Assembly: GCA_903922605.1 (NCBI GenBank)
Contig: CAIXUG010000016.1
Span: 1-64,000 of the forward strand
Source: an uncultured Verrucomicrobiota bacterium
GTDB taxonomy: Bacteria > Verrucomicrobiota > Verrucomicrobiia > Limisphaerales > UBA9464
DNA: 64,000 nucleotides
Direction of reading: 5' to 3'
In this document: positions 1 through 64,000 of the stretch, piece after piece
Layout: the number at the start of each line of letters is the position of its first letter
Numbering within the stretch: the stretch's first letter is position 1
Notes under the pieces: model-generated
What the model was told of the DNA's origin: nothing
Database searches by the model: none
Seen by the model: only the letters and a program-made list of their open reading frames with translations
Program-made: the position numbers and the translations under genes

Positions 1-310
1 CAAACTCGGTCCGTTGGTCCATTGCGCGGGTCTCCTGCCAGGGCATCGGGCAGATTCGCGACCGCGAATCGCCTTCGCCACGGCGTCACCCATGTTCTGA
101 CCCATACCTGTCACCCATGTATTGAACCTGCACCGAAAGCGGCAGAAGACTGCCGCTACCAAGACGCGATCACGTATGTCGCCTCCGCCCACAAATTCGC
201 ACGCACTCTCCCGTGCCGAGCCGGTGTCCGGCGTTTCAACGCTCGCCTGCCTCCGCTCCTGACTCCTGACTCCGGACGCAGTCCCTCCTGTCTCCTTCCG
301 GTCTCCCGCC
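1..310. other. Spacer at left edge with small repeats
   Basis: I see no convincing gene here. The stretch holds an 11-base direct repeat, GTCACCCATGT, at 85-95 and 110-120. It also holds a short hairpin at 138-157, where AGCGGCA pairs with TGCCGCT, and one copy of the CTCCTGACTCC dispersed repeat at 256-295. The open frames crossing it lack family resemblance or run antisense to the next gene. Confidence 0.5.
256..295. repeat. Dispersed CTCCTGACTCC repeat, copy A
   Basis: The core runs CTCCTGA, CTCCTGA, CTCCGGACGCAGTCCCTCCTG. The first part has a 7-base period. Close relatives lie at 16833-16874 and 56159-56193, all in spacers. This copy sits just downstream of the response-regulator gene. 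Confidence 0.7.
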
Positions 311-1549
311 CTACCCCGCCGTCGTCACTTTCGTGAGCGTCACCGGCCCGGTGACGAGCATGGCGAGCTTGTCGGCCATGACCTCGATCCGTTTGCCCTC
401 CAGCTCCAGCTCGTCGAGGCTGTCGATCGCCGATGTCAGATCTGTGCCGCACAGGCGGTCGTAAAGCGTCTGGATAGCCGCTGTTAGCACCGGGTCCTGC
501 AGGATGCTGGAGGTGCCCTTCAGGGTGCTGACTTTCATGGTCGCGGCGTGCTTGCGTCCCGCCGAAAGATGGCTGCGGACCGACACGACCGTCTCCCGGG
601 TCTGTGACGCGAGCTGGCGCACCAGCTCGACACAGACCTCGGCACTGAGTCCGAGCCGCTCCTGCAATTCGTGCCATTGCTTCCGGCGGCGGGCGATGAT
701 CTGGCCCAGCAGCTCGCGCACCTGCTCCCGCACGATCGCGGGTTGGAACGGCTTCACCAGATAGCGGGTCACGTTCAGCTCGGCCGCCTTGCGCACCGTG
801 TCGCGCTCGGTCGTCGAAGTGCACAGGATCACATTCAGCTGGGCCAGCCCGGGCATGACCCGGATGCGCTGGAGCAGTTGCAACCCGTCCATCTCCGGCA
901 TGGTGATGTCGGACAGGCACAGGTCCGGCACCAGGCCGCCCTTGAAGAGGTCGATCGCTTCCTGTCCGCCCGTGGCCTCGATGATGAGGCACTCGGGCAG
1001 CTGCTCCAGGATCCGGCGCAGAAGCAGACGGTAGAGCGGATCGTCATCGACGATCAGAACCTGCGCCGTCAGCAAAGGCTTTGGCACCGGCGCCTTCACC
1101 GGAGCGGGTGCGGGTGCGGGCACTGGCACAGACACTTTCACGGGTGCTGGCACTGGGACGGGCACTGGCACCGGGGCTGGAACCGCCACGGGCACAGGCA
1201 CGGGTGGCCGGGCGGCAGGAATCGCATGGTAAATCGCCAGCGACTGCAGAACCGGCTCGGTCGCGGCCATGGCTTCTTGGTCCAGCTTCAGGATCAGGCG
1301 CAGGCTGCCGTCCTCCAATCGCGTTGCTACCGTCCGACCTGGTAGGAGCAGCAACAGTTGTCGGATGGAATCAGCCACGACCGCGGAAGCCGAGACGACG
1401 ATGTTCTCGGCCGTCGGCGGGGGTTGTCGCCCAAAATCCTCCGGCAAGCCCGGCGCCTCCTCCGGTGCCATGGGCAGCACTTCGCCATTGGAGGCGATGG
1501 CAACATCGGCCGGCACGTAGCCGGTCTGGGTTTCACATTGGAGCTGCAT
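311..1549 (-). CDS. Response regulator with Pro-Val linker and degenerate HPt-like tail
   Basis: The 412-residue protein has three parts. Residues 1-113 form an N-terminal region of unknown fold. Residues 114-157 are a linker of alternating Pro, Val and Ala. A CheY-type receiver covers about 162-285. It keeps the acidic DDD at 168-170, the phospho-acceptor Asp214 in LSDITMP, Thr244 and Lys266 in VKPF, so it should be phosphorylated by a histidine kinase. The tail, about 295-395, is helical. It carries STLKG where a phosphotransfer (HPt) domain would have HxLKG, so the phospho-histidine position appears to be Ser341. No kinase gene is adjacent. The receiver call is firm. The HPt comparison is by eye. 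Confidence 0.85.
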   Translation of the reverse strand: MQLQCETQTGYVPADVAIASNGEVLPMAPEEAPGLPEDFGRQPPPTAENIVVSASAVVADSIRQLLLLLPGRTVATRLEDGSLRLILKLDQEAMAATEPVLQSLAIYHAIPAARPPVPVPVAVPAPVPVPVPVPAPVKVSVPVPAPAPAPVKAPVPKPLLTAQVLIVDDDPLYRLLLRRILEQLPECLIIEATGGQEAIDLFKGGLVPDLCLSDITMPEMDGLQLLQRIRVMPGLAQLNVILCTSTTERDTVRKAAELNVTRYLVKPFQPAIVREQVRELLGQIIARRRKQWHELQERLGLSAEVCVELVRQLASQTRETVVSVRSHLSAGRKHAATMKVSTLKGTSSILQDPVLTAAIQTLYDRLCGTDLTSAIDSLDELELEGKRIEVMADKLAMLVTGPVTLTKVTTAG

Positions 1550-1669
1550 CGGACAGAGACACCACGGGGTGTCATTAACTTTGCGGATGAAGTCAGGAAA
1601 ACCTTTAGGAGGAAATCACTTCAACCGTAACTTTGCCACATTCGGTTTATCCGGCCTAACTTTCTATGG

Positions 1670-2371
1670 CTAATGAAGTTCCGCCGGAAGATCAGTCTCG
1701 GCCGTTCGCCGGAAAAGGGTCACGGCATAAACGTAGGCGACCAGCTCATCAATGGTCGCGCGAACTCCCTGGCTGGAAGCCCACCAGTGCTGCTCATCGT
1801 AACGCTCGTCGGGCACGGCGATGATGCCGATCTCGGCCTCATTCCCGAACGCCTTCTGGAACATCATCCGGGTCCGGCGGGCATGCGGGCCGATGGTCAG
1901 CACGTTGAACCTCACCGGGCTCAGCCCCTGCTGATGAAACCAGCGCTTCAGCACCAGGGCGGAGGTGTAGGTCCGGTCCTTCCGGACTTCCGGCGCCGGC
2001 AGAGCCAGCACATTGGTCGTCAGGCCCAGCGCGCGGATGGTCTCCGCCCCCAGGTCGGCAGTCGTCCGGTACTGCATCAGAGGGGAGCCTTTTTCCAGCG
2101 AACCGCCCGTGACAATCATCTGGTGATAGCCACCCCGGTGAAATTCGACGATGGAGGCTTTCATCACGAAATCCGGTCCCCAGCCCTCCACAATGAGAAA
2201 ATCGGCCAGGATGGGCTGATTGACCGTGAGCAACGGATGCAGAACCCGCACGAAGGCGACCCCCGCCACCGTCAGCAAGCCCAAGAGCGCCAGCCAGCCA
2301 CGCCACGTAGGTATCACGCAGACACGCCGCCGTAGAAGGCCCCAGCATTTTTGGCCATCCGGATCGCTCAT
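1670..2371 (-). CDS. DUF218 (YdcF/SanA-type) membrane-anchored protein
   Basis: The protein has 233 residues. A membrane segment lies near residues 25-47, followed by a DUF218 domain. Visible family features are the early TGG loop, the DRTYTSA segment and LTIGPHARRTRMMF near the end. Members of this family (ElyC, SanA, YdcF) act in or near the envelope, but their exact reactions are mostly unknown. The gene is divergent from the EamA transporter, with a palindromic phrase repeat between them. The assignment is to the family only. Confidence 0.8.
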   Translation of the reverse strand: MSDPDGQKCWGLLRRRVCVIPTWRGWLALLGLLTVAGVAFVRVLHPLLTVNQPILADFLIVEGWGPDFVMKASIVEFHRGGYHQMIVTGGSLEKGSPLMQYRTTADLGAETIRALGLTTNVLALPAPEVRKDRTYTSALVLKRWFHQQGLSPVRFNVLTIGPHARRTRMMFQKAFGNEAEIGIIAVPDERYDEQHWWASSQGVRATIDELVAYVYAVTLFRRTAETDLPAELH

Positions 2372-2396
2372 GCGTGCAGGCTAGTCGGAGGTGTTT

Positions 2397-2505
2397 GAAT
2401 TTCGAATTTCGAATTTCGAATTTCGACTGTCTAACCTGTAGCGCTCAACGACCACAGGAGCTGGAAATTTCGGCGTTCGAACCTCGGAATTCGAAATTCC
2501 AGCGC
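2397..2505. repeat. Palindromic phrase-repeat element A (GAATTTC heptamers)
   Basis: The left arm (2397-2426) is four tandem copies of GAATTTC plus GA. The right arm, around 2485-2503, contains GAATTCGAAATTCC, the complement of the same phrase. A further CTGGAAATTTC at 2461 pairs with GAAATTCCAG. It lies between two divergent genes. The design of heptamer-built arms matches the elements at 18392, 29540, 43846 and 47350, although the phrase differs. Confidence 0.6.
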
Positions 2506-2546
2506 TTGCCCCTGAGCCGCCAACCGGTCAAACCACGCGCTTCGGA

Positions 2547-3443
2547 ATGCACTGGGCCGTTGCCAGCCTTGTTTCCGCCCTGTTTCTCGGCGGCTACGAG
2601 GTTTTCACCAAACACGCCGTCCGCGGCAATGCCGTGCTGCCCGTGCTCTTTCTGAGCACCCTCAGCAGCGCCACCGTCTGGCTGCTGCTCATGGCGATTG
2701 AGGCGCTGCACCCGAGCACCTTGCCAACTGCCCTGACCGTCTCCCCGCTGACCTGGCACCAGCACGCCCTGCTGCTGCTCAAGTCGCTGATCGTAGGTTC
2801 CTCATGGGCCTGCGTTTACTTCGCGGTGAAGCATCTGCCCGTCTCCATTTCCTCGCCCATCCGCGCCACCAGCCCGGTCTGGACGCTCTTCGGGGCGCTG
2901 CTGTTCCTGCACGAACGGCCGACGGGACTGGAAATTCTGGGCGTGGCCACCACGCTCGCCTCCTTCATCGGGCTTTCCGTCGCCGGGCGTCAGGAAGGCA
3001 TCCACTTCCACCGCAACCCGTGGATCGGTTGGGTGTTTCTCGGGACGTTGCTGGCCGCCGTCAGCGCGCTCTACGACAAGTTCCTGATGGCCCGGGCCGG
3101 CTTCACCGCAGCCACCGTGCAGGCCTGGTTCTGCATCTATCTGGTGGGTCTGCTGATCCCGTTTGTGGTGGGCTGGAAGCTTCGCTGGTGGTCACGCGGG
3201 GAGTTTCAATGGCGCTGGAGCATCCTGCTGCTCGCGCTGTCGCTGCTGGTGGCCGACTTCCTCTATTTCAGCGCCCTACGCGACCCGGCCGCGCTGATCT
3301 CCCTGGTCTCCAGCCTCCGGCGCGGCAGCACATTGGTGGCGTTTGCCGGCGGCGTGCTGTGGTTTGGCGAGCATCACGGCCGGCAGAAGCTCTTCGCGAT
3401 CTTCGGCGTGCTGCTGGGCATCTTGCTCACGGTGCTGGGCTGA
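2547..3443 (+). CDS. EamA/DMT-family membrane transporter
   Basis: This 298-residue, strongly hydrophobic protein has about ten predicted membrane segments in two repeated halves, the layout of EamA drug/metabolite transporters. The motif ISSPIRATSPVWTLFGALLFLHERP is typical of the end of the first repeat, and the second half ends in FGVLLGILLTVLG. The substrate cannot be read from sequence. It is followed convergently by the DUF1080 gene, with only 28 bases between them. Confidence 0.85.
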   Translation: MHWAVASLVSALFLGGYEVFTKHAVRGNAVLPVLFLSTLSSATVWLLLMAIEALHPSTLPTALTVSPLTWHQHALLLLKSLIVGSSWACVYFAVKHLPVSISSPIRATSPVWTLFGALLFLHERPTGLEILGVATTLASFIGLSVAGRQEGIHFHRNPWIGWVFLGTLLAAVSALYDKFLMARAGFTAATVQAWFCIYLVGLLIPFVVGWKLRWWSRGEFQWRWSILLLALSLLVADFLYFSALRDPAALISLVSSLRRGSTLVAFAGGVLWFGEHHGRQKLFAIFGVLLGILLTVLG

Positions 3444-3471
3444 ACCGGGCACATGCGAAGGTGGCTGCGGT

Positions 3472-4254
3472 TCAAAAATCCGTGTCCGCGCCCTTCAGGT
3501 TCAGCTCCTTGATCCACGCATTGCGGTAGCGCACGTCGTGCCCCTCGCATTGCAGTTTCAAGCCCTGCGGCGTGTCGGTGATGCCCCGGCCCTCGTCGTT
3601 GCCGCCATCCACCCCGGAATTGGGACCGCCCCAGACCTGACTGATATGGACATTGGAATGCACCTTCTTCCCGTTGAAATACATCGTCACCATCGCCTTC
3701 TCGGTCAGCTTGCCGTCGGTGAACCGCGCCGCGCGGAACTCGATGTCGTAAGCGTTCCACTTGCCGAGGCCGTTGAACGTGTCGTAGGGCGAATCGGTCT
3801 CGTTGATCACCGCACCCATGCCGTGCTTCGTGCGGTCGCCCTCGCAGATCTGGATCTCGTAGCGGTTCTGAAGATACACGCCGCTGTTACCATGCTCCTT
3901 GGCGACGTTGAACTCGATGTGCAGCCGGAAGTCGCGGTACGCCTTCTTGGTCAGGATGTCGGCAGCACCGTACTTGCCACCGTCCGCCGCGCGGTCATCG
4001 GTCATGACCACCGTGCCCGGATCGACGGGGTCCTTCACGATGGGCCACTTGATCGGCAGCGACGAGGCGAAGCGCGGCCCCTGCCAGTAGGTCCACTTTT
4101 CGTCGAGCAGTTTGCGGCTGCCGTCAATGATGACCTCAGCGCCGCGGATGGGCTTCGCACCCACGCCCACATCCGCTGCCACGACGGCGGCGGTGTTGCA
4201 AACGATTCCCGCCAAAACCAGCAGGGCGAAACGACGGATCAATGAAGTCGGCAT
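3472..4254 (-). CDS. Secreted DUF1080 protein (3-keto-disaccharide hydrolase-like)
   Basis: A signal peptide covers about residues 1-27, ending near AVVAADVG. It is followed by one DUF1080 domain, a concanavalin-like jelly roll common in Planctomycetota and Verrucomicrobiota. Typical segments are EHGNSGVYLQNRYEIQI, the NAYDIEFRAARF strand and the terminal GHDVRYRNAWIKEL. Some family members hydrolyse 3-keto-glycosides, others may only bind sugars, so activity is inferred. A GAAGAA stretch just before the ATG may be a weak ribosome site. Confidence 0.85.
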   Translation of the reverse strand: MPTSLIRRFALLVLAGIVCNTAAVVAADVGVGAKPIRGAEVIIDGSRKLLDEKWTYWQGPRFASSLPIKWPIVKDPVDPGTVVMTDDRAADGGKYGAADILTKKAYRDFRLHIEFNVAKEHGNSGVYLQNRYEIQICEGDRTKHGMGAVINETDSPYDTFNGLGKWNAYDIEFRAARFTDGKLTEKAMVTMYFNGKKVHSNVHISQVWGGPNSGVDGGNDEGRGITDTPQGLKLQCEGHDVRYRNAWIKELNLKGADTDF

Positions 4255-4587
4255 AATTCTTCGGGAACAGGTGAAATTGGCGTGCAGTGTGAATCGGAAC
4301 GGAGCCCGCCGGCAAAGAAAGAATCGACCGGGCTATCGTCGGACCATCTCCAGATTGTGAATAGGGAAATCAGGAAAGGAAGAGACGCGGTGGGGAGCCT
4401 CAATTTTCTTCCGCGCCCCGGGGCACATCGTACTTTAACCAGCGGCAAAGTGAGACTCGTTACCTCGTCTCCTACCGACGAGGTCAAACGGGATTCGCAC
4501 CCCTTTGTTCCTTTGTTTCTTTGTTGTTCTACTTCTCCCTCGGCCTTGCACCGGGCCTGCAAACCGTGGTTCAACCCGTGGCGGCAA
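4255..4587. other. Spacer upstream of fdhD with hairpin and 8-base phrase repeat
   Basis: A perfect 7-base-pair hairpin lies at 4463-4483, where CCTCGTC pairs with GACGAGG. Three near copies of an 8-base phrase, CTTTGTTC, CTTTGTTT and CTTTGTTG, follow at about 4502-4527. The fdhD frame stays open through this region, but the translation here has no family resemblance, so I treat it as non-coding. Confidence 0.5.
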
Positions 4588-5376
4588 TTGAAATCCATCC
4601 GCATCATCCGCTGGCAGGACGGTCACGCCGTCACCGCCAGCGATCAGCTCGCCGCCGAAGAGCCGCTGGAAATCCGCGTCGATTCGCGGTCGGTCAGCGT
4701 GACCATGCGCACCCCGGGGCATGACCCGGAACTGGCCATCGGATTCCTTGTCTCCGAGGGAATCCTCCACCAGCGCAACGAGGTGCGGGACATCCGGACG
4801 TCGCCGCGCAACCGCGCCGGCAACGTCGTGGATGTGCTTCTCGCCCCGGAGGTGCAGGTCGATTTTGCCCGGCTGACCCGCCACGTCTTCGCGTCGTCAA
4901 GCTGCGGCCTTTGCGGCAAGGCCAGCATCGCCGCCGTGCGAGGCCAGTTTGCCCGCGTGACCTCGGATTTTACGGTCGCGCCCGAAACCCTGCTTGCCCT
5001 GCCCGACAAGATGCGCGCCGCGCAGACCGCCTTTGCCGCCACCGGCGGACTGCACGCAGCCGCTTTGTTCACCGCCACCGGGGAACTGCTCGTTCTCCGG
5101 GAAGATGTCGGCCGGCACAACGCGGTGGATAAGGTGCTCGGCCGCGCCTTCCTCGACGGACTGACGCCGCTCCGCAACCACCTGCTACTGGTAAGCGGGC
5201 GCACCTCGTTCGAGCTGGTGCAGAAGGCGCTCGCCGCCGGCATCGCCCTGGTCGCGGCGGTCTCCGCGCCATCGTCGCTCGCGGTCGAATTCGCCCGGGC
5301 CAATGGCCAGACGCTGGTGGGCTTTCTGCGTGATCGCCGCTTCAATCTCTACACCGGCCGCAAGCGGGTGAAGTGA
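4588..5376 (+). CDS. fdhD: Formate dehydrogenase accessory sulfurtransferase FdhD
   Basis: FdhD passes sulfur from IscS to the molybdenum cofactor of formate dehydrogenase, which activates the enzyme. The conserved core starts at IRIIRW and includes the PGHDPELAIGFLVSEGI segment. The sulfur-relay pair of cysteines is in SSCGLCGK. LREDVGRHNAVDK and GRTSFELVQKA follow. I place the start at an in-frame TTG, giving 262 residues, close to the usual length. The frame could open at a GTG at 4282, but that adds 102 residues unlike any FdhD. No formate dehydrogenase gene lies in the window. Confidence 0.85.
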   Translation: MKSIRIIRWQDGHAVTASDQLAAEEPLEIRVDSRSVSVTMRTPGHDPELAIGFLVSEGILHQRNEVRDIRTSPRNRAGNVVDVLLAPEVQVDFARLTRHVFASSSCGLCGKASIAAVRGQFARVTSDFTVAPETLLALPDKMRAAQTAFAATGGLHAAALFTATGELLVLREDVGRHNAVDKVLGRAFLDGLTPLRNHLLLVSGRTSFELVQKALAAGIALVAAVSAPSSLAVEFARANGQTLVGFLRDRRFNLYTGRKRVK

Positions 5377-5468
5377 GCGGCGTGACCCTGCGGCCGCCAA
5401 ACCGTCGGCCAACCGGAAAACCGTTGGTCGCCAACTGCGCGATCTGATTCACTGCACGCGCTTTACCA

Positions 5469-6731
5469 ATGAATGCCCTCCGCCCTGCCCCAAGCCTGCG
5501 TGATCTCTCCACGCAGCAATGGAAGTCCGGCCTGGCCGCCTGGCTGGGCTGGCTCTTCGACGGGCTGGACATGCACCTCTACACGCTCGTCGCCACGCCG
5601 TTCGTGGCCGAGCTGTTGCTGGTAAAATCGACGGCGGATCCGGTGGTCGGCCAGCGCGGCGCCCTGATCCAGGCGGCCTTTCTCATCGGCTGGGCATTGG
5701 GCGGCGCGTTCTTTGGCCGGCTCGGCGACCTGCTCGGGCGTTCCCGCGCGCTGTCGCTCACGATCCTCACCTACGCGGGTTGCACCGGCCTGAGCTACTT
5801 CGCGCACGAGTGGTGGCACCTGCTGATTTTCCGCTTCCTGGCCGCACTCGGCATCGGAGGTGAATGGGCGGTGGGCGCTTCCCTGCTCTCCGAAACCTGG
5901 CCAAAGCAATGGCGCCCGTGGATCGCGGCCACCCTGCAGACCGCCGTGAATCTCGGCGTCGTGCTCGCCTGCTTCTTTGGCTGGCTGCTCGAAAAGCAGC
6001 CGCCCCGGACCATCTTCCTCGTGGGCATACTGCCCGCGCTGCTGGTCCTCTGGATTCGGCGGCATGTGCCCGAGCCTGAAGAATGGCACGCGGCACGCGG
6101 CAAATCCAAGGTCGCCATGCCCGGCATCATGGACCTCTTCCGGGGCGAAGTCGCCAAGGTCACCTGGCCGGTGCTCGCCATCTGCGCCATCTCCCTCACC
6201 GCCCACTGGACCTTCATGTTCTGGCAGCAATCCCACGTGCGCAAGCTGCCCGAGGTGCTCGCGCTCTCGGCCCCCGAACAGAACCGTTACGCCACCGTCG
6301 CGCTCTTCCTGCTGATGGTCGGCTCGGTCGTCGGCAATTACCTGGCCGGCTGGCTCGCGTCACTCTTTGGCTACAAGCGCACCATGGTCGGAATGCTCGC
6401 CGCGTATGGTGTATTCATGATCGCGGCCTATGCCGAGCAGCCCACGTGGGCGGCACTCCGCATCTGGCTGGTCCTGATCGGTGCGTGCCAGGGGGTTTTC
6501 GGCCTGTTCACCATGTGCCTGCCCCCGCTCTTCCCGGTGCTGCTGCGCACGACCGGCGCTGGCTTCTGCTATAACTTCGGCCGCATCGTGTCCGCCGCCG
6601 GGGTGGTGTTCTTCGGGATCTTCACGACAAGTGTCGACGTCCGATCCGCGCTGTTCTACGCTGGCTTCCTCTTCGTGCCGGCCGCCTTGCTGGCGCTGTG
6701 GCTGCCGCAGGAGAAGTTGGCCGAGGCCTGA
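5469..6731 (+). CDS. MFS transporter, possibly aromatic-acid/organic-acid symporter type
   Basis: The 420-residue protein has about twelve membrane segments. The first carries GWLFDGLDMHLY, the charged helix-1 motif seen in acid:H+ symporters such as the AAHS and sialic-acid groups. A loop motif GRLGDLLGRSRAL fits the MFS signature between helices 2 and 3. The substrate is unknown. It is downstream of fdhD on the same strand with 92 bases between, and ends before a palindromic repeat. Confidence 0.8.
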   Translation: MNALRPAPSLRDLSTQQWKSGLAAWLGWLFDGLDMHLYTLVATPFVAELLLVKSTADPVVGQRGALIQAAFLIGWALGGAFFGRLGDLLGRSRALSLTILTYAGCTGLSYFAHEWWHLLIFRFLAALGIGGEWAVGASLLSETWPKQWRPWIAATLQTAVNLGVVLACFFGWLLEKQPPRTIFLVGILPALLVLWIRRHVPEPEEWHAARGKSKVAMPGIMDLFRGEVAKVTWPVLAICAISLTAHWTFMFWQQSHVRKLPEVLALSAPEQNRYATVALFLLMVGSVVGNYLAGWLASLFGYKRTMVGMLAAYGVFMIAAYAEQPTWAALRIWLVLIGACQGVFGLFTMCLPPLFPVLLRTTGAGFCYNFGRIVSAAGVVFFGIFTTSVDVRSALFYAGFLFVPAALLALWLPQEKLAEA

Positions 6732-6756
6732 TCCGAATGCAGGCGCTGTGGTCGCA

Positions 6757-6904
6757 GCGCCTTGGAGTGCGTGCGGCGGAGCGGAGCGCAGACGCCGTTT
6801 TCGGTCGCAAGCAATCGAGCGCACTACCATAGGTTGCTATTCGCCACCGCCTTTTACGTCCGAAAGCGGTGTCAAGCCACACGCACTCCAAGACGCTGGC
6901 GCGC
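6757..6904. repeat. 148-bp palindromic element, copy 1
   Basis: The left arm, starting CTTGGAGTGCGTGCGG and ending GACGCCGTTTTCGG, pairs imperfectly with the right arm, which runs from CCGAAAGCGGTGTCAAG to CGCACTCCAAGACGC. About 55 bases lie between. A second copy at 55941-56096 is roughly 85 percent alike by eye over its whole length, loop included. The element sits between two convergent genes. Open frames through it are by-products. Confidence 0.75.
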
Positions 6905-6958
6905 TCATCAACAGCACCGAGAGGCTGACAGCCCACGAGCCTGCCAGCCGGTCCGCTC

Positions 6959-8212
6959 TCAGCCGAGCGCACCCACGGTTTCCGAAGGCGAAAACACCTT
7001 CTCCTCCCGCGTCTTCAGGCTCTTCACCTTCGCGATGACCGCACCCTCAGTGCCGCGTTCGAGGCGGACGGTATGGGTGGCACCGAGTTCCAGGGCGCGC
7101 TTGAACTGCTTGTCGCCCTTGGCCGGCGTCAGGCTGTAATCCACGGCCCGTCCGGCCTCACGGAGTTGCTGGACGACCTTGAGCGAATCGGCGCGCAGGG
7201 TCTCATCCTCGATCAGTACCACGACGTCCACGGTGCCGGCAAACGAGGGCACGAGCTTGCGGACCTTGAGCAGTTCGGCGAGGACGACGTCGCCCATGCC
7301 GAAGCCGAGGGCCGGCAGGTCCACCTTGCCCTCGCTGACCTGCTTCACCAGTTGGTCGTAACGGCCGCCACCGGCCAGCGCACGAAACTCGCCCTTGCGG
7401 TCAAACGCCTCGAACACGATGCCCGTGTAGTAGGCGAGGCCCCGGATGACGCCATAGTCCACCTTCACGAAGTCGCTCAGACCCCGGGCGGCCAGGCTGT
7501 CGAGCACGGCCTGAAGTTCGGGCTCGGGCACGCTCGCAGTGATGAAGGCCTGCACTTCCTCCAGCTTCACGCCGAGTGGGGCCAGCTTCTCGGCGCTGAC
7601 CTCCGGGCGCTCGCGCTCCAGCTTGTCCACTACCTGATAGAATTCGTAGGCCTTGGTGGGATCACCTCCGCGTGCCGCGAAGAAGCGTTGCCAAGCCTGC
7701 CGGCTACTGAGGCGGATCACAAAATCCTCGCTGGTCAGTCCCAGTGCCCGGAGCACGTCGATGAGCAGGGCGACTATCTCGGCGTCGGCGCTCACGTCGG
7801 CCTCGCCGAAGATGTCGCAGTTGAGCTGGAAGTGCTCGCGGAGGCGGCCTTTCTGCTGTTTCTCGTAACGGAAGAGCTGCGGCAGTGAGAACCACTTGAT
7901 GGGCTTTTTGTAGGCCCGCTCTGCCGTTGCCACCATGCGGGCGACCGTCGGGGTCATCTCCGGCCGCATCGAGACCGCCCGCCCGCCCTTGTCGTCAAAG
8001 TTAAAAAGCTGGGCGACGATCTCCGCCCCGGACTTATTGGTGTACAGCTCTAGCGGTTCGAGCGGCGGTCCGTCGTACTCACGGAATCCATAACGGCGCG
8101 CGGTCTCGCGCCAGCAGCGGAAGATGTGCTGTCGCAAATCGCAACTCCACGGCTCGCTTGCCGGGAGCGGCTCGGGGTAGAAATCACGGAAACCGGGCAG
8201 ACGTTCACTCAT
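6959..8212 (-). CDS. hisS: Histidine--tRNA ligase
   Basis: HisRS charges tRNA-His with histidine in the cytoplasm. Class II motif 2 is visible as FRYEKQQKGRLREHFQ. The histidine-A motifs are LAYYTGIVFEAF and GGGRYDQL, and a C-terminal anticodon-binding domain follows. I start at MSERLPGFRDF, the conserved N-terminus. The frame could extend nine codons to a GTG at 8239. Length is 417 residues, normal for the family. Confidence 0.95.
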   Translation of the reverse strand: MSERLPGFRDFYPEPLPASEPWSCDLRQHIFRCWRETARRYGFREYDGPPLEPLELYTNKSGAEIVAQLFNFDDKGGRAVSMRPEMTPTVARMVATAERAYKKPIKWFSLPQLFRYEKQQKGRLREHFQLNCDIFGEADVSADAEIVALLIDVLRALGLTSEDFVIRLSSRQAWQRFFAARGGDPTKAYEFYQVVDKLERERPEVSAEKLAPLGVKLEEVQAFITASVPEPELQAVLDSLAARGLSDFVKVDYGVIRGLAYYTGIVFEAFDRKGEFRALAGGGRYDQLVKQVSEGKVDLPALGFGMGDVVLAELLKVRKLVPSFAGTVDVVVLIEDETLRADSLKVVQQLREAGRAVDYSLTPAKGDKQFKRALELGATHTVRLERGTEGAVIAKVKSLKTREEKVFSPSETVGALG

Positions 8213-8265
8213 GCGTCCGCGCAGGCTAGCGACAACCACCGCCCCGGGAAAATGACGAAGTCAAA

Positions 8266-8294
8266 AGGACCGGCGTCCCGCAGGACGGCCGGTC
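8266..8294 (-). terminator. Rho-independent terminator after the HU gene
   Basis: Read on the minus strand, GGACCGGC and GCCGGTCC form a GC-rich stem with an inner GTCC/GGAC pairing. It is followed by TTTT. It lies 25 bases beyond the HU stop codon. Confidence 0.75.
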
Positions 8295-8318
8295 CAACTC
8301 GTTCAGGCCTTCGGGTCT

Positions 8319-8624
8319 TCAGGCCTTCGCCTCGCCGTCCGGGGTCAGCTTGATCACGGAGTCGCGCATTTCCTTGCCGGGCTTGAACTTCACCACGGCA
8401 CGGGGCGGGATCGGGACATCCTTGGCCGGCGAGTTGGGATTACGACCGATGCGGGCCTTGCGGATTTTCACCTCGAACACCCCGAAGTTACGGAGTTCGA
8501 CGGTCTTGCCCTGGGCGACCGCTTCGGAGATGTAGTCGAGGGTCTTTTGGACCACATCCAGAACTTGTTCCTGGATCAGGCCGGTTTCGCTCGAGATGCG
8601 GACAACGAGGTCTCGCTTCGTCAT
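8319..8624 (-). CDS. HU/IHF-family DNA-binding protein
   Basis: This small basic nucleoid protein has 101 residues. The N-terminal helices start MTKRDLVVRISSETG. The ELRNFGVFEVKIRKARIGRNP beta arm includes RNP, the DNA-kinking tip, and RAVVKFKPGKEMRD closes the domain. It bends DNA as a dimer. It is monocistronic, with its own terminator. HU and IHF subunits cannot be told apart from this sequence alone. Confidence 0.93.
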   Translation of the reverse strand: MTKRDLVVRISSETGLIQEQVLDVVQKTLDYISEAVAQGKTVELRNFGVFEVKIRKARIGRNPNSPAKDVPIPPRAVVKFKPGKEMRDSVIKLTPDGEAKA

Positions 8625-8757
8625 AGGTGGTTAGTGGGTATGGGGTTGGACTGACTGAAATGGGGTATGCTTTTTGCGGGTGATAGGAGCGCCGGGGCAC
8701 GCGGTCAAGGCCGGATTGGTGTGCGATCAAACCCGTACAGGACGCTTACACTTATCA

Positions 8758-8781
8758 ACGAAAAAGCCCGCCAAAGCGGGC
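8758..8781 (-). terminator. Terminator of the thrC-thiS-thiS-NIL operon
   Basis: On the minus strand GCCCGC, TTTG and GCGGGC form a compact stem-loop, followed at once by TTTTT. It lies 33 bases after the NIL gene stop. Confidence 0.85.
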
Positions 8782-8813
8782 CATCGGCAGATTTGGGGAG
8801 GGTTTTGGGCCCA

Positions 8814-9095
8814 TCAGGACTCGACCGTCCCGAGCTCGACCGGCTCGACATTAACCCCGAGCTTCCGGAGCCACTTGATTCCGGCTTCGACCTCGGCGGG
8901 TGCGCCTTCGAGCTCCAGGCACACGATACCGATCTCGTCGGTGACACTTGCCTGTCGCACGTTTGTAACCAGGTCAAACTTGTGGGTGAGCTCCCAGATG
9001 ACCGGCTGCTTGATGAGCTTCGGCGGGTACATCAGCCACAGTCGCGCGCTGCTGGGAGTGGCGAACTTCGAGGACTTGGATTTCTTGGCGGCCAT
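8814..9095 (-). CDS. NIL-domain protein
   Basis: The 93-residue protein carries the NIL fold, the ferredoxin-like ligand domain first described at the C-terminus of methionine ABC ATPases. Conserved parts are ARLWLMYPPKLIKQPVIWEL and the GIVCLELEGAPAEVEAGIKWL strand-helix. NIL domains bind or sense sulfur amino acids in some families, and NIL-ferredoxin proteins take part in homocysteine synthesis. I start at MAAKKSKSSKF, preceded by AAGG. The frame extends further upstream without support. It is last in the thrC operon. Confidence 0.8.
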   Translation of the reverse strand: MAAKKSKSSKFATPSSARLWLMYPPKLIKQPVIWELTHKFDLVTNVRQASVTDEIGIVCLELEGAPAEVEAGIKWLRKLGVNVEPVELGTVES

Positions 9096-9132
9096 GGGAA
9101 ACCTTGGATTGGGGCGCAGACGTTTACGACGA

Positions 9133-9408
9133 TCAACCCCCGGCAATCGCGGGGATGATGCTCACCTCGTCACCGCTCTTCAGCGGCGTGTCGCTGTTCT
9201 GCAGGAAGCGGATGTCCTCCTCGTTCACGTAGATGTTCACGAAGCGGCGGACCTGCCCGGCGTCATCCACGAGGCGTTCCTGGATGCCGGGGAACTTCTG
9301 CTGCAATTCAAGGATGGCGGCGCCGATGGTGCCGGGCGCGACTTCGACGAGCTCCTGCTCATTGGTGAGCTTGCGGAGCGGAGTGGGGATGCGGACTTTG
9401 ACGGACAT
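9133..9408 (-). CDS. MoaD/ThiS-family sulfur carrier protein (first of two)
   Basis: The 91-residue beta-grasp protein ends in AIAGG. The terminal Gly-Gly is what these carriers need for adenylation and conversion to a thiocarboxylate. Conserved segments are VEVAPGTIGAAILEL, VNIYVNEEDIRFL and LKSGDEVSIIPAIAGG. It is closely related to the carrier just upstream. It lies between that gene and the NIL gene, behind threonine synthase, so delivery of sulfur into an amino acid is more likely than a molybdopterin role. No E1-like activating enzyme is in view. Confidence 0.85.
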   Translation of the reverse strand: MSVKVRIPTPLRKLTNEQELVEVAPGTIGAAILELQQKFPGIQERLVDDAGQVRRFVNIYVNEEDIRFLQNSDTPLKSGDEVSIIPAIAGG

Positions 9409-9464
9409 AGCGATACGAGGACGGGACTGTCGGAGATGGATGCGGCCCGGGCAAGCGGCGAAAA

Positions 9465-9737
9465 TCAGCCGCCGGCAAACGCCGGGATGATGCTGACCAC
9501 GTCGCCGGGGCTCAGCGGGGTCTGCTGGTTTTGCAGGAAACGGATATCCTCCTGATTTACAAAGACCAGCACGCTGCCCCGTACGTTGCCCTGCGGGTCG
9601 AGCAGCCGGTCACGGATGCCGTTGAAGCGGTCGTGGAGCTGCTCAATCGCGCTGGCCACGGTGCCGGGTGCGACGGCCACGTTCTCCTGGTCGCCACAGA
9701 AGCGGCGCAGGGTGGGGGGAATCGAAATCTGGATCAT
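9465..9737 (-). CDS. MoaD/ThiS-family sulfur carrier protein (second of two)
   Basis: The 90-residue protein is a close paralogue of its downstream neighbour. Both share VAPGTVASAIEQL-like helices, the NQEDIRFLQN strand and the PGDVVSIIPAFAGG end with terminal Gly-Gly. I start at MIQISIPPTLRRF. The longer frame only reads back into thrC. Two tandem carriers in one operon suggest either two acceptors or a recent duplication. They are clearly diverged at the DNA level. Confidence 0.85.
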   Translation of the reverse strand: MIQISIPPTLRRFCGDQENVAVAPGTVASAIEQLHDRFNGIRDRLLDPQGNVRGSVLVFVNQEDIRFLQNQQTPLSPGDVVSIIPAFAGG

Positions 9738-9793
9738 ATCGTTCAAGGGGATATCGGCGGCAGCCCGCCGGCGCTTGATGCGGCCCGGTCCGG

Positions 9794-11056
9794 TCAACCC
9801 TTCACCAGCTGCGGCTTGTCCTGGGCCAGCAGCGCCTCGAACTCGCGCAGGCTCGGCCGGATGTCGCGGGTCTGCCCCACGTGGCCGGTCATCGCCTCGA
9901 TGGTCTTCAGACCGTTGCCGGTGATACACAGCACCGCGCTGGAATCGGCGGCAATCCGTCCCGAGGCGATGAGCTTCTTCGCCACGCCCACGGTCACGCC
10001 GCCGGCGGTCTCGGCAAAGATGCCCTCGTCCTCGGCCAGGATGCGGATGCCCTCGCGGATCTCGTCGTCAGTCACATCATCGCTGTGGCCGCCGGTTTCC
10101 TTCATCACCTTGAGCGCGTAGAAGCCGTCGGCGGGCGTGCCGATGGCGAGCGACTTGGCGATGGTGTTCGGCTTGACCGGCTTGAAGAAATCCAGGCCCG
10201 CCTTCTGCGCGGCACTGATGGGCGAGCAACCGGTCGCCTGCGCGCCGTGCATCTTCCACTTCGCTTCGCCCATCAAACCGATCTTGATGAATTCCTGGTA
10301 GGCCTTGTGAACCTTGGTCAGCAAGGAGCCGGAAGCCATCGGGATGATGGTGTGTTCCGGAATCCGCCAGCCGAGCTGCTCGACGATCTCGAAGCCCATG
10401 CTCTTGCTGCCCTCGGCGTAATAGGGGCGCATGTTCACGTTCACAAACGCCCAGCCGTACTTGCCGGCGATCTCGGCGCAGAGGCGGTTCACCTCGTCGT
10501 AGTGCCCCTTGATGCCGATGACGTTCGCGCCGTAGACCAGCGAGTTGACGATCTTGCCCTGCTCCAGATCGGACGGGATGAACACGTAGGCATCGAGCCC
10601 GGCGGCGGCGGCGTTGGCGGCCACGGAATTGGCCAGGTTGCCGGTCGAGGCGCAGGCCACGGTCTTGAAGCCCAGTTCCACCGAGCGGCTCAGCGCGACG
10701 GAGACCACGCGGTCCTTGAAGGACAGCGTCGGGTAGTTCACGGCGTCGTTCTTCACCCTCAGCTCGCGGATGCCCAGACGCTTGGCGAGTCGGTCGGCCT
10801 TCACCAGCGGCGTGTAGCCAACCTGGCGGCCCACCGTGGGCTCGCCGGCCACCGGCAGCAGCTCGTGGTAACGCCACATGGTCTGCGGGCGGGAGCAGAT
10901 CGCCTCGCGGCTGAGCGACTTCCGGATGCGCTCGTAGTCGTAGGCGACCTCCAGCGGTCCGAAATCGAACTCGCAGACGTGGGTGGCGGTGAGCGGGTAT
11001 TCCCGGCCGCACTCGCGGCACTTCAGCGCCTTCATGTAACCTTGCTTGTCACTCAT
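9794..11056 (-). CDS. thrC: Threonine synthase
   Basis: ThrC converts O-phosphohomoserine to threonine using PLP. The Schiff-base lysine is Lys114 in TLSFKDR. The phosphate-binding ASTGNLANSVA loop and GSLLTKVHKAY are also typical. The N-terminus has a zinc-ribbon-like CRECGREYP with a further Cys28. At 420 residues it is in the usual range of the shorter class. It leads the operon with two sulfur carriers and a NIL protein. Phosphohomoserine is also the acceptor in some homocysteine routes, so a second use in sulfur metabolism is possible but unproven. Confidence 0.9.
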   Translation of the reverse strand: MSDKQGYMKALKCRECGREYPLTATHVCEFDFGPLEVAYDYERIRKSLSREAICSRPQTMWRYHELLPVAGEPTVGRQVGYTPLVKADRLAKRLGIRELRVKNDAVNYPTLSFKDRVVSVALSRSVELGFKTVACASTGNLANSVAANAAAAGLDAYVFIPSDLEQGKIVNSLVYGANVIGIKGHYDEVNRLCAEIAGKYGWAFVNVNMRPYYAEGSKSMGFEIVEQLGWRIPEHTIIPMASGSLLTKVHKAYQEFIKIGLMGEAKWKMHGAQATGCSPISAAQKAGLDFFKPVKPNTIAKSLAIGTPADGFYALKVMKETGGHSDDVTDDEIREGIRILAEDEGIFAETAGGVTVGVAKKLIASGRIAADSSAVLCITGNGLKTIEAMTGHVGQTRDIRPSLREFEALLAQDKPQLVKG

Positions 11057-11091
11057 GGCATTGCGTCGTGCTTTCGCCGTGGCGACGGAAT

Positions 11092-11161
11092 CCGGGCAAA
11101 CAAAATGCCCGCTTCACGTACGGATGAGAAGAGGGCAAAAGCATGACCGGCTCTTCTCATC
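11092..11161 (-). promoter_or_regulatory. Two stem-loops in the thrC leader
   Basis: In the 302-base spacer before thrC, an 11-base perfect inverted repeat, GATGAGAAGAG with CTCTTCTCATC, spans 11123-11161. A second hairpin, CGGGCA with TGCCCG, follows at about 11093-11111. Neither matches a riboswitch consensus I know. A short hairpin GTCGGACT/AGTCCGAC also lies at 11213-11231. Confidence 0.4.
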
Positions 11162-11358
11162 TTTGCCGCCTTCCCGTTGCCGGAACTGCGGACCGGATTT
11201 GGCACCTGGTCGTCGGACTGCCAGTCCGACCGGTTGCCGTGACGTCATCGGGCCGTACCCTCGGTCACTCTGGATGAGTACCCCGGTTTCCCGGAGCGGC
11301 GAATGAATGAGCCAAAGGCCGGGAAAGTGTCAAAGGGATTTTCCGCCAAGTTTCAGGT

Positions 11359-13950
11359 CTATCCGCTCAACGACCACAGCGTGGACGTCCCGTTGAACCC
11401 CTTCATCGTCAGGTTCTCGTGGTGCACCCACTTCAATGCCCGGTGCTGCTTGGCGGCCAGACTGTCGATGTCCGCCTTGGCCCGCTCACTGAGCCAGATT
11501 TCCGCGTCCTTGATGGCTCCGATCACGCGGGCGGCGAAGTTCACGGTGCCGCCAAAAACATCGCCTTCCTCGACCTGCATCGGGCCAATGTGGATGCCGG
11601 CACGGATCTGCACCTGCGAATGACCGGTATTCTTCTGCAACGCCATTGCGTAATCCAATGCGGCGTCAGCGCACTTGAACGCCGCCATGAAGCTGTCCCC
11701 GATGGTCTTGATCTCCCGGCCTTGGAATTGCGTGATCAGCTTCCGGCTTTGGGCGAAGTGAGCGCGGCGGACCTCGTTCATGGCCTCATCCCGGATGTCC
11801 TCGCCGAGCGCGGTCGAGCCGACGACGTCGGTGAACACAATCGCCAGCGTCACCCGCTCACCCCCCGCCCATTCCTTGAACTTCGTGGTGCTCGTCTCGC
11901 CTTTGGCCGACATGACGAACGCGTCGAAGTCACGCTGCTGGTCGGCCGACTTGTCCATCGCCTCGACTCTCGATTGGAAATGGAGACGTTCCTTCGGCTC
12001 GGCCAATGAGATGACACCTCGACCCGGACAAAAGCAGTTGAAGGTGCTCTGTCCCTGTTCGCGGAGCATTTTGACGTAGGCATCCGGCACGGGAGTGCTG
12101 CATTTCGGGCACACGAAGAAGCGCACCAGTTCCACCGAGTCATCGAGCGCTTTGCGTTTCGCATGGGCCAGCACGTATTCCTCGAAGTGGAACTTCGTCT
12201 CCATGCTGGCGTGTTCGTCGAAGAACAGGATCAACCGCCCTCGTCCTTCGGTGAACTCGTTCACGAACAAGCCGCACTTGCCACCCGCCTTGGCAGTGAA
12301 CACCGCCGCGTTGCGCCACATCTCCGCCCGGCCCGTGGTGAATAGACCACTGTGTCCAAGCCGCACCGCCATAGTAGAGTAAAGGCTCTGAACCGGCCCA
12401 TCGAAAGTGATCGCGACCGCCTTGCCTTTCGGCTCCGGCGCGTCCTCATAATCGCGGTTAAATTGCGACGGGAAGACCAAATAGCGACCGTCATCCGCAT
12501 TTTCCCGCAACGCAAGGTCGTGCCGGACGAGTTCCTCTACCGTCGCATGCAACAGCAACTGCTCCTGGCCGATGTCGGTGATTTTCTGCTGTGCGGGCAC
12601 GAAGAACTTGCCAGCTAACGCAACCTCTTCCGCGATCGAGCCAAGGCCGTCCGGCTCCTCCTTGGCCGTGTTGACCATCGAGGAGGCGTAAGCGTCTAAC
12701 AGTTCCGGTTGGAGCAACACATAGCCGCCGAAGGTGAGGCGGCGGATCAGATCACGGGTTTCCAGTCGCCCGATGCAGGTGTCGAATTGTTCGCGTAAGT
12801 TAGTCACATCCTTCCTCGACTCGGGATGCTGCCTCACAAAGTCGTCGTAGAGCTGACCAGGCAGGGCCAGCAGTCGGCCCGTCTCCTTCACCTTCACGAG
12901 GAACACCTTGATGTCGGCGAACAACTGCGAGGACGAAACCTCCGGCAACTTGTCCCACGGAATCGCCTGCTCGATGGCCTCACGCAGTTCCTTGATCGCC
13001 CAACCTTCCTTGGCGCTGGTCTTGAAGTAGCCGTCGAAGCCGAATTCCTTGAGCACAGCCTGCAATCGTTCCTCACCGATGGCCACGCCCCCACGATCGT
13101 TGCGGGCGGATACGAGGAACTTTTTCATCGGTACAACCCCGCCACCCTGACGCTGGTGCGCCAGACGCAACGCACGCTCCCAGTGCCGGACGCCGGCCAG
13201 CGGATCGGTCTCGCTCCGCGCGTCGAAGACCACCACCGCCACCGCGACTTCGTTGAGATGTAACTGGTGAATGACGCGATACCCCGGCTGCCCGGCCAAA
13301 TCCCACAACAGTGTCTCACGAGTCTGGGTGACGTTGTTTCCAGCGAGCACATCCCGCGAACCGAAAGTAAAGACGCGCCTTCCCGGCGTAGAATCCGTGG
13401 CCTCGAAGGGCTGGTTGTTCAGTACTAGGCTCAAACCAGATTTGCCTACGCCTGTGTCACCCACCAACACTACCTTGGCGTTGACGTAGTGGGCGCCTGG
13501 CTCTGCCTCTTGGCGAAGCAGGACAGCGCTGTCCAATTTCCAGATGTGGATAATGCTGTCTGTGTTCGTCCTTGAGTGCGAACCCACAGTCGCAAGGAGC
13601 GGCAGACGTGGATGGAAGGCTAAGCCAGTGTGCCAAGTACCAAGACTCCTTTCTTGGATTGTCGCGACGCAGTTGCCGACGTCGGTGCTCCAAATCCGGA
13701 CGCCATCATTTCCTCCTGCTGAAGAAGCCATTAATCGCCCATCGCTAGAGAAGCCGACGCCCCTGACTAGCTCAGTGTGTCCTTCACAGGTGCGGAGCAG
13801 CTTTCCGCTGACCGGTTCCCAGAGCTTCACGGTTCTGTCATCGCTCCCGCTGGCTAATATGCCATTAGCGGGGTGAAAGGCCACGCTGCGAACTAAGGCC
13901 TGGTGTCCTTCACAGGTATGGAGCAGCTTTCCGCTGCTCGGTTCCCTCAA
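11359..13950 (-). CDS. WD40-Roc-COR protein with zinc ribbon and class III nucleotide cyclase, 5'-truncated
   Basis: The 863-residue frame starts inside a WD40 array, about three blades in residues 1-135. It continues with a Roc GTPase (P-loop GDTGVGKSG, DLAGQ switch, near 155-330), a COR-like region, and a zinc ribbon CPKC...CFC near 612. A class III adenylate/guanylate cyclase domain covers about 702-860. Metal-binding aspartates lie in FTDVVGST and TIGDSF, and VNFAARV supplies the catalytic Asn and Arg, so activity is plausible. The start is a TTG directly after an in-frame stop, and the first blade lacks its beginning. The gene therefore seems to have lost its 5' end. A WD40 sensor, GTPase switch and second-messenger output in one chain suggests a regulated signal producer. 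Confidence 0.75.
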   Translation of the reverse strand: MREPSSGKLLHTCEGHQALVRSVAFHPANGILASGSDDRTVKLWEPVSGKLLRTCEGHTELVRGVGFSSDGRLMASSAGGNDGVRIWSTDVGNCVATIQERSLGTWHTGLAFHPRLPLLATVGSHSRTNTDSIIHIWKLDSAVLLRQEAEPGAHYVNAKVVLVGDTGVGKSGLSLVLNNQPFEATDSTPGRRVFTFGSRDVLAGNNVTQTRETLLWDLAGQPGYRVIHQLHLNEVAVAVVVFDARSETDPLAGVRHWERALRLAHQRQGGGVVPMKKFLVSARNDRGGVAIGEERLQAVLKEFGFDGYFKTSAKEGWAIKELREAIEQAIPWDKLPEVSSSQLFADIKVFLVKVKETGRLLALPGQLYDDFVRQHPESRKDVTNLREQFDTCIGRLETRDLIRRLTFGGYVLLQPELLDAYASSMVNTAKEEPDGLGSIAEEVALAGKFFVPAQQKITDIGQEQLLLHATVEELVRHDLALRENADDGRYLVFPSQFNRDYEDAPEPKGKAVAITFDGPVQSLYSTMAVRLGHSGLFTTGRAEMWRNAAVFTAKAGGKCGLFVNEFTEGRGRLILFFDEHASMETKFHFEEYVLAHAKRKALDDSVELVRFFVCPKCSTPVPDAYVKMLREQGQSTFNCFCPGRGVISLAEPKERLHFQSRVEAMDKSADQQRDFDAFVMSAKGETSTTKFKEWAGGERVTLAIVFTDVVGSTALGEDIRDEAMNEVRRAHFAQSRKLITQFQGREIKTIGDSFMAAFKCADAALDYAMALQKNTGHSQVQIRAGIHIGPMQVEEGDVFGGTVNFAARVIGAIKDAEIWLSERAKADIDSLAAKQHRALKWVHHENLTMKGFNGTSTLWSLSG

Positions 13951-14042
13951 CGAATGAAACGCAGGTCAACCGTCAGCTTCCCGTAACCAATGAAACGAAA
14001 ATCAATGGTCAGATTTTCATAACCAAACAAGACGGAGCCGGC
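13947..14042 (-). pseudogene. 36-bp tandem repeat, probable C-terminal remnant of a lost minus-strand gene
   Basis: Two 38-base units at 13953-13990 and 13989-14026 are about 70 percent alike, with a 36-base period. On the minus strand they read GYENLTIDFRFI then GYGKLTVDLRFI, followed by IR and a stop at 13947-13949. Changes between units are conservative (I/V, F/L). This suggests they once coded for protein. The stop overlaps the first codon of the truncated WD40 gene. Confidence 0.35.
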
Positions 14043-14816
14043 GTGCCATTAGCGGGAATCGAGGTTTTGGTTTTTACAGAAATGGATATTCAACAATGGG
14101 CCAGTACAAATAATTCCAGATTGAAGCCACAAAAGACTGAGCTAGTCGCGGAAATGAAGCTCCGGCAATTCCTGCTGAACCAAGAACAGGAACGCTGGGA
14201 CAAGATCTGCCAAGAGGAAGGTATGACCTCGCCAGAATTCCTAAGGAAAGGTGCGTCCATAAAACCAATCTCTGATGAAGTGTCGCAAATCGAAGGTCAA
14301 TTAAAAACCTTTGGACCTATCTCAACTTCATCCAGCGCAGGAATGCGCGAAGCGGACAATTACTTCAAGCTGGAAGCGCGGAGCATTGCTTTGCAAAATC
14401 AACAAATGTCCAATTTGGTATTTCTGCAAAAAACGGCGGCCAAAGCCACAGATCGCGCGAAGAAAGAAGGAGTCGATGTCAAAACGGCCAAACAACGATT
14501 TAACAACGCAGAGAGCAACTGCCTTGGATTTCCGACCGCCAAAGAAGCGTTGCAGGGTTTGCCTGTTGATCTGGCTGGAAAGACTTCTACTGACGCTGAA
14601 GGAAGATTCACATTCCGCGCCCTTGACGGAACAAGGTACGCTCTTTTCGCAGAAGCACAACGTCACCTTGGACCAGAACAGGACGAAAGATATGTTTGGT
14701 TTTTTTGGTTCACCCCAGACAAGAATTCCCAAGCCGTGATGCTCCACAATAGGAATGACGCTACAACCACGAATAGCGCCAATGTTCTTTCGGTTCCTCT
14801 CACGCTCTCCAAGTGA
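14043..14816 (+). CDS. Unknown AT-rich gene with carboxypeptidase-regulatory-like C-terminal fold
   Basis: The 257-residue product is AT-richer than its neighbours. The first 20 residues, PLAGIEVLVFTEMD, look like the inside of a beta sandwich and the GTG start has no ribosome site, so the true N-terminus may be missing. The middle is charged and helical. The C-terminal GKTSTDAEGRFTFRALDGTRYALFAEAQR resembles carboxypeptidase-regulatory-like domains. I cannot assign a function. Base composition and position beside tRNA-Tyr suggest acquired DNA. Confidence 0.5.
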   Translation: MPLAGIEVLVFTEMDIQQWASTNNSRLKPQKTELVAEMKLRQFLLNQEQERWDKICQEEGMTSPEFLRKGASIKPISDEVSQIEGQLKTFGPISTSSSAGMREADNYFKLEARSIALQNQQMSNLVFLQKTAAKATDRAKKEGVDVKTAKQRFNNAESNCLGFPTAKEALQGLPVDLAGKTSTDAEGRFTFRALDGTRYALFAEAQRHLGPEQDERYVWFFWFTPDKNSQAVMLHNRNDATTTNSANVLSVPLTLSK

Positions 14817-15585
14817 ACTTTTGTCGTGGGTTCCCTTGTCTTTTGCGCGAAGATTTCCCAACACAACCGAATCCGCAACCACCGCTCCCCCTCAGTGAGG
14901 TATATAGAAATGGAGTTTTTAGGGACCGCTTTCCGCTTTTCAATTCAGCCGCTCGAATCGGAAATTATCAGTTGTATCACATGGATGGGACCGCCGACAG
15001 GCCGAAAGCCCGCCATTTCGACACACGCTTCGGCAATTTCGAGCGCAAGTTCCTTTGTGCAATCGTGGTTGCCCGAAATGGCCTCGCTCAACTGGCGATG
15101 GTTCTGGAGCGAATCTTCGCCTGAGCGCTTTCCCAAAGCAGGAGCGAACTGGCGCGGCAAGCCGAAACCTAGTTCCCCTCTTGGTTGTGTCGGTTCAACA
15201 ATTCACCCCGCTCCCCTTCGCCCCAAAGATTTCGGAACAGCCTGCCGGAGGTCGCATCGTTGAGTTCACTTGAGCCGACTTACGCCAAACCGATCTCACC
15301 TCGATTCGGGTTCGTCGGAAATCCACCCCCCCCGATTCCCCTCAGCAAAAAAAGTCAGGAGAACCGACCTTGGAAAGCCACGTTTCGGTCCTTCCCGCTT
15401 CAAAATCCGCTACGCAACCAAAGTTGCATTGCGGACCCGAAGATTGAGGAAATACCCAAAAATCAGTCGCGTGACGCTTAAGTGACGCCATGCTTTGTAC
15501 AATCCTGCTTGTACAGGAAACCAGCGAACTAGGCGCAAAAACTCAAAAACTCTTCAGAATCCCCTGATTCTGAAGAGGTTCAGAG
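14817..15585. other. Gene-poor AT-richer spacer between the island gene and tRNA-Tyr
   Basis: No open frame here has recognisable family features. A minus-strand frame at 14945-15160 (LALEIAEACVEMAGFRPVGG) has protein-like composition but no ribosome site and could be a decayed gene end. A run of eight C lies near 15328. The tRNA terminator occupies the right end. Confidence 0.45.
15550..15577 (-). terminator. Terminator of tRNA-Tyr
   Basis: A perfect 12-base-pair stem, CTCTTCAGAATC with GATTCTGAAGAG, has a 4-base loop. On the minus strand it is followed by TTTTTGAGTTTTT. It begins nine bases past the tRNA 3' end. Confidence 0.9.
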
Positions 15586-15671
15586 TGGTGGTAGGTGCTG
15601 GAGTCGAACCAGCGAAGGCGTGAGCCGACAGATTTACAGTCTGCACCCTTTGGCCACTTGGATAACCTACC
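15586..15671 (-). tRNA. tRNA-Tyr (anticodon GTA)
   Basis: The acceptor stem GGTAGGT pairs with ACCTACC, followed by discriminator A and an encoded CCA. The anticodon loop reads CTGTAAA with GTA. The long variable arm gives the class II length of 86 bases. The T arm contains GGTTCGACTCC. The 3' end faces the AT-rich region, as expected if the tRNA had served as an integration site. Confidence 0.97.
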
Positions 15672-15785
15672 ACGACCTCGTTTGAGCCGCCCGGACCGGG
15701 CGGGCGGAAATGAATGCAAACGCGAGGGGGTTCGCTCAAGTGGTTTTTTCCTGAATGATGCGATTGTTCCGCCTAGCCTCCCTCC

Positions 15786-16757
15786 GTGGACGAGCCCGAT
15801 CCCCCTGCCCCGACGCCTGATTTGTGGCGGGAACGCTTCCATCAACACCTCGCTTCCGAGCGGGGCGCCTCGGTTTACACCGTCCGCAACTACGACCACG
15901 CGCTGACGGAATTCAGCGCCTGGTGGCAGGCCGAGGCCGGTTCGCCGCCACGCTGGCCGGAGCTGGAGCGCGACGATTTTCGCCGCTATCTCCGCAAGCT
16001 GGGCCGGCAGCAACTCAGCCGGGCCGCCATCCAACTCCGCTTCAGCGCGCTGCGGACGTTCTATAAATTTCTGCTCCGCGAAGGTGCCATCACCCGGCTG
16101 CCGATCCGTGACCTCGCCCTGCCCAAGTCGGAAAAGCGCCTGCCCCAGTTTCTCACCGAGGACCAGATCAGCGCCCTGCTCGAAGCACCGGCGCGCGAGC
16201 TGGCAAAGGAGCAGGCACACAGCGAACACCCGGTGGATGCAATCCCATTCCTGCGCGACGCCGCCCTGCTGGAAACGATCTATTCCTCCGGGCTCCGCAT
16301 CAGCGAAGTGTGTGGGCTACGGACCGAGGAGTACGACCGCGCGAGCCGCACCCTGCTCATCCGCGGCAAGGGCAAGAAGGAGCGGCACGTGCCGTTGGGC
16401 CGGCCGGCCGCTGCCGCCATCGAACGCTATTGGAGCGCGGTGAAGCATCCGCTCGCGCCCGGAGTGCCGGTGTTCCTCGCCGCCGAAAACTCGTTGGAGC
16501 CGGTCCAACCCCAGACCGTGCAGCGGGGCCTGAAGCGGTATCTGGCCGCCGCCGGTCTCGACCCCGGGCTCACGCCCCACAAGCTCCGCCATAGCTTCGC
16601 CACGCACCTGCTGGATCGCGGGGCCGACCTGCGCGGCGTGCAGGAACTGCTCGGCCACACACGCCTCTCCAGCACCGAGGTGTACACTCACCTGACGTTG
16701 GACCGGCTGAAGAAAGTTTACGACCAGACCCACCCGCGCGCCCGGGAGCAGAAGTAG
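15786..16757 (+). CDS. Tyrosine recombinase of the XerC/XerD type
   Basis: The 323-residue protein has an N-terminal SAM-like core-binding domain (about 13-105) and a catalytic domain. Catalytic residues are Arg171 in GLRISE, His265 and Arg268 in HKLRHSFATHLL, His291 in GHTRLSS and nucleophile Tyr300 in VYTH. Length and motifs fit chromosome-dimer-resolving Xer proteins better than phage integrases, although it lies 115 bases from the tRNA-Tyr gene. The start is GTG. XerC and XerD cannot be separated without a tree. Confidence 0.85.
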   Translation: MDEPDPPAPTPDLWRERFHQHLASERGASVYTVRNYDHALTEFSAWWQAEAGSPPRWPELERDDFRRYLRKLGRQQLSRAAIQLRFSALRTFYKFLLREGAITRLPIRDLALPKSEKRLPQFLTEDQISALLEAPARELAKEQAHSEHPVDAIPFLRDAALLETIYSSGLRISEVCGLRTEEYDRASRTLLIRGKGKKERHVPLGRPAAAAIERYWSAVKHPLAPGVPVFLAAENSLEPVQPQTVQRGLKRYLAAAGLDPGLTPHKLRHSFATHLLDRGADLRGVQELLGHTRLSSTEVYTHLTLDRLKKVYDQTHPRAREQK

Positions 16758-16832
16758 TCGGCGGCCGGTTAAAGCGGCTCAACACAGACGAGCAAGAGCA
16801 GGAGCGAGAGCAGGAAGATGAACCCCAGCCAA

Positions 16833-16874
16833 CTCCTGACTCCTGGCTCCGGACGCAGTCCCTCCTGCCTCCTG
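16833..16874. repeat. Dispersed CTCCTGACTCC repeat, copy B
   Basis: CTCCTGACTCCTGGCTCC is followed by GGACGCAGTCCCTCCTG and CCTCCTG. It lies between xerC and glgA. A second phrase-like run of AGCAAGAGCAGGAGCGAGAG precedes it at about 16788-16809. Confidence 0.7.
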
Positions 16875-16932
16875 TCCCTCCCGCTATTTTTCCGGCTTGT
16901 TCCCACGCGACGCGAGTTGTGAAGTTCCGGCG

Positions 16933-18390
16933 ATGCGCATTCTGCACGCCGCGAGCGAACTGCACCCGTTTAGCAAGACGGGCGGCCTTGCGGACATGGT
17001 GGGTGCGCTCACCCGGGCATTGGCGCAGGCGGGGCACTCCGTGGATGTCGTCACCCCGCTCTACCGCGGCATCCGGAAACGGCACCCGGAAATCCGGCCG
17101 GCCGGCTGGCGTTTCGATGCGCCCATGGGCGACCGGCTTGTGCCAGGGGAATTCTGGCGGCTCGATCCGGAGCCCAACCTCACGCTCTGGTTCGTAGATC
17201 AGCCCGGCTTCTTCGACCGGCCCGGCATCTACAACGAGCACAACGTCGATTACCCGGACAACGCCGAGCGCTTCATCTTCTTCAGCAAGGCGGCGGTGCT
17301 GCTGGCCCGGCATCTGCCCGCGCCGCCGCAACTGCTGCAAAGCCACGACTGGCAGACGGGCCTCGTGCCGCTCCTGACGCGCCACGCCCAGGTGGCCAGC
17401 GGTTGGCAGCGCGCGCCCAAGCTGCTCTTCACCATTCATAATCTCGCCTACCAGGGCTGGTTCCCGGTGACCGAGTTTGCGCGGACCAACGTTCCTTCGG
17501 ACTGGCTGCACCTGAACAGCGGCGAAGCCCTGGGGCAACTCAACTGCCTGAAAGCCGGACTCAACCTCGCTGACGCACTCACCACGGTGAGCCCCCGTTA
17601 CGCCCGGGAAATCTGCACGCCGGAGTTCGGCTGCGGCCTCGACCGGCTGCTGCTGCGTCGCGAATACGAGCTCACCGGCATCCTCAACGGCGTGGATTAT
17701 GCCGAGTGGAACACGACGCGGAACGCCGACCTGAAGCACGCCTTCGACGTGGACCACCTCGCGGGTAAGCTGGCCAACAAGCTCGAACTTCAGAAGGAGC
17801 TGGGCCTGCCCGTGCGGACGGAGGTGCCGCTCTTCACCAACATTACGCGCCTCGCCGACCAGAAAGGTGCTGATTACCTGCTGGTCGCCTTGGAGCAGAT
17901 CCTGGCCGAGGGTGGGCATCTGCAGTTCGCCCTGCTCGGCAGCGGCGATCCCAAACTGGAGGCCGCCTACCGAGCCCTCGCCGCGCGGCATCCGCAGCAG
18001 ATCGCCGCCAAGATCGGCTTCCAGCCCGCGCTCGCCCAGCGGCTCGAGGCCGGCGCCGATTTCTACCTGATGCCTTCACGCTTCGAGCCGTGCGGACTCA
18101 ACCAGCTCTACTCCCTGCGCTACGGGACAGTGCCGGTCGTGCGAGCCACGGGCGGGCTGGATGACTCGGTCACGGACATCCGCGAGAGCGCGGAGCGCGC
18201 CACGGGCATCAAGTTCAGCGAGGCCTCAGCGCCGGCGCTCGCCCACGCCATCCGCAAGGCCCTCGCGCTTTACGCGGAGCCGGAACTGCTGACCCACTAC
18301 CGCCGCAACGGCATGACCACGGATTATTCCTGGGAAAAGCAGGCGCGGGAGTATGTGGAGCTCTATGAGCAGGTGCTGCACGGGGTGTAG
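16933..18390 (+). CDS. glgA: Glycogen synthase (ADP-glucose type)
   Basis: GlgA, a GT5-family glucosyltransferase, extends alpha-1,4-glucan from ADP-glucose. The start MRILHAASELHPFSKTGGLADM contains the KTGGLAD ADP-glucose-binding motif. The second Rossmann domain has FTNITRLADQKG, and the MPSRFEPCGLNQLYSLRYGTVPVVRATGGL block is the family signature. Length is 485 residues, as usual. I start 12 codons inside the longest frame because that is where similarity begins. No other glycogen gene is adjacent. Confidence 0.95.
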   Translation: MRILHAASELHPFSKTGGLADMVGALTRALAQAGHSVDVVTPLYRGIRKRHPEIRPAGWRFDAPMGDRLVPGEFWRLDPEPNLTLWFVDQPGFFDRPGIYNEHNVDYPDNAERFIFFSKAAVLLARHLPAPPQLLQSHDWQTGLVPLLTRHAQVASGWQRAPKLLFTIHNLAYQGWFPVTEFARTNVPSDWLHLNSGEALGQLNCLKAGLNLADALTTVSPRYAREICTPEFGCGLDRLLLRREYELTGILNGVDYAEWNTTRNADLKHAFDVDHLAGKLANKLELQKELGLPVRTEVPLFTNITRLADQKGADYLLVALEQILAEGGHLQFALLGSGDPKLEAAYRALAARHPQQIAAKIGFQPALAQRLEAGADFYLMPSRFEPCGLNQLYSLRYGTVPVVRATGGLDDSVTDIRESAERATGIKFSEASAPALAHAIRKALALYAEPELLTHYRRNGMTTDYSWEKQAREYVELYEQVLHGV

Positions 18391-18391
18391 C

Positions 18392-18575
18392 AAACTGCGA
18401 ACGACGAACAGAAAACGGCGAGCGGCGGGAAACACGGACGCGCTCGGCGTCTTTGGGCGCTGAGCATTGAGCCCGACAAATCAGAACGTCCAACGTCCAA
18501 CGTCCAACGCTCAAAGGGGACGAAGGCTGCCGCATACACCACCGCGCGCTGTTCCCTGTTCGCCGTTCGCAGTTA
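18392..18575. repeat. Palindromic phrase-repeat element B
   Basis: The left arm 18392-18418 (ACTGCGAACGACGAACAG) pairs with the right arm 18549-18575 (CTGTTCGCCGTTCGCAGT) with a few mismatches. Both can be cut into degenerate heptamers such as TGCGAAC and GACGAAC. The loop holds a separate phrase, ACGTCCA repeated three times at about 18486-18509. The element fills the gap between glgA and the convergent aldehyde dehydrogenase gene. Confidence 0.7.
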
Positions 18576-18582
18576 CGGCCGC

Positions 18583-20019
18583 TCACCACGCGCGCTCGAT
18601 GCTCCGGCGCTGCCAGAGGAATTCGAACATGTTGCCCTCGTGCGGCTGGTCCCAGGAGATCGCCATGGTCGAGACGGGGCCGATGTTCAGCCGCTCGATG
18701 TGCGGGAACGCCTCAATCTGCTCGATGAAAGCTTGGTCCTTGGTGATCGCCGAGCACGCGAGCGTGTAGCCAATCTTGCTGAGCATCTCGGACTGCGGGC
18801 AGGTGACGACACTCGCGTAGGGACAGAGGAATTCCTTGTTCGCCAGCGGATGCGCAAAGCTGTCGCAGCGCACGATGGTCGGGCGCATGTAGGTGCCGCC
18901 CTCAAAGACCGTCTTGCGCGGGCCGCCGCGATACTTCGCGGTCACGTCCTCGGCGCCGGGCGTCTTCAGACCCTCCTCGATCTGGTTGTCGATGAAGTCG
19001 GCCATCTTGATGTTCGCGAAGCCGGAGAGTTTCGCCTTCTCGTCATCCGGCCGGGTCGGCGCGAAGGGCCCAAGCTTCTGCGCGAGCGCGTCGGCGATCT
19101 CGGCGGCGTACTTCGGCACGACCACGGCGCTGGCGTTGATGCAGGAGCGTCCGCCATTGTCGCTGATCGCACCGGCGATGACGTCGATGTACTCGCGCCA
19201 GTTCTCGATCTGGTCGTCGCCGATGAGGAACTTGCTCCAGCCGGGTCCGTGAACCTCGATGGCCGGATTGTGCGCGTATTGGTCGGTCGTGCTCTTGTCA
19301 CCGAAGATGAGCGCGCGACCGCAGGTGTTGAGGATCGTCGCCGCGCCGTCGTGGTCGGTCGGGTAGAAGCCGAAGGCCTCCGCAGGCACACCGGCCGCGA
19401 TAAAGGCCTGGATGAGCCGGTAGGGCGTCCATGGCTCTTCCTTGCCGGGCTTGATGACCACGGGCGTCTTGAGCGCCACGGCGGGCAGCCAGAGGGAATT
19501 CACCGCCGGCGAATTGCTGGGCATCACGAGGCCGAGCGCCGAACAGGTGGGGAAGAAGCTGAGCTTCGTGCCGAACTGCTCGCCATAACCACGGTCAATG
19601 ATCGTAAAATCAAGTCCGCGCGAGAGACCATTGAGCACCTCGCCCAGATGCGTGAGGGCGTAGTGCAGCTTGGTCATGTTGCGCTTCACCATGACGTGCG
19701 GCAGGCCGGAAGTGCCACTGAGTGTCGCGATGTATTCCGCAGGCGACTGCGTGTGGCCGCGATCACCGAAGGGCAGCGTGCCGTTGAGGAACAGTTCGCC
19801 CGCCTTCGCCGACAGCGCGACGAGTTCGGCCACGGTGAATTTCTTCAGGGAGGCGCGGGCGGCGGCCAACTTGGTGAAGTCGCGCTTGAGGATACCGCCA
19901 TTGACTTGCGAGACGAGCGCACGAACCTCGCCGGTGCGGTGGTCTTTGACCTCGATCTTGTCGAGGGATTCGTAGGGGCGGCCGAGACGCAGGGCGGGCA
20001 AATGCGGGATGTCGCTCAT
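18583..20019 (-). CDS. Aldehyde dehydrogenase family protein
   Basis: The 478-residue NAD(P)-dependent dehydrogenase belongs to the ALDH superfamily. The nucleophile is the Cys in GGRSCINAS, and the cofactor-binding VVIKPGKEEPWTPYRL segment is present. The usual FTGS-like motif reads LIFGDKST, so it is not a close relative of the classical betaine or glyceraldehyde enzymes. The substrate is unknown. It stands alone on the minus strand between two repeat-bearing spacers. Confidence 0.8.
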   Translation of the reverse strand: MSDIPHLPALRLGRPYESLDKIEVKDHRTGEVRALVSQVNGGILKRDFTKLAAARASLKKFTVAELVALSAKAGELFLNGTLPFGDRGHTQSPAEYIATLSGTSGLPHVMVKRNMTKLHYALTHLGEVLNGLSRGLDFTIIDRGYGEQFGTKLSFFPTCSALGLVMPSNSPAVNSLWLPAVALKTPVVIKPGKEEPWTPYRLIQAFIAAGVPAEAFGFYPTDHDGAATILNTCGRALIFGDKSTTDQYAHNPAIEVHGPGWSKFLIGDDQIENWREYIDVIAGAISDNGGRSCINASAVVVPKYAAEIADALAQKLGPFAPTRPDDEKAKLSGFANIKMADFIDNQIEEGLKTPGAEDVTAKYRGGPRKTVFEGGTYMRPTIVRCDSFAHPLANKEFLCPYASVVTCPQSEMLSKIGYTLACSAITKDQAFIEQIEAFPHIERLNIGPVSTMAISWDQPHEGNMFEFLWQRRSIERAW

Positions 20020-20081
20020 GTGCTGATTAGGACGGGCGACAAAGTGATACGTCTGCGTAGAATTGGCAAACGGGAGTTTTG

Positions 20082-20175
20082 GGGAAGGATGAGGGATGAA
20101 TTGGGAATGACGAAGGAAGCGGGCGCAGGCTGCGCCTCTGGGCGGACACGCTCCCCATTGCTGCGGCTTCCTTTC
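20082..20175. repeat. Weak palindromic phrase repeat upstream of the aldehyde dehydrogenase gene
   Basis: Degenerate GGATGAG/GGATGAA phrases run into AAGGAAGC at 20113-20120, which pairs with GCTTCCTT at 20166-20173. A small hairpin, GGCGCA with TGCGCC, lies inside at about 20123-20137. It is less regular than the other elements. Confidence 0.35.
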
Positions 20176-20225
20176 AGATCATCGTCCCGTTACTTCGCAT
20201 GCAACAAGATACACGAGGCCGGGGA

Positions 20226-22832
20226 TCAGGAAGCGCCACTCACAAAATCCACCACGGCGCTGGCGGCCTTGATCAGGGAGGGGGCCATTTCGGCGCAAGT
20301 CTTGGCCGCCTCAACCAACCCGGTCTTGGTCACGGAAAGAAAGCCGCCGCTCGGCTTCGGCTTCTTGGCTTCCGCTTCGATCGCCTCGACATAGGGTTGG
20401 ACAGTCTCCGCCGCCTTGGGCGGCAGATTTGCAAACTCCTGCCGCAACGCCTGCAACAAAGCGGTCAGATCCGCCTTCTGCGTGTTAAAGCTGTCGCTGA
20501 CACTTTGCTGGTTATGCTTGCCAATGATTCCCTGATTGGTGCCGCTGTTGCTGTAAGATTCGTGGCTCATGTTCGGTTTGATCTCGTTGTGAATGTCGAT
20601 TTTTACCGGGTACTTTTCCCCCGTCGCCTTCGGCCCGGCCGGCGCCGCAATCATATCCAGGATGGGAGCGAGCGGTCGCCGGACGGACTGGCCTTCGATG
20701 ATGAAAGGCAATTCCCCTATCCCCGACTGCGCATGCACCACCAGATCGTTGTGCTTGGGGGCGCAATCGCTGCCGAGAATGACATGCAGCACCGGCGGGG
20801 TGCTGTCCCGGGGATCCTGCAAGGTTTCTAGAATGCCGAAGAGGAATTCCCGGCGCAGCAGTTGAGGGCCGAGCAGCCGCAGCTCGATCTTGGCGTCCTT
20901 CTCCGTCATGTGCGCGCGGACGAGGGCCTCACAGTTTCCACGGCGGAGGGCGATACCGTGCCGCCACCACTCGCCGGGTCGCCGGGCTTCCCGGTGGCAC
21001 CGCACGATGAACTGGGAAATGACGCTTTCGGGCAGCACCAGGTCATAGCGCAGTTCCAGGTGGAGGGTTACCGGTCCTTCCCATTCCTGGGGCTGGGCCC
21101 AGGGCGGCGAATCGGTGGGCAACAGCCCAGGCAGCAGCAGCCGCCCCCGGTTGTCCTCGAACAGCAGCTCGAAAGCCTTCATCAGGTCCACCAGCCACGG
21201 ATGGCGCGCCCGTGGGTAGCGGTCCGCCGGAAGCAGCGCTCCGAGGTCGGCCATCGTCAGTAGGCCTCCTTTGGCTGCCAGGCTGGTATCCACGAGCAGA
21301 GGATAGATTCCCTTGGTCACCCAGTCCGGATTCAGCACGCCGAGCGCTCGCAACCGATCGTTCCGGGGAAAGCAGGTGACCAGCCCGAGATGTCCCAGGT
21401 TTTCCAACAGATCCTCCCGGTCCTGCTCAGTGGTCACCCCACACTTGTCACACACCTCCTCCCAGGCCTCGTACGTGAGGGTGTCTTTTTCGCGGGCAGG
21501 ACCGTGCGTGGGGCCGGCAGGGGAACTTTTCCCCGACGAGCTCAGGGCGGAACCTTCCGGGTGCGGCTGGCGAAGCTTCAGAATGGCCTGCTTCACGCGA
21601 AACCATTCCGCCGGCCAGAGCGCCCAGATCTGCTCCATCCCCTCCAGTTCTCGTTGGATGGCCGCCTTCAGTTCCGCGATGCCCGTGCCGGTCGTGCAGG
21701 ACGTGGAAAAGAAGGCATCCTTGGAATTCTCCGGCAGGTTGTCGCGGTAGCGGTCGAGCAGCTTGGGACGGTCCAGTGCCATGGCGTGGCCGTCATTCTT
21801 GTTGACGACCACCACCGCGCGCGCGTTCTCGCCGTATTTGGCGACCATCTTCAGCCAGTATTCCACGCGGTCCTGCTGGTCCCGGCCCGCCTCGGCCACC
21901 ACTACGTACAGCGTGCGCGTGGTAAAGAAATACGGATGGGCCGCGTGCATCTGCTTCTGGCCTCCAAAGTCCCACACATTGACGCGCACCTCCTGCTCCC
22001 TGAGCCGCACCGGCCATTCCACCACCACTACGTCGCGGGTGCTCGGCTCCGACTCCTGAGCCGGCAACCCTCGCAACAACTGCCGCACCAGTGACGTCTT
22101 ACCCGCCCTCCCATCGCCGATGACAATGATCCGGGCTTCCAATACGGCCCACGCGGACGATGCTCCAGCGGAGCCACCGGGAGGATGAATACGGAAATAA
22201 TACCTGAGGATCTCCGACGGCGGTTTGGTTTTCGCCCATTCACGAGCCACCGCCTCCTGAGTGGCCCCCAGCACTTCATCCGGCAGGCCGAGTCCGGAAT
22301 TCTCATGCAAAAAAAGACGAGTCAACCTCTTAAGTTGACGGAAGCTCTCCGGCAATTCCGCCAACTGGTTGTCGGAAAGGTAAAGCTTTTCCAGCCTCGT
22401 CAGCTGTCCCAGCTCCCCAGGCACGCTTGTCAGCCGGTTGTGGTCGAGGTCAAGCCTCTTTAGCTTCGCTAACTGCCCCAGTTGCTCAGGCACACTAGTT
22501 AGCTGGTTGGAGTCGAGGCGAAGTGTTTCAAGCTTCCTCAGCCGCCCCAGTTCCTCAGGCACACCTGTCAGCTGGTTGTGGGAAAGGTCAAGCCACTGCA
22601 GCCCCGCCAGTTGTCCCAGCTCCCCAGGCACGCTCACTAGCAGGTTGAAGGAAAGGTAAAGCCGCGTCAGCCCCGCCAGCTGTCCCAGCTCCCCGGGTAC
22701 GCTCGTCAACTGCAGTGACTTCAAATCCAGCACACTGGCGTTTTCTTGCTTGGCTTTCTGAATGCGGCGTAGCGCTTCTTTGTGGCCCTTGCCCGCCTTG
22801 TCCCCCTCCGAATTCGAATCATACGTGGGCAT
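20226..22832 (-). CDS. ROCO protein: leucine-rich repeats, Roc GTPase, COR
   Basis: The 868-residue protein has about six LRR units at 30-185 with the repeat LTSVPGELGQLAGL. A Roc GTPase follows at about 230-400 (P-loop GDGRAGKTSL, switch DFGGQ, VVNKND base motif), then COR with ALGVLNPDWVTKGIYPLL, and a C-terminal tail from about 735. The tail has a Ser/Asn/Gly/Gln-rich stretch (SYSNSGTNQG) and two helical segments, the last hydrophobic. Bacterial ROCO proteins dimerise and hydrolyse GTP, and many of the multidomain ones are thought to act in signalling or self-defence. The tail looks like a separate effector or membrane-contact module, which is inference. Confidence 0.85.
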   Translation of the reverse strand: MPTYDSNSEGDKAGKGHKEALRRIQKAKQENASVLDLKSLQLTSVPGELGQLAGLTRLYLSFNLLVSVPGELGQLAGLQWLDLSHNQLTGVPEELGRLRKLETLRLDSNQLTSVPEQLGQLAKLKRLDLDHNRLTSVPGELGQLTRLEKLYLSDNQLAELPESFRQLKRLTRLFLHENSGLGLPDEVLGATQEAVAREWAKTKPPSEILRYYFRIHPPGGSAGASSAWAVLEARIIVIGDGRAGKTSLVRQLLRGLPAQESEPSTRDVVVVEWPVRLREQEVRVNVWDFGGQKQMHAAHPYFFTTRTLYVVVAEAGRDQQDRVEYWLKMVAKYGENARAVVVVNKNDGHAMALDRPKLLDRYRDNLPENSKDAFFSTSCTTGTGIAELKAAIQRELEGMEQIWALWPAEWFRVKQAILKLRQPHPEGSALSSSGKSSPAGPTHGPAREKDTLTYEAWEEVCDKCGVTTEQDREDLLENLGHLGLVTCFPRNDRLRALGVLNPDWVTKGIYPLLVDTSLAAKGGLLTMADLGALLPADRYPRARHPWLVDLMKAFELLFEDNRGRLLLPGLLPTDSPPWAQPQEWEGPVTLHLELRYDLVLPESVISQFIVRCHREARRPGEWWRHGIALRRGNCEALVRAHMTEKDAKIELRLLGPQLLRREFLFGILETLQDPRDSTPPVLHVILGSDCAPKHNDLVVHAQSGIGELPFIIEGQSVRRPLAPILDMIAAPAGPKATGEKYPVKIDIHNEIKPNMSHESYSNSGTNQGIIGKHNQQSVSDSFNTQKADLTALLQALRQEFANLPPKAAETVQPYVEAIEAEAKKPKPSGGFLSVTKTGLVEAAKTCAEMAPSLIKAASAVVDFVSGAS

Positions 22833-23443
22833 GAATTCATTGAAAGGGGAGTCACCCCCTGAAGCAAGCGCGCGTTCCCGCTATCGGGGAGGAAGCGCTG
22901 GGTTTCATATGGGCAGTCCTATTAAGCGCAGCTGAAGACTCTAACTTTCCCACACAGCCAGCGCAGATCGCCGAGCTCGCCAGCCGGGTCAACGCGCCAG
23001 CGTACGTCTTTAGAAATTCGCCCCCGCAACTCTCCCGCCCCGTCGCCGTTTATGACTCACGGGCAGTCCGTTGCGCTGGTGGGGTAACGCTGCTGCGTTA
23101 CCCATTACCTGCCGCCCCGCCAGCGCATTGATGCAGGGCGGCCCGGCGCAGCTCGTTGATTGCGTCCGTCCGGGGAGAATGGGCCCGGGTACCTGACGCA
23201 TGAAACCGAACACCCTCTTGGGGCGGGCACGCATGAAATGCAGCGGCATTCCCCTCAGGATGGTCCTCGGCCCCTAATATGGGCTTGCTACAGAGGCGGA
23301 AAGACGGCGCTGTCGCTGGTCTTTCCGAAAATAGAGGGCGGCACCGCAGCGCCCGCCCCACCAGCGCCGCGGGTGAGTTCTCCCGCCGCGAACGGCAATG
23401 GAACCGTGGGGCGGACGGTGGTAGCAGCCGAAAGCGAGCGGCT
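22833..23443. other. Spacer with nested palindrome, no gene seen
   Basis: A perfect hairpin, GGGTAACGC-TGCT-GCGTTACCC, lies at 23082-23103. It is enclosed by outer arms GCGCTGG and CCAGCGC from about 23073 to 23128. No open frame shows family resemblance. The region lies between the ROCO gene start and the end of the DUF5069 gene. Confidence 0.45.
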
Positions 23444-23893
23444 TCAGGCCTTGCCACCGAAGCTCACGTAGTCGTCGAGGTCCAGCAGGTCGAACCAGGT
23501 GACGATGTCCTCACGCTTTTCGCCGTACTTCTTGTGCAGGCCGTTGAAATATTCGCGAGTTTCCACGTCGCTGACCGTGCGGGCGGCGTACCAGACGCCC
23601 CATTGCACGATCTGCCAGTCAGCGGGCTTGTTGGCCGCGTTGGCCGAGAACCACTCCAGCAGCTCGCCGTCGCCCTTGCCGGAGGCCACCTGGGCCTTGA
23701 AGGCTTCGGCATCCACGCCGGCGAAGGTCAGGAGCCTCTGATCCAGCGGACAGTTGTAGTGATACTCACCGTTTTTGCCGGCAACGGTGGCCCGGCACTT
23801 GTCGATCATGCGCGGAAGGGTGACGTAACCACCGAGCTGGACGCGTGGGCTGCGGGGTGCGTGAAGAGTGAGGTCTGGCTGGCTGAAGTTCAT
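23444..23893 (-). CDS. DUF5069 protein
   Basis: The 149-residue soluble protein carries the DUF5069 signature SPRVQLGGYVTLPRMIDKCRATVAGKNGEYHYNCPLDQRLL, seen mainly in Verrucomicrobiota and relatives. Function is unknown. The abundance of aromatic residues and the absence of a signal peptide or membrane segment suggest a cytoplasmic enzyme or binding protein. I start at MNFSQPDLTL. The longer frame runs back into the terminator of the next gene. Confidence 0.85.
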   Translation of the reverse strand: MNFSQPDLTLHAPRSPRVQLGGYVTLPRMIDKCRATVAGKNGEYHYNCPLDQRLLTFAGVDAEAFKAQVASGKGDGELLEWFSANAANKPADWQIVQWGVWYAARTVSDVETREYFNGLHKKYGEKREDIVTWFDLLDLDDYVSFGGKA

Positions 23894-23960
23894 AGGTGGC
23901 CAGAAGTAGTCCCGCCTCGGAACGCCGCAAATTTTTTTTGGTAACAGTCCCGTGAAACGC

Positions 23961-23987
23961 AAAAGGCCCCGGCTTGCGCCAGGGCCT
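23961..23987 (-). terminator. Terminator of the PEP-CTERM gene
   Basis: On the minus strand AGGCCC pairs with GGGCCT, with an inner GGC/GCC extension and TTGC-type loop. It is followed by TTTTGCG. It starts 21 bases after the gene stop. Confidence 0.8.
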
Positions 23988-24008
23988 GTCTCAACCAGCG
24001 AAATTGGT

Positions 24009-24941
24009 TCAGCGCCGGAGGCGGCGCCAGGCGGTGCCACCGATGGCGAGCGCCACGAAGCCGGCCGCCGCCCAGGTCGAGGTCTCGGGCACGGGCGAGG
24101 CGAAATTGGGGTTGTTCGAGACCGCGATCAGATCCTGGTAGTCGGCGCTGGCGAGGCCGATCAGCGGCGTGGTGCCGTGATAGCTGTCACCATAGGTGTT
24201 GTAGAGCGCCAGCACGCTGCTGATGTAGCCGCTGGCGGTTGCGATGATCGCCGCGTCACCGGACGAAGGCGTGGTGACGTAACCGAAGGTGTCCGACGCG
24301 GTGCTGCCGGAGGTGTAGTTCAGGCTCCAGTTGGAGGCGGCGACAGTGCCGTTCAGCTGCTGGTGGGTAATCTTCCAAAGGGCGATCTGAAAGGCGCTGC
24401 GGTTGTTCTGAACCGTGGTCGAGGCGCTCGCGTTCGGCACGAGAGGCGCGTAGTACTGGTCGAAGAGAAGCTGGATGAGCACCGCCTTGCTCGTCCCGAT
24501 GCCGCCGGAAGCGACGCCCGCCGACTGCGCGGCGCCCGAGCCAGAGCCGGGAGCCGTGGAATAGTCGAGGCGGCTGAGGGGCACGAAATCGTAGGTGACC
24601 GTGGAAGGCACGCTGACGTTCTGCCCCAGTTCCACGCAGAAACCGCCGGTGATCCCCGCCGTGCTGCCGAAGCCGGCCGGCACCTGGCTGGTGCCGCCGT
24701 TCAACGTCACCGAATCCAGGGTGAAACCGATCTCCGTCACCCACTCGGTCGAGTTGGCGACCGTCCCGATCTTCCAGCCGACACCAACACCGGTCGAAGT
24801 GACCGTCGAGCCGATGTACACATCGGTGGTGATCGAGCCCAGCGAGCCCGGGGTCGTCGCCTGCGTCGTCATCGGGACGAGGGCGGCGGTGGCGGCTGCC
24901 AGAATTGCGGCCCGGAACCAAGCTGAGTTGCGTGTGATCAT
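24009..24941 (-). CDS. PEP-CTERM-like surface protein with possible thioester domain
   Basis: The 310-residue exported protein has a signal peptide at about 1-28. Its C-terminus, SPVPETSTW, then a hydrophobic helix and WRRLRR, is the layout of PEP-CTERM sorting signals, processed by exosortase. The body has GGFCVELGQN and later AFQIALWKI. A Cys after an aromatic residue plus a Gln in a phi-Q-x-x-phi-phi setting is the pattern of internal thioester adhesion domains, so covalent attachment to a target is possible. A GGAAG ribosome site precedes the chosen ATG. Confidence 0.75.
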   Translation of the reverse strand: MITRNSAWFRAAILAAATAALVPMTTQATTPGSLGSITTDVYIGSTVTSTGVGVGWKIGTVANSTEWVTEIGFTLDSVTLNGGTSQVPAGFGSTAGITGGFCVELGQNVSVPSTVTYDFVPLSRLDYSTAPGSGSGAAQSAGVASGGIGTSKAVLIQLLFDQYYAPLVPNASASTTVQNNRSAFQIALWKITHQQLNGTVAASNWSLNYTSGSTASDTFGYVTTPSSGDAAIIATASGYISSVLALYNTYGDSYHGTTPLIGLASADYQDLIAVSNNPNFASPVPETSTWAAAGFVALAIGGTAWRRLRR

Positions 24942-25161
24942 GATTGAATCTTCCGACCGGCTTCCGGTTTCGAACTGAAACCCGGATAACTCGGTCAAGT
25001 ACGAGCCCAATCATGGGAATATCACGCGACGTTACAATCGGGTGCCCGCCTGTTCGTGGGTAAGCCCTCTCCTCCTCGTGAAAGCAGCATCTGACAGCCT
25101 CCCTAGGGTTCCACCTCAGGGCCTGACAGCATGTGTCAATAAGGACTTCACCCCTCGAAAT

Positions 25162-25178
25162 CGCCGCTAAAAGCGGCG
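25162..25178 (-). terminator. Possible terminator hairpin
   Basis: CGCCGCT pairs with AGCGGCG around a 3-base loop, just beyond the 25184-25609 gene. The T run after it is short, so termination is uncertain. Confidence 0.4.
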
Positions 25179-25183
25179 TCTCA

Positions 25184-25609
25184 TCATCGAGCCGGGGCAG
25201 CCGCTGCGGCGGCAGTGCTTGGCGTGGAAGGCTTTAGCAACTGGCGGGCCTCGACATTGCCCGACGCCGCCAACTGTCGCAGGGCGGCTTGCACGTCGGG
25301 GCGCTCCAAGCCGGATGGATTGGCAGCAACCACGGGTGCGACCGGAGCTGCGACCGGCACAGGAACATTTGCGGTTGGGCCCACATTGACTCCGCCGGCG
25401 GCAAAAAAGCCATTCGCCACCTGCCCCGGCGCGCTCATTACCGTGCGGCGCGTCACGGCGGTGATGCCCCGCCCCTGCCCGGTCACCCCGGTCATATTGG
25501 CCGCCACGGCCGTCGCCGTCTGGTTGTTCTGGATCGACTGCGCCTGGACTGCGCCCACCGCCAAAGCCGCCAAGCTCACGCAAAGCCCGAGATGTTCCAG
25601 CCGAGTCAT
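25184..25609 (-). CDS. Small exported protein of unknown function
   Basis: The 141-residue product starts MTRLEHLGLCVSLAALAVGAVQAQ, a clear signal peptide cut near VQAQ. The mature part is Asn/Thr/Val-rich. A PVPVAAPVAPVV linker follows, then a short helical segment RPDVQAALRQLAASGNVEARQLL. I recognise no family. The upstream part of the longest frame, before this ATG, has no coding features. Confidence 0.55.
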   Translation of the reverse strand: MTRLEHLGLCVSLAALAVGAVQAQSIQNNQTATAVAANMTGVTGQGRGITAVTRRTVMSAPGQVANGFFAAGGVNVGPTANVPVPVAAPVAPVVAANPSGLERPDVQAALRQLAASGNVEARQLLKPSTPSTAAAAAAPAR

Positions 25610-25859
25610 GTGTCCGCTGTACGCCGCCCGGCGTCCTGTGGCAAGCGCGACTTCACCCGGAACGCTCGCCGTCATGACCGGCCCGGGTCGGCTAGCAGTT
25701 GCTTGCTTTCGTCTTTGGCACTCCTGATCGCTCAGGTCGGGGCAAAGCCATGGGATGCCACCAAAGCTCCCGGCTTCCTCGAAATCCCCAAATGTCTCGC
25801 TGCTGAGTCTGAGGGCACCCCGTTTAGGTCCGCCGTTCTCCGTTCTCTTTTCGCCATCT

Positions 25860-27230
25860 TCAGGGCGTGAACGTGAATTTACCGGCGGAGATGAAATCGC
25901 CAATGGCGCTTCCGTGTTGGATCAGTTGGAAGACGCCGTTGGTCGGCGAGTTGTAGGTGAGGAGCACGTGGAAGGGCGGCCGGTTGGTCGGGGTGTAGCC
26001 GAGCTGCGCATCGATCAATCGATGCGGGCCGCTGTCGGCCTGGTAGGAATAGTGGCCGGTGCCGCCGGACGCATTGAACACGTTCTCCATCACGCAAGTG
26101 TCGTTCCTTCGGGCGGGTTTGAGGCGGAATCGCGCCGGCCCGGAAAAGGGCCAGTCCGAATAGACGACTTCAAGATCAAGGGTGCCGCCCGCCACAGTAA
26201 CCGGCGGCTGGCTGATGTTCAGCGTGGCCACCCGGCTGGTGGCCATGCCCCAGGCATTGCTCGCGATGAGCTGATAGGTGGCGCTGACCAGGAAATTCGT
26301 AGGCCCGGTGCCGTACACGTAAGAGTTGAGCTCCGGCGGGTTGCTGTTCGTCCGGGTGAGGATAAGGGCGTTGTCCCTATACCAGCGAAAGGTGATCGGA
26401 GAATCGCCTTCCACCCCCGCAGAGGGTCCGGGCAGGGGCGGGACTGCCGGTAGGATCGGGGCGGCCCCCTGCGGTGGCACCGTTATCTCGAAGGGCGGGT
26501 ACAGGAATTGGCCAACGAAGCCTGTCGCATCGGCTGGTTCGTTGAGAATCCGCGCGGGCAGGTGATCGACAAAGGTGATGTTGGCCACCCGACTCGTGAC
26601 GATTCCCCAGGGATTGGCGATGACGACCTGATAGGCCCCGGGCTTCGTCACGAACACGGCGGTCCGGTCCGCCGGCCAGTCGGTGAAGGTGACAAGTTCC
26701 GTGCCATCCCGATACCAGCGGTCAATCATCGGAAGGTCGCCCGATCGCGAGACGCCCAGGAAGAAATACTGATTCGTCCGGGCGTACCGATCCGCTGGCT
26801 GGGCGGTGATGGTGACAGGCTGGCCGGGACGGGTGAGTCGGTAGAAGCGTTGTGGCGCCGGGTCGCTGCCGGGGGGTGGGACGGTGGCGGTGAGATCCAC
26901 CGTGTCGGGTTGGCCGGGCGGGGTCAGGGTCCCCAAGTTGGTGGGCGCGGTCCAGGTCGAGAAATCGGAGGAATACTCCACGAACCAGGAGGCGGGTCCG
27001 GTGGAGGTCCATCGCAGGGTGGAGTTGGTCCCCGGCAGCAGCCGCAGATCGGTCGGCAAAGGTGCGGCCGTCGGCTGCAGGGGATCCCCGGTGGGCGGCG
27101 GCCTTATGATGATCTGCGCCCCGGCCTGGGGACCGGTGATCAGCAGAAGCATCAGTAGGAGCAGGTATCGGATGCCGCAATCATGCCGTATGAAGTCGAT
27201 ACCATGAAGGGGAAACTGACGTGCAGCCAT
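25860..27230 (-). CDS. Exported protein with Ig-like domains
   Basis: The 456-residue protein has a signal peptide with hydrophobic core LLLLMLLLITGPQAGAQ. At least two immunoglobulin-like sandwiches follow, recognisable by the repeated W-Y-R-D-(G/N) strand and the A-x-Y-Q-(V/L)-(V/I)-A-x-N-x-W-G strand. This style is common in Verrucomicrobiota secreted proteins. No catalytic motif is seen, so adhesion or ligand binding is likely. GGAAGG lies five bases before the ATG, which supports that start over one four codons upstream. Confidence 0.75.
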   Translation of the reverse strand: MAARQFPLHGIDFIRHDCGIRYLLLLMLLLITGPQAGAQIIIRPPPTGDPLQPTAAPLPTDLRLLPGTNSTLRWTSTGPASWFVEYSSDFSTWTAPTNLGTLTPPGQPDTVDLTATVPPPGSDPAPQRFYRLTRPGQPVTITAQPADRYARTNQYFFLGVSRSGDLPMIDRWYRDGTELVTFTDWPADRTAVFVTKPGAYQVVIANPWGIVTSRVANITFVDHLPARILNEPADATGFVGQFLYPPFEITVPPQGAAPILPAVPPLPGPSAGVEGDSPITFRWYRDNALILTRTNSNPPELNSYVYGTGPTNFLVSATYQLIASNAWGMATSRVATLNISQPPVTVAGGTLDLEVVYSDWPFSGPARFRLKPARRNDTCVMENVFNASGGTGHYSYQADSGPHRLIDAQLGYTPTNRPPFHVLLTYNSPTNGVFQLIQHGSAIGDFISAGKFTFTP

Positions 27231-27457
27231 GCTGCCTTCCAAATCGGAGGCTTTCCCCTACCAGTCAGGCCCGATTACGTTTCCGGAAGCAGGCTGATTC
27301 ACGGTGGGGGGTGACGCCCGCATCCGCCCAGCACCCGACTGGGCAGCTGCAATTCGTAATACAGCCTCCGCAAACCAGTCCCACAGACAGCAGCCCGCTC
27401 CGATTCCGGACGGGTGATGTTCCGCACCTTGGCCGCGCTCACGTGAATTTGCTGTAA

Positions 27458-28645
<1,188 letters not shown>

Positions 28646-28665
28646 AATTTCAATCCGCGAAAACC

Positions 28666-29535
28666 ATGCGTGCCTTTCTGCTACCTCTGCTCGCCATCGG
28701 CTGCCTGAGCCTCAGTGCCGAGGACAAGGTGATCCGCCTCTACGAGGGGCCCGCGCCGGGTTCCGAGAAGTGGACCCATTCCGAAAAAGAAGTGCCCAAA
28801 ACCGCGTGGGGCGGTCCGGTGGTGTTCAACGTGGTGAATCCCACGATCACTGTCGTCCGTCCCGATCCCGCCATCGCCAATGGTACGGCGGTGGTCATCG
28901 CACCCGGCGGTGGTTTTTTCCTGCTGTCAATTAACAGCGAGGGCTTCGACGTGGCCCATGCGCTCGCAAAGAAAGGCGTGACCAGCTTTGTGCTCCGCTA
29001 CCGGCTCGTGGAGTGCAAGACCGATGATCCGGCCAAGGAACTCATGTCCCGGGGCGACATCGCCCCGATCGTCGCGCCGATCATCCCGCTGGCGATGGCG
29101 GATGGATTGGCCGCCATCGGCTACGTCCGCCAACACGCCGCCGAGTACGGCGTGAACCCGCAGCGGGTCGGCATCATCGGCTTTTCCGCCGGTGGCACCG
29201 TGGCCTGCTCGGTGGCTTACAACTACACCGCCGCCACGCGTCCCGACTTCGTCGCGCCCATCTATCCCGCGTTCAGTTGGACGCCGAAGCCCAAGGGCGT
29301 GCCCGCCGATGCGCCGCCCCTGTTCATCCTCACCGCGACCGACGATCCGCTAGGTCTCGCGCCGCAAAGCGTGGACCTCTACCGCGAATGGACGGCTGCC
29401 AAGAAGTCCGCCGAACTCCACCTGATGGCGCAGGGCGGCCACGGCTTCGGCATGAACGTCCAAAACAAGCCGACCGACGGATGGATCGAACGCTTCACCG
29501 ACTGGCTGGGCTGGCAGGGCTTGATGAAGAAGTGA
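28666..29535 (+). CDS. Exported alpha/beta hydrolase (acetyl-xylan esterase-like)
   Basis: The 289-residue protein has a signal peptide MRAFLLPLLAIGCLSLSAED. The fold belongs to the BD-FAE/carbohydrate esterase group. The oxyanion motif is VIAPGGGFF, the nucleophile Ser is in GFSAGG, the acid lies in TATDDPLGL, and the His is in QGGHGFGM. It probably deacylates sugars or polysaccharides together with the esterase encoded just upstream. I start at the ATG with a signal peptide. A longer frame overlaps the previous gene. Confidence 0.85.
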   Translation: MRAFLLPLLAIGCLSLSAEDKVIRLYEGPAPGSEKWTHSEKEVPKTAWGGPVVFNVVNPTITVVRPDPAIANGTAVVIAPGGGFFLLSINSEGFDVAHALAKKGVTSFVLRYRLVECKTDDPAKELMSRGDIAPIVAPIIPLAMADGLAAIGYVRQHAAEYGVNPQRVGIIGFSAGGTVACSVAYNYTAATRPDFVAPIYPAFSWTPKPKGVPADAPPLFILTATDDPLGLAPQSVDLYREWTAAKKSAELHLMAQGGHGFGMNVQNKPTDGWIERFTDWLGWQGLMKK

Positions 29536-29539
29536 GCCA

Positions 29540-29632
29540 GTGAGCAGTAATCAGTAGGTCAGTAATCAGTGAAGCATCCGTGATGAGTGATCCGTTGACC
29601 TACTGATGACTGACCTACTGATTACTGCTTAC
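29540..29632. repeat. Palindromic phrase-repeat element C
   Basis: The 31-base arms at 29540-29570 and 29602-29632 match with two mismatches. The arm is built from AGTAATC-type phrases: CAGTAATCAGTAGGTCAGTA, then ATCAGT. The element exactly fills the gap between the hydrolase stop and the stop codon of the convergent fur-type gene, so it could terminate both. Confidence 0.85.
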
Positions 29633-29635
29633 TCG

Positions 29636-30124
29636 TCACGCCCCTGCCGCACACTTCGGGCACAGGCCGAAGAACTCCAACCGATGGGTGATCTGGGTGA
29701 AGCCGTGCGTGCGCGCGAGCCGGGCTTCCACCTCGGTGCTGAAGCAGCCGTCCACCTCGACGACCGTCGAGCACCGCGTGCAGACGAGGTGGTGGTGATG
29801 ACCGTCATCCCCCTCGGCGAGGAGTTCGAAGCGCGCCGTGCCGTCGCCGAAGTCGAAGCGGCGGACCATGCCCATCTGCTCCAGCGTGTTCAGGTTGCGA
29901 TACACCGTGGCCAGATCGCATTCGCTCTCGCCGAGCGCGGCGTGGATTTCCCGGTTGGTGAGCGGGTGCTGATGGCGACGGAGGACTTCGAGAATCGCCT
30001 GGCGCGGGGCCGTGATCTTGCGGTCACGGCGGCGCAGTTGCTCCGTCAGCTCGTTGAGCGGCGGCTGGATGAGCCGGTGAGCGTGCGAGTGCGGATGTGG
30101 ATGCAATGCGCAGGGCTGTTTCAT
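29636..30124 (-). CDS. Fur-family metal regulator, probably Zur
   Basis: The 162-residue repressor has a His-rich N-terminus (HPHPHSHAH). The winged helix includes ECDLATVYRNLNTLEQMG, the sensor site lies around HHHHLVCTRC, and the CxxC pairs CTRC and CPKC form the structural zinc site. It is the last gene of the zinc uptake operon and its ATG overlaps the znuB stop, so it is translationally coupled. That context argues for a zinc sensor (Zur) over iron or peroxide sensors. Confidence 0.85.
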   Translation of the reverse strand: MKQPCALHPHPHSHAHRLIQPPLNELTEQLRRRDRKITAPRQAILEVLRRHQHPLTNREIHAALGESECDLATVYRNLNTLEQMGMVRRFDFGDGTARFELLAEGDDGHHHHLVCTRCSTVVEVDGCFSTEVEARLARTHGFTQITHRLEFFGLCPKCAAGA

Positions 30125-30945
30125 GCGGGCGAAAGGTTTCTGCGGCGGGATTTCCGGAGTGCGCGACCGACCAAGGTGATCAGGAAGAGTGCCAAACAGG
30201 TCAGCACGATGGACGGCCCGCACGGCAGGTCGAACTGGAAGCTGAGTGCCACTCCGCCCACACCGCCGAGCGCGCCCACGATGATGGCGAGAATCAGCTG
30301 CTGTCGGAGATTGCTGGCCAGGTTCCGGGCCGTGGCCGGCGGGATCACGAGCAGCGAGGTGACGAGAATGATTCCCAGCAGCCGGATGCTGAGCGCCACC
30401 ACCACGGTGAGCACGAGCACAAAGGCGTAGTTCAATCCGCGCACGGAAATGCCGGAAACGTGGGCGAGATCCTCGTGGGCGGTCAGCAGGGCCAGCGCAT
30501 TGAGGCGGGCGAACACCACCGTTCCGACAATGGCGGTGACGACCACCGCGATTGCCACTTCCTGTGGTCCCACACTCAGGATGTCCCCGAAGAGGTAGCG
30601 GTGGAGCTCGCCCCGGTAGCCCTTGAGCAGGCTCAGCACGACGATACCGAAGGCGACGGAACCGCTCAGCAGCAGGGCCATGATGGTGTCGTTGAGCAGG
30701 TCCGTCTTCTCGCGCAGCCAGAGCATGAGCATGGCCACTCCCAGGCTGACGGCGATCATCGGCAGCGTCGGGTCAGTGAAGCCGAGCCAGAACCCGACCG
30801 CGATGCCGGCCAGCGCCGCGTGCGAGATGGTGTCACTGAAGAAGGCCATCCGCCGCGCCGTGACAAAGACGCCCAGCAGGCCGCACAGGGGCGCCAGCAG
30901 CAGGGCGGTGAGCAGCGCGCGCTGCATGTAGGCTTCAGTGAACAT
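30121..30945 (-). CDS. znuB: Zinc ABC transporter permease
   Basis: The 274-residue integral membrane protein has about eight membrane segments of the ABC-3 family. The coupling region is FFSDTISHAALAGIAVGF. LLGIILVTSLLVIPPATARNLA is the other family hallmark. It overlaps znuC by 11 bases and is followed at once by the fur-type gene. Manganese transport is possible for this family, but the His-rich binding protein and linked regulator favour zinc. Confidence 0.9.
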   Translation of the reverse strand: MFTEAYMQRALLTALLLAPLCGLLGVFVTARRMAFFSDTISHAALAGIAVGFWLGFTDPTLPMIAVSLGVAMLMLWLREKTDLLNDTIMALLLSGSVAFGIVVLSLLKGYRGELHRYLFGDILSVGPQEVAIAVVVTAIVGTVVFARLNALALLTAHEDLAHVSGISVRGLNYAFVLVLTVVVALSIRLLGIILVTSLLVIPPATARNLASNLRQQLILAIIVGALGGVGGVALSFQFDLPCGPSIVLTCLALFLITLVGRALRKSRRRNLSPA

Positions 30946-31723
30946 GGTGGTGGCCGGGGCCGTGTTCGTGGTGGTAGGGCGTCACGTGGATGCCGTAGGC
31001 CTGCTTCAGCGAATCGGCGTTCATCACCTCTTCCGGCGTCCCTTCGCAGCAGATGATGCCGTTGAGGGCGTACACGCGGGCGGCATGCCGGTACACCATC
31101 GAGAGATCGTGCGAGACCAGCACGACGGTGAGCTTGTGCCGGCGATGCACCTCCGTGATCAGCCCGTAAAAATCCTGTTCGCCCGGGGTGTCCACGCCGG
31201 CGGTGGGCTCGTCGAGCAGGAGCAGCTCCGGCTTGCCCAGCAGGCTGAAGGCGATGAGCACGCGCTGCAGCTGGCCGCCGCTCAGGCCGGCGATGGGCCG
31301 GTCGAAGAGATGATCCACACCGACCTCGGCCAGCGCGGCCCGAAGATGGGCATCCGTATTCCGGTGGCGCTGCCAGAACCAGCCGCGCGTCTCGCGCAGC
31401 CGAAGCGACAGAAACTCCCGGACGCTCAGGATGAAACTGCGGTCGAAGGGCAGCCGCTGCGGCACGTAGCCAATGCGCTTCAACACGGCCGGGCCGACTT
31501 CCTCTCCCAGCAGCCTTACCTGCCCCGCATCGGGCCGTTGCAGGCCTAGGAGGCAGCGCAGCAGCGTGGTTTTGCCGGAGCCGTTGGGACCGATCAGCGC
31601 GACGATCTGACCCTTGGGGACATGGAAATCCACCCCGCGCAGCACGGCGGTGTCGCCCAGGGTGACACGCAGGCCACGCACTTCGATGGCCAGCCCGCGG
31701 GGATGGAAATGGATTTCGGCCAT
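30935..31723 (-). CDS. znuC: Zinc ABC transporter ATP-binding protein
   Basis: The 262-residue protein has Walker A GPNGSGKT, the signature LSGGQLQR, Walker B LLLLDEPTAGVD and the H-loop VLVSHD. The C-terminal tail is His-rich (YHHEHGPGHHHVH), fitting a metal transporter. It energises ZnuB on the cytoplasmic side. It is flanked tightly by znuA and znuB. Confidence 0.92.
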   Translation of the reverse strand: MAEIHFHPRGLAIEVRGLRVTLGDTAVLRGVDFHVPKGQIVALIGPNGSGKTTLLRCLLGLQRPDAGQVRLLGEEVGPAVLKRIGYVPQRLPFDRSFILSVREFLSLRLRETRGWFWQRHRNTDAHLRAALAEVGVDHLFDRPIAGLSGGQLQRVLIAFSLLGKPELLLLDEPTAGVDTPGEQDFYGLITEVHRRHKLTVVLVSHDLSMVYRHAARVYALNGIICCEGTPEEVMNADSLKQAYGIHVTPYHHEHGPGHHHVH

Positions 31724-31724
31724 G

Positions 31725-32708
31725 TCACTTCAGGTATTGTTGCAGCACGCGAAGATTTCTCCGGAGACCGTCCTCGTAGCTGTCGGGCGAAAGCGCGCCG
31801 GTTTCCAGCACGTCGAGTTCAGCAACCGCAATGCCGAGATCGTCGGCCAGGCGCTTCGCCAGACGCGGGTTGAACTGCGGCTCGGTGAAAATGACTTTCA
31901 CCTTCCGTGCCCGGATGACTTTCAGCAGCTCCGCCAGATAACGGGGGGAAGGATCGGAACCGGGCACCTGCTCAATGACCCCGGCGAGCTCGATCCCGTA
32001 CCGACGGCAGAAATAGGGAAAGGCGTCATGATACGTCACCACCGTATGGGATGAAAAACCGGCAACCGCCTGCCGGATCTCGGCGTCCAGGGCAGCCAAC
32101 CGGCTCAGGTAGGCCGTGGCATTGCGTTGGTAATCGGCGGCATGGGCGGGATCAATGCGTTGCAGAGCCAGCAGGATGTTGGTGACCCCGTGCATGGCCA
32201 GTCGCGGGTCCTGCCAGAGATGGGGGTTGGCCTGGTCATGCTCATGCCTGTGGCCGGTCCCGGGGCCTGGGTCCTGAGTCCGAGGTCCGTGGTCGTGGCC
32301 TTCCTGAATGGAGTGGCTCGGGTCCAGTTCCAGCGTGGGCAGATGGAAAATCAGGTCGGTCTCAGCCAAGCCATCGGCGATATGGATGACCTTTCGTTCT
32401 GCCTCCGCTGCGTTGGCCTGTATGGCCCTCGTGAACCAGTCTTCCAAACCGAGGCCGTTCAGCACGATCAGGTCGGCGTTCTGAAGACGTTTCAAGTCCT
32501 TGGGCTTGAACTGGTAGTCATGGGGACCGACATCGGCCGGGAGCAGGTTCTCCACCGTGGCCAGATCGCCCGCCACGTTCACCGCCCAGCAATAGAGGGG
32601 CGGGATGGAGGTGAGAATCCTGATCTTACCATCCTCTCCAAATGCCTTTCCAGCAGGTCCTAACAACAGGACCAGCATGGCCAGAAAGCTTCGTAAGCCG
32701 GAGGACAT
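31725..32708 (-). CDS. znuA: Zinc ABC transporter substrate-binding protein
   Basis: The 327-residue periplasmic protein has a signal peptide ending near GKAFGEDG. The two-domain cluster-9 fold shows GPHDYQFKPKD with a metal-binding His, a His-rich loop (QEGHDHG...GHRHEHD), NPHLWQDP, a conserved TYHDAFPYF and the EPQFNP segment. It captures zinc for ZnuBC. Inside the His loop the DNA has phrase-like repeats (GGTCCTGAGTCCGAGGTCC), encoding PRTQDPGPGTG. I start at MSSGLRSF, 15 codons into the longest frame. Confidence 0.9.
   Translation of the reverse strand: MSSGLRSFLAMLVLLLGPAGKAFGEDGKIRILTSIPPLYCWAVNVAGDLATVENLLPADVGPHDYQFKPKDLKRLQNADLIVLNGLGLEDWFTRAIQANAAEAERKVIHIADGLAETDLIFHLPTLELDPSHSIQEGHDHGPRTQDPGPGTGHRHEHDQANPHLWQDPRLAMHGVTNILLALQRIDPAHAADYQRNATAYLSRLAALDAEIRQAVAGFSSHTVVTYHDAFPYFCRRYGIELAGVIEQVPGSDPSPRYLAELLKVIRARKVKVIFTEPQFNPRLAKRLADDLGIAVAELDVLETGALSPDSYEDGLRRNLRVLQQYLK
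32255..32291. repeat. Phrase repeat inside the znuA His-loop coding region
   Basis: Degenerate heptamers GGGCCTG, GGTCCTG, AGTCCGA and GGTCCGT run in phase with the znuA frame. They insert about 11 residues rich in Pro, Gly, Thr and Asp between the His clusters. The pattern resembles the spacer elements. Confidence 0.5.
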
Positions 32709-32735
32709 GGGAAGGAAATAGCAGGCTGCCGCCTT

Positions 32736-32755
32736 GTTGCAAATGAATTGCAAAC
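32736..32755. promoter_or_regulatory. Candidate Zur operator upstream of znuA
   Basis: TTGCAA-ATGAA-TTGCAA, flanked by G and C, forms an AT-rich dyad 28 bases before the znuA start. Fur-family operators are dyads of this kind, and a Fur-family gene closes the operon. The exact consensus for this phylum is unknown to me. Confidence 0.5.
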
Positions 32756-32766
32756 TGTGTGCACGA

Positions 32767-32795
32767 AAAACCCGCTGGCTTATCCAGCGGGTTTT
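32767..32795 (-). terminator. Terminator of the dksA-like/rpmG/rpsR operon
   Basis: AAAACCCGCTGG and CCAGCGGGTTTT form a perfect 12-base-pair stem with a 5-base loop, 14 bases past the rpsR stop. It has a T run in both orientations. Confidence 0.9.
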
Positions 32796-32808
32796 CGACG
32801 GGCGCCGA

Positions 32809-33057
32809 TTACTTCATCAGCAGCATCTGGCGGGCGCGTTTGATCGCGTCGGACAGATTGCGCTGATAATGGGCCGGCAGGCCGGTGTACTTGCGCGGCA
32901 GGATGCGACCATTTTCCGTCACGAACTGCTTGAGCAGGGTGACGTTCTTGTAATCGATCGCGTCGATGGTGAAATCGACCTTCGGCTTGGGCCGAGGGGT
33001 GCGGGAGGATGCGCTGCGGCGTTTCTTCTTTTCCTCGAGGCTGGTCTTGCGGGGCAT
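32809..33057 (-). CDS. rpsR: 30S ribosomal protein bS18
   Basis: The 82-residue basic protein has the family core [45 protein letters not shown]. bS18 binds next to bS6 on the 30S platform. It follows rpmG by 3 bases, so the two are co-transcribed. The N-terminal 25 residues are a Lys/Arg-rich extension. Confidence 0.95.
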
Positions 33058-33060
33058 GGC

Positions 33061-33228
33061 TTACTTGATTTCTTTGTGCAGGGTGTGACGGCGGAGGAAG
33101 GGATTAAACTTCATCTTCTCCACCTTCTCGGTCTGCAGCTTCTTGTTACGGCTGGTCTGGTAGCGGCTGGGGGGCTTGCCTTCCTTGCGCGCTTCCGAGC
33201 ACTCAATGGTTACAACTTCACGGGGCAT
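33061..33228 (-). CDS. rpmG: 50S ribosomal protein bL33
   Basis: This 55-residue gene reads [15 protein letters not shown], then [10 protein letters not shown], and ends [10 protein letters not shown]. The family landmarks are the YxTxRNKK block and the C-terminal [14 protein letters not shown]. Only one cysteine (IEC) of the zinc-binding four is present, so this is the zinc-free type. It sits between the dksA-like gene and rpsR. Confidence 0.93.
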
Positions 33229-33234
33229 AAAAAA

Positions 33235-33843
33235 TCAGTCCTTTTCTTTCGCGGCCGGCTTCTCATCCGGTTCGTCATCACCGTCATCCACGTCGGGTCC
33301 GCCGGCGGCATCCACGGTGCCGAGCGCACCGAGACGGCGCTGTTTCAGCGCGCCTTCCTTCTCCAGCTGGGCCTGGGCCTCAACGGTAAAACGGGCCCAA
33401 GGGATGGCTTCCAAGCGGGCCTTGGGAATGGGCTTGCTGGTCAGCTCGCAGATGCCGTAGGTGCCCTTTTCGATGCGCTTCAGGGCCTCCTCGATCTCGT
33501 AAATGGCATCCTGGTCGGAGGACAGCAGGCTCAGCGCGAAATCACGGTCGAAATTGTCGGTGCCGGAATCGCCCATGTGGAGGCTGTAGCTCTCCATCTC
33601 GGCCTGGGATTCCTTGGCGAGACCGGACATCTGGTCGCGCAGGCGGGCGTGCAGCTCCAACAGGTTCTGGTAGAACTTCTGCAGGTCCGGCTTCACCTTG
33701 CTGTTCGGCGTCCACGTGGGGGCCGAGGTCTTGGCGTTCTTAGCCAACGGGCGTCCAAGGATGGACGCCGCGCTCGCCGAACCGACGGTCTTGCCGCGGA
33801 CGACGGGAGCCGGTTTCTTTACCGAAGCTTTGTTGGCACTCAC
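33235..33843 (-). CDS. DksA/TraR-family protein with degenerate zinc finger
   Basis: The 202-residue protein has a Lys/Ala-rich N-terminus, a coiled-coil region about 55-110 and a DksA-type globular domain. The family block YGICELTSKPIPKARLEAIPWARFTVEAQ is obvious. However, only one of the four zinc cysteines remains; the others read Thr, Thr and Ala. DksA proteins bind the RNA polymerase secondary channel and adjust rRNA promoters. Position upstream of two ribosomal-protein genes suits that theme. The acidic tail DVDDGDDEPDEK is unusual. Confidence 0.85.
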   Translation of the reverse strand: MSANKASVKKPAPVVRGKTVGSASAASILGRPLAKNAKTSAPTWTPNSKVKPDLQKFYQNLLELHARLRDQMSGLAKESQAEMESYSLHMGDSGTDNFDRDFALSLLSSDQDAIYEIEEALKRIEKGTYGICELTSKPIPKARLEAIPWARFTVEAQAQLEKEGALKQRRLGALGTVDAAGGPDVDDGDDEPDEKPAAKEKD

Positions 33844-33946
33844 AGCTGGTTACGCGAAATTGAACGCTTTTCCCCGTTTCGCCGAGACGCCTGCACAAGC
33901 GACTGGTCGGAACGAAGGCCGCGCAAAGTAACAAAGGAGGTTTCCA

Positions 33947-34027
33947 ATGCCACAAAAATCTTCCGCAAAGCGTCGGATAATGCCGGACGGCGCCGTTTGC
34001 GCGGGCTTTGACCTCTCTTCCCCATAA
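33947..34027 (+). CDS. Candidate 26-residue small protein upstream of the NtrC-type gene
   Basis: ATG follows a perfect AGGAGG ribosome site with a 6-base gap. The peptide reads MPQKSSAKRRIMPDG, then AVCAGFDLSSP and stop. The stop lies 13 bases before the regulator start, so it may be a leader peptide or a translationally coupled microprotein. There is no homologue I recognise. Support is mainly the ribosome site. Confidence 0.35.
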   Translation: MPQKSSAKRRIMPDGAVCAGFDLSSP

Positions 34028-34040
34028 CTCAGGGGCAAGC

Positions 34041-35564
<1,524 letters not shown>

Positions 35565-35646
35565 AATTTCACCCATGCAAATCCGGTGAATCCGGATGCT
35601 GAGCAGCGACGTATCCTGATTTGGCTGCGTCAGCCCTGAGACCGAC

Positions 35647-37107
35647 ATGGCCCTGCCCGTCCTAACCCTCGAACAGATGCGCGCCTGGGAAGACGCCACC
35701 TGGGCCACCGGCGTCCGTGAAGCCGATGTGATCGCCCGGGTGGGCGAGCGTCTGGCCGCGCGCCTGCGCGAACTTACCCAGCCGGGCGACCGCATTCTGC
35801 TGCTGGCCGGCCGTGGCCACAATGGCGATGACACCCGGGCCGCGCTAGCCCATCTGGGCGAACGGGATGCCAAGATTGTTAACGCCTTCATTCCGCGCCA
35901 AGTGGTGACCGATCTCCGGCTGTTGCTGGCGCGCGACTCCAAGCCCGGGTGGATTGTGGATGGCATGTTCGGCGTCGGCCTGAACCGGGAGATTGATCCT
36001 GCCTGGCAGGAGCTCTTCGCGGCGGTCAATGAATGCGGCCTGCCGATTCTGGCCGTGGACACCCCTTCCGGGCTGGATGCTGACACCGGGCTGCCGCGCG
36101 GTGCCGCCATCCGCGCCACCATCACCCTCACCATCGGCGCGCCCAAACGCGGGCTGCTGGCGGAATCCGCCATGGAATATGTCGGGCGGTTGGAAGTCGC
36201 GACCGGCGTCGGGCTTCTGCCCCACCCGGAGACGGTCATTGCTGAAAAGCAACGCCGGCAGGCCGGTACGGCGGTTGACTTTCCGCTTTGGTGGACGGAA
36301 GCGTCCGATTTCTCCGCCCTTCCCCCGCCCCGCCCGGTCGTTGCCCACAAGGGCAGCTTTGGCCACGTGACCATCATCGCGGGCAGCCTGGGGTACCACG
36401 GTGCTGCCGTTCTGGCCGCCCGGGCGGCTGGCCGCGCCCGGCCGGGGTTGATCACGGTCATTACCTCGCCAGAAACCTACGGGCCGGTTGCCTCGCAACT
36501 GGCCGCCCCCATGGTGCGTCCCTGGCGGCAACCGCTGGAGCTCCCGGCCAAGACCACCGCCTTGTTGGTTGGCCCCGGCCTGGCCGGCCCGGAGGTGCCG
36601 GACTGGCTGCGCTCACAGGTTGGGACGTGGTGGCGGGAATTGTCCCTGCCCATGGTGGCCGATGCCAGCGCCCTGGACTGGCTTGCCACGGAAACCCCGT
36701 ACGCGCACGCCTTGCGGATCATCACCCCCCATCCGGGCGAAGCGGTCCGCTGGCTCGCAAAACGCGGGCTGCCCACCGACCTGAAGCGACCCGAGATGCT
36801 CACCGCTTTCACGGGCCAGGGCATCTGGGCGGTCCTGAAAGGTCACCAGACGCTGGTCGGTGGCCCCACCGGACCTGCCCATGTGAATCCGACCGGCAAC
36901 CCGGGCCTGGCCCAAGGTGGCAGCGGAGATGCTCTCGGGGGCTACCTGGCGGGCCTGCTGGCGCAACCGGCGTGGACTGGCGATCCGGGGCGAACGGCAC
37001 GATTCGCCGTCTGGGAACATGGCCGCACGGCGGATCGGCTGGAGACCGCCCGGCAAAACTGGAGCGCGGAAGATTTGGCCGCCGGCCTGGGTGGTCCGGA
37101 TGAATGA
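35647..37107 (+). CDS. nnr: Bifunctional NAD(P)H-hydrate epimerase / ADP-dependent dehydratase
   Basis: This fused repair enzyme restores damaged NADH and NADPH hydrates. The N-terminal YjeF-type epimerase (about 1-215) has LAGRGHNGDD, DGMFGVGLNREI and DTPSGLDADTG. The C-terminal ribokinase-like dehydratase has HKGSFGHVTIIAGS, LVGPGLAGP, ITPHPGEA and NPTGNPGLAQGGSGDALGGYLAGLL. Length, 486 residues, is normal for the fusion. It lies between the NtrC-type gene and the CAP protein gene without obvious operon partners. Confidence 0.9.
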   Translation: MALPVLTLEQMRAWEDATWATGVREADVIARVGERLAARLRELTQPGDRILLLAGRGHNGDDTRAALAHLGERDAKIVNAFIPRQVVTDLRLLLARDSKPGWIVDGMFGVGLNREIDPAWQELFAAVNECGLPILAVDTPSGLDADTGLPRGAAIRATITLTIGAPKRGLLAESAMEYVGRLEVATGVGLLPHPETVIAEKQRRQAGTAVDFPLWWTEASDFSALPPPRPVVAHKGSFGHVTIIAGSLGYHGAAVLAARAAGRARPGLITVITSPETYGPVASQLAAPMVRPWRQPLELPAKTTALLVGPGLAGPEVPDWLRSQVGTWWRELSLPMVADASALDWLATETPYAHALRIITPHPGEAVRWLAKRGLPTDLKRPEMLTAFTGQGIWAVLKGHQTLVGGPTGPAHVNPTGNPGLAQGGSGDALGGYLAGLLAQPAWTGDPGRTARFAVWEHGRTADRLETARQNWSAEDLAAGLGGPDE

Positions 37108-37159
37108 TGCGGGTTCGGCGGTTTTTTCTCTGGCTGCAATTCGATTGGCTTGGCTATGA

Positions 37160-40100
37160 ATGATTTCTACTGAGATGAAGGCATTGAGACATTTGCTCGC
37201 TGGGTTGGTGTGCGTGACCGCGCTGCGGGCAGCCGATCCCGTGGCGCCCCCGCCGGCGGTGACCGAGTTCAAAAACCCCGCCCCGCGCCCGAACGCCCCG
37301 ACGCCGGCCGGCACCGCCGTGCAGTACTCCATCGGCGATCCCACGGATGACGAGCAGTACTATCTGGAGCTGCTCAACCGCGCCCGGGCCAACCCGGCTG
37401 CGGAAGGCGTCCGCCTCGCCACGACGGCCAACCTGGATTCCGACACCCTGGCCGCCTACCAGTTTTTCAATGTGGATCTGGCGAAGCTGCAGACAGATTT
37501 GGCGGCCTTCCCGCCCCTGCCCCCGCTGGCGCCAGAACCGCGCCTCGCCCAGGCCGCGCGGGGGCATACGCAGTGGATGCTGGCCAACGGCATCCAGGCC
37601 CACGAGGAAACCAGCCCGGCCGGTTCGGCAAATGTGGTCAATACGACCGGCGACCGCATTACCGCGGCGGGCTATACGTTCACCACCGCCGGCGAGAGCG
37701 TCTTCGCCTTTGCCGCCTCGGTCCCCAACGGCCATGCGGGCTTTGAGGTGGACTGGGGGAACGGTCCCGGCGGCGTGCAGGATCCTCCCGGCCACCGGCT
37801 CAACAACCATTCGGCCAGCTTCCGGGAGATCGGCATCGGGGTGCTGAATGCCAGCAACACGGTCACCAACATCAACAATGGCATCACCAACATCGGCAAA
37901 GTCGGGCCCCAGCTGGTGACCTTTGATTTCGGCGCGCGCCAGGACCAGCAGCCGCTGGTGACCGGCGTCGCGTACTATGACCTGAATGGCAACCAGTCCT
38001 ACGACCCCGGGGAGGGTATCGGCGGCCTGAGCGTCACGATCGGCGGCAACAACAATTTCGCCGTCACGGCCAATTCGGGCGGTTACGCGGTGCCCACGGC
38101 GAACGGCCCGCAGGTGGTGAGCTTTAACGGTCCGAACTTCAACGGGTTCTCGAAGTCCGTCACGGTCGCCGGCGGCGACAATCTCAAGGTGGACCTCGCG
38201 CTGACCTATGTGCCGCCGATCATCGGCGGCACCAAGCTGGCCAACGTCTCCAGCTCCACGCCGTACGTCGCCCAGCCCGTTCCCGGCGCCACCGCCTACC
38301 GCTGGGAATATGCCAGACGCACGCTCTTCTCCGGCGTGATCGGGGCCGAAACCGGCGCCGGCGATTTCACCGCCAGTGTTGCACCTGGCTACTCGGTGAT
38401 CTCGACGGATTCACACGAGACCGGCACCGCCAGCTACCACCTGGCGCACACCAACTCGACGGATCAGGTACTGACCCTCAACGCGCGGCTGCGGACCACC
38501 GCTACGGCCCAGATGACCTTTGCGACCCGCCTCGCCGCCGCCACCACCAACGAATTCGCCCGGGCACAGATCTCCACGAACAGCGGCGCTTCCTGGGTCA
38601 CCCTTTGGGAACAGCACGGCCGCACGAACAACAGCGGCAGCACCATCGAGAACGCATTTACGCCGCGTATCATTCCGCTGACCGCCTTTGCCGACCAGGA
38701 AATCTCGGTGCGCTTCACCTACGTGGTCGTGAAGGGCGCACAGACGGTCTTCTTTAACCAGACCGGCCCGCTCTACGGTTTCTTCTTCGACGATCTCAGC
38801 TTCACGGGTGTCGAACAGCTCACACAGATCACCCCCACCACGGAGACTCAGCCCAGCTTTGGCTTCGTGCCTCCGGCAGCCGGTGACTATGCACTGCACG
38901 CCAGCCCGCAGATTGGCGGGCGCTTCCTGAATTTCGGGCCCTGGTTCTTCCTGAGCACGACCATTGGCACTCCGCCCTCAGTCACGCTCACGCTGGCCAC
39001 CAATGGCCCCGGCAGCGTCTCGGCCCTCCCTCCGGGCGGGATCTACTCGCCGGGCACTCCGGTAACGCTGATCGCCAACCCCATGTTCAGCATGGCTTTC
39101 ATGGGCTGGTCGGGCGGGGCCACCGGCACTGCCAATCCGCTCTCGCTGACGCTCAACGCCAACACCACCGTCACCGCCAACTTCAGCGACAACCATACGT
39201 TGGCCACGGCCGTCATCGGCCAGGGTACGGTAACGGCCAATCCACTGAAGGCCACCTACGCCAACGGGGATGTGGTCTCGCTGAGCGCCACCCCGGCACC
39301 GGGTTGGGTGTTCACGGGCTGGTCGGGCGACCTGAGCGGGTCCATCAGCCCCACCAATCTGGTGATGGATGGAAATAAGTCGGTCACCGCCGTCTTCGTC
39401 CCTACCTTCACCCTCACCACCGCCGTCAGCGGACAGGGCACAGTGTCCGCGCTGCCCACCAAGGGAGTTTACCTCTCAAACGACGTCGTGTCGGTCACCG
39501 CGACGCCGGCTCCCGGCTGGGTGTTCACCGGCTGGTCGGGCGATCTGAGCGGGTCCATCAGTCCCACCAACCTGGTGATGAACGCCAACAAGTCGGTCAC
39601 CGCCGTTTTTGCTCCCACTTTCACGCTGGCCACCGCCACCAATGGACTGGGCACAGTGAGCGCGCTGCCAATCAAAGGTGTTTACCTCTCGAATGATCTC
39701 GTATCGCTCACCGCAATGCCGGCACCCGGCTGGGTGTTCACGGGCTGGTCCGGCGACCTGAGCGGGGCTATCAGTCCCACCAACCTGGTGATGAACGCCA
39801 ACAAGTCGGTCACCGCCGTCTTTGCTCCTACCTTCACGCTGACCACCGGAGTTAACGGATTGGGGACCGTGACTGCGCTGCCACTCAAAGGCGCTTACCT
39901 CTCAAACGACGTCGTGTCGCTCACTGCCACGCCGCTTCCAGGCTGGGTGTTCACCGGTTGGTCGGGAGACCTGAGCGGGTCCATCAGTCCAACCAATCTG
40001 GTGATGAGCTCCAACAAGTCAGTCACCGCGACCTTCACTCTCCCCGCCGCCTTGGCGCTCGATGTCAGTTCGATCGTGCTCGGGCCCAATGGCAATCTGC

Positions 40101-40282
40101 GGGTGGATTTCACCGTGACGGGCGGGAACACGACCCTGCTTACGCTGCTCAAGGCGTCCGATCCCGCCGGCCCCTACCTGCCATTGGTGGCGACCCTTGC
40201 CACCAACTCGCCAGGGCATTTCAGCTTCAAGCAGATCGCTCCCGCCGGCGGTGCCGGCTTTCTGCGCGTGCAAGCGCAATGA
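37160..40282 (+). CDS. Large exported CAP-domain protein with InlB-type repeats
   Basis: The 1040-residue protein has a signal peptide at 1-27. A CAP/SCP domain follows at about 65-270 (YYLELLNRARANPAAEG, AARGHTQWM, GESVFAF, HRLNNHSASFREIGIG). An SdrD-like beta domain (GVAYYDLNGNQSYDPGEGIGG) comes next, then a jelly-roll-like stretch. Five tandem units of the divergent InlB B-repeat/Listeria-Bacteroides type follow from about residue 610, with core WVFTGWSGDLSGSISPTNL. The last four repeats have a 213-base period and very similar DNA. CAP proteins are extracellular. The repeats probably form a stalk. The start could also be the ATG at 37175. Confidence 0.85.
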   Translation: MISTEMKALRHLLAGLVCVTALRAADPVAPPPAVTEFKNPAPRPNAPTPAGTAVQYSIGDPTDDEQYYLELLNRARANPAAEGVRLATTANLDSDTLAAYQFFNVDLAKLQTDLAAFPPLPPLAPEPRLAQAARGHTQWMLANGIQAHEETSPAGSANVVNTTGDRITAAGYTFTTAGESVFAFAASVPNGHAGFEVDWGNGPGGVQDPPGHRLNNHSASFREIGIGVLNASNTVTNINNGITNIGKVGPQLVTFDFGARQDQQPLVTGVAYYDLNGNQSYDPGEGIGGLSVTIGGNNNFAVTANSGGYAVPTANGPQVVSFNGPNFNGFSKSVTVAGGDNLKVDLALTYVPPIIGGTKLANVSSSTPYVAQPVPGATAYRWEYARRTLFSGVIGAETGAGDFTASVAPGYSVISTDSHETGTASYHLAHTNSTDQVLTLNARLRTTATAQMTFATRLAAATTNEFARAQISTNSGASWVTLWEQHGRTNNSGSTIENAFTPRIIPLTAFADQEISVRFTYVVVKGAQTVFFNQTGPLYGFFFDDLSFTGVEQLTQITPTTETQPSFGFVPPAAGDYALHASPQIGGRFLNFGPWFFLSTTIGTPPSVTLTLATNGPGSVSALPPGGIYSPGTPVTLIANPMFSMAFMGWSGGATGTANPLSLTLNANTTVTANFSDNHTLATAVIGQGTVTANPLKATYANGDVVSLSATPAPGWVFTGWSGDLSGSISPTNLVMDGNKSVTAVFVPTFTLTTAVSGQGTVSALPTKGVYLSNDVVSVTATPAPGWVFTGWSGDLSGSISPTNLVMNANKSVTAVFAPTFTLATATNGLGTVSALPIKGVYLSNDLVSLTAMPAPGWVFTGWSGDLSGAISPTNLVMNANKSVTAVFAPTFTLTTGVNGLGTVTALPLKGAYLSNDVVSLTATPLPGWVFTGWSGDLSGSISPTNLVMSSNKSVTATFTLPAALALDVSSIVLGPNGNLRVDFTVTGGNTTLLTLLKASDPAGPYLPLVATLATNSPGHFSFKQIAPAGGAGFLRVQAQ
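39043..40101 (+). repeat. 213-bp in-frame tandem repeats encoding InlB-type modules
   Basis: Successive copies of the TGGGTGTTCAC(C/G)GG block, starting near 39306, 39519, 39732 and 39945, are spaced by 213 bases (71 codons). A more diverged unit precedes them. High DNA identity suggests recent duplication or ongoing recombination. Confidence 0.8.
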
Positions 40283-40980
40283 GCCGGCCGCTGGCAGCCG
40301 GGGTGCGGGCGGTGACATTCGATGTGGGTGGCACCCTGATCGAGCCCTGGCCGTCGGTGGGGCATGTTTATGCCGAGGCGGCGCAGACTGTCCTCGGCGA
40401 GCGGCTGGAACCGGGATTGCTCAACGAACGCTTCGCGGCCGCCTGGCGGGCGGCGCACCAGGTGCCCGGCACTTTCAACTACACCACGGCCGATTGGGCC
40501 GCGATCGTATGGAGCACCTTCGAGGGACTCACCCCAAAGGCCGCCGACCCGGACCTGTTCCGGGCATTATGGGAACGGTTCACCGAACCGGGCGCCTGGC
40601 AGGTGTTCCCGGACGTCCGCCCCTGTCTGGAAACCCTGGCCGCCGCCGGCATCCGGCTGGCCGCCCTCTCCAACTGGGATGAACGCCTCGGCCCGCTGCT
40701 GCAGCGGCTGGAACTCGCCCGACATTTCGAAGTCATCGTCGTTTCGGCCGAAGCGGGCACGCATAAGCCCTCGCCCGAGATTTTCGCTCATGCGGCCCGC
40801 CGCCTGCAGCTGCCTCCGACGGCCTTGCTGCATGTGGGGGACTCCGTCCGGGAAGACGCGGAGGCGGCCCGCGCCTGCGGCTGGTCGTCCCTGCTGCTGC
40901 GTCGTGGAACGGCTACCGGCCTGCCGCCCGGCCAGCTCTTCTCGCTCACGGAGCTGCCCGGGTTGCTGGGCATAAGCTAA
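40279..40980 (+). CDS. HAD-superfamily hydrolase (dehalogenase-like)
   Basis: The 233-residue protein has motif I TFDVGGTL, motif II LSNWD, a Lys in THKPSPEIF and motif IV HVGDSVREDAEAA. The second Asp of a phosphatase DxD is Gly here, as often in dehalogenase-like or REG-2-like members, so substrate class is unclear. Its ATG overlaps the stop of the CAP gene (ATGA), suggesting coupled translation, although a functional link is not obvious. Confidence 0.85.
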   Translation: MSRPLAAGVRAVTFDVGGTLIEPWPSVGHVYAEAAQTVLGERLEPGLLNERFAAAWRAAHQVPGTFNYTTADWAAIVWSTFEGLTPKAADPDLFRALWERFTEPGAWQVFPDVRPCLETLAAAGIRLAALSNWDERLGPLLQRLELARHFEVIVVSAEAGTHKPSPEIFAHAARRLQLPPTALLHVGDSVREDAEAARACGWSSLLLRRGTATGLPPGQLFSLTELPGLLGIS

Positions 40981-41027
40981 CGTCAATGGCAAGCATCCCT
41001 TATATCCCGCGCTGATTCATTGACGTT
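40979..41027. repeat. 10-bp inverted repeat between the HAD and sdhC genes
   Basis: AACGTCAATG at 40979-40988 pairs perfectly with CATTGACGTT at 41018-41027 across a 29-base loop. The right arm contains the -35 box proposed for sdhCAB, so it could be an operator or a terminator of the upstream gene. Confidence 0.55.
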
Positions 41028-41049
41028 GTCGCGCTTGGAACATTAGATA
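41020..41049 (+). promoter_or_regulatory. Candidate sigma-70 promoter of sdhCAB
   Basis: TTGACG at 41020-41025 and TAGATA at 41044-41049 are separated by 18 bases, close to the housekeeping consensus. The sdhC start is 46 bases downstream of the -10 box. Confidence 0.5.
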
Positions 41050-41094
41050 AGTTCAACCCAGAGGACGGCGGCGTATCCTCCGGCACGTAAGTTC

Positions 41095-41877
41095 ATGAAC
41101 CTGTTGCAACAGATCTGGCGATCTTCCCTCGGGAAGAAATACATCATGGCGCTCTCCGGAGCGGGCATGTTCCTTTTCGTGGTCGGGCACCTGCTGGGCA
41201 ACCTGCAGTTCTTCCTGCCGCCCGAGGCCATCAACCGCTACGGCCATTTCCTCAAGACCACACCCGAGATTCTCTGGCCCGCCCGGCTCGGCCTGCTGGC
41301 GCTGGTCGGCCTGCACATCGCCTCGGCGATGACGCTCAGCGCCCAGAACAAGGCGGCCCGCCCGCAGGGCTATGCCAGCAAGGCCAAGCCGCTGGACGCC
41401 ACGCTCGCGTCCCGCACGATGCTGTTCTCCGGGCTGATCATCCTCGCGTTCATCGTCTATCACCTCCTGCATTTCACGGTCCTGGTCGAGCAGGTGAACT
41501 TCGCCGGCCTGAGCTTCGAGGAACTTTACCAGCCCAACAACGGCGAGATGGACATCTACGCCATGATGGTGTGCGGCTTCAGCGTCTGGTACGTCTCGCT
41601 CTTCTACATCGTGGCGATCGGCCTGCTCTGCTTCCACCTCGGTCACGGGCTGGGCTCGATGTTCCAGTCTCTCGGGTTGCGGAATCACGTCTGGGCGCCG
41701 CGCATCGCCGCCTTCGCGCGCCTGGCCAGCCTGCTCGTCTTTCTCGGCTACATCTCCATGCCGGTGTCGGTACTGGTCTTCCACCACGGCCAGGAGTACG
41801 CAAACCGGCTCAAGGTCGACATCGGGGGCGGCGGCCGCGCTCCGGCCGCGAAGGTCCTGAAAGGAGGCGCGAAGTAA
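41095..41877 (+). CDS. sdhC: Succinate dehydrogenase cytochrome b subunit (B-type)
   Basis: The 260-residue membrane anchor has five membrane segments, the single-subunit diheme type of Bacillus, epsilonproteobacteria and Bacteroidota. Candidate heme ligands include His in [25 protein letters not shown] and [11 protein letters not shown]. It anchors SdhAB and passes electrons to quinone. The gene ends in AAAGGAGG, which serves as ribosome site for sdhA one base after its stop. Confidence 0.93.
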
Positions 41878-41878
41878 C

Positions 41879-43840
41879 ATGGCGACGCTCAATTCCAACA
41901 TTCCCCCCGGCCCGCTCGCCTCGAAGTGGGAGAATCACAAGTTCAGCTCCAAGCTGATCAACCCGGCCAACAAGCGGAAGTACAAGGTCATCGTGGTCGG
42001 CGCGGGTCTCGCCGGCGCCAGCGCCTCGGCCACGCTCGCCGAGCTGGGCTACGAGGTGCACAACTTCGTCTTCCACGATTCGCCGCGCCGCGCCCACTCG
42101 GTGGCCGCCCAGGGTGGCATCAACGCCGCGAAGAACTACCAAAACGACGGCGACTCCGTTCACCGGCTCTTCTACGACACGATCAAGGGCGGCGACTACC
42201 GCGCCCGCGAGTCCAACGTCCATCGGTTGGCCGAGGTCTCGGTCAACATCATCGACCAGTGCGCAGCCCAAGGCGTGCCCTTCGCCCGCGAATACGGCGG
42301 CCTGCTCGACAACCGCTCCTTCGGTGGCGCGCAGGTTTCGCGCACGTTTTACGCGCGCGGCCAGACCGGCCAGCAGCTTCTGCTGGGTGCCTATTCCGCG
42401 CTGAACAAGATGATCGGGGCCGGGGCCGTGAAATCCTACACGCACTCCGAGATGCTCGATCTCGTGGTCGTGGGCGGCCACGCCAAGGGCATCATCGTCC
42501 GCAACCTGCAAACCGGCGAAATCACCCGCCACAGCGCCGATGCCGTTGTGCTCGCGACCGGCGGTTACGGCAACGTCTACAACCTCTCGACCTACGCGCG
42601 CGGCTCCAACGTCACGGCGAGCTGGCGCGCCTACAAGCGCGGCGCAACCTTTGGCAATCCCTGCTACACGCAGATCCATCCGACCTGCATCCCCGTCTCC
42701 GGCGACTACCAGTCGAAGCTGACCCTGATGTCGGAATCGCTCCGCAACGACGGCCGCATCTGGGTGCCAAAGAAGAAAGAGGACTGCGGCAAGAACCCGG
42801 CGGACATCGCCGAGGGCGACCGCGATTACTACCTGGAGCGGATGTACTCCGCGTTCGGCAACCTCGCCCCGCGCGACATCGCCAGCCGCGCCGCCAAGTA
42901 CGTCTGCGACGAGGGCCGTGGCGTCGGCCCGACCGGCCTGGGCGTTTATCTCGATTTCAGCGAATCGATCAAGCGCCTGGGCGAGGACAAGGTTCGCGAG
43001 CGCTACGGCAACCTCTTCGCGATGTATCACGAGATCACGAACGAGGACGCCTACAAGACGCCGATGCGCATCTATCCCGCCGTGCATTACACGATGGGCG
43101 GCCTGTGGGTGGACTACAACCTGATGAGCAACCTCCCCGGCCTCTTCGTGCTGGGCGAGGCGAACTTCTCCGACCACGGCGCGAACCGCCTCGGCGCGAG
43201 CGCGCTCATGCAGGGCCTTAGCGACGGCTATTTCGTGCTCCCGAGCACCATTGCCACCTACCTCGCGACGGTGAAGGCCGGTAGCCGGCCCGCGACCGAC
43301 AAGGGTGAATTCAAGGAGGCCGAGGACAATGTCCGGGGCTTCATCCAACGCGTCACCACGAGCAGCGGCAAGCGCACGCCCGACAGCTTCCACAAGCAGC
43401 TCGGCAAGTTCATGTGGGAATATTGCGGCATGGCCCGCACCGCGGCGGGCCTGCAGAAGGGCATCCAGCTTATCGGCGACCTGCGTGAGGAATACCGCAC
43501 GAACGTGAAGGTTCTCGGCGAGGAGGGCGGCTGGAACCAGGGGCTGGAGAAGGCCGCCCGCGTGGCCGACTTCATCGAGCTGGGCGAACTCATGTGCCGC
43601 GACGCATTGATGCGCGAGGAAAGCTGCGGTGGCCACTTCCGCGAGGAATACCAGTACACCGCCGCCGATCCCGAAGTGCAGCAGGGCATCGTCAATGCCG
43701 GCGACGTGAAGCGCCGCGACGACCAGTTCGCCTTCGTCGCCGCCTGGGAATACGCCGGCGCCCCCGACAAGGCCCCGATCCTGAACAAGGAACCGCTCGT
43801 GTACGAGGAAGTGAAGATGTCGACCCGCAGCTACAAGTGA
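41879..43840 (+). CDS. sdhA: Succinate dehydrogenase/fumarate reductase flavoprotein subunit
   Basis: The 653-residue catalytic subunit oxidises succinate to fumarate with covalent FAD. The FAD-linking His is in [17 protein letters not shown]. The Rossmann motif is [19 protein letters not shown]. The substrate site has [17 protein letters not shown] and [22 protein letters not shown]. Length fits the B-type enzyme. SdhB, normally next, is displaced by a four-helix-bundle cassette that begins about six bases after this stop codon. Confidence 0.96.
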
Positions 43841-43845
43841 GCGGC

Positions 43846-44328
43846 GATTTACGAAGTGCAATTTACGATTTACGAACTGCAACGAGGCGCGATCACAACG
43901 GACGAAATCCAGCCTATGACGAGGGACGAGATGATGGCGCGCACGAAGCAATATGCGCTTCGGGTCATCAAGGCGGTACAGTCGCTGCCGGATCATCGCG
44001 TGGCGGATGTCCTCGGCAAGCAGTTGCTGCGGTCCGGCACCTCGGTGGGCGCGAACTATCGGTCGGCCTGCCGTGCAAAATCCCCGGCAGACTTCGTGAA
44101 CAAGCTCAAGATCGTTGAAGAAGAAGGGGACGAGTCCCTGTTTTGGATGGAACTGCTGGTGGAATCCGGCCTCACGTCGCAGCAAAAGCTCGGCGATCTG
44201 ATGAAGGAAGGCGACGAGATCGTATCGATCACTGTGGCCGCTCTCAAAACCGCAAGGCAGAATAATTGACTTGAGCACCCGACGCGACCCGCCTTGCGGC
44301 AGTTCGTAAATCGTAAATCGTAAATCGA
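43846..44328. mobile_element. Inverted-repeat cassette with a four-helix-bundle gene, inserted between sdhA and sdhB
   Basis: The left arm (43846-43880) and right arm (44299-44328) are built from the heptamer GATTTAC or its complement. They share a perfect 20-base pairing, 43861-43880 with 44299-44318. About 418 bases lie between, holding one gene. The cassette starts six bases after sdhA and its right arm touches the sdhB ATG. Leptospira-type 23S rRNA intervening sequences also combine this protein family with terminal inverted repeats. Mobility here is inferred. Confidence 0.6.
43916..44269 (+). CDS. Four-helix-bundle protein (S23/IVP-type, avd-related)
   Basis: The 117-residue product has the family core RTKQYALRVIKAVQSLP, LGKQLLRSGTSVGANYRSACRA and KLKIVEEEGDESLFWMELL. 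The family was first seen as the protein of 23S rRNA intervening sequences. A relative, Avd, assists retroelements by binding nucleic acid. A basic pentameric bundle is expected. It is the only gene inside the inverted-repeat cassette. A GTG at 43856 would extend it into the left arm. No good ribosome site precedes either start. Confidence 0.85.
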   Translation: MTRDEMMARTKQYALRVIKAVQSLPDHRVADVLGKQLLRSGTSVGANYRSACRAKSPADFVNKLKIVEEEGDESLFWMELLVESGLTSQQKLGDLMKEGDEIVSITVAALKTARQNN

Positions 44329-45105
44329 ATGAAAGTGACTTTGAAAGTGTGGCGGCAAAAGAACGCGACCTCCGCCGGCGAACTGAAGACTTACACGTCG
44401 CCCGATCTGAACGAGAACATGTCGTTCCTCGAGATGCTCGACGTGGTGAACGAGGACCTCGCCGGCAAGGGCGAGGAGCCGATCGCCTTCGACCACGATT
44501 GCCGCGAGGGCATCTGCGGGACCTGCTCGCTGGTCATCGATGGCAAGCCGCATGGCCCGCACCACGGCGTGGCCACCTGCCAGACCTACATGCGCAGCTT
44601 CAAGGACGGTGACGAGATCATTGTCGAGCCCTGGCGCGCGAAACCCTTCCCGATCATCAAGGATCTCGTCTGCGACCGGAAGGCCTTTGACCGCATCCAG
44701 CACGCCGGTGGCTTCATCAGCGTCCGCACCGGAGCCGCGCCGGATGCCAACAGCATCCCTGTGCCGAAGGAAGATGCCGATCTCGCCATGGATGCCGCCC
44801 AGTGCATCGGCTGCGGGGCTTGCGTGGCGGCCTGCAAGAACGCCAGCGCCATGCTCTTCGTCGCCGCGAAGGTCTCGCACCTCGGCCTCATGCCCCAGGG
44901 CCAGCCCGAGCGCTACAAGCGCGTGCGCGCCATGGTGAACCAGATGGACGAGGAAGGCTTTGGCAACTGCACCGTGACCGGCTCCTGCGAGGCGGCCTGC
45001 CCCAAGTCGATCAGCATCGACTTCATCGCCCGCATGAACCGCGACTACGGCGTCGCCCTGCTCAAGGGCGAGCCCAAGAAGGTCGCTGGCGGCGGCGCAG
45101 GCTGA
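44329..45105 (+). CDS. sdhB: Succinate dehydrogenase iron-sulfur subunit
   Basis: The 258-residue subunit carries three clusters. Plant-type [2Fe-2S] cysteines lie in [10 protein letters not shown] and the later ATCQTY. The C-terminal ferredoxin pattern [15 protein letters not shown] plus [14 protein letters not shown] holds [4Fe-4S] and [3Fe-4S]. It wires SdhA to the heme anchor. Its ATG directly follows the right arm of the inserted cassette (AAATCGA-ATG), and no Shine-Dalgarno sequence is visible, so translation may have changed after the insertion. Confidence 0.95.
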
Positions 45106-45124
45106 GCCGGATCGCTGCAGTCAA

Positions 45125-45208
45125 ACGGAGCGCAGACCGCCTGGTCCGCGAGGCGAGCTCATGTGCGGAGTGCGAAGGATTCGCGCGGACCAGGCGGTCC
45201 GCGCTCCC
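45125..45208. repeat. Palindromic element G downstream of sdhB
   Basis: GGAGCGCAGACCGCCTGG-TCCGCG at about 45126-45149 pairs with GCGGACCAGGCGGTCCGCGC at about 45184-45206. The arms are of about 24 bases, with one or two mismatches. It fills the gap between sdhB and a convergent gene and may end both transcripts. Confidence 0.75.
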
Positions 45209-45239
45209 TTTCTGCCCGGCTCTCCTGCTTCCTCGGCCT

Positions 45240-46460
45240 CTACCCTTTTGCCCGCGCGAAAAACCACGGCGTCGCCCCAATCCCACCCCAGCCGGCGGGA
45301 TTGTGGTTCGCCACAAAGATGCGCCGGAGCGTCGCATCGTGCGGCACCAGCGCCGTCCACAGCACGCCCGGTGAATCCTTCCAGCGCGCGTCGGCAGATT
45401 CACCGTCGATGCGCTGGAATTTCGCCCCCTCCACCTGCTGGTTCCACATGAAGTCGCGATTGGTCGCCACAAGCCGGGCGATGTCGTCCTTGGTAAAAAC
45501 AAGACCGTGCTCGAAGGCGTCCACGATGCCCTCGACATCGATCCCGTAGTAACCGCCGTTGGGATGCACGCCGACCCAATGTCGAGGCGAGCCGTCAGGC
45601 TTGTAGTCCCACGGACCGGCGGGATCCCAGTAGTTCCAGACAAGGAATTTGCCTCCCTCACGCGTCCGCTGGCGCGACTTCATTAGGCGAAACCACGACT
45701 CCGCCCGGGCGCGGTAAACCGGCTTCCCTGTGGCGTCATGCAACGCCAGCAGCCAGCGGGCGATGTGGTTCTGCTTGTTGTCCGGATTGGAAAAACCAGT
45801 TGTCTGACGTTGCGCGTAGCCCGCCGACCATCCGCCGGTTTTGGCATCGACGCCAAAGGCCGGCACCACCCACAGGCCGCCTTCCTTCACCTCGCGCCAG
45901 CAGCCGCGCGCATCCCACTTCTGAAACACATCCTCCGCGAGCTTCAGATATTCGGCGGATTTGCCACCCCACTTCGCCGCGAGCGCGGGGGTCTTTTTGA
46001 TGTGGACGGCCATCAGCACCATCGCGCGAAGCATCATCGCCTCGCCCAGCAGACTGTCGGCGGCGTACTCCTTGGAATCCCCGCCGCCGCCGTCGCCCTT
46101 GGGCCAGCCGAGGAAGCCGTCCGGCTCCCGCACCGCCCGACGGATGCACGAGTCCGACCAGTCCACGAAAAGCTCGATCCACTTCGAGTCACCCGTCGCG
46201 AGATGGCCGTAATAGAAGCCGTTGAGAAACGGACTCACGAGCCACCCGAGTTCCTCGCCCATCTCCTTGTCACACGCCCGGTCGCGCGCATCGTCCTGGA
46301 TTCGCCGCTCCCACCGCGCCAGCCAGTCCTTGGCGGTGACCGGGTCAATCCAGGCCGTTCCCGCAGCTGCCGCAGCAGCGAGCATCGGCCAAACTGACGT
46401 GGCGCAAGACGCCGAAGCAACGAGACAGCCCTGCAGGAATCGGCGGCGCTTCATGGACAT
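45240..46460 (-). CDS. Tat-exported protein of unknown function, possibly alpha/alpha-barrel sugar enzyme
   Basis: The 406-residue protein begins MSMKRRRFLQG, a twin-arginine motif, with a hydrophobic stretch to about residue 35. The mature part is rich in Trp and helical (FYYGHLATGDSKWIELFVDW, LLALHDATGKPVYRARAESWF). These features recall the alpha/alpha toroid of several glycoside hydrolase and lyase families, but no catalytic pair can be named. I do not recognise a precise family. Confidence 0.6.
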   Translation of the reverse strand: MSMKRRRFLQGCLVASASCATSVWPMLAAAAAAGTAWIDPVTAKDWLARWERRIQDDARDRACDKEMGEELGWLVSPFLNGFYYGHLATGDSKWIELFVDWSDSCIRRAVREPDGFLGWPKGDGGGGDSKEYAADSLLGEAMMLRAMVLMAVHIKKTPALAAKWGGKSAEYLKLAEDVFQKWDARGCWREVKEGGLWVVPAFGVDAKTGGWSAGYAQRQTTGFSNPDNKQNHIARWLLALHDATGKPVYRARAESWFRLMKSRQRTREGGKFLVWNYWDPAGPWDYKPDGSPRHWVGVHPNGGYYGIDVEGIVDAFEHGLVFTKDDIARLVATNRDFMWNQQVEGAKFQRIDGESADARWKDSPGVLWTALVPHDATLRRIFVANHNPAGWGGIGATPWFFARAKG

Positions 46461-46503
46461 GGAGGTGAAGTTCCCTCATCGCGCGAAAACCACAATCCCA
46501 ACC

Positions 46504-47295
46504 TCAGGCCAGCAGTTCTCCGCGCCAGATGGTCACCGCCTGACCGCCCAGCGCCACGCGGTCGCCTTTCAACCGTACGTGGACCTCACCACCTCGGGCA
46601 CTGGCCTGCCAGGCGCGCATGGAGGGCTTCCCCAGCCGAGCAGCCCAGAATGGAGCGAGCGTACAATGGGCGGAGCCCGTCACCGGATCTTCCGCCACAC
46701 CCACGCCGGGTGCGAAGAAACGGGACACAAAGTCATGCTCCCCACTGCCACGGGCGGTGACGATGACCCCACGCACGGGCAGTTTCGCGAGCGCCGCGTG
46801 ATCGGGCTTCAGGTTTCGAACCGCGTCTTCGTCCGCCAGTTCACAGAGGTAGTCGTAGGTACTACGACCGGTCCAGATTGGCGATACGCCGAGGGCTTCG
46901 GCCAAGCCCTCCGGCAACGCGGCGGCGGTGGCGGGACGCGCGGGGAAATCCATCTCGATCCGCCCGTTGCGCCGCCCACAGGTCAGCGTGCCGCTTTGCA
47001 AGGTGTGGAAGATGGCCGGGGTTTCTGGTGCCAGCCGACGCGACTCCCACAGCACATGGGCGCTCGCGAGCGTGGCATGGCCACACAGGGCAACCTCCGC
47101 CTTCGGCGTGAACCAGCGCAGCCCCCACCCATCGTCCTGTGGCTCGAGAAAGGCCGTTTCGGAGAGGTTCATCTCGGCGGCGACCTGTTGCATCCAGGCC
47201 TCATCCGCCGCAGCGGACAACAGGCAGACGGCAGCGGGGTTGCCGCGAAATTTCTCGGCCGTGAAAGCATCGACGACACAAATGGGCAGGCTCAT
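46504..47295 (-). CDS. PhzF-family isomerase-like protein
   Basis: The 263-residue protein has the two-lobed diaminopimelate-epimerase-like fold. Landmarks are VDAFTAEKFRGNPAAVC, the catalytic Glu in NLSETAFLEP, CGHATLASAHVL, and the C-terminal GVAEDPVTGSAHCTLAPFWA. PhzF isomerises a phenazine precursor, but most relatives outside phenazine clusters have unknown substrates. No phenazine genes are nearby. Confidence 0.88.
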   Translation of the reverse strand: MSLPICVVDAFTAEKFRGNPAAVCLLSAAADEAWMQQVAAEMNLSETAFLEPQDDGWGLRWFTPKAEVALCGHATLASAHVLWESRRLAPETPAIFHTLQSGTLTCGRRNGRIEMDFPARPATAAALPEGLAEALGVSPIWTGRSTYDYLCELADEDAVRNLKPDHAALAKLPVRGVIVTARGSGEHDFVSRFFAPGVGVAEDPVTGSAHCTLAPFWAARLGKPSMRAWQASARGGEVHVRLKGDRVALGGQAVTIWRGELLA

Positions 47296-47349
47296 CGGAG
47301 GAGGAATCTCTGGCCACCACGATGGACAGCAAGCCCGAAGTCAGCCCAT

Positions 47350-47480
47350 TCAAGCGCGGAACGGGGAGCGCGGAGCGCGGAGCAGGACACGGTGGCGATT
47401 TCGCCGTCAGCGCGCGGGGTGGACGGGATGTGAAACGCTCTTTTCCGCTCCGCGCTCCGCGCTCCCCGTTCCGCGCTTGA
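47350..47480. repeat. Palindromic phrase-repeat element E, perfect 34-bp arms
   Basis: TCAAGCGCGGAACGGGGAGC, then GCGGAGCGCGGAGC (47350-47383) is perfectly complementary to 47447-47480. The inner part of each arm is tandem GGAGCGC heptamers. A 63-base loop separates the arms. It lies between the divergent phzF-type and cytochrome c genes, ending 36 bases before the latter's start. Confidence 0.9.
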
Positions 47481-47515
47481 TTGACTTGTAGAAACCGGTT
47501 CCTAACGTCCCGCCC

Positions 47516-49195
47516 ATGCGTTTCCCCGGTATCCCTGTTGTTCTGGCCTGGTTCGGCTTGGCACTCGCTGCCCAAGCGGAGAATGCGGCCGGACTGCCGC
47601 CCGAAGTGACCGCCGAGGTAAACAGGGGCCGGATGCTCTACGCGGCCAACTGCTCCATCTGCCACCAGATCACCGGGCGCGGCACCAAGGGCACCTATCC
47701 CCCGCTCGCCGGCTCCGACTGGCTGGCGGCGAATCCGCGCGAGGCCATCCGTGCGGTGGTGGGCGGGCTGAACCAGCCGCTCACGGTCAAAGGTGAGGCC
47801 TATCAGGGGGCGATGCCCGCCCAGGTGCTGACCGACGCCCAGGTGGCGGATGTATTGACGTTTGTGATGAATTCCTGGGGCAATCCAGGCGGAAAGCTTG
47901 CCGCCGCCGAGGTGGGCGAAGTGCGGGCGACCACCGATTTCAAAACCTTCGAGGCCCTGAAGCAGGCGAGCGACTTCCGCCCCTTGCCCCCGGCTCCCGC
48001 AGGCTTTGATCTGGCTGAAGTGGCGCGCCTGCCCGAATTCGCCACCCGCCTGGCCAGCGACGGCAAGGGCACGAAGCTCTTCGTGCTGGGCCAGAACGGC
48101 TCGGCCTGGCGGCTGGATCTGGGCACAAAGAAGCTCAAGCAGATCCTTTGGCCCACCAATTATCCCGGATTGAAAGGCGCCGACTTCGGCACGCTGGGCA
48201 TGACCCTCGACGCCCAGCGCCGGCTGTGGATCACCTTCAACCATCGCGTGGACAGCCGCCCGCTCGTGACCAACGAGGTCGGCATCTTCCGCACCAGCGC
48301 CTTCGATGCGGAAGGCGATCCCATCGCGCCGCAACTGTGGTTCCGCACGAACTATCCCTACGGCATCGGGCCCTACAATCACGGCATCTCCGACATCCGA
48401 TTCGGTCCCGACGGCCAGTTGTATGTGAGCAGCGGCTCCCGCACGGACGGCGGCGAGACCGGCGACGTGCCGAACCTGGGCAAGATGGGCGAAGTGGGCA
48501 TCACCGCCGGTGTCTGGCGCTTCGATCCGCAGGCGACCGAGCCGAAGCTTGAAGTCGTCGCCCGGGGCATCCGCAATCCCTACAGCCTCGGCTGGAACGG
48601 CTCCGGCCAGCTCTTCACCGTGGCCAACGGACCAGACGCCCACGCGCCGGAAGAAATGGACGCCATCACCCCGCCCAAGCCGGGCGAAGCACCTGAGCAC
48701 CATGGCTTTCCCTATCAGTTCACCGACGCGCCCGCAGATAAAAAATGGTATCCCTACACCCCGGTGGCTCCGGCGGGGCTGCACTTCGTCCTGCCCGTGA
48801 TCAATACCGGTCCCGCCGCCCTGCTGGAGGGCAAACTGACCGGCACGTTCACGCCTCACAGCTCACCCGCCGGTTTGGTCTGGTTGGATGACTCGTGGCC
48901 AGAATCCGTCCGCAACAGTTTCCTAATGGGCCGCTTTGGCAACCTGATCCCCGGCGTGAACAATGACGATACCGGCTTCGATGTGCTGAACCTGAAAATG
49001 GCGCAGGACACGCAGGGACGTTGGACCACGACCGCCACCACCTTCCTCGCCCCCCTGGCCCGTCCCATTGACGTCCATGTCGCCGGCCACCAGATCTACG
49101 TGCTCGAATACACCCGGCCGACCGATTTCAAGGGCAAGCTTGGATGGTTGCCGGGACGAATTCTGGCCTTAACTCCCAAGCCAGCCAGCCGATGA
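47516..49195 (+). CDS. Exported cytochrome c / glucose-sorbosone dehydrogenase-like fusion
   Basis: The 559-residue periplasmic protein has a signal peptide to about residue 22. A class I cytochrome c domain binds heme at Cys46 and Cys49 (CSICH), with a probable Met ligand in GAMPAQVL. A six-bladed propeller of the soluble PQQ-dehydrogenase type follows (FGTLGMTLDAQRRLWITFNHR, ISDIRFGPDGQLYVSSGSRTDGG, NPYSLGWNGSGQLFTVANGPD). It probably oxidises a sugar or alcohol and passes electrons to its own heme. Confidence 0.85.
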   Translation: MRFPGIPVVLAWFGLALAAQAENAAGLPPEVTAEVNRGRMLYAANCSICHQITGRGTKGTYPPLAGSDWLAANPREAIRAVVGGLNQPLTVKGEAYQGAMPAQVLTDAQVADVLTFVMNSWGNPGGKLAAAEVGEVRATTDFKTFEALKQASDFRPLPPAPAGFDLAEVARLPEFATRLASDGKGTKLFVLGQNGSAWRLDLGTKKLKQILWPTNYPGLKGADFGTLGMTLDAQRRLWITFNHRVDSRPLVTNEVGIFRTSAFDAEGDPIAPQLWFRTNYPYGIGPYNHGISDIRFGPDGQLYVSSGSRTDGGETGDVPNLGKMGEVGITAGVWRFDPQATEPKLEVVARGIRNPYSLGWNGSGQLFTVANGPDAHAPEEMDAITPPKPGEAPEHHGFPYQFTDAPADKKWYPYTPVAPAGLHFVLPVINTGPAALLEGKLTGTFTPHSSPAGLVWLDDSWPESVRNSFLMGRFGNLIPGVNNDDTGFDVLNLKMAQDTQGRWTTTATTFLAPLARPIDVHVAGHQIYVLEYTRPTDFKGKLGWLPGRILALTPKPASR

Positions 49196-49203
49196 GAGGT
49201 TAA

Positions 49204-50124
49204 ATGCTGCAAAGGGTCCAAGGCTGTGCTAGTCTCACCTCCGTGAACGTGGAACCGAATACCACCAAGCCCGCCCCGCCCGCGACGTTCACCGACCCCC
49301 AACTCACCGCGATGCTCACGCTGCTCGCGGATGACGACGACGCAGTTCGCCTCAATATCCGGAGCCGCCTGCTGGCCGGCGGCGAACCCGTTTTCAAGTT
49401 TTTGGAGACCCATCGCCTGCACCGGGTGCCGGCCATCCGCCGCCGCGTGCTCGAGCTGCTGGAACAGCGCGCCGCCGACCGTTACGACAGCGAGTTCATG
49501 GGGTTCATCCTCAGCCAGGGCGAGCAGTTCGACCTGGAAGACGGGGTCTGGCGTTTCACCTCGACCCGGTATCCCGGCATCAACGTCGCCGCCTTTCGGG
49601 CGCAGCTCGACGATTGGGCCGAACGCGTGCGGGTAAGCCTGCCGGAAGGCGCGACCGGCGAAACCGCCCTGCAGGCGATCAACCGTCTGCTGTTCGACGA
49701 ACTTGGCTTCGTCGGCAACCAGACGGACTATTACGATCCCGCCAACAGCTACCTCAACCGTGTCATGGACCGCCGCCGGGGCGTGCCGACCTCGCTCAGC
49801 GTGGTGTACCTGTGCGTGGCCCGGCGGCTGGAACTTCCGGTGGTGGGTGTGGGCATGCCGGGACATTTCCTCTGCCGCTACCAGACGCCGCGCGAGGAGT
49901 TTTACATCGACCCCTTCCACGGTGGTAAACTGCTCAGCCGCATCGACTGCAAGCGGCGCATCGCCAACCTGGCGGTGGATTACGACGACAGCCATCTCGC
50001 CCCCGTGAGCAGCCGCCGGATGCTCCAGCGCATGATTGCCAACCTGCACCTCATCCATAAGGAACGGAAGCAGCGCGAGGAAGCCGAGCGGTTGCAGCGC
50101 TACCTGATCGCGCTGTCGCGGTGA
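49204..50124 (+). CDS. Transglutaminase-like SirB1-family protein
   Basis: The 306-residue cytoplasmic protein has an N-terminal helical region about 30-120. The transglutaminase-like core contains SYLNRVMDRRRGVPTSLSVVYLCVARRL, VGVGMPGHFLCRYQ and EEFYIDPFHGGKLLS. The usual active-site Cys is replaced by Ser/Leu, as in many SirB1 proteins, so catalysis is doubtful. GAGAGG lies five bases before the ATG. A GTG 13 codons later is an alternative start. Confidence 0.8.
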   Translation: MLQRVQGCASLTSVNVEPNTTKPAPPATFTDPQLTAMLTLLADDDDAVRLNIRSRLLAGGEPVFKFLETHRLHRVPAIRRRVLELLEQRAADRYDSEFMGFILSQGEQFDLEDGVWRFTSTRYPGINVAAFRAQLDDWAERVRVSLPEGATGETALQAINRLLFDELGFVGNQTDYYDPANSYLNRVMDRRRGVPTSLSVVYLCVARRLELPVVGVGMPGHFLCRYQTPREEFYIDPFHGGKLLSRIDCKRRIANLAVDYDDSHLAPVSSRRMLQRMIANLHLIHKERKQREEAERLQRYLIALSR

Positions 50125-50147
50125 GGCAGATCGGCGTCGATGGGAGT

Positions 50148-51365
50148 TTATTTCGTCAAGGTGCCATTCAGCTCCCCCTTGAGGCTTTGGAGGTAAACCC
50201 CGGCAGTCTGGGAGGTGACGAGGAGGTCGCTGACCATGGGCGGAATCGGCCACTCCAGAATCGCCTTCAGTATTTCGTCCTTGGCCCGCTTGCAGGCGGA
50301 GCAGCCCGCCAGCACGATAAGGACACGCTTCCCTTGACTGACAAACCCGGGCAAATCCTTGAGTTCGAACAAGGAGGGAATCCGGATCTTGCGGGGAACG
50401 GTTTTGTCGGGAATGTCACGGAACACCGGCTGCCAGAAAAGATCCCCGGCACAGCTCTGCTTCTCCCCAAGATTATCTGCTTCTTCAGTCCAGATTTTGT
50501 AAAGCGAGGCGCCGGTACCAGGAGCGTTGGCATCGGTTCCGCCAGCCGTGTGAGATGTTCTGGCCGAGGAGTGGTTGTGAATGCAGCTCTTGGATACATA
50601 ATCCCAGAGAGTCTTGTGTCCTTTCTCCCAATGGCCGCCCGAGCCGAGAATGACATCCAGCTCGGGGACATATGACAGGGCCTCGCTGACCGATTGGAGT
50701 GACTTCACCGTCGGCCATTCCGATTCGAGGATGACACCGGGCGCGGGAAACAGGACGAACTCGGTCTTGACCGGAAAATCCTCGTCGAAGGCCTGGAAAT
50801 ACCGGCTGGGGTTGGATTCGGGGTTCCCGTTGGCAAGCAGGCCGTTGATAGAGTGGAACACTAGGGATCTCGGGAAGGCATGGGCAGGGGCTTCCGAAAT
50901 TTTCCAGCGCTCACGAATGAGCTTGGCGAGTTCCTCGAGGATGAGGGCGGAGGTGATGCCGCCCGAGAAGCCGATACGGAGGGAACGTTCATTGGCCGCG
51001 ACCTGGCTCCAGCGCTCCATTATGATTTGGAGCAATGTCTCCGCCCCACAGATTGCCATCTGGTTGACGGACGCGGCGGATATGACGCGGACCGTTTTGA
51101 GGCCGGAAGCCGCGCTTCCCCATTTATTCTCCGCCGCCTGCCGCAGCAGCGAGGTGAGCGACTCCTCGGTATCCGGAACGTAACGCAACCGCTGGTTTCG
51201 GACCGCCTCCCACACGACCCGGGAGGCATGCTCCCGCGATACGTCGCACCCTTCTTCCTTCAGCTTTTCATGGACATTGGAAGGCCGCGCACCGCGGAGG
51301 ATATGATAGAATATCCTGGATACCAGCAGTTTGGGATCATCTTCGTAGGAAGGAATTTTCATCAT
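50148..51365 (-). CDS. SorC-like sugar-binding transcriptional regulator
   Basis: The 405-residue protein has an N-terminal helix-turn-helix (SNVHEKLKEEGCDVSREHASRVVWEAVRNQRL). A SorC-type effector domain includes LRIGFSGGITSALILEELAKLI, FVLFPAPGVILESEWP and, at the end, VLIVLAGCSACKRAKDEILKAIL with LLVTSQTAGVYL. SorC proteins sense phosphorylated sugars. It is divergent from the membrane-anchored M20 hydrolase gene, with a 327-base spacer that could hold its operator. The family call is by pattern. Confidence 0.6.
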   Translation of the reverse strand: MMKIPSYEDDPKLLVSRIFYHILRGARPSNVHEKLKEEGCDVSREHASRVVWEAVRNQRLRYVPDTEESLTSLLRQAAENKWGSAASGLKTVRVISAASVNQMAICGAETLLQIIMERWSQVAANERSLRIGFSGGITSALILEELAKLIRERWKISEAPAHAFPRSLVFHSINGLLANGNPESNPSRYFQAFDEDFPVKTEFVLFPAPGVILESEWPTVKSLQSVSEALSYVPELDVILGSGGHWEKGHKTLWDYVSKSCIHNHSSARTSHTAGGTDANAPGTGASLYKIWTEEADNLGEKQSCAGDLFWQPVFRDIPDKTVPRKIRIPSLFELKDLPGFVSQGKRVLIVLAGCSACKRAKDEILKAILEWPIPPMVSDLLVTSQTAGVYLQSLKGELNGTLTK

Positions 51366-51692
51366 GAAAGGTCGTTTGATCGCAGAAACAGCCAATTAGT
51401 AAAGCTGCGACCAATGGCAGAATCATCACGGGATTGTAAACATTTTGAAATCAATGCAAACCCGGAAACCCGCAGCACATCACGAAAATCTACAAACACG
51501 GGATTCCGTGCGGCTTCACAACTTCTATCCGCTTAACGGAATAGCTGAATGTCACTGCATTGAAACGGTGATACCCCAAAGCGGGCCACCTCCAGTGAAA
51601 TCCTTAAAAGCGTAACGGATCACACTAAATCGTTTCTGAGTAATTCTGCGACATTAGGCTATCTATGTCGGCACACGCAAATCTTGCCGATT
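51366..51692. other. Divergent regulatory spacer between the SorC-like and hydrolase genes
   Basis: CACGGGATT occurs twice, at 51427-51435 and 51497-51505. The second copy is part of a small dyad, CACGG-GATT-CCGTG. TCCG-CTTAA-CGGA follows near 51529-51541. The spacer is AT-richer than its surroundings. Such repeats are candidate operators for the adjacent regulator. Confidence 0.35.
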
Positions 51693-53519
51693 ATGAAACC
51701 ACTCATCGTTTCTACCATCATCCACCTCGGAGTCATCGCAATTGCCTGCCTCTTCTCAACGGTGTCGCACTGCTGGTCTGACGCCGTGATCAATCCCACA
51801 CTGGCCATCCTCGGCCTCTGGGCCGTGCTCATCTCCGCTATCTACGCCCTTAACGTAGCTCATGCGCTGCGTCGCAACAAGCGGACCGGCCGGCAGCTGC
51901 TCTCGAACAACGAGGGCCGTCTGCCGGGCCGGCGCCCGCCATTGAAGCTAGCCGAAGGGGCCACGTCGCTCAAAGTGTTGCCCCGGCCGATTCAGCAGGT
52001 TGATCTGCTGGAACTGCGGATCACGGGGGAATTGGCGGCGCTGGCCGCCATCGGCAGGAACAGCAATGCAAACGGCTGGACCCGGTACGCCTTTTCCCCG
52101 GAAGAACAACAGGCCCATGACCATGCACGCTCTCGGCTGGTGAAGGACGGCTTCACCACGCACGTGGACGTCTTCGGGAATCTGCACGGCCTGAAAATCA
52201 CGGTGCCGGAAGCGCCGGTCATTCTTGTTGGCACCCACCTTGACACAGTCGCCGAGGGAGGCAATTACGATGGTGTGGTGGGCTATATCGCGGCGGTGGA
52301 ATCGGCTCGCCTTCTAGTGGCGGCGGCGGTGCGGTTCAATCTGGAGATCGTCATCTTCCGTGCCGAGGAGTCGACCCGCTTCGGCCGCTCTCTTCTGGGC
52401 AGCCGCATGGCTTTCGGTTTCCTGCCCGAAGAGGAGTTGGAAGACCTGCGGGACACCCTCGACTACGACCGGACGGCAACGTTGCGTCACGCGCTGGTCA
52501 AGGCCGGGCTGGATCCGGCCAACTTGAAAAATCCGTCCATCAGGGCGGGCGACCACAACGCGTATCTCGAGGTGCACATCGAACAGGCACAAGTGCTTGA
52601 AACCAACCGGGTGCCCATCGGGGTTGTCACCTCGATCCGCGCTCCCGAACGGTGGGTGACCACCGTGGAGGGGAGGGAGAGTATGCCGGCGGTCGCCGAG
52701 ATGATCGTGGCGATCGAGCAGTGTGCCGAAGGACATTCCCAGTCCGGCAGCGACGTCGTGGCGACGGTAGGTCGGGTGGATGGCGGTTTCGAGGGGGCCG
52801 TCAAGATCAACTGCGTGCCGGGCCAGGTCCGGTTTGGACTGTCTCGTCCTGCCGAACTGAGCGAGTTGACCACGGTGAAATCGGTTGTCTTGAAGCGTCG
52901 TATCCGGCTCTCCCCGGGAGTTTCCAAGGACGGACCCCATCTCGGGTTCGAGGGTGTGACGGATCATTCCGGGGGGACACCGATGGGCGAGCCCTATCGG
53001 CGCGACGCACTGGTGGCGGCTGCCCGCGCGGTGGCGGTGCTGCCCGGGGAGATCCTGCCGCGGCCGGAAAGGATCAGCTTCTACACCGACCTGCGGAGCA
53101 ACTGCGAGGCGACGCGCAACCGGATCTCGGCGGAGATGAAGGAGATGCTGCGCCGGGTGGGCGCAAAGCATGCGGTGCGCGTTGATATCGGCCAGCCGAT
53201 CGAGCAAACCAGTCCAATCCCCGCCCTGGACCCGAACCTTCGTAGCACTCTGCAAGAGGCCGCAAAGGCGCTGAAGATCGCGGCGATGGACCTCCCGAGC
53301 GGCGGTGGCCACGACGCTGTTATGGCCGCACAAGCCGGCATTCCCACGGCGATGCTGTTCGTGCCATCTGTGCGTGGACTCAGCCATAATCCTTTGGAAT
53401 CGACCAAAACCGAGGACATCGCCAAAGCCGTTCGCGTGCTGGCCGGGGCGATCACGATTCTCTCCAAGCGACCGGCGAAGGCCGCGAAGGCCGAAAAGGA
53501 AACCTTGGCGGTCTCATGA
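51693..53519 (+). CDS. Membrane-anchored M20-type amidohydrolase (allantoate/carbamoyl-amino-acid hydrolase-like)
   Basis: Residues 1-60 form two membrane segments and a basic linker, which is unusual. The rest is a zinc-dependent M20 amidase. Metal and substrate motifs are GTHLDTVAEGGNYDG, RAEESTRFGRSLLGSR, YLEVHIEQAQVLE, GVTDHSGGTPM and LSHNPLES near the end. Known relatives hydrolyse allantoate, ureidoglycolate or N-carbamoyl amino acids in the cytosol. Here the enzyme would be tied to the membrane, with the side not known. The start is the ATG three codons after a TTG. Confidence 0.8.
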   Translation: MKPLIVSTIIHLGVIAIACLFSTVSHCWSDAVINPTLAILGLWAVLISAIYALNVAHALRRNKRTGRQLLSNNEGRLPGRRPPLKLAEGATSLKVLPRPIQQVDLLELRITGELAALAAIGRNSNANGWTRYAFSPEEQQAHDHARSRLVKDGFTTHVDVFGNLHGLKITVPEAPVILVGTHLDTVAEGGNYDGVVGYIAAVESARLLVAAAVRFNLEIVIFRAEESTRFGRSLLGSRMAFGFLPEEELEDLRDTLDYDRTATLRHALVKAGLDPANLKNPSIRAGDHNAYLEVHIEQAQVLETNRVPIGVVTSIRAPERWVTTVEGRESMPAVAEMIVAIEQCAEGHSQSGSDVVATVGRVDGGFEGAVKINCVPGQVRFGLSRPAELSELTTVKSVVLKRRIRLSPGVSKDGPHLGFEGVTDHSGGTPMGEPYRRDALVAAARAVAVLPGEILPRPERISFYTDLRSNCEATRNRISAEMKEMLRRVGAKHAVRVDIGQPIEQTSPIPALDPNLRSTLQEAAKALKIAAMDLPSGGGHDAVMAAQAGIPTAMLFVPSVRGLSHNPLESTKTEDIAKAVRVLAGAITILSKRPAKAAKAEKETLAVS

Positions 53520-53559
53520 ACATACGACCACATGACTCGCCCTTGACGCCAAGTCGTGC

Positions 53560-55764
53560 TCACGGATGCAAGGCGCGCCCCAAAAACTCCATCACCCGCT
53601 GCTGCTGGTGGAGTTTCACCGCCGGATCACTGCTGCCGGCCAGGTGCGTTCCCAGCATGGGCATGAACTCATAGGGCTTGCCGGCCATGAACAGCGCATC
53701 CGCCAGTTGGAGCGAGTGCTGGGCATAGACGTTGTCATCGGTCAGCCCGTGGATGAGCAGCAACGGACGGGCGAGTTGCGGCGCGTACGTGAGCACGCTG
53801 CTCACATGATAGGCGGCGGGATCGCTCTGCGGCAGCCCCAGATAGCGCTCGGTGTAAAACGTGTCGTAATTCTCCCAAGTCACGACCGGTGCCCCGGCGA
53901 TGCCGCAAGCAAAGACATCAGGCCGTCGGATCGTGGCCATGGCCGAAAAATAGCCACCGAACGACCACCCGCTCACGCCGACACGCGACAGGTCCAGTTC
54001 GGGATATTTTTCTCCCAGCGACTGCAGGCCGGCCACCTGATCGGCCAGGGCGGTGTCGATGAGATTGCCGCGCACGGCGCGTTCCCAGTCACGACCGCGA
54101 AACGGTGTGCCCCGGCCATCCAGACGCACCACAATGTAGCCGTGATCAGCCATCCACTGATCCGTGAGATAGGCTCGCGCATTCGCCTGGACGACCGTGA
54201 CCGTGGGACCGGCATAGACGCTGAGGATGACGGGGTATTTCTTACCCGACTGAAAGGCGCGTGGCCGCACCAGCGCGGCGTAGAAAGAAGGCGCGCCCGA
54301 CGTCCTGGTGATTTCGAACTGCGGGATCTCAGGAATCGGTTCCGCCTGGGAAGGCAGCGCGGCCAACTGATGGCCGTCAGCGGCACGGACCTCGACGCCC
54401 GAACGGCCATCCATCAGGTCAAACGAGTGGACAAAGGCGGAAGCATTCTCTGAAAAGCTCGCCGAGTGCTGGCCGGAAACGGAGGTCAGGGGGATACCGG
54501 AGCCGCCGGACAATGGAAAGCGGCAAAGATGAGTGTCCTGCGGATCCATGCCGCCGCTGACGAAGAGCGCGTCATGAGCGGGGTCCACTTTCACGAGGCC
54601 CTTGTAAACGAAATCAGGCGGCGTCAGCACACGGACCAGTTTGCCCTCGGCGGAGCGCAGTTCGACTTCCCAAGCGCCCCGGCTCTCGGTGGTCCAGAGG
54701 AACTCCTTCCCGCCGGACAGCCAGCGCGGCAGCACGCTCGTGTCATCCAGATTGAGCCAGGCAGGATCGTGTTCCCGCAGCAGCTCGGAGGTCACGCCGC
54801 TGGCCGGATCGGCCCGGAGCAGCCGCGAGTTTTGCTGCATCCGGTCCATGACCAAAAGGCAGAGCGGCGCGTCCTGGCCGCGCCAGACGACTCGGGTGAG
54901 ATAGGGAAAGCTCGTCCGGTCCCAGTTCACCCAGCGCGTCCGGCCACCGGTGCGGGCGATGACACCGAGCCGCACGGCGGCATTGGTCGAGCCGGCGTGC
55001 GGGTAAAAGAATTTCGCAGGGGCCGCTTCGGGATGCAGCGGATCGGCGATGTAGCGCACCTCGACGGCCGATTCGTCGGTCTCCTGGTAGGCGAGAAACC
55101 GGGAGTCGGGCGACCACCAGTAGCCTTCGCTGCGGTTCATCTCCTCCTGCGCGACGAATTCCGCCGTGGCGTGGGAAAGGGTCGCCGTGGCCCCCCGCGT
55201 CAGCGTGTAATCGACCGGCATTTTGCCCGACAGCTCGATGACATGCAGTTCCCCGCCCGAGACGGCGGAGACGGCAGTGCCATCGGGCGAGAAACGCGGA
55301 TCGATCCAACCGCTGCCGGGCAAGGCGGTGACTTTCTGGTCAGCCCGGTTCACCACATAGAGCCGCCCCGCCAGCGTGACCAGCAGCCGTGAGCCATCTT
55401 GCGACAAGTCGAACTTGGTGAATCCCCGCAGTGTCACCCGGGCGCGCTCACGGCGGGCCTTTTCCTCGGCCGTAAGCTTTTCCTCGGTGCCTCCCAAAAG
55501 CTGCGCGGGCGTCAGCAGCTCGCGCTCCGGCCCGGACGGGAGGGCGAACTCGTAAAGCCGCAACACTGGATCGCGCGAACCACCCCGTAGATAGATAACC
55601 GTCTGGCCATCCGGCGTGAGCCGAGGAGCGACCGGACGGCCCAGCGTGTAATTGCGGGTCTCCGCCAGGTCGCGGAAGAATTTCAATTGGGCCTCTTCGC
55701 TGCCTTGCCCGAAAGCCACGGTGCCGAGCGCGAAAAGAAGCAGGCCAAATCGATGAAGTTGCAT
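53560..55764 (-). CDS. Dipeptidyl-peptidase IV-like S9 serine peptidase
   Basis: The 734-residue exported protein has a signal peptide (LLLFALGTVAFGQ). The N-terminal eight-bladed propeller contains QEEMNRSEGYWWSPDSRFLAY with the double-Glu that binds the peptide N-terminus. The S9 catalytic domain has nucleophile Ser in GVSGWSFGGY, Asp in HGLTDDNVY and His in MLGTHLAG. It should remove X-Pro or X-Ala dipeptides in the periplasm. It has no operon partner. Confidence 0.9.
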   Translation of the reverse strand: MQLHRFGLLLFALGTVAFGQGSEEAQLKFFRDLAETRNYTLGRPVAPRLTPDGQTVIYLRGGSRDPVLRLYEFALPSGPERELLTPAQLLGGTEEKLTAEEKARRERARVTLRGFTKFDLSQDGSRLLVTLAGRLYVVNRADQKVTALPGSGWIDPRFSPDGTAVSAVSGGELHVIELSGKMPVDYTLTRGATATLSHATAEFVAQEEMNRSEGYWWSPDSRFLAYQETDESAVEVRYIADPLHPEAAPAKFFYPHAGSTNAAVRLGVIARTGGRTRWVNWDRTSFPYLTRVVWRGQDAPLCLLVMDRMQQNSRLLRADPASGVTSELLREHDPAWLNLDDTSVLPRWLSGGKEFLWTTESRGAWEVELRSAEGKLVRVLTPPDFVYKGLVKVDPAHDALFVSGGMDPQDTHLCRFPLSGGSGIPLTSVSGQHSASFSENASAFVHSFDLMDGRSGVEVRAADGHQLAALPSQAEPIPEIPQFEITRTSGAPSFYAALVRPRAFQSGKKYPVILSVYAGPTVTVVQANARAYLTDQWMADHGYIVVRLDGRGTPFRGRDWERAVRGNLIDTALADQVAGLQSLGEKYPELDLSRVGVSGWSFGGYFSAMATIRRPDVFACGIAGAPVVTWENYDTFYTERYLGLPQSDPAAYHVSSVLTYAPQLARPLLLIHGLTDDNVYAQHSLQLADALFMAGKPYEFMPMLGTHLAGSSDPAVKLHQQQRVMEFLGRALHP

Positions 55765-55940
55765 GGAAAGCCAGGTCGTTCAACCGAGGACGAAATCAGC
55801 GGACAGCGCACCCGATCCGGTGTGATCCTACTACCGATCCGTTCCTCGCAGTGTGCCAGAACAAACGCCCAAACGAAACCGAAAGGGATATCCAGCCGGT
55901 AAACTCATAATCGACCGAGGCTTCACAGCATTCGCTGAAC

Positions 55941-56096
55941 GCGCCAGCTTCTTGGAGTGCGCGCGGCGGAGCAGAGCGGAGACGCCGCTTTCGGACGCAA
56001 GCGAGCAAGCGCACTACCCTTGGTCGCCATTCGTCACCGTCTTTTACCTCCGAAAGCGGTGTCAAGCCACCGCACTCCACGACGCTAACGCGCTCC
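55941..56096. repeat. Palindromic element, copy 2 (relative of 6757-6904)
   Basis: CTTGGAGTGCGCGCGG, then GACGCCGCTTTCGG, pairs imperfectly with CCGAAAGCGGTGTCAAG, then CGCACTCCACGACGC. The arms reach GCGCCAGC on the left. The loop, including GCACTACC and CTTTTAC, is also shared with copy 1. Confidence 0.75.
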
Positions 56097-56158
56097 TCGT
56101 ATGGGCTTCCCCGCTCGAACCCTCTCATCCATCCGTCGTGCTTCGGAACACCGCTCCC

Positions 56159-56193
56159 CTCCTGACTCCGGATGCAATCCCTCCTGGCTCCTG
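56159..56193. repeat. Dispersed CTCCTGACTCC repeat, copy C
   Basis: CTCCTGACTCCGGATGCAAT, then CCCTCCTGGCTCCTG. It lacks one heptamer compared with copy A. It lies just after the stop of the MFS gene on the minus strand. Confidence 0.65.
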
Positions 56194-56200
56194 CCCCAGC

Positions 56201-57475
56201 TCATGCTGGCGAAGGAGCCGTATGCGGCAGAGCATCGCCACGGACCAGCTTGCCCCAGGCGAGCAATCCGGTCACCAGCGCCAGGCCGGCACAGGAAATG
56301 TACGGCCAGCTCGGGTGACGGTCGTACATCCAGCCCGCAAACAGCGGCCCGATGATACGCGCCAGGCTCGCGCCCGATTGCGCCACCCCAAAGGTGAGCC
56401 CGCGTTCGTTGTCCGGGGCCAGTTTCTGGAGCAGTGCGAACAGCGGCGGGCGCGTCAGCCCCGACCCGATGGCGATCAGCGCGACAAACAGCAGCAACAG
56501 CCACCACGAGCCCCCATGCAGGGAAAAGAGCGTCCCCCAGGCCAGCGGTTCCGAGCCGTGCACCCAGGGCATGGGCAGCAGTCCCACCGCAAAAATTATC
56601 AGGCTGGCCGCGACCAGCTTGGGTTCGCCAAAGCCCTTGATCAGCTTCCCAATCGGGCCGCCCTGCACAAAGGCCCCGATGATGCCCGCAAACGAAAACA
56701 GGACCGCACCGACCTTCTGTGTGCCGTGCTCATCCAGCCGGAAATTGTCCGTCACCAAAATGGCCAGGTTGCTCTCGAAACACGTGAAGCCAAAGGTCGC
56801 GAGAAAGAACACGACGACCAGAAAACCGAGCACCGGCTTGCCCATCACGTGGCCGACCGCCCCGAGCCGGGTCCGCTCCGTGGGGGGCTTGAGACCGGGT
56901 TTCCAGCTCTCCGGCAGGCTGGTGAAGGCAAAGATAAAATTGGCCGCGCAGATGCCGGCGGCGAGCCAGCCCGGCCCGCTCTTGCCCAGCCAATGCAGGC
57001 CGGCGATGGCCACCAGCGGCCCAATGATGAAGCCGAGCCCGAACGCCATGCCGATGAGCCCCATCCGCTTGCCGCTCTCCTCCGGCGGCGTGATGTCCGC
57101 AATGTAGGCCTGTGCCACCGTGATGTTGGCCCCGCAGATGCCGGCAAAGATCCGTGAGACGAAGATTACCCAGAGCGCCGTCGTCCCCGCCAGCGTCGAG
57201 CCATAGGCGAAGATCAGGTAGCTCAGGGACGCACCGGCGGTGCTGATCAGCAGGGCCGGACGCCGGCCCACCCGGTCACTCCATGCGCCCCAAGCGGGGG
57301 CGAAGAGAAACTGCATCGCCGAGTATGCGGCCATGATCGTACCGACGATGAGACCGGTGGCATGAAAGCTGTGGGCGTACGTCGGCAGCAGCGGCAGGAC
57401 GATGCCGAACCCGATCAGATCAATGAAGACCGTCAGGAAGATGATCAGCAGCGGGGACTTCGACGATTTGCTCAT
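56201..57475 (-). CDS. MFS drug-efflux-type transporter (TetA-like)
   Basis: The 424-residue protein has about twelve membrane segments and the DHA1 layout. FIDLIGFGIVLPLLPTYA is in helix 1, GAWSDRVGRRPALL is the loop 2-3 signature, and FGLGFIIGPLVA is in helix 5. Similarity is to the TetA/tetracycline-type branch, but many members export other compounds, so resistance should not be assumed. It follows the tolC-type gene by 89 bases and may belong to the TetR-controlled export operon. Confidence 0.82.
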   Translation of the reverse strand: MSKSSKSPLLIIFLTVFIDLIGFGIVLPLLPTYAHSFHATGLIVGTIMAAYSAMQFLFAPAWGAWSDRVGRRPALLISTAGASLSYLIFAYGSTLAGTTALWVIFVSRIFAGICGANITVAQAYIADITPPEESGKRMGLIGMAFGLGFIIGPLVAIAGLHWLGKSGPGWLAAGICAANFIFAFTSLPESWKPGLKPPTERTRLGAVGHVMGKPVLGFLVVVFFLATFGFTCFESNLAILVTDNFRLDEHGTQKVGAVLFSFAGIIGAFVQGGPIGKLIKGFGEPKLVAASLIIFAVGLLPMPWVHGSEPLAWGTLFSLHGGSWWLLLLFVALIAIGSGLTRPPLFALLQKLAPDNERGLTFGVAQSGASLARIIGPLFAGWMYDRHPSWPYISCAGLALVTGLLAWGKLVRGDALPHTAPSPA

Positions 57476-57564
57476 GGGCGTTCGGAAACTGCCGCCGGAA
57501 GGCTTTCAGCGCAAGCGGCATGGCCGGACTGCATCGGCCCACACTCCTGCCCTCCTACCGGCCG

Positions 57565-58932
57565 TCAGTTCAGCTGCAACTTAGTGCCCTCGCCCGTCGC
57601 GCGGTCGAGCCGGGCGCGGGCCACGGTGTAGTCGCGCAGCGCCTGGCTGTAGGTGGTGCGCGAGTCGGTCAGGGCGGTCTGGGCGCTGAGCACGTCGAGC
57701 TGGGTGCCGCTGCCGGCTTCGGCCCGGGCATTGGCCAGGCGGAGGGCTTCCTCCCCTTCCTCGATGACCTTGGCCTGCGATTCGAGCACTTCCTTGGCCT
57801 CGAGGAAATTGGAGTGGGCGGTGCGGACCTCCTGCTCGATCCGGCGGAAGGTGTCATCGGTGTCGATGCGGGCCGATTCCTGCCGGGCCTTGGCCACGGC
57901 GACCTTGCCCTGCGTCACGCCGAAATCCCAGATGTCCCAGTTCAGCTGCACGCCGGCGCTCCAGCCGTGGACCTCATCGGCGAGGCTCGGGCTGAAGTTG
58001 CGGCTCACCCAGCCGTAACCAGCGATCGCGTTCACGGCGGGCAGATAGCCGGACTTCGCCTGCGTGACGTCCTCCTTGCGGAGCTTTTCATTGAGGCGAC
58101 GGGCGGTGATCTCAGGCCGGTGCTGATGCGCCTTGGCAATGGCGCTGGCCAGGTCGGTCTCGTAGGGCTCGGACGCCAGTTTGCCGGCCAGCGTCAGCGG
58201 AATGTCGACGCCGGTATTGGTCGGAATGTTCCAACCAAGGAGCGTGGCGAGGTTGTTCTTGGCGATCCGGTGGGCGCTACGGGCCCGGAAAAGCTTGGGC
58301 TTGGCATTCGCGAGCTCGACCTCGGCGCGGAGCACGTTGAAGCGCGGCACCGTGCCGGCATCGTATCGGCGCTTGGTGTCTGCGAGCTCCTTGCCCAGCA
58401 GCTCGGTGGAGGCCTCCTGGGTCACGATCTGCTCGGCGGCCAGCAGCACGTCCTGATAGGCGGTGCGGACCTCCAACAACGTGTCGGCGACCAGGGCCTC
58501 GTAATTGGCGAGCGCAGCTTCCTTGGTGAGCCGGGCGCTGCGGATTGAAGAGGTCAGCTTGCCGCCAGCATAGAGCGGTTGGCTGACATTGATGCCCGCG
58601 TTCCAATTCTGATCCTTCTGGAAGGCGATCTCGGGCGCACCGGGGCCGCCAAAGGGCACCTTCTCGATCCTGCCCTCATCAATCGCATTGTAGGCGCCGG
58701 AGGCGCTCAGCTTGGGCGTGACCACCGCGCGCAATTGGATCGCCAGCCCGTAGGCTTCCTCGATGTCCTGCTTGCCCTTCAGGATGGCGGGATTGCGGGT
58801 CAGGGTGAGTTCGAGCGCATCTTTGAGCGTCAGGGATGCCGTGGGCCAGGGAGCGGGGGCGTCAGTCGCAACGACAGCGGTGCCGAGGGCAAACGCGGCG
58901 GTCAGGGTTAGAAACGGACGGAGCAATTTCAT
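57565..58932 (-). CDS. TolC-family outer-membrane efflux protein
   Basis: The 455-residue exported protein has a signal peptide ending near AVVATDAP. Two internal repeats of the TolC fold follow. Each has long helices (EEAYGLAIQLRAVVTPKLSASGAY; RLNEKLRKEDVTQAKSGYLPAVNAIAGYGW), the Gly-rich strand QPLYAGGKL and NWDIWDFG. It forms the outer-membrane duct for the membrane fusion protein and ABC pump encoded upstream, 45 bases away. Confidence 0.9.
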   Translation of the reverse strand: MKLLRPFLTLTAAFALGTAVVATDAPAPWPTASLTLKDALELTLTRNPAILKGKQDIEEAYGLAIQLRAVVTPKLSASGAYNAIDEGRIEKVPFGGPGAPEIAFQKDQNWNAGINVSQPLYAGGKLTSSIRSARLTKEAALANYEALVADTLLEVRTAYQDVLLAAEQIVTQEASTELLGKELADTKRRYDAGTVPRFNVLRAEVELANAKPKLFRARSAHRIAKNNLATLLGWNIPTNTGVDIPLTLAGKLASEPYETDLASAIAKAHQHRPEITARRLNEKLRKEDVTQAKSGYLPAVNAIAGYGWVSRNFSPSLADEVHGWSAGVQLNWDIWDFGVTQGKVAVAKARQESARIDTDDTFRRIEQEVRTAHSNFLEAKEVLESQAKVIEEGEEALRLANARAEAGSGTQLDVLSAQTALTDSRTTYSQALRDYTVARARLDRATGEGTKLQLN

Positions 58933-58977
58933 TTGCGCGGGCAGGTTAGGTTGCGTTTGCGATTCGTCAAACCGGGC

Positions 58978-59937
58978 TCAGTTGACGGCGTGACCAAGCG
59001 ATCCGGGTGCACGCTTGATGAAGACATCCACCTGCTGCCCGACATAAACCGGAAACTTGGGCCGGTCGAATTCGAAGATGATCTGCAGGACGCGGGTATC
59101 CACGCGTTCGAGGCTGTCGCCGGTCAGGCTGCGCTTGGGCACCACATAGGGTTCGATCCGCAGGAAGCGCAGCGGCATCACCATGTCGGCATGGCCCTTG
59201 AGCGAGGCTTCGGCCGGCTGCTGGGCGTCCACCAGCACTGCATTCTGCTCATCCACCTCGGCCCGCACCTGCAGCTTGTCCACGTCGCCGAGCAGCAGCA
59301 GTGGGTCACCCGAGATGGCGGCGGCGGGGGCGAACTCCCCTTCCCGGATGTTCACCTGCAACAACTGGCCGTCGCGGGGAGCGCGGACCGTGAGCACGCC
59401 GAGCTCGACCTTGGACTGGTCCAGTTGCCGGGCCGTCGCGGCAATGCCCGCTTTGGTGGCCGCAACTCTCGCCTTGGCCGTTTCCAGGCTGAACTGGCGC
59501 CGCTTGAGTTCGTCGTCCGTCGCCACATTGTCGCGCCGGAGGCGGCTGGTGCGCTCAAACTGGTCGCTCCAATCCGCGACCTGCACCTCCTCGGCGGCCA
59601 GCGTGGCGGTCATGGAAGTCAGCTGCGCCTCCATCGACACAGTGCGGGCGGCAGCTTCGCGGTCGTCGAGCTGGAAGAGCGGATCGCCGGATTTCACCTG
59701 GTCGCCGACCTTCACGAACACCTTCGTGATCAGCGCGGCCTTCGGTGAGGCGATTTTCACGTTCTCCCGCACGGCCTCGACGATGCCGGTGGCCGCGACG
59801 GTATCATCATAGGGCGACCGGGCCGGAGCCGAAACCGGACCGGGATCCTTGGGCTTCTGCTGCATTCGCTTTACCAGCAGCAAGGCGGCGACAACGCCGA
59901 TGATGGCGAAATAGAAGGAGGCTTTGCGGAAGAGCAT
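58978..59937 (-). CDS. HlyD/RND-type membrane fusion protein
   Basis: The 319-residue protein has one N-terminal membrane anchor (FYFAIIGVVAALLLV). A lipoyl/barrel-sandwich half has SPKAALITKVFVKVGDQVKSGDPLFQLDD, then a helical hairpin, then the second half VRAPRDGQLLQVNIREGEFA. It resembles DevB-type partners of FtsX permeases. It links the inner-membrane ABC exporter to TolC and starts 8 bases after the ATPase gene. Confidence 0.88.
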   Translation of the reverse strand: MLFRKASFYFAIIGVVAALLLVKRMQQKPKDPGPVSAPARSPYDDTVAATGIVEAVRENVKIASPKAALITKVFVKVGDQVKSGDPLFQLDDREAAARTVSMEAQLTSMTATLAAEEVQVADWSDQFERTSRLRRDNVATDDELKRRQFSLETAKARVAATKAGIAATARQLDQSKVELGVLTVRAPRDGQLLQVNIREGEFAPAAAISGDPLLLLGDVDKLQVRAEVDEQNAVLVDAQQPAEASLKGHADMVMPLRFLRIEPYVVPKRSLTGDSLERVDTRVLQIIFEFDRPKFPVYVGQQVDVFIKRAPGSLGHAVN

Positions 59938-59945
59938 AACGGGAT

Positions 59946-60677
59946 TTAGCGGTGGGATTGGACGAATTGTTTGAGCGGATCTCCGGAGAGGACGTGCTTG
60001 AGGCGGCCATCCTCCATCGCGGTGATGCGGTCGGCGTAGCCGTAGATGCGCGGATCGTGGGTGACGATGATGACGCAGCGTCCCGGGGAACGCGCGGCGG
60101 TCGAGAGCAGGTCCATGATCTGATGGCCGGTTTCGGAATCGAGCGCGCTGGTCGGCTCATCGCAGATGAGCAGTCGCGGTTCATGGCTCAGGGCGCGGGC
60201 AATGGCGACCCGCTGCTGCTGGCCGCCGGAAAGCTCGGTGGGGCGTTTGCGGCCCTTGTCCGCGAGACCGACCAGGGCGAGCAGCTCGGCCGCCTTCTTC
60301 TCCGCGGCGGCGCGCTTCGCCCCGTTGAGCAGCAGGGGGACGCTCACATTCTCCACGCACGACAGCGTCGGGATGAGGTTGAACTGCTGAAAGATGAAGC
60401 CGATGTGCCGCCCCCGGAAGGCCGTGATCTCGGCCGGGCTCAGTCCATTCAGCTTGGTGCCGAGCACCTCGATGTCGCCCGCGTCCCATTTCAAGGTGCC
60501 CGCCACCACGCTCAGCAGCGTGGTCTTGCCGCAACCGCTCGGTCCGACCACGAGGTGCAGTTCGCCCTCGTCGGTACCGAAGTCGGTGCCTTTCAGCGCC
60601 ACCGTGCGGCTGTCGCCACTTCCGAAGGACTTGGTGACGCCACTCACCGTGACGGCCGGTTTGATTTCAGATTTCAC
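59946..60677 (-). CDS. ABC exporter ATP-binding protein (MacB/DevA/LolD-like)
   Basis: The 243-residue protein has Walker [11 protein letters not shown]-loop [13 protein letters not shown], signature [15 protein letters not shown], Walker [13 protein letters not shown] and H-loop VTHD. It powers the FtsX-type permease encoded 22 bases upstream. I use an in-frame GTG, giving [13 protein letters not shown] as N-terminus. The longer frame overlaps the permease gene. Confidence 0.88.
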
Positions 60678-60699
60678 GGGTGGGTATGGGGCCGGCAGT

Positions 60700-61839
60700 T
60701 CAGCCACGGAAGACGACTGCGGGTTCGAGCTTGGCGACCTTGCGGATACCAAGGAGCGCGGCGAAGAAGCAGATGATCACGATCGCGACGGCCGTCCGGA
60801 TCAGCGAAGCGGCTTCGAGCACGAAGGGCGGCTGGCCACCCGGCAGCACCGCGAAACCAAACGCGGCGGTAATCCCGACGCCCATGCCGTAGCCAATGAA
60901 GCCGGCGGTGAACGCCTGCAGCAGCAGCATACGGGCAAGCGTCCACGTGCTTGCCCCCATCGCCTTGAGGGCGCCCAGGTGGCGGAGGTTCTCCAGCACG
61001 AACGAGTAAAACGTCTGGCCCGACACCGCGACGCCGACGATGAAGCCGAGGATGATCGTGGTCATGAAGGACATCGGAATGCCGGTGTTCTTCCAGATGT
61101 AGGCGACGGTGACTTTGGCGAACTCGTCGGAAGTATAGGCCTTCAAACCGGTCTCGGCCGAGATCCGCCGCGCGGCTTCCGCCGGAGTGACCCCGGGCCG
61201 GGGCGACGCCAGGATCAGCGAGAGCATCTTGCGCTGGCGCGGCGCGTATTGCAGCGCCTGGTCATAACTGGTGAAGACGTAGGGATAGCCAAAGAAATGG
61301 CGTTCGGTCCGGCAGATGCCCACAACCCGGGCCTCGCGGTCATTGATCTCGAAGGTGTCTCCGAGGCCGATCGGTTTTTTGCGGCCGGCGCTCAGCCGCT
61401 GGACGCCCAGTTCGTCGATCACGACGGTATTGGGCAGCCGCAGCGTTTCCAGATTTCCGGCCAGCATCTGGGGCGGGCGGCCAAAGAGCGTCGCGCCGTG
61501 CAGACCGATGATCATCACCTGCTTGTCGGAACCGTCGAAAGCCCGGGCTTTGAGGATGCCCTGATACATCGGCACCGCGAAGTCCACGCCCTTTACGCTG
61601 CGGACGCGGTTCACATCGGTGTCGCGCAGCGGCTTGGTCTCGTTGGCGTAGTCCACGTGCGCCTCCACGACCCAGAGCGGGGCGCGCATGTTGCGGAGGT
61701 GGCTGGTGGTCCACGACAGCAGCCCCTGGAATACGGCCGTCTGCTGGGTCATGAGCAGCGCGGAAAAAGTCAGGCCGCCGACCAGCATGATGTACTTGGC
61801 GCGGTCGCCCATCAGCATCTTGAGCGCGAGGTGAAACAT
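60700..61839 (-). CDS. FtsX-like ABC permease (DevC-type)
   Basis: The 379-residue protein has an N-terminal membrane segment (YIMLVGGLTFSALLMTQQTAV), a periplasmic MacB-like domain of about 200 residues and three C-terminal membrane segments (MSFMTTIILGFIVGVAVSGQTFYSFV, LQAFTAGFIGYGMGVGI, AVAIVIICFFAALLGI). With the ATPase, fusion protein and TolC it forms a tripartite exporter of the Dev/Mac kind. The chosen ATG is 8 bases after tetR. Confidence 0.87.
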   Translation of the reverse strand: MFHLALKMLMGDRAKYIMLVGGLTFSALLMTQQTAVFQGLLSWTTSHLRNMRAPLWVVEAHVDYANETKPLRDTDVNRVRSVKGVDFAVPMYQGILKARAFDGSDKQVMIIGLHGATLFGRPPQMLAGNLETLRLPNTVVIDELGVQRLSAGRKKPIGLGDTFEINDREARVVGICRTERHFFGYPYVFTSYDQALQYAPRQRKMLSLILASPRPGVTPAEAARRISAETGLKAYTSDEFAKVTVAYIWKNTGIPMSFMTTIILGFIVGVAVSGQTFYSFVLENLRHLGALKAMGASTWTLARMLLLQAFTAGFIGYGMGVGITAAFGFAVLPGGQPPFVLEAASLIRTAVAIVIICFFAALLGIRKVAKLEPAVVFRG

Positions 61840-61846
61840 GGAAAAG

Positions 61847-62569
61847 TCAGTGGGAGCGGGGGCGGCTGCCTTTCGGAGCCGCTGGTGGCAGGGTGGTCGG
61901 GGCGTGGACGGCCGGCTTCGGCTGGTCGGGAAGGCCATGGATTGCCGCCAGACTGAAGGCCGTGATGTGGGCCGTCAGGCGGTCGAGTTCGCCGTCGTCA
62001 AACTTCGCGCCCGGGAACAGCCGGGTCAGCACGGGCTGGCAGTGGCAATAGAAGAGGATCTGTCCGACCACGCTCATGCCACAAAGACGCGTCGTCTCCG
62101 CATCGGCGCGGCCCTTCAGCAGGTCCGTGATAATGCCCCGCAGCAGTTCGGCCTGCGGCCGGATGGCCTCGGCCACCAGCCGGTCCAGCGCGGCGGTGGG
62201 TTCGACCATTTCGCGGGCCATGATGCGGCCGTGTCGCGCGTGCAGCTCGGCGGACAGAACCCGTTGGAGAAAGGAGCGCACAAACGCCTGGAACCGCTGC
62301 TCCGGCGTCAGACCCGGAACCGGCACAGGGTTCGGATATTTCGCATAGGCGAGCCGGCTCTGCTCCGTGAGCACTTCGGTGTAAAGCGCGGCCTTGTCAC
62401 CGAAATGGTAGCTGACTGCCGCGACGTTCGCGCCGGCCCGCCGGCAGATGTCGCGCACCGTGGCATTGCGGAAGCCGACCTCGGCAAAGACATCCGCCGC
62501 GGCGTCCAGCAGGGCGCGCCGGGTGGCGGCCTGGTGGGCGGGATCGGTCTGGGTGACAGCGTGTCGCAC
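61847..62569 (-). CDS. TetR-family transcriptional regulator
   Basis: The 240-residue repressor has an N-terminal helix-turn-helix RRALLDAAADVFAEVGFRNATVRDICRRAGANVAAVSYHFGDK. The C-terminal ligand domain resembles YbiH/CerR-type regulators (DUF1956-like: MAREMVEPTAALDRLV). I choose the GTG at 62569 because the longer frame reads through two operator-like palindromes. It leads the export operon and probably represses it until a substrate binds. Confidence 0.88.
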   Translation of the reverse strand: MRHAVTQTDPAHQAATRRALLDAAADVFAEVGFRNATVRDICRRAGANVAAVSYHFGDKAALYTEVLTEQSRLAYAKYPNPVPVPGLTPEQRFQAFVRSFLQRVLSAELHARHGRIMAREMVEPTAALDRLVAEAIRPQAELLRGIITDLLKGRADAETTRLCGMSVVGQILFYCHCQPVLTRLFPGAKFDDGELDRLTAHITAFSLAAIHGLPDQPKPAVHAPTTLPPAAPKGSRPRSH

Positions 62570-62582
62570 GGCAGCACGGATA

Positions 62583-62600
62583 TTCAAACACGCGTTTGAA
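62583..62600. promoter_or_regulatory. TetR operator box 1
   Basis: TTCAAAC-ACGC-GTTTGAA is a perfect 7-base dyad, 14 bases upstream of the proposed tetR start. An identical core is repeated 20 bases away, which is two helical turns. Confidence 0.75.
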
Positions 62601-62602
62601 AT

Positions 62603-62620
62603 GTCAAACACGCGTTTGAA
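62603..62620. promoter_or_regulatory. TetR operator box 2
   Basis: TCAAAC-ACGC-GTTTGA repeats box 1 exactly in its core, on the same face of the helix. The pair fits two dimers binding side by side for autoregulation. Confidence 0.75.
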
Positions 62621-62634
62621 ATATTTGCAGACTG

Positions 62635-62720
62635 AACCGCTAATCTAACACTGATAGGGACTGATAAAAAGCGGGAACAAAACCACGTCCATCAGTGCAA
62701 ATCAGTGCAGATCAGCGGTT
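62635..62720. repeat. Palindromic phrase-repeat element F
   Basis: AACCGCTAATCTAACACTGA at 62635 pairs imperfectly with ATCAGTGCAGATCAGCGGTT ending at 62720. The arms contain the recurring phrase ATCAGTGCA (period about 10). It lies between the tetR operators and the rpsU leader. Confidence 0.6.
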
Positions 62721-62817
62721 AAAAGATTCTGGCCGATGGCTGCCATGCCTCCCCGCTGCACCCATCTTTTCCAAACGCAGGCTTGCAACCGGCTGGGATT
62801 CCGGTATTTCAACCGAC

Positions 62818-62844
62818 CCGGCCTTGGTGACAAGGCCGGTTTTT
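62818..62844 (+). terminator. Terminator or attenuator hairpin upstream of rpsU
   Basis: CCGGCCTTG-GTGA-CAAGGCCGG is a perfect 9-base-pair stem with a GNRA-type loop, followed by TTTTT. It is oriented toward rpsU, 82 bases before its start, with no gene on that strand before it. It may end a small RNA or attenuate the rpsU transcript. Confidence 0.7.
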
Positions 62845-62925
62845 CATCCGGCCCGTCCTCAAGGATGGCGTCGGACGCGGAGTCCGCCGTGCGGAACCGT
62901 GCCTGAGGAAGGACGTGAACGTGAT

Positions 62926-63123
62926 TTGAGCGAAGTCAAACTGAAGAAGGGCGAACCTATCGATCGTGCCCTGCGCCGCCTTAAAAAGAAGGTGGACCGC
63001 GAGAACATCATCAAGGATGTCCGTGCCAAGCGGCATTTCGAGAAACCCAGCGAACGGCGGCGCCGCAAGCTGAAGGTGGCGAAGTTTTCCGCCATGCTGT
63101 CAGCCCGCTATGCGGACGTCTGA
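62926..63123 (+). CDS. rpsU: 30S ribosomal protein bS21
   Basis: The 65-residue basic protein has the family core SEVKLKKGEPIDRALRRLKKKVDRENI, then VRAKRHFEKPSERRRRKLKVAK. bS21 helps initiation on the 30S subunit. The start must be TTG at 62926, because similarity begins there, and GAGGAAGGA lies about 12 bases before. The longer frame to 62695 crosses a terminator hairpin. A strong terminator follows the gene. Confidence 0.92.
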   Translation: MSEVKLKKGEPIDRALRRLKKKVDRENIIKDVRAKRHFEKPSERRRRKLKVAKFSAMLSARYADV

Positions 63124-63162
63124 TTCTCACAATTCCGCGCTGCGGGATTGAACCCGATTGTG

Positions 63163-63198
63163 CCGGATGCTGTCCTTACGGACGCATCCGGTTTTTTT
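63163..63198 (+). terminator. Terminator of rpsU
   Basis: CCGGATGC-T-GTCC-TTAC-GGAC-GCATCCGG forms a stem of twelve pairs with one bulged T, followed by seven T. The start codon of the next gene begins two bases after the T run. Confidence 0.92.
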
Positions 63199-63199
63199 C

Positions 63200-64000
63200 A
63201 TGTATTCGCTATCATCCTGTTGGAATTCGGGCCGCCACACCGATGGCCGGCAAATGCTCCGCGAGATTCGCAGCCTGGGCTTCGAGTATGCCGAGCTGAG
63301 CCACGGCATCCGCATCAGCCTGGTGCCCGGCATCATCGAGGCGGTGGAGGCGGGCGAGATCAGGATCTCGACGCTGCACAACTTCTGCCCGTTGCCGATC
63401 GGCATCAACTACCCCGCGCCGAACATCTTCAAGTTTACCGCCACCGACCGGCGCGAGCGCGAATATGCCTGGAAGCACTCCCTCAAGACCCTTGAGACCG
63501 CCCAGCGCCTGGGCGCGAAGCTGGTTGTGCTGCATTCCGGCCAGGTGGACATCAAGGACTACCAGGGCAAGCTGGAGGAGATGGTGATTGGCGGCCAGAA
63601 GGACACGCCCAAGTACCGCAAGCTGGTCGAGGAGGTCGAAACCAAGCGGGAGAAGAAAAAGGACGAGGCGCTGCGGCTCTCGCTGGAGATGATCGGCGGC
63701 CTGGCCCAGCACGCGGCCGAACGCGGCCTATTGCTGGGCGTCGAAAACCGCGAGTCCGTCGCCGAAATCCCCTTTGACCACGACCTGCCCTTCTTCATCG
63801 CCTCCCTGCCGGACAACGTCCGCTACTGGCATGACTGCGGGCACGCCCAGATCAAGCAGAACCTCGGTTTCCTCAACCACCGGGACCATCTGGAAAGCCT
63901 CGCGCCACGGCTGGCCGGCTTCCACATCCACGACGTGGTTTCCAATGCCGAGGGCATTCATGACCATTGTCCGCCGGGCTCTGGCGAGATCGATTACGCC
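63200..64000 (+). CDS. Xylose-isomerase-like TIM-barrel protein, cut by window end
   Basis: At least 267 residues are present and the frame stays open at the edge. The start MYSLSSCWNSGRHTDG and ELSHGIRISLVPG lead into an AP-endonuclease-2/sugar-phosphate-isomerase barrel. Likely metal-site residues lie in VVLHSGQVD, LLGVENRESVAEIP, YWHDCGHAQIK and GFHIHDVV. Reaction unknown. Oddly, the ATG lies two bases after the rpsU terminator T run, with no room for a ribosome site. Confidence 0.8.
   Translation, partial: MYSLSSCWNSGRHTDGRQMLREIRSLGFEYAELSHGIRISLVPGIIEAVEAGEIRISTLHNFCPLPIGINYPAPNIFKFTATDRREREYAWKHSLKTLETAQRLGAKLVVLHSGQVDIKDYQGKLEEMVIGGQKDTPKYRKLVEEVETKREKKKDEALRLSLEMIGGLAQHAAERGLLLGVENRESVAEIPFDHDLPFFIASLPDNVRYWHDCGHAQIKQNLGFLNHRDHLESLAPRLAGFHIHDVVSNAEGIHDHCPPGSGEIDYA

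Follow-up and report, generated by a model that had tools for sequence, protein, structure and literature searches.

The locus analyzed here raises the question of how a gene of the S23/IVP family, enclosed by inverted arms, came to lie between sdhA and sdhB, and what kind of element it forms there. The window, i.e. the whole stretch of DNA that was analyzed, is 64,000 nucleotides long and belongs to a 5.3 Mb genome of 90 contigs from an uncultured Verrucomicrobiota bacterium (referred to as G000). The identities proposed in the initial annotation for sdhA, sdhB and the enclosed gene were borne out: NCBIfam models recognize SdhA and SdhB on the two sides, and the enclosed gene matches PF05635 and TIGR02436 (Table 1). 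These two were the only matches of the enclosed gene in family searches, which returned neither a transposase nor a Y1 domain, and an Rfam search of positions 43000-45500 gave no match. Its start is most likely the ATG at 43916, as judged from the homologue in genome G016; a longer open frame reaches a GTG at 43856, inside the left arm. An AlphaFold single-sequence model of the protein was unusably poor (mean pLDDT 48.9).

Table 1. Features of the sdhA-sdhB junction, in positions of the window.
Feature	Position	Strand	Evidence
sdhA, upstream host gene	41879..43840	+	NF005749, bits 1108 (NCBIfam)
Left arm, five tandem 7-nt units	43846..43880	+	GATTTAC GAAGTGC AATTTAC GATTTAC GAACTGC
S23/IVP four-helix-bundle gene, 117 aa from the most likely start (ATG 43916)	43916..44269	+	PF05635 4e-15, TIGR02436 2e-22, PDB 2RLD 2.5e-19
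Right arm, four tandem 7-nt units, inverted orientation	44299..44326	-	repeat analysis
Predicted RNA closing stem, S23 gene in loop	43845..44327	+	RNA fold, z -3.72
sdhB, downstream host gene	44329..45105	+	NF005746, bits 423 (NCBIfam)

The perfect 20-base inverted repeat reported for the arms is present at 43861-43880 / 44299-44318. The edges of the cassette had been placed six bases after the sdhA stop and directly before the sdhB ATG. The first of these positions is right, the left array starting at the sixth base past the TGA (43838-43840); at the other edge two bases remain between the right array and the ATG (44329). Folding at the RNA level, also suggested at the outset, agrees with the predicted structure, in which 43845-43854 and 43862-43880 pair with 44299-44327 to form a stem of 29 bp with one 7-nt bulge. 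The predicted fold of the cassette has a dG of -194 kcal/mol, and 0 of 100 shuffles were equally good. Inverted arms are present, and the gap sequences are too diverged for any target-site duplication to be read. Directly 3' of sdhB lies another inverted repeat, GACCGCCTGGTCCGCG (45135-45150 / 45184-45199).

The arms were compared with chance by means of an arm score, defined as the best left/right pairing between 260-nt flanks. The sdhA-sdhB cassette scores 21.5, compared to a mean of 9.3, a 99th percentile of 15.0 and a maximum of 20.0 for 1427 placements drawn at random elsewhere in the window, and to 9.4, 14.5 and 17.0, respectively, for 834 such placements at related loci. At the scale of the genome, ATTTACGATTTACG with at most one mismatch gave 81 matches, against 0 for the same pattern read backwards. 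When periods of 4 to 13 were searched in the 64-kb window under a strict rule, only period 7 gave arrays; there are two of them, neither in the cassette.

Whether other S23 genes also possess inverted arms was examined in the own genome and in three wider samples. The own genome contains eight PF05635 genes, and the arms expected around the other copies are largely there: seven of the eight loci, which differ from one another in their unit, reach a score of at least 15, and the eighth (L006) has 14.0, close to the 99th percentile of the background. The near set is made of 19 genomes (own and related) with 75 matches over the family cut-off, five weaker ones being left out, and at 73 of the 75 loci the flanks were long enough for the arm test. 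The mean score of these 73 loci is 20.1 against 9.2 for the null; 57 score 15 or more, 16 score under 15, and 55 beat all 20 cross-pairs. The far set consists of the best 80 of 553 confirmed relatives from a scan of named genomes and covers Cyanobacteria, Acidobacteria, Bacteroidetes, Nitrospirae, Planctomycetota, Thermodesulfobacteriota and other phyla. For these best 80 of 553 the mean is likewise 20.1, with a null of 10.9; 54 loci score 15 or more, 26 score under 15, 36 beat all 20 cross-pairs, and several Acidobacteria loci have flanks without arms. The null of the far set is raised and its cross-pair test is harder because arms are alike across loci. Finally, the S23 protein of the window type has a match in 150 of 288 genomes of the phylum. 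The 29 other loci among the matches listed have a mean of 20.8 against a null of 10.6; 24 score 15 or more, five score under 15, and 16 beat all cross-pairs.

The unit of which the arms are built differs between S23 families. The canonical family, common and present in many phyla, has AGRAGNN with period 7 (57 sites); the window-type family has GATTKNN, also with period 7 (29 sites); a third family has a unit of period 6 (six sites); and in Bacteroidales relatives of the far set (best 80 of 553) the unit spacing is mostly 8-10. The GATTTAC units pointed out in the initial annotation do build the arms of the cassette, but they are not a single oddity, each S23 lineage having its own unit. S23 identity and arm similarity were compared at 136 loci scoring 15 or more, using pairs from different genomes and not from the same site cluster. 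The same-site exclusion was based on looser site clusters, the only effect of which is fewer pairs (n=8983), and some far or phylum pairs may share a site. The Mantel r is 0.563, a value reached in 0 of 2000 permutations. As far as sequence can show it, the arm unit depends on the S23 protein family.

This relation bears on the most ordinary explanation of the locus, namely an operon gene in a repeat-prone gap where slippage makes the heptamers and hairpins keep them, S23 being irrelevant. Heptamers occur in excess in many bacteria, and slippage is put forward as their origin in the accessible portions of two articles (PMC4692102, PMC4679880). However, the unit sequence tracks the S23 family across sites while the reverse-complement control of this correlation is flat; the units mix fixed and freely varying positions, unlike slippage products; and the arms around S23 are far above background. 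We regard slippage as a very improbable account.

A second property of the arms is the number of their units. The Xanthomonas S23 protein is a homopentamer in its solved structure, according to the consulted part of PMC4990558, and both PDB matches, 2GSC and 2RLD, are entries with five chains. That each subunit might read one unit was an idea formed before the units were counted, the arm sequences having already been seen by then. With a unit model fitted on the same arms that were counted, the number of units per arm peaks at five in the canonical and window-type families. With no gap allowed, exactly five units were counted in 16-20 of 54 canonical left arms (four units in 5-6, six in 3-6) and in 15-18 of 54 canonical right arms. 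The corresponding window-type counts at three thresholds are 12, 9 and 5 of 26 left arms and 11, 13 and 9 of 26 right arms; at the strictest threshold the left arms peak at four instead (9/26). A second peak, at two units, appears in canonical arms (13-15 of 54 on the left) and probably corresponds to loci with a spacing other than seven. The right arm of the sdhA-sdhB cassette itself has four units, not five. In the own genome, the GATTTAC arrays at 18 loci without a gene contain 3, 4, 5, 6 and 7 units in 2, 6, 6, 3 and 1 cases, respectively.

The history of the insertion site was approached through the sdhA-sdhB junctions of relatives, a comparison recommended at the outset. SdhB is present in 38 of 39 genomes, own included, and 30 listed loci were compared. 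The gap measures 136 nt or less at 24 of the 30, and is therefore too short to house a cassette. Among the six filled gaps, two contain S23, in G000 and in G016, which belongs to a different family of the same order and has GATT-type units on both sides; the four others (G004, G027, G023, G014) hold another gene, which we take to be ORF6N-like. With S23 in two genomes and these presumably ORF6N-like genes in four, one sdhA-sdhB gap has thus been in repeated use. A GATTTAC-type right array is retained ahead of the sdhB ATG in G004 and G027. The S23 proteins of G000 and G016 at this site are sister proteins with 64% identity, SdhA and SdhB being 66% and 68% identical, and both inheritance with many losses and repeated arrival are possible. 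The initial annotation had named two findings that would speak against a cassette, the conservation of the gene between sdhA and sdhB across the phylum and the absence of arms around other copies; since S23 occupies 2 of 30 junctions and other copies have arms, neither describes what is seen. As a further observation on these gaps, an unrelated ORF of 188 aa in G004 (L068) and 180 aa in G027 (L072) lies beside the ORF6N-like gene, and a GTCACAATTTGTGAC-type palindrome is repeated within coding sequence of the G004 gap.

Sites common to more than one genome by both flanks number 12 and include all eight S23 sites of G000. As each of these eight is common to at least one other genome, S23 sites appear in long-term occupancy with turnover and patchy presence, and no fresh insertion was caught. 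At the five S23 sites common to G000 and G004, the flanks are 88-95% identical in DNA; the S23 DNA is 77% and 78% identical at two sites, 89% and 96% at two, and alignable over about 100 nt only at the fifth. At the L006 site the S23 of G000 is 67% identical to its counterpart in G014, a distant genome, against 50-58% for those found within its genus; by eye the arms, too, are closer to G014. Comparison of the sequences thus indicates that, at fixed intergenic sites, the S23 gene and its arms change together as a single block, apart from the flanking DNA. In same-site pairs, own arms outpair swapped arms in 52 of 60 cases (mean 22.3 vs 15.5): in 17/17 below 60% S23 identity, in 21/22 at 60-75% and in 14/21 at 75% or more. 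Much of the divergence at common S23 sites is compatible with vertical inheritance. The S23 dN/dS ratio could be computed for 10 of 13 pairs and ranges from 0.06 to 0.23; this purifying selection implies that the S23 protein is in use.

The orientation of S23 follows that of its neighbors in most cases. With a codon model, S23 is in sense to both neighbors at 52 of 57 loci of the near set, 18 of the 75 being not called. With a cruder rule, this applies to 41 of 54 called loci in the far set (best 80 of 553), distributed between 31 of 35 loci with arms and 10 of 19 without. Called phylum loci with arms are in sense to both neighbors in five of eight cases, the three others having an opposed downstream gene.

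In genome G015 we found seven close S23 copies (L062, L116, L120, L123, L124, L126, L135), several of them with internal stops. By eye, L062 and L124 consist of S23 with hexamer arms inside a larger unit with terminal inverted repeats of about 30 bp. These copies were considered as proof that S23 with its arms transposes, and this was rejected: in L062 and L124 S23 is a passenger riding a larger MITE- or IS-like element, so G015 is no evidence of self-mobility.

Arrays also occur without a gene. The 81 GATTTAC-type matches in G000 fall into 36 places, the sdhA-sdhB cassette being one. Of the 18 gene-less arrays viewed, five, not counting L018, are accompanied by an inverted partner with a score of at least 14.5; the partner of L018 adjoins the array directly and may be a separate palindrome. 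At about 10 of the 18 loci, by eye, a GATTTAC arm stands opposite a unit array of another family. One hairpin (L027) is present in G000 and G004, and only a short gap is found in G001, G005 and G007.

Further gene-less repeats were seen in the window, with other units. A perfect 34-bp inverted repeat of GGAGCGC units lies between two genes (47350-47383 / 47447-47480); G004 is without it in such form, and similar arms are found at many places of the genome. A perfect 21-bp inverted repeat is made of AGTAATC/AGTAGGTC units (29543-29563 / 29609-29629), and an intergenic GAATTTC heptamer array has an inverted partner (2396-2422 / 2488-2499). By eye, an outer inverted pair of GAACGGC-like units (18391-18440 / 18550-18580) contains an AACGTCC array (18485-18514), as if a hairpin had entered a hairpin.

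Gene-less hairpins recall REPINs, and Y1 (RAYT/IS200-like) transposases could move arrays and cassettes in trans, S23 being cargo or accessory. Y1_Tnp is indeed present in 19/19 genomes, own included, and some gene-less hairpins resemble inverted doublets, one of them being insertion-polymorphic. Yet the units, which were compared with S23 only, follow the S23 family, and Y1 peaks in S23-poor genomes (20 Y1 and 0 S23 in G008, 26 Y1 and one S23 in G010). Because Y1 is commonest where S23 is rare, RAYT-driven spread is a weak rival, which we consider improbable.

The abundance of arrays was related to S23 at the scale of the phylum, by comparing the 36 genomes in which the best window-type S23 match is a close one (E no higher than 2.5e-27) with the 252 others. 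At least one (GATTNNN)4 array is found in 36/36 of the former against 71/252 of the latter when kinship is ignored, an association due in part to the cassettes' own arms being counted. Eight or more matches occur in 22/36 against 30/252, again ignoring kinship, and the reversed control gives 1/36 against 23/252 for the same number. This control, (TTAGNNN)4, has 67-193 matches per strand in G205, G270 and G117, perhaps reflecting another unit family. Of 14 array-rich genomes picked for having no close window-type S23, nine have another S23 over the cut-off and five have none; G043 has 107 (GATTNNN)4 matches and no S23. In G107 and G143, two genomes rich in these arrays and of the same genus as G043, the window-type S23 contains an internal TAA, suggestive of a gene that decayed while its arrays persisted.

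The genes around gene-less arrays were called in 16 cases: same direction in 12, convergent in three, divergent in one. An operon-only RNA element was rejected as an explanation of these arrays because three of the 16 called loci lie between convergent genes. The same count bears on another reading, in which S23 is a host-serving RNA-binding protein acting as a post-transcriptional regulator, the arrays at the starts and ends of genes are its operators and the cassettes are autoregulated members rather than selfish elements, as in a TRAP- or Csr-like regulon. Purifying selection on S23, its mostly sense orientation, the dispersed arrays near gene ends and a site occupancy common to genera and families are all in line with such a role, and translational regulation was suggested for TAACTGA heptamers by MacGregor 2015, in the portion of that article consulted. 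A regulator agrees less well with the three of 16 arrays between convergent genes, with a site presence that varies among relatives and with cassettes that diverge as blocks. We judge this reading unlikely.

With a little more confidence than doubt, we interpret the cassette as an IVS-like element located between operon genes, whose S23 pentamer would read five tandem units. In this element a single S23 gene would be framed by two inverted arms, ideally with five units of about 7 bases per arm, and the whole would be set between co-transcribed genes rather than within 23S rRNA. The S23 homopentamer would bind the array with one unit per subunit, as a ring on tandem repeats. TRAP, a ring that reads tandem triplets, offers a likeness for an S23 pentamer on arrays. 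Once transcribed, the two arms would base-pair as a long stem, with the S23 frame in the loop and with the sdhA stop and the sdhB start just outside, and a host double-strand RNase may cleave this stem as in rRNA IVS. Gene-less arrays would be footprints, or else non-autonomous derivatives that the same S23 proteins recognize. Movement would probably occur at the DNA level, as a move or a conversion carried out by host enzymes, with no reverse transcriptase.

A wider interpretation, put forward tentatively and with more doubt than belief, is that S23 and short-unit arrays form one bacteria-wide system, in which a pentamer reads five family-specific units of fixed spacing. Cassettes would be its autonomous members, hairpins its non-autonomous ones, rRNA IVS a side branch, and the heptamers of Xanthomonas, Nostoc and Beggiatoaceae footprints; the whole would spread while encoding neither a transposase nor an integrase nor a reverse transcriptase. 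According to the part of the literature consulted, S23/IVP proteins have solved structures and no known function, and the origin of bacterial heptamer repeats is without an accepted account. A unit specific to each protein family, and as many units in the array (five) as subunits in the protein, make one question of both puzzles: whether the pentamer binds five units, and whether it does so on RNA or on DNA. If true, this would account for the persistence and turnover of S23 genes within essential operons although they bring no recombinase, and S23 would represent a novel class of protein that reads repeats by a simple code.

Intervening sequences of 23S rRNA do not all encode S23p. The IVS of Coxiella burnetii is 428 nt long, with a 28-bp stem, a sense S23 ORF and a fixed site, as given in the consulted part of PMC4990558. 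The cassette resembles it, on that same partial basis (PMC4990558), by its single sense S23 ORF, its terminal inverted repeats and its fixed site, and also in dimensions (predicted stem of 29 bp vs 28 bp, length of about 483 vs 428 nt). It differs in lying between sdhA and sdhB, outside rRNA, and no rRNA match was found at any of the far S23 loci (best 80 of 553). A further, possible difference lies in its arms, built of tandem 7-nt units that go with the S23 family.

Diversity-generating retroelements (DGR) provide a second comparison, Avd and PF05635 being alike in sequence and structure in the excerpt consulted of PMC10053308. On this resemblance S23 could be the partner of a reverse transcriptase, as Avd is in these retroelements (PMC10053308, same excerpt). 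However, RVT_1 is absent from G000 and from seven genomes of the same genus, all of which bear S23 (some of the genomes searched being incomplete), in contrast to DGR. It occurs in 6 of 19 genomes, three of which (G008, G011, G018) are without S23. Retro-mobility of the cassette was rejected, with no RVT_1 in the genus, and we find a retroelement relative barely conceivable.

The likeness with REPIN/RAYT, in the portion of PMC3116915 consulted, lies in a repeat-flanked gene, in dispersed gene-less inverted doublets forming hairpins, and in repeats associated with a protein family. Dispersed inverted doublets without a gene are present here as a minority of the arrays viewed. The difference, set against the same partial description, is S23 instead of a Y1 transposase and tandem heptamers instead of palindromes. 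Unlike an insertion sequence, the cassette encodes no transposase. Heptamer repeats described in the accessible text of PMC4692102 are GGGAATC of Xanthomonas and GGGGA(C/T)T of Nostoc, with 70 and 75 inverted heptamer pairs in two Xanthomonas genomes, and TAACTGA of Beggiatoaceae is described in that of PMC4679880. As far as these texts go, such heptamers resemble the arms as intergenic 7-nt tandem arrays, often by gene starts, and by eye GGGAATC is one base from a canonical S23 unit. The word S23 has 0 occurrences in PMC4692102 and PMC4679880, where heptamers are unlinked to S23. More generally, no report tying PF05635/S23 to heptamer arrays or operon cassettes was found in the consulted parts of the open PMC literature, a scope that includes PMC4679880, PMC4990558, PMC8700078, PMC4692102, PMC10053308 and PMC3116915. 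By the features tested, the cassette is not an rRNA IVS, a DGR or a RAYT/REPIN, and the recurrence of S23 cassettes with protein-matched arms suggests an undescribed family of gene-carrying elements.
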